Shown here: positions 1-64,000 of the stretch, in pieces
Layout: every line of letters starts with the position of its first letter
How positions within the stretch are numbered: the stretch's first letter is position 1
Assembly (NCBI GenBank): GCA_039096225.1
Contig: JBBPEB010000023.1
Coordinates: forward strand, 300,001-364,000
DNA: 64,000 bases
DNA from: Blastocystis sp. Blastoise
Taxonomy: Eukaryota; Sar; Bigyra; Opalinata; Blastocystidae
Reading direction: 5' to 3'
Program-made: the position numbers and the translations under genes
Notes under the pieces: model-generated
What the model was told of the DNA's origin: nothing
Database searches by the model: none
What the model saw: only the letters and a program-made list of their open reading frames with translations

Positions 1-492
1 ATTTTATTTACGAAAAAATATGAAAACGGATTCTATGTTAAATTTATGTGATCGACAGAATACTGTTTGTGGAGATTATCTTCGAAATGTGTATATGATT
101 ATGATTATTATTATTATTATGTTCCTTAACAGTTATTTAATTGTATAGTATATTGTCAAATCATAAGAATACACCTATAGCTACATATTTGACACATAGA
201 TATATATTAAAGTATATAGAATGAATAGAGTAATGTTATGTTATTTTTATAATTATTTTATTTTTATAATTATTTTATTTTTATAATTATTTTATTTTTA
301 TAATTATTTTATTTTTATAATTATTTTATTTTTATTATTATTTTATTTTTATAATTATTTTATTTTTATAATTATTTTATTTTTATTATAAATAATAATA
401 ACAATATTTAATAATAATATTTATAAATAATTGCTATACTATTGTATATAAAATAATCTATCTATAGAGATAATATTAAGCCTACAACAAAG
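1..492. repeat. AT-rich upstream spacer with a 17-bp tandem repeat
   Basis: No gene is seen before the first ATG. From about 241 to 392 a 17-base unit (TTATTTTTATAATTATT) is repeated head to tail about nine times, with one copy carrying a small deletion or substitution. The rest is low-complexity A+T sequence leading into the start of the first gene. Confidence 0.85.
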
Positions 493-1902
493 ATGTATAG
501 TAATAAACAAGAGCGAAATTCGGATCGTGAAGGAGGTGTGAATGATACAAAACAATATACATTTAGAGGTAGTATTTATGATATGATAGGAATTATGAAT
601 ACATTAACAATAAAAACAGTTGGAGAAGGAAATGAAGTTAAAGATATTGAGGGAGAAATGGTTGAATTTAGAGGTGAGTTTTTAACTCGAATAATTGTAA
701 ATATTCGATCACCTTCTCCTTGGAAGAAACGACAAGAATTAAAAGAGAATCAGAAGAAAGAAGAAGAGCTGAAACGATCTGAAATGATGAATAATACAGG
801 TAATTTGCCAAGTGGATTCATTGAAGAATCAAAAGAATTCATTAAGAATGATATTATTAATGAAAATAAAAATGAACAATTAATTAAAGATAATAATATT
901 ATTAATAATGAATATCATAAAAATATAACAAATCATAAAATTATTAATAATAAAGAACAAGAACAAATCAAACATAATATTGAAGGCATATATATATATA
1001 TTATTTTATTTACTATATATATATTTAATTATTTTATTTACTAAATATATATATTTAATAATTATTATTTATATATATAGTTCCATTTATAAAGAATGTA
1101 TCTTCCTCTATTCATAATAATAATAATAATAATAATAATGTGGTTAATAATAATAATACTATTATACAAGAGAAAGAGAATGAGGATATATATAAAGGTA
1201 TTCACCCTATAGTAAAGGAAAGAAAAGACCAAGAGCATTCAGAATATGAAGATACAGATATTAATACAAGTACTTATTATAAAGATTTAGATAATCAAAA
1301 TGAATTACTCAAGTATATATATATTATTATATATATTATTATATATATTATTATTATTTTAATTATTATGATGTTTATTATTTTAGTTATTATTATTATT
1401 ATTTTAATTATTATTATATTTTTAGAGTTAGAAATCGAAAAATGAATGTCATGAACCCATCAAAACGTATATATATATATATGTATTATTATATATATAT
1501 ATATATATTATAGCAAACTGGAGAAATATAAGAAAAAATCAAGGTGATGAAATAATTGAAAACACAATTGATGACGCACATTATCATTTTGATAAATCTA
1601 AACCAACTTCAACGTCTGATTCTGATTATGATCATCAATTATTACAAAAAGAAGCTTATTCAAATACAATGAAAACATATATTGAACCTTCTTCTCCTTC
1701 TTCTACTTCTTCTCCTCCTTCTTCTCCTACTTCTACTACTACTCCTTCTCCTGTCATGAATAGATATACAGAAAATCGATTAAAAATGGAGGGAAAACGA
1801 ATTCCTGTAGATATTGATGAGGAACGTGAAAATAATCCTGATTATGAATTATTAAAAATACGTAAAGTCGACTTTTGGGGAAATCCCATCAAGAAAATTT
1901 AA
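493..1902 (+). CDS. unrecognised charged, Asn/Ser-rich protein (4 exons, 384 aa)
   Basis: Four exons join in frame: 493-985, 1081-1312, 1426-1466 and 1514-1902. The total is 385 codons including TAA. The N-terminal 90 residues look folded (mixed hydrophobic and charged), followed by a Lys/Glu-rich segment beginning SPWKKRQELK, an Asn run, and a C-terminal Ser/Thr/Pro low-complexity stretch. It ends in a short conserved-looking tail containing KVDFWGNPIKKI. Intron 1 begins with GC (GAAG|GCATAT) and ends with TATATAG|, so it is a GC-AG intron; without that splice the frame closes at 1042-1044. Introns 2 and 3 are GTATAT...AG. I do not recognise a family, so no function is given. The exon chain is supported by phase agreement at all three junctions. 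Confidence 0.7.
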
Positions 1903-3633
1903 ATGATTATATATATAATATAATTTTTGTTTCTCTCTTTATTATTTATAAATTATATAATTTGGTTTATATTTCTATTTGGTTTTTAAATTAAAATTAT
2001 TTTTATATTTATATTATGAATTTTTTTAAATCTATTATATTTATAAAACAAATTTTCTTCTTTTTCACATGAATACAAAAAGTTTCATCAAATCTCTATC
2101 GCAACCATTGATACTATGATATAATAGATTATCCGATAATTCAGATATATTTATTTGCTATATTTATTTATAAAAAAACATTTTTAAGAATAATTCAACA
2201 TTCAAAAACGAATTTATCAAAATAAAAAGTATTTAATTATTAAATTTATTTCTCCTTTTTTAAAAATAACATATAATGGTATTCCTATATACAATAATTA
2301 ATAAATCTTTACGTTGAAAGACCTCAAAATACATATTTCTCAATTGTTATAGTAACCCAGAGCCTTAGAGAATGTGTAGAATATATGATAACATTCATAT
2401 TCAAATAATATTTGATTACCGCCCTCAAAAAATAATTTTAAAAGTTGTTTAAAAATTATAATTCATTAAGAATATTCATTCGTTTATCTGCAACATATAA
2501 ATTCACAATTTAATATCAAATAAGAAACTATTTTGAAAGCAAACATCAGGGAAAACTAATTACTTATATATTCTGATAGAAAAAAAAAGAATTGTTCTAT
2601 ATACATGGTATTCCTGATATGAACTTTACGACATCGATGGCAAATATACTGAAAGAAATCATTCTAAAAGAATAAAAACAAAATAAAAGAAAAGCAAATG
2701 AATGTTCTTAAAAGCAGTTGACTAAAAAGGGATAATTCAAATGTTTTTAAAAATAACCATAAAATAAATTTAAATTCTTAAAGAAACATTTGACTAATAA
2801 ATTTTGTTCTTTTTTTTATTGGTTATTTTGTATTTAATAAAAATTAAATTCGGTTATTAGAAAACACATGGTTAAACATCTCTAACTCCAAATATTAACA
2901 AAATAGAGGACCAAACAGCATTTGAAAATAATGTATTCATAATAAGATATTATGTTTAACATATAATATTAAAAAATCAACTATTATTTTATTAGAATGA
3001 CTTTTTTAAGTATAAATGAACCATAACTGTCTTTATTATTACATTCTTTTCTAAAACAAATCCTAGATTCACCCAATTTGCTCACATTGATGAAATAAAT
3101 ATATTTGCGTAATTTTCAAAATAAAAGAAAAAAGAATTTTAGTTAACGTTTTATTGTCAAGAGAACTGTATAGCGTGCTAGAAATCATAGCCAATATCCT
3201 TTTAACATAAATAAGTAGTTCTACACAATAATCCATATTGCAAAAATGTTTTAATACATCATTTAATGCATCAAAAAAAATAGTTGAACTTTTTTTTGTT
3301 TTTGGATATTTTTTGTCTATCGATGACGCACCTATTGTCACATAAGCATTTCATTCGTTAATTAAATTTGTTTTTTCTCTTTATCATTCTTATGATCGTG
3401 GAAATAGATACGAATAAACAAGAGAATATCATGAAAATGACTGGGAAAAAATAAAGAATCAGAAATCTCTACATACAAAAGAAAACGTTTTTATACATCG
3501 AGAATCACATAACATGACGTTAAACATTAAAAAAAAATAGTTTTCTATAAATATATTTGTTGATTGTAGAGAATATATATTCTCTTTATCTTCAGAAGAA
3601 CTTCACTGGAAAACATTCGGATATTGAGTGCAA
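1903..3633. other. intergenic region, no gene supported
   Basis: About 1.7 kb of AT-rich sequence with fewer TA microsatellites than the introns. A 90-codon open frame on the minus strand (3069-3341) has no ATG at its start, no splice partners and no recognisable motif, so I leave it out. No tRNA or other structured RNA was recognised. Confidence 0.6.
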
Positions 3634-4644
3634 ATGAACACTAGCTTTGCTATTGATCAACAGATTATTACCTTTTATGGAATTGAAAATCGTCTTCAAT
3701 GTATTGTGCATATTCAGAACCTATTTAAATTTCCTAATTCTGTGTTGTACCGCCAGTTTACTGAAAACTTTAATAGAGATACTAATTCATGTAGTTTATC
3801 ACTATCAGATAAGTTTCTTGATGTTATTACATCCTATATAGATGGTAAATTTATCCCTTGGGAAAGTTTTTCTGTTGAAGAATTACTTTCCATATTGAAA
3901 CAGTTTAGTATATATGGTATACCCCATCCTGAAGGAGTGAATCGATTACTAACACGATCTATATCAGATATCTATGAGAAATCATCTGTATCTCGTTTAT
4001 ATATTTCTTTTCAAAGTTCATCAAATGAAAAACCATATTATCGTGTTTCATCTTCATTGGATATGAAAAATAAAATGGAAACTGAATCTAATGATCAAAT
4101 AAAACTTAATTCAAAGAATTCATTTTTAGCTGATTTATCTAATTCAAATTCGATTACTACTTTATCTTTATCTATTTCTGAATCAGGATTATCTAAAAGT
4201 AATATAAGTTTCTATGATATGTTAAAGAATCAAGAATCATCATCTTCTTCATATCAACCTTCATTTGGTATTTTAAGACGTAGTCAGAATCATTCAGATA
4301 ATATATCACCACTTTCTAGTGATTCTGATTCTCTAAATAAACAAATAGGTACTCATGAAGTATATTCTATTCAACATTCACCTGCATCATCTACTACTAT
4401 TATTACTCCTATTTCTCCTGTTTCTTCAAACGAATCATTATCTTCTTCTTCATCTTCTTCTGAAAATAATGATATACATGAAATTAGTGAGAATAATGAT
4501 ATCCATGAATGTATCTCATTATCATTATCTTCTACTTCTCCTTATCCTTTAGAAAATAATTCAAATAGTTATAATACTATTAATGATAATAATATAGGTA
4601 ATAATTTGATTTATTCTCCTTCTCATCGTTCTTTTATACAAGAA

Positions 4645-4699
<55 letters not shown>

Positions 4700-5180
4700 T
4701 AAAATCACATACATACAAGTCAACTCAATCTACTTCTCTGTCTTATGATATTCAAGAATTCTTATATACCCAATTCTCGGATAGTACTATTATAGGTGAT
4801 AAACCCTTATTAAGAAAAACTCTAATCGAATGGACATCCTTAAGAAAACAATGGACTTGCTCTTTTAGGTATAGAATCATATATTATTTATATACATACT
4901 TTATATACTATTATCTTTTTTATTTTGTTTAATAATAATAACAGTAATATATATATATATACATATATATATAGAGGAAGCGAACATGATTTTAGTGCTT
5001 TTGATTTTCATAATTATTGCGATAACCGCGGGGAAACGATTGTTTTAGTAAAAGTGATTTCTCCTAATAATGTTGAGACTATATTTGGAGGTTATACTCA
5101 AGTTGGATGGAATAACCACGGTTATTTGAATAACCAATTCGTTGATACTAATGAATCTAATAGAAATTCTATAAAAAGTA

Positions 5181-5214
<34 letters not shown>

Positions 5215-5566
5215 ATATATAGATGCTTATCGTATAAATGATCCTTCTGTTTATTTGTTTTCACTTCAAAATCAATATCATACTTCACCTCAACAATTCT
5301 TTCATAATTACCACGGGGAAGATGCGTTAGGTTATAATACAAGTAGTGGTCCATGGTTCTTTGATGGTTTTTATATCTCTCATATGTGTGATTGCTATAA
5401 AACTAGTTTTACAGATAATGATCTTAATACTACAGACTCAAGCTATATCCGGAACACAAATAATGAAGCCAGTTTATTTGTGGAAACTGGGGAATTCGAT
5501 GATTTACATAATACTATTTTCTTTGTGTCGGAATATGAAGTTTATACAAGGTTTCCTTTAGTATAA
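3634..5566 (+). CDS. BTB-like / TLDc domain protein (3 exons, 593 aa)
   Basis: Exons 3634-4868, 4975-5177 and 5223-5566 join in frame. The ATG at 3634 is chosen; the frame upstream has only a GTG. Residues about 20-95 resemble a BTB/POZ (KCTD-like) fold: a hydrophobic strand, then KFPNSVLYRQF, then FLDVITSYIDGKF, then ELLSILKQFSIYGIP. The middle (about 130-390) is Ser/Asn-rich low complexity with a poly-Asn run of about 20. The C-terminal 200 residues form a TLDc domain: RGSEHDFSAFDFHNYCD, then a strand with VETIFGGYTQVGW, then VYLFSL, GPWFFDGFYIS and the ending FFVSEYEVYTRF. TLDc domains are known from oxidation-resistance (OXR1/TLDC) proteins and V-ATPase regulators. Pairing with a BTB-like module is frequent in amoeboid protists. 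The exact substrate or partner cannot be read from sequence. Confidence 0.85.
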
Positions 5567-7578
5567 TTATATATATATATATATAATTATAATTCTACTT
5601 CTATTTATTATATATATATCAATTTTAATTAACTATAATTTTTGAGCTTTATTCATGTTTTCTTTAATTCATTCTTATTCTTTGATCGTTCTATAATATA
5701 TAATATTATATATTTACTATGTTATATTATAATATATAATATTATATATTTACTATGTTATATTATAATATATAATATTATATATTTACTATGTTATATT
5801 TATTTATTTATTTATTTTTTTGATTTATTTCTTTTTCAATAGTCTTTAATATCTTTTCTTTTTAAAAAAATATTTATTATATAAATATACTTTGATTTCT
5901 TTTTATAATCGTGACTTTATTCTATTTTTATACTCTATTCTGTAATATATTCATTGGCTATATTTCCTTTTTTTGTTTTCGTTTTCTTTTTTCTTTATTC
6001 TTTATTTTATTGTGTAATATAAATATATTCTTTTATATTTATATGTCTATTTACATATATATAGACCTTTTCTTCTTTATATATATAGTAATAAAATACT
6101 TATTATTCTAGTTATTCATTCTTTCCTCCTTTGTCTCGATTTCTTTTTTAGTTATATATATATATGAATATATATATATATATAGATTAGTTTAGGTATA
6201 TATACTATATATATATATAAATTTATATACCTAATTAATTTCATATTATTGTTTCATACTCTTTGTCATTCTTTATTCTTCTTTTGTTATTTATGTATAT
6301 ATAAATATATGTATTTATATTTATACATAATATAAAAGATGTTTCTTTTGTTATTCAAATTATATTCATATTACTATATATATACATACTTTTACTTTAT
6401 TTTTTCTTTTTTCTACTTTTTCTACTTTTTATTCTATAAAAATGATAATAATTATAATTACATTTATAAACTATTTCCTTTCTTTATTTTAATTATAACC
6501 TAATATTGAAATAATATATTTATATTTATTAATATTACTTTATATTCATTGTGACTTTTTATGATTATTGTACTACTATGATATTAATTAAATTAATTCT
6601 ATATATTAATAAATTTTTAAATATATATATAACTCAATATTATTAATATAATTCTTATTCTTAATCTCTTTAATATATATATATACATGTATATATATCC
6701 CTCTAAACTGTTATTTCCTTTTCATATACATATTTATTTGTATGTCTTTTTATCATTATTATTCAGTATTTTTTATCATTAACGTATATATATATATATA
6801 TATATACTATATATCCCTTTTTACGTACAGTATATTTTATATAATTCTATACGTTCTTTATATCTATTTTATATTAATATCCTTATTCTTTTTCTTTTAT
6901 AATAATTTTTTTAATTATTTTGCTTTTTTTATAATTATATATTTATATTGATTTTCGTGTGTTGTGTTTTATACTTTTTTTTTTGTTTAAATATATATCA
7001 TTTTTATTTTTGTTTATATTTATTTTTCATATAAAAACTTTCTTGATACTTAATACAAAAAGAATATTACTTGTTTTGTTTATAACAATAATTGCCACTA
7101 AATATTATAATGTATTCTTTATTTTATGTTTATATAATTTCTCAAAAATGAATATCTATATAGCTCAATTTGTTTACAAAATATCTACTATTTTCTTCAG
7201 TTATCAAAGAAAAAAAAGTGGTATTATTTCTTATTCTTCATATAAATTCTTCATTCTATTTCAATCGTATATTCATAATGTATTACAAGAGATAAACATA
7301 GAATTCATTACAATATAGTAAACAAACTAATAAATAGATACATAACTGCACAACTAAAAGAAAAGAAAGCAATAAGTTAACAAAGAGAGAAAAAAATATC
7401 TATACTATACAGAAATCATAATTTCTATATAAACAAAAGAATAAATATCATAAAATATAATTCTTTCATAAAAAATAATATAAAGAAAAACCCTAACAAA
7501 TAAATTATAATAATTTAAATTATTATTGTAAGTAAATAATATAAATAAAAATAATATATATTATTTATAGAACATTAT
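5567..7578. other. 2 kb AT-rich spacer with a 36-bp tandem repeat
   Basis: Only low-complexity open frames (Phe/Ile/Tyr-rich) occur here, and none is credible. About three copies of a 36-base unit containing TTTACTATGTTATATT lie at roughly 5692-5802. Several (TA)n tracts follow at 6160-6230 and 6790-6810. The segment separates the + strand TLDc gene from the - strand GTPase gene, so both 3' ends face it. Confidence 0.7.
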
Positions 7579-8805
7579 TTATACACAAACAGAAGTACTT
7601 CTGGATTTCGTATTTCTAGAAGGCATACAACAAAATAAACGTTCCCACCAATGAGGGACTGTTGGCGCCAAAGAAGACACTAATGCTAAAATAATAAATA
7701 CATATGTTTAATAAATATATATATATATATATATATAAATATTTAATAATAAAAATAAATAAATATTGAATAATAAAAATAAATATATATTATTATAAAT
7801 ATACGTTCTTCACTATTAATACTATGTCTACTTAAACGTCTAATAACTGACGAAATACTATTCTTTCTTGATTGATCTGAAAATGCGTTACAATCATTTG
7901 GGGGTAAAATTGAAATTTGAATATTTTTATGAATAAAATATTGTTCACAAATAAAATGAAATAATTGAGTTACTGCTATATATATTTATAAGAATTATAA
8001 ATTAAAGATATCAAATTACACATGTATATATATATAATATTACAGTTAAAAGAAATATATTTTTTAGAAGAATTATATAATATACTAAAACTAAATAATT
8101 CATAAATTTTTATATATATAAATAATAATAATAATATATATACATATATACATAAATGATCTAATGAAGAACAGAAGAATAGAGGATAATGTAATGATTG
8201 AACTGACTGAATAATTTCCAGCTGTCTTTCAGGTGATATTAAATCAGAATAATTAGCTACTAATACTAATGAATATTTGTGATTCTTTTTATTATTCTCA
8301 AATAAATGAATCCATGAAATAATTGAATTATTGTTTTCATATTTCGAACAATCAAAAACAATGCACACTGTTTCAGCATCGTCGACCATATCTAGAATCT
8401 ATTTTTTATTTTTAACAAAATAGAGAAGAAGATATAAAATAATATACATCGTTGTTGGGTATATCACATCCTATATACGATAGACCCTATAGAATGAAGA
8501 AATACGAAAAATACCTTCAATATCGTTAAGAAATGTATTGATAGCATACGAATTTATAGTTCTATAGAAAGCGTATGATGTTTTGAGACTTATTAAGATT
8601 AAAATACAATAATAATTCACTGAGAAACATTCCTACAGTTGGAACACGATCTTTCTCAAAAGAACTTTCAACCAATTGCAAGACAATTGACGTTTTACCA
8701 CTTCCTATATTGTTAATATATATATAAATTAATAAAAATAGAATTTTTAAAGATACTTTTTGGTCCAACTAATGCAATCGTCTGTTTGTAGGGTGTGTCT
8801 TCCAT
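7579..8805 (-). CDS. divergent Rab/IFT-type small GTPase (7 exons, 246 aa)
   Basis: Exons on the minus strand: 8805-8757, 8704-8608, 8561-8515, 8470-8448, 8398-8152, 7975-7805 and 7685-7579. All phases agree (247 codons with TAA). The P-loop GPKRSGKTS spans intron 1. A switch I-like VPTVGM follows. Strand 4 is VCIVFDCSKY and the G4 motif is NYSD in LVLVANYSDL in place of NKxD. The G3 region reads CDIPNND where Rabs have WDTAGQE, so the usual catalytic Gln is missing. A C-terminal extension of about 70 residues is Ser/Arg-rich and contains RLFCCMPSR. Candidates are Rab-like proteins of the intraflagellar-transport group (IFT27/RABL4 or IFT22/RABL5), but the match is not decisive. Membrane attachment through the CC pair is possible. 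The 27- to 30-base introns make exons 3-4 the least certain part. Confidence 0.7.
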
Positions 8806-9458
8806 TTATAATAGTAGTAATATAATAATATTTATTGAAAAAAAAGTAAATATAGCGTTTTCAATATGTATTTACTAATAGAATACAAAAGTGATTCTAT
8901 CAGGTTGTTTTTTATTTTTATGGTAAACAAACAAGAAAATTGTCCAATAAAATACCTTTAAAAATTGGATTCACCAATGAAACAAGGAATAGAAATGAAT
9001 TTACCAATCACATTGATGTCGGAGAAAAACAAAATGAAGAACTTCTGACGAACTGACTTCATTGCTTTAAAAAAAAGAGTTTTAAAATGTGGTTGAATAC
9101 TATTTATGTTGTGTATATATAGGTTTATATATAGTGTTAAAGCAAAGACTAAAGTACATAGAGAATGAAATAAAAGAAACATTTTAAGTAAGAAACACAA
9201 AGGTATAAGAAAGAAATGAACAACATGGTACAAGAAAAATATAGAAAGACAAAATAAATAAAAAGAATAAATAGTAACAGTTCAAAAGATCCAATTTATT
9301 TTTTGTTTTGATAAAAATCAAATGAGATAAGGATTAGAATTAAAATTAGATTTTAATATTTGAAATCATAGAATTCATATTCAACGGACATAAAAAGAAA
9401 ATAAATCGAGTTTAGTAAATGATAGACATAGAGTTTAATTATTGAAAAGCAATAACAT
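8806..9458. other. intergenic region, no gene supported
   Basis: About 650 bases of A+T-rich spacer between the start of the GTPase gene and the 3' end of the PX-BAR gene. A 91-codon minus-strand frame at 8958-9233 is Phe/Leu/Ile-rich with no motif and is treated as chance. Confidence 0.6.
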
Positions 9459-11847
9459 TTATAAATCCATATCATCAGAATCATCACTTAAATCACTTAA
9501 GTCACTGCTATCAGATTCTTCTTTAGCAGGTTTCTTACCTTTCTTAGGAGCAGCAGCCTTCTTAGGAGCAGCTTTAGTAGTCTTTTTAGCAGTAGCTTTA
9601 GGAGTTTTCTTTGTTTCTTCTTCTTTTTCATCTTCAGAATCACTAAGAGGAGAAATATCAAAATCACCATCAAGAGCAATAGTACGATTCTCTATAATAG
9701 AAATTAATTATTTTTAATGAAATTTAAATGTATATAATATATATAATATAATATATATAATATAATAATATAAATTTAAAATAATAATTAAAAAAAAATA
9801 ATCATAATAAATACTCATGTCTTCTAATTGAGTCTTATATTCAGTAATGGTTTGTTCAGGATCAGGAAGAGCATATTTAGCGAATTCCATCCAAATAGGT
9901 TCTTGTTCTCTACATAATAATACATTACAAGCAGCAAAATGACCAACAGTCATATCGAAATCTTTTAATTTACGTTCAACATAACCAGAAACTTCAACCT
10001 TTAATAAAGCCTTAGTAATACGATTTAATCTCTTCTTATTACGATCAACTTCAGCTTCAATCTATATATATAGAAATTAAATAAAAAAATTATATTTAAA
10101 AATAAAAAATATAATATATAGAAATAATAATCAATTCAAGAAATATGAGTTATAATAATAATTATATATATATATACATCAGTAAGAGCTTGTTTAGCCT
10201 TGGATAATTTAGCTCTATTTCCTTTTCTCTTTTGAACATGGATCTCAAACATAGCGGCATCCTTCTTATGCCAAGAATCAGTATAATCATTCTATAGGAT
10301 ATATATATAGATAGATATATTTGTTATTATAGTGCAATATTTTATTTTTGTAATAATAATAAAATAATAATAAAATAATAATAAAATAATAATAAAATAA
10401 TAATAAATATATAATAATAAAATAATAATAAAATAATAATAAAATAATAATAAAATAATAATAAAATAATAATAAAATAATAATAAAATAATAATAAATA
10501 TATAATAATAATAAAATAATAATATAACATTATATATACAAGATAAGTATATCTTCTTTCAATGAGGTCTAATAATCCTTGAGTTTGTTTTAATTGACGT
10601 TCCATTTCATAGATAAGTAACTTACCAGCAGTAGTAGGCATAAACTGAATAATCTTATACCAATCATTACACATAGTAGCTATATATATAATATTATTAT
10701 TATTATTATTATTTATGAACTATTATATTTATATATAAAATAAACTATATTCTATAAATAAATATAATATATAATAATCATAAATATATTATATTATATA
10801 TATATACATGTATGATCTAAGCTCTTGCAAATAACAGCATTCTTACTATTTAATTCATTAGCAATCTTTAAGTTTTCATAATTAATATCTAAACTCTGTT
10901 GACTTAAGTTCTTAAAACAATGAGACATCTTCTCAGCTGCTTGACTGTATCCATAAGAACGACTAATAACAGTCTTAACGGCACTTAACGTCTTTTCATG
11001 AGTCTTTACTAAACGAGAAATCTTTTCTCTGAAGGACTTTAACACACTATATATATAATAATATAATAATATAATAATATAATAATATAATAATATAATA
11101 ATATAATAATATAATAATATAATAATATAATAATATAATAATATAAAAATAATAATATACACTTCAATTTCTTCAGGACATTTGATATGATTAAGATAGT
11201 TATTATATTCATTATAACCATCATTATCACTGTCTCCCTTGGCCTTCTTCTCAGTAGCACGTTGCTTCTTCTTTTGCTATATACATATAATAGTATTCAT
11301 TATATATTAACTATATATATAATATAATATGATTATATACTCCATCAAAGATACCAATAGCCTTCGTGATATCCGAAGGAATGAAGGAAACGACGTTATT
11401 TACAAGAGTATCCACAGCTTGTGCTTTCTCCCAATTGATCTTTTGAGTGGATAAAAACTCAACGACAGTGTTATCCGCACGAATATAAGGAATAGAAAGA
11501 AGATTATTAATCCAATGCTCTAAGTCTATATATATAATATATAATAATAAATATATAATAATAAATATATAATAATATATAATAATATAAATATAATATA
11601 TAATAATAATATAAACATAGCCATACCTTTCATACGTAAATAGACGAAGTTATTTGATTTATTACCTACAACCTTCTTAGGAGGCATAGGTTCAATTAAT
11701 AAACCAGGATAACGAGCAGTGAGAATATTATAAAGTTGATCAAATTCACTGAAACGTCTTCTGACTTCGAATTCTTGTCCCTTCGTAGATACTTTATAAG
11801 TAGTATAAGGTTGGAAACGATTTCCTTCAGTCTTAGGATCATTTACC

Positions 11848-11879
<32 letters not shown>

Positions 11880-12748
11880 ATCATTATTATAGATTCATAA
11901 TAAAATATATATACATATACAACAACACCATTATAAATTCATAATAAAACAAATATATATATATACAACAACATTAAAGTCTTGAGCTAATATTTTATCA
12001 GCCCATTCTTTATGTTTAGGGAAGAAATCAGGATCTTCAATATATTCATCATCATCTTCTTCTTCTTCTTCACTTTCTTCCTTCTCATTCTCTATATAAA
12101 GTATTATTATTATATATATATATATAATAATATCATACCATCATCATCATCATCATCACTTAAATCATCATCATCACTATCACTATATATATATTATTAA
12201 TATTAAAACATTATATATATATATAAATTCTTTTCTAAAAAAAAAAATATTCCTCTATTAATTACATAAATAATATCTATACCTTTCCATCTTCTTTGAT
12301 TTCTTAGGACGAGGAGAACCAGGTCGTTTCTTTTCTGTTTTCTTTTCAGCTTTCTTTTCAGTCTTAGCTTCAACTTTTTTCACTTCCTTTTTAGGAGTTT
12401 CTTCTTTCTTAGCAACTTCCTTTTTAGGTTCTTCCTTAACTTCAGGAACTATATACAATAAATTCATATAGAATTAACAGAAACTTGTAAAAATAAACAA
12501 AGAATAATGAAAAATCAGTAAAAATATATATATTAAAAAATATTTATACTCCATTTAAATGACATATAAATGGTATAATAATTATAGAATTAATTTAAAA
12601 CATAATAGAATAAAATACCTTCTTCAACATCGGAAACATCAGAAACTACGTCTTCAACATCAGAGATATCAGAGACATCAGAAATACTGATATCAGACAT
12701 AGTGTCGCTTATATCAGAAACATCAGAAACATCACTTATATCAGACAT
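9459..12748 (-). CDS. PX-BAR sorting-nexin-like protein with acidic and basic tails (12 exons, 652 aa)
   Basis: Exons: 12748-12619, 12448-12283, 12182-12139, 12091-11967, 11846-11627, 11525-11341, 11276-11161, 11046-10808, 10679-10540, 10291-10178, 10061-9815 and 9691-9459. They sum to 653 codons with matching phases. Residues 1-155 are disordered: SD-repeats, then Lys/Glu-Pro repeats, then DSDDDD and an EEEEEDDDE block. A PX domain covers about 156-290, with RRRFSEFDQLYNIL, then PPKK, then YLRMKDLEHWINNLL, the pattern of phosphoinositide-binding sorting nexins. A helical BAR-like region covers about 290-575. The last 77 residues are a (K/A/P)-rich basic stretch followed by DLSDLSDDSDDMDL. 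PX-BAR proteins bind endosomal PtdIns3P and bend membranes. The extreme charged tails are unusual for the family and resemble nuclear acidic or basic tails, so a second role cannot be excluded. Confidence 0.88.
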
Positions 12749-13973
12749 TTTGGTAGAAAAAACTAAATAAAGCAGAAGATATAGTTTTATTCATAATTTT
12801 TATGTTTGAGTAATCAACTATAAAATATAAATATACATTATATATGGCAACAGAATCTATATAAAGATCTTTTTAATAAATATAAAAAGTGAAATGATTC
12901 TGGATCTTTTCTGATTGTCATATTCTGCAGTCATCAGAATAACGATTCCTATGATTTTATTGGATAATTCATACTAAAAAACAAATAATATGAAGATCAT
13001 CTAACTACAGAATAGGGGGAGATTTTTATAATCTTTTTTCTCTATTTTTTTTAATTCTTATCATTGCTTTGCTTTTTATGTATTTTAGTGACTCTATTTA
13101 GTGATACCTGTTTTTGTAAAAAAGTGAGAAAAAAAATATGAAACAAAAAACAAATTGTTATTGTTGTTTTTGTGAATTGTATTAAAATATACTTTAAATT
13201 ATTCAATTAACTATATTTTTTATTCAAAAATAAATTTTAACATATTTATTCATTCAAGTCTTTGAACGATTTAAACAAAATCTAAATAAAAAATTTTGGA
13301 TTTTTTTATTAAAAAAGTTTTTAAATTCATTTCATGTACTCATTTATTTATAGTATAATATTGTATATATATTGGCCTACATACAACAATTATATTTCAT
13401 TTTTTATTTATACAATTCACGGACACACACATTTTTCACTTATCACAATCATTTATTTAGGTAGCAAATGAGTTTATGATCAGTAAAAAGAAAAGCTTTA
13501 GCTATTATTTAATTAAAAAAAAGAACGAAATGATGGTTGATGAAACATAAACCTTTGAAAAATGAAAAAAATGAGTTTAAAAAAATGACTACACAGAATA
13601 GAAACATTTTGAGTGCAATGAAAACTATTTTAAAAATAAAGTGTTTATAATTATTGAAAAGATGTAATGAACAAAAAGAAAAACATATGAATACCTTTAT
13701 ATAAGACAATTGGTAATTATATAAAAATATATTTATAATGATATCTTTGCATATAGGTGTGTTTTCTATCATTTTATAAAATAATACTAAAAAAATGAAT
13801 AGAAACGGAAAAAGAATTAAAGAAGTATATGTAAATGATTTTTGACAATAATCAATAATATAGAATAAAAATACAAGGTATAAATAGATAAATAAATAGT
13901 TGAAAATAAATGAATTAAAAAAAAATGTTTATAAAAATAAACAAGAAAGTAATATATATGTATATTCTTATTT
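12749..13973. other. intergenic region, no gene supported
   Basis: About 1.2 kb upstream of the PX-BAR gene and downstream of the MFS gene. It is A+T-rich with long A and T runs. The 87- and 62-codon minus-strand frames here are hydrophobic low-complexity sequence. No repeat array or RNA gene was recognised. Confidence 0.6.
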
Positions 13974-15317
13974 TTAAACCGAGTCAATTTGATTTTTAAT
14001 TTCATTTTCAGCAGGAATAAGAGGAGCTTGTATAGTATCTTTATTTATATTATTATTTCGTTTAAAGAAGTTAAAAAGTTTTTGTTTTGAATTATTATTA
14101 TTAGCGCTAGTAGAATTATTATTATTATTATTATTATTACCAAATATAGGTTTATGGATAATTTCAGAAGAATACCAGAATAATATAAGTGCACTTAATA
14201 AACAAATAACAACAGAAATACCTCCACCAACTATATAATTCATTTCATTCTTAATAAATACCATAAGTAATTCTAATAATTCCCAACCAATATTAGAAAT
14301 TACTAGTATACAACAAATAGCATTCCCAGAGTCTATTCCAAATGTATCCATAGAAATAGTAATAAGAGTAGGCCATAATAATGCTACAAATATAGATGTT
14401 ATAATAACAACATAACCACCATATTGTTGACATATTAATGTAATAATTAATAAAACACTAATAGCAAATAAACAATAGACTAAAGATTTAAGATGTCCAA
14501 CTTTATCTACTACAAATCCTAAAAAGAAACGAGAAGCAGTATAGAACCAATAAGTACATGTAGTCATCCATAAATAATTAGAAGGGTCATGATGATATTC
14601 TTTAATAAATTCAACTAAATCAACCATAACGTAGTTTTCAATATAATTAAATAATACATAAATTCCAGAGAAGAACCATACTCTATAGTCGTGAATAGCT
14701 TTGTTGACATAAAAGGTACTTTGACTTGATTGAATCACTTCAGGAATATCAAAATTTACCATAAATAACATGATAATACCTATCACAACAATACCTATAC
14801 AAAATGCATAGATAGCATGGAAACCTAAACTGAATAAAGAAGCAATATTTGGAGCTGTAGTTGTCGAAATAGAAGAACCAAGTCCATTGAAAAAGTGAAG
14901 TAAACACATCATACTAGCAGAGGAAGATCCAGCAAATACAACTGTACCAAAACCATTTAATGAAGTAGCAAGACAACCATAAGCAAATAAGAAAATAATG
15001 ACAGATGCAAAGAAAATAGGATCAGAAATGATAAAAGCACTGAAAATACATCCTGTAGCAGCTAAGATCAATCCAGTAATAATAGAAGCACGAAGAGAAA
15101 AGAAATTGTAGATGATTGTACCTACAAGAAGACATATAGGATATATATATTCCATGTTCTTGGCGATATCAACAGGAAACTTATTGGCTAAACTCTTACG
15201 AGCAACAATTTCACTTCCTTGTACCCAACCATAGATAAACATAGCAAGGTATCCAAAAAGAATAAGAGTTAATCTAGGATAATTAATTTGAGTCTTTGGT
15301 TTCTGAGGAGTCTCCAT
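13974..15317 (-). CDS. major facilitator superfamily transporter (single exon, 447 aa)
   Basis: This is one uninterrupted frame from ATG at 15317 to TAA at 13974, the only clearly intronless gene of the window. Twelve hydrophobic segments can be counted: six up to residue about 190, a loop with NFDIPEVIQSSQ, then six more to about 395. A typical inter-helix motif (SRFFLGFVVDKVGHLKS, residues about 265-280) matches the MFS loop signature at the start of the second half. The C-terminal 50 residues are cytosolic, Asn- and Lys-rich, with two poly-Asn stretches. Substrate is not evident; the overall length and helix spacing suit a sugar- or organic-anion-type MFS permease. It sits alone, with more than 700 bases of spacer on each side. 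Confidence 0.88.
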   Translation of the reverse strand: METPQKPKTQINYPRLTLILFGYLAMFIYGWVQGSEIVARKSLANKFPVDIAKNMEYIYPICLLVGTIIYNFFSLRASIITGLILAATGCIFSAFIISDPIFFASVIIFLFAYGCLATSLNGFGTVVFAGSSSASMMCLLHFFNGLGSSISTTTAPNIASLFSLGFHAIYAFCIGIVVIGIIMLFMVNFDIPEVIQSSQSTFYVNKAIHDYRVWFFSGIYVLFNYIENYVMVDLVEFIKEYHHDPSNYLWMTTCTYWFYTASRFFLGFVVDKVGHLKSLVYCLFAISVLLIITLICQQYGGYVVIITSIFVALLWPTLITISMDTFGIDSGNAICCILVISNIGWELLELLMVFIKNEMNYIVGGGISVVICLLSALILFWYSSEIIHKPIFGNNNNNNNNSTSANNNNSKQKLFNFFKRNNNINKDTIQAPLIPAENEIKNQIDSV

Positions 15318-16106
15318 TATATTTATACAAAGATATCAAAAGAATAATAAACCAGAATTTTTCATTTTGTAAAACTTGTACCCACAAAAAAATTATTTTT
15401 TTCTGTCTCTCTATTTTATGGATATTCCCATGGTTTTCTTGTTTAGTAATCCAAATGTTGTGTTTATTATTGATTTTGAAAGGTATAGGGACTTAATTTT
15501 ATTGAATCAATTCATTAAATAAGAGTCATTCTATGTTTTTAACTAATTTATGGAATAATCTTGATGTTGAAAGCTATAATAGTGTTTCATTGCTGATAAA
15601 GGTTTGTGTTGGGAGTTTAAATAGATGGAGATAAAGTGCTAGATTCATTTAAAAACGAGTCTATAAGAATAAGAATTGATTTTATTCTAGTTTTTTTGAA
15701 AAACTAAAGAACAATCATGCAATTATCTTAGTCGGAAAGGAACTATTATGCTTATAATAAGCGATGTGACAAGTATACATAGAGAATTTCATAAAAAGAA
15801 ACAAACAGTGAAAAATGAGAGAATAGTATATAAAAAAGGACTATAATACACAAAACAAAATGAAAAAAAAAAATGAATATATATGTGAAATAGTGATAAG
15901 CAAATATATTCATAAAACTATCAATAGTAAAGAAGAGTAAATATAATAAAATATATTATATGAGTCATTGAATGACAATAATATATATAATAAAATAGTA
16001 AAATAAAAAAAAAAGGAGAAAAGAAATGTGTGAATAATAATTATTATTATTAGATATTTTAGATATATAATGAATACACTATGCAAAATATAATATATAT
16101 ATATAA
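15318..16106. other. intergenic region, no gene supported
   Basis: About 790 bases between the 5' end of the MFS gene and the 3' end of the deubiquitinase gene. The part next to the MFS start is less repetitive. The part near 15840-16100 is A-rich and TA-rich. Nothing codes here convincingly. Confidence 0.6.
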
Positions 16107-22073
<5,967 letters not shown>

Positions 22074-23454
22074 TTTTCAGTATACTGATGTATATATGAT
22101 ACTTATTTATCTCAGAATATAGAATCTGAATTTTCTATTAAGTTTTTATATACTAGTAATTGATGTGTTTATAAAAGGGATTATTTTTTTAAGAAAATCA
22201 TAAGAAACCGTATGATTCAGTCATTATCAGCATTGCTGAATTCACACAAATGATTCTTTTTCGATATTTTTTTATGTTTTTGGTGATCTTTTCACAAGTG
22301 AATCACATTAATAGTATAATGATGGACATTATAGATAGATGATATCAAAGTAATTTTTGTGAAAAATATTAACGTGAATTACCATTACGTTATTGTTGGA
22401 AATATAAAGATTTGATGCTTTTTATAATTAAAATGGAAAGAATTGGTTTTAGAAATCTTTCTTCACTACGAAATAGATCAAAAACGTTATAATGTACGAT
22501 ATCGTTCGTGATGAAGTATTAATAAATTGGTGTGACTTGTTTTAATAATAGTCTTTGTGATTATTCTATTGTAAATCTAAAAAGGATTCATAGAATCTCT
22601 TCTATATCGATAAATTTTTAAAAATTAGGCTCACTTTTGGAAATTAAAGTTTATATGACTTTTATAAGTTATGTTAGATTATAGATGATAAGAAAAATAA
22701 TGATAAGAATTATATTATATAGTAAAAGTCAACATACATATTATTATTCATTAATGAACTTGAAATTCAATTATATATTCGAAAAGATACAACGAAACAC
22801 GAAAAATTTTAAAAAACAAACAAATACTTTAATTGCGAAACACTAAGGACAACAAACAAACAAAATAAATAAACAAAAAGAAAAACAAGAAAAAAAAAAT
22901 AAAAATATACATGAACAAATAATAAGAACAAACAAGAAAAAGAAAAAGAAAAAGAAAGAATTAAAAAAAAACATGAAAAACAGATAAAACTATATAAAAA
23001 TAATTATAATGAATAGAATTGAAATAAATTCTAATAACAAATGTTGAATATAATTCATTTAGATAAAAAAAAAATAGAAAACAATAAGAAGAGAAAGATA
23101 TTTTTATATAGATTATTCAATAAAGAATATATAATATCATTATATATATATAATTCAATATATATATATACATACATTTAACGTATATAAAATAGAAATA
23201 TATATAAAGATTCTTTTAAAGCTATATTTTCAATATTTTATCTATATATATTAATAAATAAACAATATTTATTCTATATATATTATTCTACATAAATAAA
23301 TTATATATATATTTTTTACATAAATAATATAAATACACATTTTTACATAAATAAATTATATATAAATTATTTAACATAAATAAATTATATATATATTTTT
23401 TACATAAATAATATAAATACACATTTTTACATAAATAAATACAATATATGAATA
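22074..23454. other. 1.4 kb intergenic region with a duplicated AT-rich block
   Basis: No gene is supported. The half near the USP start (22080-22750) is comparatively complex. From 22800 on it is A-rich, then TA-rich. Near the 3' end of the MORN gene, a block of about 65 bases containing TTTTTTACATAAATAATATA occurs at about 23290-23355 and again at about 23376-23441. Confidence 0.65.
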
Positions 23455-24343
23455 TTATAATTTTCCAACGAATTGATCATGATTCCAAATTCCTTCTTCT
23501 ATTGTTCCATTTATATAAGTAATTTTACCTCTACCTCTACGTTCACCATTATAAAATCTACCTTCATAAATCTCTCCATTATTAATAGATCGAATTCCTA
23601 TTCCATGAGGTTTATCATCATTCCATTGACCATCATAATAACTACCATCTATCCAATGAAATATACCAGAACCATTCTTTTTATCTTTATGCCATAAACC
23701 ATCATAATAATCACCTGATTTATAAAATAATTTACCTGCTCCTTCACGTTCTCCACATCTCCATTCTCCTTCATAACGATCTCCATTCGAATAAAACAAA
23801 GAACCTACACCATTTCGTTGAGAATTACAATAATCTCCTACATATCTTGATTTATCAGGATAGATCTCTTCTACAGGACCTACGATCTGATCTAAATTTC
23901 CATTAAAAAATGCTTTTAAAATAGTTCCATTAGATCGAGTCAATTGTCCTTTACCATATATCTGATTGAGCTTGAATTCACCTTCAAATACATCTCCATT
24001 AGAATATTCTAATTTTCCAGTACCATCTCGTCGATCATTTTTATATTCACCATCATATTTTGATCCATCTTTCGATTCTTCTACTCCATGACCATCACGT
24101 TGACCGCAAATCCATGAACCAGTATACCGACAAACTATATTTAAAAAATATAATCAAATAAGTAATTCAATTACAATTAGAGGTTGTAAATTCTCTTGGT
24201 AAGGATATCATATTTCTTTGAATCATCTCTTCTAGTCTAAATACAATGAAATCTATATTATAGAATATCAACAGAGGTTAATATAAGAAAAAAAATGAAG
24301 TTTTAGTATTATACCCAGTTTTTTCATGATAATCCTGATTCAT
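23455..24343 (-). CDS. MORN-repeat protein (3 exons, 256 aa)
   Basis: Exons 24343-24315, 24236-24175 and 24134-23455 give 257 codons with matching phases. After about 35 residues of N-terminal sequence (LEEMIQRNMISLP), the rest is nine to ten consecutive MORN repeats of 23 residues. Examples are YDGEYKNDRRDGTGKLEYSN, YEGEWRCGEREGAGKLFYKS and YDGQWNDDKPHGIGIRSINN. Repeat 4 is degenerate (AFFNGNLDQIVGPVE). MORN repeats form an elongated beta sheet used for membrane-skeleton, ciliary or cytokinesis scaffolds in protists and for lipid or protein binding. No enzymatic domain is attached, so the specific role is open. A short first exon with an ordinary AT-rich intron precedes the repeats. Confidence 0.9.
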
Positions 24344-24858
24344 TTCGTTAGGTTATCATTATCATTTTTATTTTTGTGTTTTTCTTAGTGATAATATAAA
24401 GATAATATATAATAATATAGGTGAATACTATAAGAGTTCACTTGCTTCATAATATCAGTGAAAGAAGGTATTTACGGAGTATGACTGACATATACAATGT
24501 GTAGTATAACACCAACATTCAATATTTTAAGAATTTCAATACTTTGTGTTATGGTGGCTTTAAAAATAGTTGATCATTCGAAACAAAATAAATTTTGCAT
24601 TTAATCATAGATCATTATTTTTTATATACTTTCATGAACTATGTGTGAATAAGTTCAATTTTTACAAATAGTCATTTATATATTCTAGCCGCCATTTAGA
24701 ATATTATTTTTCTTTGTCAAAATAATAATCACGATTTTATTGTTTTTCTCTATATAAATATAAAATAAACCCTGAATATAATAACAAAATTGTTTTTTAT
24801 AAATTAAATTTTCTTTTAGCTTGTTACATTCTATAAAGGCATCTATTCAGTAATTGAA
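24344..24858. promoter_or_regulatory. divergent intergenic region between the MORN and NDC1-like genes
   Basis: The two genes are transcribed away from each other, so this 515-base segment must hold both promoters. It is less repetitive than introns. I recognise no conserved element that I would call a TATA or initiator motif, given the base composition. Confidence 0.5.
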
Positions 24859-26212
24859 ATGGAAAAATTTGATGAAGCTGCGTTATTCTTATATAAGAAG
24901 AGATCATTAAATATATATTTATTTTCTATATTGAATGTTTTCGTGTGTGTCTCGCTAATCTATTTTTATTTCTCATTCTCCGTTACAAAACCTACTGAAT
25001 GCATGCGTAAATTCTATAATGTTATATTCGTGACGATTGGTTATGCATTTTTCCTTGTATGTTATCTATTTTATTATTTATTGATTGTTTCGTTCATTCT
25101 ATAGGTTTATTATGTTTATGTGAATACAAGAAGATTTTACTTATATTCATTAAATGTTGAATCTAAAAGTTGGACACATCGTGGTATTTCTATTTTGTGT
25201 TCACCTTATTTTTATGTGAATTGTATTCTTAATATGTTCATGAGTGCTTTCACAAGTATTTCCATACATATTCTAATCGATAAGTATATATATATATATT
25301 TCTTTTTCTATATTATTTATAAATAGAGAATTTTTTGTTCCTTCGACTGTCACATCTATTTTAATCATTCTTATTACTTTTATATATGAATATTTCAGCA
25401 TTATTCAGAAGGTAAGTCATTTTTTTTCTTAATTTTTATTATGTATAGTTATTCTTTTTTTAATAATGATTATATGTTGTTTTTTTAAATGTTTTATAAG
25501 TATTGTTATATAAATATATATATAATGTTATATATATATATATATATTATATAGTTATATAAATATATATATATAGTTATATAAAGTTGAACCTAACTAT
25601 ATGGCTAGTTCAATTGCAAATAATTATTTTTCTAAATCGATTCATTTAAAGAGTTTTATATATACTTCATTCTTAATGATTCTCTCTTCTCTTCTCTATA
25701 TTATCATGTATATATATATATAGTTAATTGAAATAATTATAGTATATTATAGATATTTATATTATTTAATATGTATATTATATTCATTTTTTTATATATA
25801 CCTTGTTATATATATATATAGTATACAATTGAATAATTTTATATGTCCAAGAATTCTCAAGTATATATATATATATATTATTTTTGTAATATATTTTAAT
25901 ATATATATATTTATATATTTATTTATTATCTATTTATATATATATAGATCTTTTTGGACTTTTCCATTAGTATCAAAAGAGTATATATATATTATTATTA
26001 TAATATTTATTATACTTATTATACTCTTTATAGATCTTATATTGTTCTCTACTTAATTGTGTTTATTCCTATATATTTACGATTCTTTGTCACTTTATAT
26101 TCAAAGAAAATATATTCAAATCCACTCTTTATTTCCACTGATGTATATATATATATATGCTAATTATATCTGTATATATATATATAGTTACCTGATGGAA
26201 TGATTACTGACG

Positions 26213-26257
<45 letters not shown>

Positions 26258-26489
26258 ATTATATCATTATTTTCAACTGGATCCAACTTATTTAATGAAC
26301 AAATACCTTATAAACTAGCTAATCATTTAGAGCCTCCGTGTAAAACTATATATAATCATGTTGCTAATTATTATATATATGTATATCAAAATATACATAA
26401 AAAGAAGTATTTATATAAGATTTATATATAATTATATATATATAATTATTTTTTATAGTGCACAGTTACCAGAGTCTTTATATTCAACG

Positions 26490-26531
<42 letters not shown>

Positions 26532-27615
26532 GGTCTACCTTTCCTATAGAATTATTCCGTAGTTTATTTTTTTCTTCTCTTCCTTCTATTCTTTCTTTTC
26601 ATAAGGATTCTTTATACTCTAGTTATTATATAATATTATCAAGTACTATTAATGATCTATATCATCAAAAATTATTATTATCACTTCCACTTGAAAAATG
26701 TATATCATGATATATATATAATAATGTTCATAATAAATATAATAATATTCATAATAAATATAATAATATCAATAATAAATATATATATATAGTACCTTAT
26801 GTTCAATCAAATTCAGTTTTATACCCATATATGAATACAACAGATTATATACAATGTACTGACTTATGCCTTTGGAATATACATAATTTAACATTATCTA
26901 TGTATACAACAACATATTTACTTGTGAATTTAATGAAGAAATCTGTATATATAAGTGATTCTATTCCTTTATATATATCAACTCTTGTCTATCTTCACAA
27001 ACAATTAACAAAATATATATATTTATATATTATAGATTCAATAATATTTATTTAAATATAGTAATTATTGATATATATAATTATTTTATTATAAAAATAT
27101 GGATTAATATTATATATTATTCATAATAATAATTATATATATACATATATAGATATATGAATCAATCTAATTACCCGGATTTAGGTGCCTATTCGTATTT
27201 AGGAAGAAAAGAAGATACTCTATTTACTGGTATATATATACATATATTATATAATAAATATTATATCTAATCAAAAATATATATATTTTCAATAATAATA
27301 ATAATAATATATAATTTATTCTATTCTTCAAAAATAATATATTTTCAATATATAAATAATAATAATAATATATAATTTATTATATCTAATCTAAAAAAAC
27401 AATATTTTCTATATTATAATAATAATAAAATATAATTTATTATATCTAATCTAAAAAAACAATATTTTCTATATAATAATAATAATAATATATCTCTAGC
27501 TATTGAAAATAATATCTATTTAATATTATCATCATTACCGCCATTATATGGACTTGTTTTCCCTCCAGATGTTGTCAATTTTATTACTATTTTCAAAAAA
27601 AGAAATCTTCTTTAA
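24859..27615 (+). CDS. NDC1: NDC1-like multipass nuclear-pore membrane protein (14 exons, 509 aa)
   Basis: Exons: 24859-25056, 25105-25283, 25327-25411, 25577-25707, 25822-25860, 25948-25980, 26034-26142, 26188-26215, 26256-26380, 26466-26488, 26533-26699, 26793-27012, 27153-27229 and 27500-27615 (510 codons). The first half holds about six hydrophobic segments, beginning YLFSILNVFVCVSLIYFYF. The second half is soluble. Its stretch SDSIPLYISTLVYLHKQL lines up with the conserved VQTTLPAILNTLLTLQ region of animal NDC1, and AIENNIYLILSSL with that protein's last helix. Topology (six membrane spans, cytosolic C-terminal domain) fits NDC1, which anchors the nuclear pore in the membrane. The similarity is faint, and an unrelated polytopic protein is possible. 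Intron 12 seems to start with AT rather than GT (27013); if not removed, a TAA at about 27053 would truncate the last 62 or so residues. Confidence 0.5.
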
Positions 27616-28288
27616 TTTATTATATATATATTTATATTGTTATTCAATCTTTTTATAATAATTATTCTTTTATTTTACTTTTTTAATATGTTGATGTTTT
27701 TATTTTATTTTATTTTTTTCTTGTTTTTACTGATGTTTTAAAAGGAATCTATGTGGACTATACATATGAATGTATTTTCTAATTATTTTACTGTTTGAAA
27801 ACATTAGTTATGCTGTTATGATACTTTTTTTTAAATCTTGATGTTTAAATACTATTTTAATCTTTTTATTCTATTATAACTTTAAAATTACTACATAAAT
27901 TATATACTAGAAACTTTATTATCTTTCACCTTTACACAACATTGATGAGAATCACTAAAAGATGTTATATAACAAAAAACAACCAAATCTAATATGTATG
28001 CAGACTTTAGTATCATGTCTAATCTCCTTAAAAAAATGAATATGAATCAATAAATCACATTATATAAAAAAAGGCGAAACAAAAACAATAAAAACCCCAC
28101 GAAACATGAATCATGAAGAAATTCAAATTATGAGTAAATTTATGAAATAAATCATGTTTATTTTTTAATTGACTCTTTCTTTAAAAACACCAACAAAGTC
28201 AATTAATAAATTTCTTTTTTCATTGTTTACAATTACTATTTATATTCAATAATTGTTGAATTATATATAAAAAGAAACAGTGAAAAAC
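27616..28288. other. intergenic region, no gene supported
   Basis: About 670 bases of A+T-rich sequence between the NDC1-like gene and the giant coiled-coil gene, both on the plus strand. It holds T-rich then A-rich stretches and nothing coding. Confidence 0.6.
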
Positions 28289-45398
<17,110 letters not shown>

Positions 45399-45986
45399 AA
45401 AATATGTATCTATTTATATACTACTGGAAATATTTATTCTATACTCTTTTTTTTTAAGATTTTTCTCCTTTTTAATTTTTATTGAAATGTTACTATATAT
45501 ATATATATATGTTTATTTCGCATTGATATTGATGTGAGCTGTTATTTATTTATTATTATATATATTTTTTAGCTGATTCTAATATTATTGTTTATAATAA
45601 CATTGTTAGTTCACATTAAATATCAATTACTTATCAATGATTATATATACTTATAATCATATGCTTTTATTTAATATATATTGTTTAGATTTTATGTTTT
45701 TTATCAATGTTTATATGAGATTTTAAGAATAAGATAGTTTGTTTAGTTGTTAATATATATAAACTGTGCTAATTTTCAAAATCTTAATTATAAAGAAAAG
45801 GTTATTAACTATAATATAAGAACAAATTTCTGTATATACTATAGACAACAAACACGAGATATATATGTTTAAAATAATAGTTTTTATTCTTCCTTATGAA
45901 ATACTACATATATATATAAATTACAATCAATTTCACTATTAAGAAATAAATATATTGTTAAAAATTGTGATTTTTTAAATAATATT
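45399..45986. other. convergent intergenic region
   Basis: About 590 bases between the ends of the giant coiled-coil gene (+) and the YIP1 gene (-). It is A+T-rich with no gene. Both 3' UTRs and polyadenylation sites must lie here; AATAAA-like strings are too frequent to single one out. Confidence 0.6.
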
Positions 45987-47354
45987 TTAGAAGATAGTTA
46001 TAATCGCAAATGTGACAAAGAGAAGTAATACTGGATATCTATATATATATATATATAATTAATGTTATCTGGATCAATAAAAAGATAAAGTATATTAATA
46101 TAAATGTAAAAAAAACTCAATATATATAAATAATAATAAATATTATTATATTTATTATTATATATATATATATACGCAATAATATATCGTTGTTCTCTCA
46201 TGTTCATTGACGCTTCGAATAATCTTGTACACGCAAATGTACACCAAAAGAGTACGAAGCACGTGAATATAAAACCGAATATATTACTATAAATAAAGAA
46301 AAATCATAAATATTCTTATTATTAAGAAATAAAACATATAATTTAAAATTTGTTTAAAATATAATATTTAGAATGTAAAATAATATATATATATATATAT
46401 ATACTTTAAAGAGAAGAATATTTTGACAATAGCTAGAGATAGAAGAGGAAGAATTCCATAACCAAGAATAGAAGTAGTGTGAGTTAAATCAACAGAATTT
46501 GTTGTAGATATTAAATTTAATAATAATGTCCTATATATATAAAAAAAAAATATTATTTATTAATTTATATGAAAATATATATATAAGATTATTATAAATT
46601 AATTTATATGAAGAATATATATATAAACAAGATTATTATTCATTTTTTAAGAATTTAAAGTCACATATATATATATTTATACATAAGAAAACAACCACAT
46701 AATCCGAATCCAAAAACATAACCATATTGAATCTTTCCAGACTATATATATATGTATTATTATTATTATAACATATAAATAATAATTATAACAACATAAA
46801 TAATACTTATAACAACATAAATAATAATAAAAACACAATATATAATTATTAATTTATAATAATAGAATATATACAAGTAAAAGAAGAGAAGATAAAAGGA
46901 ATAGAAAAAGAACAGGTCCTGTCAAATCAGCATCATCTAATAAATCCTGTGAAACAGTTCCTGTAGGATTTAAGGTGAATAAAGTCTTCTTTATAATATG
47001 TTTGAAATCAATCCCTAATTCTATATATATAAATATTCATTTTTTTTTTGTTAAATATAAAAAGAAAGAACAAAAAAAAAAAACAAAAATATATGTTTAT
47101 ATATTGAAAATCATAAACCAATCATCTATTTACCTTCTAAGAGAGGAGGTTCATTTGAGAAATCTTCTTCAAGCTCAGTCATATCACCTTGATAAATATT
47201 TTGTTGCATAGATCCTTGTACTCCCATTCCATATCCTTGTACACCTGAATCAACACCCATCCAATCATCAACGGGAGCAGGTCTCATGGGATTTGAATAA
47301 CCCTAATATATAATTCAAACTATCTAGAAACTGAACACATACACCTTGATTCAT
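45987..47354 (-). CDS. YIPF5: YIP1/YIPF5 family Golgi membrane protein (7 exons, 224 aa)
   Basis: Exons: 47354-47343, 47302-47134, 47020-46875, 46741-46683, 46530-46405, 46286-46176 and 46038-45987, 225 codons with agreeing phases. The first coding exon is only 12 bases (MNQG). Cytosolic N-terminus: Gly/Gln/Met-rich, then EPPLLEELGIDFKHIIKKT, the conserved Yip1 signature before the membrane region. Five hydrophobic segments follow, including TGPVLFLFLL, SGKIQYGYVFGFGLCGC, SILGYGILPL and FGFIFTCFVLFWCTF, then the short loop MREQRYIIAYPVLLL typical of YIPF5. Yip1 proteins bind Rab GTPases and act in ER-to-Golgi vesicle budding and ER structure. Length matches the family (about 250 residues). 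Complete and apparently functional. Confidence 0.93.
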
Positions 47355-47847
47355 AAAAGTATCGTGAATAATGAATAAATAGAAATATAAATATTTGCTA
47401 AACATTTTTTTTGAAAACTGAAAACCGTAAATACTTCTGTTTTACTGCGTATATTTCAATTATTTTCGGATTCTACAGAAGTTCATCTTCCTTTTTATAT
47501 TTTCATCTATTATTTGAATGATTATATACGAAGAATGTTATTTAGTTTTAATTAAGTTATCATATATAAACTTTATCGTCATTTATATCAAAATTCAAGA
47601 ATAATTATTATCAAAGTTAATGACTCTTTTTTCATAATAATTTTAAAATATATATATGTATAGCATAATATGTTGATTTCATTTTATGAGTTATATAAAC
47701 ATAGTTTTCCACATAAATGATAAAAAATGTGAAAAAAAATATTTAATTTTATTATTGTCAATTAAATAAATATATAATTATATAAGCAACTAAATAGAAT
47801 TTACATATTTGATACCCCCATTTTTATATGCTAATAATAAATTTCGT
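47355..47847. other. intergenic region, no gene supported
   Basis: About 490 bases of A+T-rich spacer between the YIP1 start and the 3' end of the YVH1-type zinc protein gene. It contains the YIP1 promoter; nothing else is recognised. Confidence 0.6.
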
Positions 47848-48364
47848 TTAATGTTTTAAATGAGATAAATCCATCCTAATATAATCTACACGGCTTTTAT
47901 TAATTTGAATAGAAGGAGTAACCCAAGTACCACGTCAAATCATTAAGAAAATTATTCAAAAACGGTAATTAAAAAAAAGAAAGAAATAGAAAAATAATTA
48001 AAGGATATAAGAACATTGTGTTCCTTGCCATTTAACATCTCCAAGACGTGCTTTACAGTTAGGACAATATATTTTGAATTCTACTTCATCAGAAACAGGA
48101 CACCATTTTGGAGGATCTTTAAGAAAATAAGATGTACACTCACGAACAATATGTTTATCCTTATATGACTTTTCTTTAGGAATTTCTTGTTGAAATTTTT
48201 CATGTCCTGTGCAATCATTCTCTGTGAAAAGTAATGCCCTACACATTTTGCAAGACATTACAGTAGTTAATTTAGTTTCTAATGATGATAAATAATTAAA
48301 ATAGAGATTTATCGAAGATTCAACGAGGAGTCATATATATACCATCTCTTGGCTGATCTTCCAT
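47848..48364 (-). CDS. YVH1: stand-alone YVH1/DUSP12-type zinc-binding protein (3 exons, 125 aa)
   Basis: Exons 48364-48343, 48278-48009 and 47933-47848 give 126 codons. The whole protein is the C-terminal zinc-binding domain of YVH1/DUSP12: SCKMCRALLF, then CTSYFLKDPPKWC, then YCPNCKARLGDVKW, then GTQCSCGTWVTPSIQIN and KSRVDYI. The phosphatase domain of YVH1 is absent; only seven residues (MEDQPRD) precede intron 1. In yeast and human Yvh1 the zinc domain, not the phosphatase, is what is needed for late 60S ribosome maturation (release of Mrt4), so the short form could keep that role. The CSC motif and everything after it come from exon 3, joined by an AT-AC intron. Read without that splice, the frame ends CSYIL-stop at 47998. 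Confidence 0.9.
47934..48008 (-). other. U12-type AT-AC intron in the YVH1-type gene
   Basis: On the minus strand the 75-base intron begins ATATCCTTTA, an exact minor-spliceosome donor. It has TTCTTAAT at 47949-47942 as a branch site, with the branch A nine to ten bases from the end, and ends GATTTGAC. Splicing makes the codon T|GT (Cys98) and continues into CGTWVTPSIQINKSRVD, the conserved end of the YVH1 zinc domain. No GT-AG alternative gives this. Confidence 0.93.
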
Positions 48365-48681
48365 GATAATTATAAATAATTAATGAATAAATGAATAAGT
48401 ACTCACAAAAGAATATTTAAAAAATGTTTCAGAATTAAAACTTGTTTTCCATAATAAAGAACTGAATTTCCCAGGAATAGATAAAATGTCATGTGAGTAC
48501 TAAGAAAAAAGGATAAAGAAAAACCGTGGGAGACTTGGAGTATTAGAGTATAAAAAGAAAGATATTCAAGAAATTCTAAAAATCTTTCTTTAAACGAATT
48601 AAATTCCTAACTAAGCGGGTTTCTAAGTTTTGTTATCTGATTTTGTTTTAGTTGAGGACACTGTTAGATTAGATAATCGCC
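48365..48681. promoter_or_regulatory. divergent promoter region, YVH1-type gene / TBC gene
   Basis: About 317 bases lie between the two start codons, which point away from each other. It must carry both promoters. I see no motif I can name. Confidence 0.5.
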
Positions 48682-50234
48682 ATGGAAGAAGAAACTAAAC
48701 AAAATGAATCAAATAAAGTTGATAGATTCGGTTTTTATGTACGAGGAAAACCTAGAACACCGAATTCTGCTGAAATTCTTCAAGAGAATGAAAGATTACA
48801 GAAATGGAGAAAAATGATGGATAAATGGGATGAAACATGTAAAAATGAACCAGAATTAGTTGAAAAAAGAATTTTGAAAGGTATTCCAGATGCTCTTCGT
48901 GGTAGTGTTTGGTCTTTATTACTTCATCTCAAAGAGGTCAAAGAGATTTATCCAAATCATTATAGTAATTTATTAAAGCGTGTAGAGATTGAGCCTAAGA
49001 ATGATATTACATGTGAAGGAGGTGTTATTGATCGTGATTTAGGAAGAACATTCCCGACACAAGAAGATTTTGCTAAAAATGGTGGTTTTACTCAAAAATC
49101 ATTAAGAAATGTCCTTATGGCTTATGCTATTCATGATACCAAAGTATATTATTTTATTTATTATATATAAAATATAGTTTTATTGATTCATCGTTGTTAG
49201 ATTCTAATTTTTTTTATCAATTTTTTTAATCATTTTTTTATATTGTTATTATAACTAATTAATTGCTCCATTAATTATTATATATGTATATATATATATA
49301 ATTATCAATCATTCTATAAAGGTTCAATATTGTCAAGGAATGAATTATTTAGTAGGTTTATTTTTATGTTACATGACTGAGGAAGATTCTTTTTGGACAT
49401 TAGTACAATTAATGGATAATTATCCGTACGAAATGTCACCTTATTTTGAAGCAGGATTTCCATCTTATTATATGATTATTAATGCTGTATATATATATAT
49501 AAATAGAAATATATTTATATTTTTATTGTTATATATATATATATATATTATATTAATTACTCTTATATATATATAGTTTTCAATATATCTTGAAAGATAT
49601 GTACCTCACGTATTTAAGAAAATTGAGGAATTTATTCCTGTACTTCAATTCCTTATTATGAGTGTATATATATTATTATTATTATGTTTATTATTATGTG
49701 TTATTATGTTTATTATTACGTTTATTATTATGTTTATTATTATGTGTTATTATGTTTAATATTATGTTTAATATTATGTTTATTATTATGTTTAATATTA
49801 TTCCCTATTATATATAGTGGTTTACTACAGTATTTTCTTATTCTTTCCCCTTTGATATTGTCTCTCATGTTTGGGATATATTCATATATAAGGGATGGAC
49901 TATCGTTATACAAGTTGTACTAGCTATTTTCAAATTATATGATAGTATATATGTTTATTTATTATGTTTATTATTATGTTTATTATTAACCAAATTATTA
50001 TTATTATTATTATTATTACATGACTACCTATATATTCATATATACATATTTATAGAAGAAATTATAGCTGCTGACGACGAAGAACTTCGTGATTTACTTC
50101 GTACAATTCCTGAAAGACAAGATTTACCATCTGCAAATACTTTGATTCAAAAGGCACTTGCGTATAATGTAACTAATGAAGAAATAAAAACTATTAATAA
50201 TCAATATATTATTCATAATAGACTTCGACATTAA
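48682..50234 (+). CDS. TBC-domain Rab GTPase-activating protein (5 exons, 339 aa)
   Basis: Exons 48682-49143, 49322-49486, 49577-49663, 49818-49944 and 50056-50234 give 340 codons. The TBC domain starts near residue 65 (KGIPDALRGSVWSLLL). The arginine finger motif IDRDLGRTFP has Arg122, and the glutamine finger is VQYCQGMNYLVG with Gln159. Later conserved blocks are PHVFKKIEEFIPVLQFLIMS, WFTTVFSYSFPF and VSHVWDIFIYKGW, followed by a helical tail. Both catalytic fingers are present, so it should stimulate GTP hydrolysis by a Rab. The length resembles small TBC proteins of the TBC1D10/USP6NL type, though I cannot name the Rab. Introns are of the TA-rich type; intron 3 is a TTATTATG repeat. Confidence 0.93.
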
Positions 50235-50921
50235 ATATAATCTACGTATATTCTCAATTTCGTTGTTTTCTTTCTTTACATATATATATTCAAAATATTA
50301 CTTTTTTACATTTCTTTTATTTTAAAAGTCGATATATTATTGTTTTCTTTTCCTATGTTCTTTACTTCTATTCTAGATTATCATTCTTTTTCTGTAATTA
50401 CTTTTTTTTACATTCAATATTTGTTGATTTATTCCTTTTTTTAAATCTAACTCCATATTTAAATGACACGACCATCACAAGTCATTTTCCACTCATCTAA
50501 ATGATACCTCTATCAATCAGTTAACAGAGTAACTTATTTTCTTAACCAGATTCCATCTGACAATTGAATAAATTACTCAAAAGGAAACATTATTGAATTC
50601 ATCTCTTTGTCAACTCTATAAAAGTTAAACTCAATAACCATAGTATCCAAAATTTTAAAAAAACACTCAATGATGCCGTTCTGTTATCTTCAATTCAAGT
50701 ATAATAATCTATTATCAACACATTCTATTGAAATAACAACAACATACACAAATCTGAAAATTTCATTATTTTATATATATTATATACCATCTTAAATAAA
50801 TAAACAATTAAAAATAAACAAAAAAGTGGCTAAATTTTTGTTTTGGGGTAAACTTTATTTCTTTCAAATTTTCTTGCTCCTAGTGAGTATTTCATTTACC
50901 CCTTAACGTTTTCTCATCATA
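50235..50921. other. intergenic region, no gene supported
   Basis: About 690 bases between the TBC and PPR genes. The part from 50440 to 50760 is more complex than typical spacer. It contains a 7-bp inverted repeat (AAATGAC...GTCATTT, about 50461-50494). No RNA family is recognised. Confidence 0.55.
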
Positions 50922-53203
50922 ATGAATCGTATTCTTGCTTTCAGATCTATCACATTCCATCGTATCCCAATTCGTTATGGTAATTCTATAATAAAACCAT
51001 TCACTTCATGCTTAACAACATGTTCTGCGCAAATTTATAGATCATTGTATGTTAACTATTATTTCACATTACTTTTTTTATATATTTTTTTCTTTTTATT
51101 ATATAGTACATCTCAGTTTCGATCAGATATGATGAACAATGAGTATCCAACAAATATTACAATGACTGAATCAGTTGAAAGAGCTTCTATGTATTTCATA
51201 TACGTTATTTATCATTAATTATTGTTAACTACATTTTAAATATGATATAGAAACTCAACAAAAGTTATAGGAACTAGTCTTTTTAGTCAAATCCTGAAAT
51301 TAACTAATGATAATTCCAAGAATCCTGGAAAAATACCTACACTAAACACCAAACTGAAAGAATATGTTTCTTCGAATGAGTTAATGAATAGAGCACAGTA
51401 AATATTTATATAAGTTATATCTATGTTTATATAAAATATATCTATTTTTATATAAGTTATATCTATGTTTATATACAATTTTTATATAGATATGAAAAAT
51501 TATTATCGGTCCTTGCAGAGAATCATCTTGGATATCATGCTTATTCGTTACTATTGAAATTACAGAAGAATCATGATACAATTGTTCCTTCTCTCTATCG
51601 ATATACATTGAGTGTTTGTTGTTATAATAGTTTATGTCTTCATGATGCATTAGAAATTATATCTATGATGAAGAAAAATGATATTCAATTAACACGATGT
51701 GATTATGAAGGTTTAATTACATTATATATACGTAATGATAAAATGAATGATGCATTATCTTTATTACAAAAGATGAAAAGTGAATGTATATTACCTTCTA
51801 TATGGACTTATAATATACTTCTTGGAGGATTAAAAGATAGAGGTGATATGATTACATCTTTAAAATTATTTCAAGAAATTCAAGAAAGACATTTAATTCC
51901 TGATGATGTCACGTGCAATACGTTAATTCGTACATTTGGGAAAACGAATAATACGAATTGTATACCTCCTTTTTTATCTCAAATGAAAGAGAATGGTATT
52001 AATTGTAATGTAGGTACTTATTCATCTTTAACTTGGGTATATGGAAGAGAAGGGAATATAGAACAATGTAATTATTATTTAAATGAATTAATGAATGATA
52101 AATTATATCCTAATATTGATATAATGAATAATATTATGAAAGCATATTCTATACAAAGAGATATTAATGGAGTATTAAAAGTCGTAAATGATATTCATTC
52201 AAAAGGTTTAGAACCAAATGTATAGACATAATATTATTATTTGATATTGTATTTATTATACTTATTTTTATTTGATATTGTATTTATTATATTTTTTATT
52301 ATACTTATTATTTGATATTGTATTTATAACACTTATTACTATTTGATATTGTATTTATAACACTTATTATACTTATTATTATTATCATTTATTATAATTA
52401 TTATTGATAACAAAACATATATATCTATATAGATTACAACTTATACGAATATTGCTTTAACATATATATCACATAATAATTATATAAAATGTTTTGAATC
52501 TATTGAAACAGCTATTCAGAAAAATATTACTCATAATTATGTCTCCAAAGGATATTTCTGTATCTATATATAGTTATAAAATTAATTATTATCCTTTATA
52601 ACTAATTTATTTTTGTAATAGTTATATAATAAAATAGTATTATAATTTTATTTGGTTTTTTTAAATATTTTTTTTATGAATATATATTGTTTTATTATAT
52701 TATATAGTGAATCTAAAAGGATATACTGTTCCATTTGCTATTCTTGCTTTACATTCAATATCCTTATATATATATATATAATACAAAAAAAAATTATTAT
52801 TTAATGATTTTATATTTTATATATAAAAATATTAAATATTCATTAGTATAACAATCATATATATATTTTCCTTAATCTATTTGTTTACTATTTATTTAGT
52901 CTTGCAAAAGAACGTTCGTACAATCGACGCGTACCTCATACGTTAACAATCGATGTAGGTAAAGGAACAAATTATAATCGAAAGACTATCAATGAATCTG
53001 TTAAAACTTATTTAAAATCATTATCTCCACCTATTTCATTTAGTATTTCAAAAAGTACATTATTCTTAGATTCTCAATCTTTTTTAAGATGGATTAATAG
53101 TACTTCTTTACGTTGTATTGCTTCTTATTCTACTAATTCTACTTTTATTCCTTATTTACCTTCATCAGTTAAATATGAATTATTACAAATACAAAAGGAA
53201 TAA
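50922..53203 (+). CDS. PPR-SMR protein, probably organellar (7 exons, 525 aa)
   Basis: Exons: 50922-51046, 51107-51190, 51251-51397, 51490-52219, 52433-52559, 52708-52757 and 52889-53203, 526 codons with TAA. The N-terminus (MNRILAFRSITFHRIPIRYG) is basic with no acidic residue, as expected of a mitochondrial-type presequence. From about 120 to 400 there are seven or eight 35-residue pentatricopeptide repeats, for example TYNILLGGLKDRGDMITSLK, TCNTLIRTFG and TYSSLTWVYGREGNIEQCNY. An SMR domain follows at about 405-475: LNLKGYTVPFAILALHS, then LTIDVGKGTN. PPR-SMR proteins bind organellar RNA and often help transcript processing or translation. Intron 6 is an AT-AC U12-type intron that cuts the SMR domain. 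Confidence 0.9.
52758..52888 (+). other. U12-type AT-AC intron in the PPR-SMR gene
   Basis: The intron starts ATATCCTTAT (52758), an exact U12 donor, and ends TTGTTTAC (52888). TTCCTTAAT at 52868-52876 matches the U12 branch consensus, with the branch A about 13 bases from the end. No GT donor exists near 52757. Splicing in phase 0 gives ALHS|YLFSLAKERS, rebuilding the first helix of the SMR domain. The tempting TTTAG at 52900 would shift the frame. Confidence 0.93.
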
Positions 53204-53476
53204 GAGTAATATATATATTACTTTTTATTATTTATTATATATATATATTTTAAATCTATATTTATATTCATATATGTTGGGTTTATTATTGTTGTTTATA
53301 TATGTTTCTATTTGTATTCTGTTTATGTAGTTTGTTGATGTCTTTAATGATTTAAAAATGAATAATAAAATAAAATATATAGAAACGAATACTAAAAAAA
53401 AATCACAAAAAAAAATAGTAACTTTAGAAATAACATACAATAACAGATAAAACAAGTAAATAAAATATATATTTGT
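53204..53476. other. convergent spacer between PPR-SMR and BCAS2 genes
   Basis: About 270 bases of A+T-rich sequence hold both 3' ends. No other feature is seen. Confidence 0.55.
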
Positions 53477-54526
53477 TTAATTCTTTGATTCATTTTGTTT
53501 CTTTAATTGACCTTCAATAGCTTGACAAGTAGCCTAAAGAATAATAATAGTATTATAATTCATGAATAAAGAGAATCAAAATAATAATTAAATTATAAAT
53601 ATAATAATAATATACATCAATTTGATAATTCTTAAAAATAAGTTCATTATATTCATAATTTAATTTTCGAATTTTTTCATAATTTACTTCTTGTTCTGAT
53701 TTCCTTTTCTTATTAATTTGTTCAATTGTCGATTTTATCTCTTGATTCTTATCTTCATAACTATAAAATACAAATTTATAAATATTTTTATTAAAATAAT
53801 ATATATTAATAATCATAAACAAATTATTATATTATTATTATTATTTATATATAATTACCATTGTTGAAGACATTCTAATTCATCATTATGTCTTCTCCAA
53901 GCATTCTTACCAAATTTTTCTAATAATTGTAAATTTATAATTCTAAAAAAAAAATAGATATTATAAGATATTTATTAAAATTATAAATAATAATAATAAT
54001 ACCATAATAATAATAATAATAATATAATAATAATAAATAATAATAATAATATAATAACATCATAATAATAATAAAATATTACTTTGATTTTTGTTGTTCT
54101 AATTGAGCTTGAGCATTTTCAACTGAACCTCTCCAACTTTCAGGATCATTCTGTTCTTCAGATGATGGTGGACTTACTTTATATCTAGAAATATCTAATG
54201 GAGCCATTGGTTTACCTGCCTTCATACGAGTAAATTCATTCTAAAACAATATATAATAATAATAATCATATTAACAATAAATATAATTTAAAAAAAGTAA
54301 ATGAATAAATTAAATATACTTGCATTATAATATCATTTTCAAATTTATAATCAGGCATATCTAATTCATTTAAATAATCTTTAGGAATAAACATTTGCAT
54401 TTCTTCAGCAATCATGTCATCAACCTTATCTTGCATTCCAGGTTCTTCTAATTCTCTATCAATATAAGGAAGAGCATCAAGGTTTACAGTACTAGATATC
54501 TTATCAACAAGAAAAGTCTTCTGCAT
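53477..54526 (-). CDS. BCAS2: BCAS2/SPF27 family, PRP19-complex splicing factor (5 exons, 216 aa)
   Basis: Exons 54526-54320, 54240-54083, 53942-53859, 53760-53616 and 53533-53477 give 217 codons. The sequence follows BCAS2/SPF27 along its length: VNLDALPYIDRELEEPG near the start, then VDDMIAEEMQMFIPKDYL, NEFTRMKAGKPMAPLDISRY, NDPESWRGSVENAQAQLEQQ, NLQLLEKFGKNAWRRHNDEL, and a C-terminal coiled coil ending near LIFKNYQID. BCAS2 is a core component of the PRP19/CDC5L (NTC) complex that activates the spliceosome. Length (about 220) fits the family. A 173-base divergent promoter separates it from the next gene. It is the only splicing factor encoded in this intron-rich window. Confidence 0.93.
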
Positions 54527-54699
54527 TATAAATAATAAAAACGACTAAAATATTAAACGATTTTTAAAAGAAGAAATTCTATTAGATTATAAACAAGAGA
54601 ATTTCTTCTTCTTAACAGTAAACACGAAATATATTCATAGAAAAACTTATTATTATTTTAAATCTATAAATATCGTTGGTTTTACATATTTCAACACTA

Positions 54700-55822
54700 A
54701 TGACAGAACATTACGAGCTATCATTATCCAAATTATATTATAAGTTGTGTGAAAATCTTGTACCTCTAATGAATTATGCAATGTATGATTGCTTTGGAGG
54801 ACCTCATTGTATTCCATTGAATTGGGTTATCAACTCACAAAAGTGTGGAACTTTCTTTTTTGTTTTATTCTTGATGATTTACTTTCAAAACTTCTCTCTT
54901 ACAATGTGGGTCTATTTAGCGTTACATGGAACTTATGGAATGATATGGTTTTTTAAGGATACAGTATTTCCAGATAAAGGATTTCAACAGATGTGTACAA
55001 TCGGATCAGCAATAGCTTGCTATGTGATTATTTTATTACCTTATTGGGTTTCTCCAGTTTTAATCGCTTCTGGATATACGCAACAACCTCCTTATATATT
55101 AATATGGTTTGCTATTACTCTTCATACATTAGGAGTAATGATTATGATGGTCTCTGGTATATATATATATATATTATATTATATTTATTCAATATAAATA
55201 TACTATTATTAATATATATATTATGTATTATTTTTTTAAATATTATACATTTATTTATTTTATTATTTATTAAATATATTTATTTATTAAATATAAATAA
55301 TGATTATAATAATTTTTTGTTGTTATTTTCAATAAGTTTTATATATATATATATATATATATATTAGATGCTCAAAAATATTATGTTCTTAAAATAAAGA
55401 AAGGTTTAATTACTGATGGAATGTTTAGATATGTTCGTCATCCTAATTATACTGGTGAAATGATGATATATTTCAGTTATGCAGTTCTTTCTATGGTAAA
55501 TATATATATATTTATATTTATTTATTTACACAATAATTATATATTTATTTATACAATAATTATATTTTATTAGTATAATTATATTTTATTAGTATAATTA
55601 TATTTTATTTATACAATAATTATATTTTATTTATAGCATCCGCTTCCATTCTTGATCTTACTTTATGTATGGAGTATTGTTTTTGCTACTCGTATTGTAT
55701 ATAAAGAACAATCAATGTCTAGACATAAAGAATGGAACTCTTATGTTGCAGAAACAAATTATCTTTTACCTATTAAGGTTATAGAGCATTTCTACAGAGA
55801 TCTTCATATAAAATATATATAA
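54700..55822 (+). CDS. membrane protein of the PEMT/ICMT-like methyltransferase superfamily (3 exons, 256 aa)
   Basis: Exons 54700-55156, 55368-55495 and 55637-55822 give 257 codons. The ATG at 54700 is the first in-frame ATG. Five to six hydrophobic helices are visible (FFFVLFLMIYF, MWVYLALHGTYGMIWFF, IACYVIILLPYWVSPVLI, ILIWFAITLHTLGVMIMM, HPLPFLILLYVWSIVFATRI). The signature KKGLITDGMFRYVRHPNYTG and the later EQSMSRHKEWNSYVAETNYL match the C-terminal catalytic half shared by isoprenylcysteine methyltransferases, phospholipid methyltransferases and the DUF1295/steroid-reductase group. S-adenosylmethionine or NADPH use cannot be decided here. An ER membrane location is likely. Confidence 0.8.
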
Positions 55823-56754
55823 TTTTCAAACAATAACTGTCTTGTAATGTAAATATCAATATTTCTAATTCAGTATCTATTTTATATCGTAATTTGCACT
55901 TTATTATTTTAATATTAAGATTTATACACAACCCATTATTATTTAAAAAAAAATGAAAATACAAAATCTATTAAAAGAACCACCTCACTAACTCTTCTCA
56001 AGTCATACCTATTTTAGCCACTATTCAAATTATTAGAAAACGTAATTGATGAAATCATGACACGGCTATTTTTATTTTGTATTTTAAATTTACATCCATA
56101 TCTAAATGTTACAAATTAGTACATCACTAACCCTTTATAACTTCATTACTAAAACACTAAATCCTCAATCTCATTAATAAAAGCAAGCGAACGAGATTAA
56201 TATTTTTAACCACTCACCTTCTAAGAATGAAGAAAGTATGGATTACTAATATTCCCGTAAAAAAACACTGATGTAGTCAGTTATCAGTGTGTTTCTCTTG
56301 GGAATATTAGTAGTTGTATCTAAGCCAATCATTTCTTGACCATTTTCTTTTGATGACACACCATAAACACAAATTGTCTAAATGCGGCAGAAATGCCGAA
56401 ACAACCGACATGCTGTTTCTAACAAAAATGGATTTCTTCTATTTAAGGGTATATATCTTCTGAAAAGACCCAAATACAATTCAATTATAGCAGACGCCTT
56501 CCATGTTGGTGTTTTCTCATTCTTCCATTTTTTATGGAATTTTATCACTTTTTTAAGGGTAATGTTTGATTGCTAGAATGAGGCAGAGCGTGTCATCCGA
56601 AGAGTGTTTCTTTTGATTTCGTCTTTGGTGGTTAAAGTTTCTGGAAAAACCTAATCTTTTTGGATTGCAGGTTATCCTGTTTTTCTTTTTTCGAAGGGTA
56701 CATTTAGGAATTTTTTTTTCTTTTTGTGAATAAAGTAATTTTCATTTAACTCAA
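55823..56754. other. comparatively GC-rich upstream region with several hairpins
   Basis: About 930 bases before the surface-protein gene. From about 55980 the sequence loses its TA repeats. It contains a 69-base imperfect hairpin at 56244-56312, a small CGGCA-GAAA-TGCCG hairpin at 56385-56398, and an AACCTAATC...GATTgcAGGTT stem near 56650-56680. No known RNA family was recognised. It may be a strong promoter or 5' UTR, or hold an unannotated ncRNA. A 64-codon frame at 56382-56576 is not credible. Confidence 0.55.
56244..56312. repeat. 69-base inverted repeat (hairpin)
   Basis: The arms TACTAATATTCCC (56244-56256) and GGGAATATTAGTA (56300-56312) are perfect reverse complements over 13 bases. 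Inside them AAACACTGAT and ATCAGTGTGTTT extend the pairing with a small bulge, around a loop of about ten bases. Confidence 0.85.
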
Positions 56755-59700
56755 ATGAATCATTTATTCCTTTTATTTATTGCACTTATATCATGTATGA
56801 ATAGTATTTATAATATCAATATTGAATTTTTAGGTGCATCTGCAATTACTTGCACAACAAACCAAGTCGCTGTAACTATTCGTAGAGTTTATGGTGGTAA
56901 TGCTATGGAAGAAAAGTTATCTATTTATCAAGGTACTTCTGCTACTGGTACTCTTTTAGAAACCATTGATGGTAATGGAATGGCTAATAAGATTGTTACT
57001 AAAGAATATTGTTTCGCTAGCTCTATTCACACTTTAGTTGCTGTTGATGGGTACATAGATTTATTGTTTTTAATGTTATTTTATATTATTTTTTTATTAT
57101 TTTTATATTTTTATTATTTCTATAATAAAATTTATAATATTGTCTACTTAGTGCTGGTTCTGGTTGGTCTTCTGGTTCTGAAGTTTTCGTTATTATTGAC
57201 GGTATTATTATTCTTAGAGAAAACCTTAATAGAGGTGAAATTGCTGAATGGACTTTTACTCGTATGTAATACTAATTATTATTATTTCTAAATATTCTTT
57301 TAATAATTATTTTATTATTATTTTTAAATTTTTGTTTTAATAATATTAATATTCTTATTATTATATACCAACTTATTCCAATTGTCACTCTATAATATAA
57401 TAAAATAAAACTCCTTTATATATATATAGCTACTTATTCTGTAAAGAAGGGTAGTTCTTGGAAATATACTGCTACTGCTCAAGTAGGTAATACTTGGACT
57501 ACTGCTGCTTTTTCAGATGCTACTTGGACTCCTTATAGTAATGGTACTTTCCCTGTAACTGTAGCTGGAACTGCTAGATATTATCGTACTACTGCTGTTC
57601 TTCCTACTGATTTAACTAATTATGCTACTTTTGAATTAGGTATTAATGCTAAGGAAGGTATTGTTGTCTATATTAATGGTATTGAATTATTTAGAAGAAA
57701 TATTGCTGATGCTACAGTTGTTGCTTCAAATACTCTTGCTACTGGTGAAGATACTACTTATGCTTATAGAAGAATTACTCATTCTATTAAGAAATATCTT
57801 ACTGGAGTTACTCAAGCTGTTATTGCTGTTGAAGTCCATCCTGCTGCTACTACTATTCCTGGAGTTGATTCTTTTGATGGTTTCTTTATTCCTATTTATG
57901 GTTCTTGCTCTAAACGTACTCATTCTGGTGTTGCTTCTAGTGTACCTACTATGACAGGTACCGAATCTGCTGCTTCTGCCTTTGATAATAACAGAGATAC
58001 TAAATGGTTTGCAAATCCTATGCCTGTTTCTCTTACTTATCAATTTGATGATGGTAGACGTGAATGGATTAGTAAATATGAAATTATTTCTGCTAATGAT
58101 GCTGCAGGAAGAGATCCTCAAGATTTCACTGTTTCTGGTTCTAATGATAATGGTGTTACTTGGGATTTATTAGATATTAATGCTGCTGTTACTTATACAG
58201 GTAGAAAAGAATCCAAGATGTTCTTAATTCCTTCTAATGCTAGAGCTTATAATATGTATAAAATTGATGTTACTTCTCTTAAGGATTCTGCTCAAACTGG
58301 TTGTCAATTTGCTGAAGTTGAATTTTATGCTTGTAATACTGATATTATTACTGGATTTGTTTATGAACAAGCTTCTTATACTTGGTATGCTGGAGTTGAT
58401 ACTGTTTATTTATCTCCTCATTCTTCTGGTTTAAAGACTTTTGCTCTTACTTCTCCTGCTACTCTTCCTGCTGGTCTCACTTTCAATCCTACTACAGGTG
58501 AAATCTATGGTACTCCTACTGTTGCTTATACTGGTGCTTTTGTTATTACTGCTGTTGATGCTATTACCAATCAACCTCTTACTTGTACTCTTACTATTTC
58601 TATTCTTACTTGCGAAGGTACTGGATTTATGAAACTTAAAGTCACTAAAACTTCTGGTGGTCAAACTCCTTGGTCTGAATTATATCAACTTATTAATGCT
58701 GCTGGACAAACTGTTCTTGATGGTATCAGTTTAGAAGGTGTTACTATGGTTCATAATATATGTGTTCCTGCTGGTATATACACTCTTAAACTTGTTGATA
58801 CTGATTCTTCTGGTTGGCATTCTGCTTCTTTAATTACTATTGATACTATTACTAATGTTGATACTTATACTATTATTAGAGATACTTTAGTTTCTGGTTA
58901 TACTTCTTCTGCTACTCTTAATCTTCAATATCTTATTGCTTATAATGATGCTACTACTATGTGTAACATTCAAGCTGCTGCTGCTCCTGCTGCTAATTGG
59001 TATACTACTGCTTTTGTTGCTGATGCTAATTGGACTCCTTGTCTTGCTCTTGCTGCTAGACCTACTTCTCAATATCGTGTTCATTATTTTAGAAATACTT
59101 TCAATGTCTTATCAAAGACTAATATGAATACTATTGAATTCCGTTTAGCTTCTGCTGAAGGTACTGTCATTTATCTTAATGGTCAAGAAGTATATCGTTA
59201 TGGACTTCCTGCTGGTGATGTCACTCCTGCTACTGTTCCTACTACTGAAACTTTAACTCTTAATTCTAGATCTATTACTATTGATCTCTCTAAAGTTATT
59301 GTTGGTCAAAATGTAATTGCTATAGCTTATGCTTTCCCTGCTGCTGCCACTCTTCCTATTACTGTTAATTTCAACTACAATGTTCGTCTTGTTGGTGCTT
59401 CTAATATTCACTCTCGTACTTGGGGTATGACTGCCGAAGGTCCTTCTAGAGGTACTTCTGAAAGTGTGTCTACTCTTATTGATGGTAAATGGTATACTCG
59501 TTGGTTCTATAGAATAGTTGATGGTATTAATTTTGATCCTATTACTATTAAATTATCTTATTCTAATGCTGCTCGTTATGAATATTCTAATAAGTATTGT
59601 CTTATTACTGCTTATGATAGTGCTAATGCTGATCCTACTGATTGGACTCTTCAAGGTTGTAATGGTGAAACTTGTACTCTTCTTGATACTGAAGCTAATG

Positions 59701-62700
59701 TCATGTGGAGAGCTAGATCTCAAAAACAATGCTTTTATATGAATGCTCATACTGAATCTTATAATAATTATAAACTTATTATTACCAAGAGTACTGGTTA
59801 TAATGAAAATGCTGATTGTAATGCTGCTGAATTCCAATTATTAGCTGCTGATTTCACTTCTATTGTTGTTCAACCTTTAACTTATACTCCTGCTACTGTT
59901 CAAGCTTATAAAGATGCTGATATCTCTACTATGACTCCTTCTGATAATTATCATGGATTTGCTATTGTTAGTGGTGTTTTCCCTTCTGGTATTTATCTTG
60001 ATACTAACTCTGGTTTCATTTATGGTAAGCCACTTCAATATGCTCCTACTACTTCTGTTGTCATTTCTGCTAAAACTCCTTTAGGTGTTGTTACTCAAAC
60101 TACTGTTTCTATTACTGTTTCTGGTTGTACTGCTCCTAATACCATTCTTAAACTTGAAATGTATAATAAAGGTGGTAATAGTGGTTCTCAAATGGCTTTT
60201 ATTCTTCAAGATGGTGTTACTTCTCAACAAATTGATATGAGAAGCTCTTTCCCTGATTGGTCTACTACTTATTATTCTTATTGTAGACCTGCTGGTTCTT
60301 ATAAGATTATTGTTACTGATACTGCTAATAATGGTTGGGGTGGTGCTTATCTTCGTGCTTTATATAAGGATAATACTGAAATCGTCAAGATTACTCTTGC
60401 TGGTAATGAATCTCCTAAGACTACTACTTTTGAAATTCAAGCTCTTTCTGGTCCTGATACTATTTCTTGGACTTATTTAAATAGTGCTGTTGTTGCTGCT
60501 CCTACTGGTAATACTTGGACTCAACTTTCTTATTCTCCTGCTGGATGGGTAACTGGTACTATTGATACTATGACTGCTCCTGTAGGTACTACTCAATATT
60601 ATAGAACTTTATTTACTGTTACTAATCCTACTCTTTATGCTGGTTTTACTTATTCTGTTGATTTAATGGCTGGTGCTGTTATCTATGTCAATGGTGTTGA
60701 AGTTGATAGAATTAATATGCCTACTGGCACTATTACGTCTACTACTTTAGCTACTGCTGATTATGCTACTGTTCAAACTATTAGTGGAACTATTCATGCT
60801 CAACATTCTGGTGTTACTTTTATTGCTGGTCAAAATGTATTAGCTATTGAAACTCATAAGGGTACTATTACTCCACAATTCACTTATTTCTCTGCTTCTG
60901 GTTCTATGGTTGAAGAAGGTAAGAATTTAGTTATTAACGGTAATTATGCTACTAATGGTCCTAATTCTGCTGCTTCTGAAAATATTGATAAGGTATTTGA
61001 TGGTTCTGTTGATACTAAATGGTTAGCTCAAGCTGGCTGTACTGGTATTTGGGCTACTTGGACTTACACTAATTCCAGAAAAGAATTTGTTACTTCTTAT
61101 ACTGTAACTAATGCTAATGATTGTAATCAAAGACATCCTTCTGGTTGGATATTAGAAGGTTCTAATGATAATGGTTCTACTTGGGATCTTCTTCATACTG
61201 CTGTAGGTGTTACATTTACTGCTTTTAAACAAGGAAAGACTTTTGATTTCTTACCTACTAAGGCTTATAATATCTATAGATTTACTAGTACTGAATGTAA
61301 TAATGCTCGTATCGAAGGTGATCCTTCTGGTTGTTCTAATGCTAATCTTCAATTATCTGAAATTTCATTCTCTATAAAGAGAATTGCTTCTGTTTGTGCT
61401 GCTACTGCTGATGGATTCCCTGCTGCTGTTGAAGGTGCTTATTCTTATAAGGCTTGTGGTCAATATCTTAGTGGTAATAAGAAGAAGTTATGTACTGGAG
61501 GTGTTTTTGGTGCTGAAGATGCTACTGCTTGTACTCCCACAGCTCCTACTACTTTCACTTATCCTGAATCCTTATATACATTCTCTGTTAGTACTCCTAT
61601 TACTCCTATGATTCCTACTATTGATGCTGTTCAACTTGCTTATACTGTTACTCCTACTCTTCCTTTTGGTTTAGCTCTTGATGCTACTACTGGTACTATT
61701 TCTGGTACTCCTACTATGGGTGCTAATTTAGGTCAATATACTATTACTGCTACTAATAGTGCTGGTACTAAATCTGTTCTTATTCAAATTGTTGTTAATG
61801 GTTCTACTCAACAATATTGTAATGTTGAAGGTTCTTGGCCTATTACTACTCCTGGTTCTATTGCTACTTTACCTTGTCCTGCTGGTCAAACTGGTTCTCA
61901 AACTAGACCTTGTCTTGCTACTTCTCCTCCTACTTGGGGTTCTGTTACTAGTACTTGTACAGCTGCTGGTGGTACTGTTACTGTAACTTATCCTCAAACT
62001 ACTTATACTTTATCTGTTGGTAGTATTGCTTCTATTATTCCTAGTACTACTGGTACTATTAATAGTTGGTCTATTTCTCCTCTTACTCTTCCTTCTGGTT
62101 TAGTATTCCAAAATGGTGTTATTAGTGGTGTTCCTACTGTAGCTTCTAATGCTCAAGTTTATACTATTACTGCTGTTGGTACAAATACTGTTACCGTTAC
62201 TCTTACTATTAGTGTTAGTACTTTAACTTGTCCTGCTGATGGTGAATGGCCTAGTACTGCTCGTGGTGCTACTGCTACTTTAGCTTGTCCTTCTCAATAT
62301 CAAACTGGTTCTAGAACTAGACAATGTCTTAATACTGATCCTGCTACTTGGGCTGCTGAAGTTAATTCTTGTGTTTATGCTCAACCTGTTATTGCTTATA
62401 ATCCTGCTACTATTAGTACTAATATCAATGTAGCTATTACTCCTGTTACTCCTACTATTACTGGTTATGCTACTTCTTGGACTATTACTCCTACTCTTCC
62501 TTCTGGATTAGTATTCAATGCTGCTAATGGTCAAATTTCTGGTACTCCTGTTGTTGCTGCAGCTACTTCTTCTTATCTTGTTACTGCTACTAATCCTAAT
62601 ACTAGTGGTACTACTTCTATTTCTATTACTGTTATTAATCCTCAATGTGCTGCTGATGGTACTTGGCCTGTAACTGCTGCTGGTCAAACTGCTACTCTTG

Positions 62701-63785
62701 CTTGTACTGATACTCAAAAAGAAGGTCAAATGACTAGAATTTGTGGTTCTAATGCTATTTGGGGAGCTGTTAATGATGCTTGTACTTACAAAGCTCCTGT
62801 TGTTACTATTCCTCAACAACAATATACTGTATATAAAGGTGATAATGTAAATATTGTTCCTACTGCTACTAACTATGTTCAATCTTGGACTGTTACTCCT
62901 TCTCTTCCTACTGGTCTTACTCTTAATGCTCAAGCTGGTGTTATCTCTGGTACTCCTACTGCTGCTCAAGGTCAATTAATGTATACTTTAACTGCTCTTA
63001 ATCCTAACAAACAAGGTATTGCTACATTCTATCTTACTATTAACAATAAGGTTTGTAGTGCTGATAGTACTTGGCCTCAAACTGAAGCTGGTACTACTGC
63101 TTATATTCTTTGTTCTGGTTCTACTACTGCTATTCGTTCTCGTGTTTGTACTGTTTCTGGTACTAGTGGTATTTGGGGAACTGAAGATGTTTCTACTTGT
63201 GTTACTGTATCTTCTAATGATAATCCTTCTGCTGATCGTTCTTTTGTTAAATTCCCTATAAGACTTGTTGGTATGTCTGCTGCTCAAATTCAAGGTAGAC
63301 AAATAGCTGCTATTCAAAGAGTATTCTTCAATGCTGTTCAATCTTATGGTGTTGTTGCTACTGGTATTGCTGTTGAAAGTATTTCTGATGGTAATTTCTA
63401 TGCTGCTGGTGCTCAAGTTGTTGTTCGAGTTGATACTGCTGCTACTAATGTAGAAGCTGTACGTTCTACTGTTAATAATCTTTCTAACTCTTTAGCTAAT
63501 AATTTACGTGTTCAAGATAGTACTGCTTTTGCTTCTCTTCAAAGTGCTTCTGTTGATACTGCTAGCGTTAAGGTAACAAATCACAATCCTATGACTACTG
63601 GTATGATTATTCTTATTGTTGTTGTTGTAATCTTTGTTGTCATTGCTGTGGCTATTGTTGTCTTCTGTATTATGAATCGTGCTAAAGGCGCTAAGGGTAA
63701 GAAAGCTCATAAGAAATTAGGTGCTGTCCCTAAGGCTGCTACTAAGGTTCCTGCTAAGAAAGAAGCTAAGGCTACTAAAGTCTAA
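56755..63785 (+). CDS. large modular type I surface protein (3 exons, 2253 aa)
   Basis: Exons 56755-57050, 57152-57261 and 57430-63785 give 2254 codons. A signal peptide (MNHLFLLFIALISCMNSIYN) starts it. A four-part block then occurs three times: (a) a beta domain with a DG/DT...GW motif (GWSSGSE, DTDSSGWHS, DTANNGWGGA); (b) a jelly-roll-like domain with W(T)P and a YINGIE / YLNGQE / YVNGVE strand; (c) an F5/8-type C (discoidin) domain with NNRDTKWF or GSVDTKW and a (S/L)xGSNDNG motif; (d) an Ig-like He_PIG domain with LPAGLTFNPTTGEIYGTPT. A stalk follows with four more Ig-like units alternating with Cys-rich units of the form C.ADG.WP.T..G...C.....R.C...W...C. An SEA-like membrane-proximal domain, one membrane span (MIILIVVVVIFVVIAVAIVV) and a Lys/Ala-rich tail end the protein. 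Codon use is strongly biased to GCT, ACT, GGT and TCT, suggesting high expression. Likely adhesion or carbohydrate binding. Confidence 0.88.
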
Positions 63786-64000
63786 ATAATAATATATTAG
63801 TTTTTTTTTAAATATCCATATCTTTTTCTTTTATTTGAAAATCGTTTTCTTATGTATATTAAATGAAAATATTAGTTTTGATATAATTGTTTTCATAATT
63901 AGTTTCTATTTTGTTTGGTTTGTTTTTTTTTTTTTATTTTTACAAATTTTTTAACATTCTATTCTGACATAATAAGTATAAATGGAAGAAAAAAAACTAA
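63786..64000. other. 3' flank of the surface-protein gene
   Basis: T-rich spacer after the TAA. An ATG at about 63982 begins a possible next frame (GAAGAAAAAAAACTAA) that is too short to judge because the window ends. Confidence 0.4.

Follow-up and report, generated by a model that had tools for sequence, protein, structure and literature searches.

A probable U12-type AT-AC intron in a YVH1-like zinc-domain gene of Blastocystis sp. Blastoise, and a U6atac poorly complementary to its donor

The locus considered here raises the question of whether 75 bases that begin with AT and end with AC, in a short gene resembling YVH1, form an intron and, if so, which spliceosome would remove them. The gene lies on the minus strand of the window, by which we mean the whole 64,000-nucleotide stretch that was analysed, and the window belongs to contig C32 of an assembly comprising 33.3 Mb in 34 contigs. 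Blastoise is a gut protist that the NCBI taxonomy assigns to Stramenopiles, Opalinata.

An AT-AC intron at a homology junction

Analysis of the minus strand confirmed, base for base, the AT-AC intron proposed in the initial annotation together with its donor, branch site and acceptor: intron 2 (Table 1) covers exactly 75 bases from 48008 to 47934, starts with ATATCCTT and ends with TTTGAC (TTCTTAATGATTTGAC). U12-type introns have the 5' splice site consensus RTATCCTT and a branch site close to TTCCTTRAY, with the branch A some 9-15 bases upstream of where the intron ends. The donor at 48008-48001 fits the former, and TTCTTAAT at 47949-47942, one pyrimidine off the latter, qualifies as a branch site of this type, its second A (47943) lying 9 bases ahead of the intron end. 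The AC acceptor sits at the homology junction, and the junction cannot slide: the exon ahead of the intron ends in T but the intron in C, and the intron starts with A but the next exon with G.

Table 1 Features of the YVH1-like gene (window coordinates) and of the minor snRNA genes (L, locus numbers)
Feature	Position	Strand	Remarks
Exon 1	48343..48364	-	MEDQPRD and first base of E; product identical to P0001
Intron 1	48279..48342	-	64 bases, GT-AG, major type; GTATATATATGA...TATCATCATTAG
Exon 2	48009..48278	-	Rest of E, TKLTTV...KWQGTQCS and first base of C98
Intron 2	47934..48008	-	75 bases, AT-AC, very probably U12 type, phase 1
5' splice site ATATCCTT	48001..48008	-	Pairing with the genome's U11 calculated at −6.3 kcal/mol
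Branch site TTCTTAAT	47942..47949	-	Branch A probably 47943; pairing with the genome's U12 calculated at −5.1 kcal/mol
3' splice site AC	47934..47935	-	At the homology junction
Exon 3 with stop	47848..47933	-	Rest of C98, GTWVTPSIQINKSRVDYIRMDLSHLKH; block conserved in 11 aligned proteins and yeast YVH1
ACTTCTAATCA copies	L009:1443-1453, L010:1672-1682, L011:1686-1696, L012:1679-1689		
U6atac gene, only copy found	L010:1501-1617, G000:C21:544821-544937	-	Nucleotides 12-14 are GCC, not AAG

Removal of both introns, this one and the 64-base GT-AG intron 1, from the gene (start at 48364, stop codon at 47850-47848) yields a protein of 125 residues with the tail ...QCSCGTWVTPSIQINKSRVDYIRMDLSHLKH, which agrees at every residue with WA158_007830 (P0001), a public protein of Blastocystis sp. 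Blastoise; the public gene model thus already uses the AT-AC junction. The splice joins CSCG to TWVTPS...KSRVD as originally read, and the unspliced frame does stop at CSYIL. A search for GT-AG alternatives, extended to GC-AG, with donors from 120 bases before intron 2, acceptors to 60 bases after it and intron 1 held fixed, revealed no pair that keeps the frame into KSRVD.

For an alignment, 11 of 78 homology matches, P0001 included, were picked from oomycetes, one Choristocarpus, two birds and two further sequences, and Q95-C96-S97-C98-G99, W101, P104, K110, S111 and D114 are invariant in all 11. A profile built from these proteins matched the YVH1 chain of 6n8m and four other PDB entries, which we take to be pre-60S structures, with E 4.6e-28 and CSCG aligned to CSCG, while the spliced peptide itself gave no Pfam match at E 0.1. 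The earlier assignment to the YVH1/DUSP12 zinc domain therefore stands as far as the domain is concerned: the conserved Cys residues and the C-terminal zinc domain ending CSCG-W-P-KSxVD are shared, and Cys98 is a putative zinc ligand by analogy with the family. Unlike YVH1/DUSP12, however, the protein lacks the N-terminal dual-specificity phosphatase domain, having only 16 residues ahead of the first domain Cys in a total of 125, and we therefore call it YVH1-like, zinc domain only. In length it resembles short oomycete homologues, found with a length rule that considered only about 61-194 residues. Based on homology, it probably acts, as YVH1 does, on pre-60S ribosomes.

The motifs alone are weak evidence for intron 2. 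The window holds 12 copies of RTATCCTT where 10.8 would be expected by chance, and the combination of donor, branch site and acceptor, found once, had a mean of 0.12 in simulation and appeared at least once in 10 of 100 simulated windows. What makes the intron secure is a junction exact to the base where homology needs it, the identity to P0001 over 125 of 125 residues, and the lack of any GT-AG or GC-AG alternative in the scanned range. That the segment is retained, the protein truly ending at CSYIL and the downstream similarity being a relic, would agree with a frame that is open as far as CSYIL; yet exon 3 carries the conserved block intact and in frame and supplies a stop codon of its own, none of the 11 aligned proteins departs from Cys98 or Gly99, and the public protein is the spliced form, which leaves retention very unlikely. 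An assembly or sequencing error imitating an intron, for which we found nothing in favour, appears less probable still, as such an error would have had to create a 75-base segment complete with donor, branch site and acceptor between exons that join at the homology junction, although the public record very probably derives from the same assembly and hence offers no independent check on this point. Homology thus establishes the gene structure.

Two other features of the window were recorded. A divergent TBC-domain-like gene, named by eye, lies from window:48682 onwards (+), with about 320 bases separating its ATG from the start of the YVH1-like gene. An uninterrupted open frame of 1944 residues occupies window:57951-63785 (+), in a stretch with 33% GC where the remainder of the window has 18-23%; by eye it looks surface-protein-like, with Ig-like modules that recur and a membrane segment at the C-terminus.

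Minor-spliceosome components of the genome

The initial annotation had pointed to the minor spliceosomal snRNAs as a check, and a covariance search scoring the best candidates matched one gene each for U11, U12, U4atac and U6atac. Two exceeded their cut-offs clearly, namely U6atac (63.8 bits, cut-off 33) and U11 (62.9 bits, cut-off 39). U12 (46.8 bits) and the weakly matching U4atac (29.7 bits, E 0.045) remained below theirs, 53 in both cases, and at E 1 U4atac and U11 each also had a match below cut-off in one control genome. We nevertheless accept the U12 and U4atac identities on account of conserved or pairing stretches and a shared upstream element. The branch-binding stretch CUAAUGAGUAAGGAAA of U12 is intact; U4atac and U6atac are calculated to pair with −26.1 kcal/mol in stem II and −10.6 in stem I; and where the consensus has CCUUgUC opposite GACAAGG, Blastoise has CCUUAUC opposite GAUAAGG, a matched change in both partners. 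The upstream element, ACTTCTAATCA, lies 58-65 bases ahead of all four minor snRNA genes. It was found in 5 of the 46 loci examined (about 0.2 expected by base composition), these being the four snRNA genes and L043, which is the U6atac gene again, and was absent from the 41 other loci and from the window. We consider it probably to be an snRNA promoter element of Blastoise.

As for proteins, 25K was identified through matches to Ubiquitin_4 (E 3.7e-11) and to the PDB chain of the U11/U12 25 kDa protein (E 7.6e-9). A CHHC-finger search matched L078, L079 and L080, with the same family over cut-off in one control genome. As 48K, L078, the best of these matches, was rejected because it is TRM13, carrying zf-TRM13_CCCH as well, and L079 because GTSF1 fits better (E 2.3e-4) than 48K (E 0.15).

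Homology, the unique junction and the presence of minor snRNA genes in the same genome thus all support the U12-type class that had been assigned to intron 2, and we infer that 48008-47934 (-) is very probably an AT-AC intron of the U12 type, removed by the minor spliceosome, in a YVH1-like gene that encodes the zinc domain only. According to the calculated pairings, U11 would bind the donor and U12 the branch site, U4atac would deliver U6atac, and the minor spliceosome would excise the 75 bases in phase 1, which would complete Cys98-Gly99 and add the conserved TWVTPS...KSRVD tail; if intron 2 were retained, the predicted protein would end at CSYIL.

Other AT-AC introns and the Blastocystis background

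It had been suggested that a minor-spliceosome intron is rarely provable from protein homology and frame alone. This did not hold here: a Pfam domain (LSM, Sec7, DNA polymerase A, Rad51, NAGLU or protein kinase) spans the AT-AC junction in six of ten other spliced peptides, and U12 introns of subtype ST1 have been described, according to the portions of PMC5608401 consulted. In the remaining four of the ten peptides Pfam matched nothing. As all ten were picked by eye from 26 scanned loci and selected for ATATCCTT, they cannot alone demonstrate a donor consensus, and the donor was therefore assessed by fixing only ATATC, CCTTAAY and AC. By hand count, CTT followed ATATC at 19 of the 100 places listed out of 140, whereas the background, 415 ATATC sites from the window (intron 2 included) and five other loci, had 13 such cases (binomial 3e-10, a rough figure, since some places are repeats or overlap).

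Motif counting as proof of U12 introns was rejected, as the reversed-pattern controls exceeded the forward totals for three patterns (41 vs 77, 2 vs 28 and 140 vs 334 places), and a genome-wide number of U12 introns is consequently not claimed. A fourth pattern, with 152 places against 82 reversed, was inflated by dispersed repeats. One such repeat, ATATCCTTAATTTAG...TACGGTGTCTCACACAC...ATTGAC, has dozens of copies (e.g. C5:286918-286976) and makes up many of the listed places of the 152-place pattern, and a second, ATATCACGTGCTTTTCTTCATTTGATTCGGG..., occurs among the places of the 140-place pattern.

Minor introns are established in the genus. The sections of PMC5608401 (2017) available to us describe, for Blastocystis ST1, 346 U12-type introns spread over 319 genes, together with the complete set of four snRNAs and seven specific proteins, and state that U12-type introns and components are identifiable in ST7, while the accessible part of PMC10639083 gives 253 minor introns for ST1, AT-AC being the main subtype (196 of 253, 77%) and the median length 39 bp. 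Blastoise thus has in common with ST1, as far as these excerpts go, the genus, AT-AC ends, U12-type splicing and four snRNAs; in contrast to the short ST1 introns, the eleven hand-picked AT-AC introns here (intron 2, six Pfam-supported and four unsupported) measure 56-75 bases. GT-AG introns of 64 bases (window:48342-48279) and 60 bases (L077 1380-1620, -) were also seen, and for Blastocystis the same portions of PMC5608401 mention an intron-size peak at 30 bp as well as lengths of 31-38 bp. Our literature search found no paper on strain Blastoise. Intron 2 itself is ordinary for Blastocystis, one well-supported addition to a known set.

A U6atac that matches the donors poorly

The unexpected point is U6atac, whose change may be new or may be general in Blastocystis. 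Compared with Rfam RF00619, the Blastoise copy is over cut-off and keeps GAGAGAAGGUUAGCA, the U4atac-pairing stretches and the T-run end. However, the consensus UGAAAGGAGAGAAGG is changed to UGAGCCGAGAGAAGG in the alignment, so that G12, C13 and C14 stand in place of A12, A13 and G14, which lie opposite donor positions +8, +7 and +6; as RNA, the donor-binding stretch would read AGCCGAGAGAAGG, against AAAGGAGAGAAGG without the change. In this register U4-A16, C5-G15 and U9-A11 are kept and U8.G12 is a wobble, whereas C6 opposes C14 and U7 opposes C13. Complementarity to donor positions +4 to +8 therefore fails, with +4 and +5 paired, +6 and +7 unpaired and +8 reduced to G.U, and the donors of the genome still read CCTT despite the change.

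Calculated pairing on the eleven donors yielded only −0.9 to −2.9 kcal/mol with the genome's own U6atac, compared with −5.4 to −9.4 for a consensus U6atac and −4.3 to −7.3 for the own U11. The poor complementarity is a feature of the machinery rather than of intron 2. When a longer segment of the own U6atac was used, the best pairing moved to the second AAGG (−4.8), whereas the consensus segment stayed in its usual place (−8.8). As the second AAGG is normally needed to pair with U12, such a shifted donor pairing would be possible but awkward.

A second U6atac was not found in the genome search, in which the best candidates were scored. L044, the one further place that matches GAGAGAAGGTTAGCA with at most one mismatch, was considered as a copy with a normal donor-binding stretch but was not recognized as U6atac by cmscan. 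Separately, U6atac genes of other eukaryotes were sought in viral contigs, where none of 48 pattern matches resembled U6atac, as judged by eye from their flanks. Donors adapted to the changed U6atac of Blastoise (ATATCGGC) were absent among the 100 places listed of 140, one of which reads ATATCGGT.

Since the major spliceosome is known to remove AT-AC introns elsewhere, the bad match between U6atac and the donor could be taken to mean that intron 2 is a U2-type AT-AC intron removed by the major spliceosome. We regard this as very improbable, given a full-length U12-type donor and a U12-type branch site, which by calculation pair with U11 and U12 of this genome, respectively; six further AT-AC introns with homology support share the donor, though they were picked for it. 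Retaining the U12-type reading, we propose, as a tentative idea that we doubt somewhat more than we believe, that in this Blastocystis lineage the minor spliceosome acts on canonical AUAUCCUU donors with a U6atac lacking the +6/+7 donor helix. U11 alone might read the donor, followed by a two-pair U6atac contact, the shifted pairing at the second AAGG, or a protein.

The consulted part of PMC4980772 numbers the donor bases CC5/6 and their U6atac partners GG14/15. There, mutation of CC5/6 in a minor-intron donor was rescued in transfected CHO cells by U6atac changed at GG14/15, and rescue was complete only when a matching U11 was supplied as well. Our literature search on U6atac without donor complementarity returned no paper evidently about that subject, from which we do not claim that it is unpublished. 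If the proposal is true, donor recognition would be separated from a U6atac base pairing that mammalian mutant-suppressor experiments found necessary. The genome offers a natural test of a textbook step, with position 14 and its neighbours 12 and 13 changed and the donors still reading CCTT. If confirmed at the RNA level, this would raise the question of whether splicing can do without the U6atac pairing at +6/+7 or can replace it.
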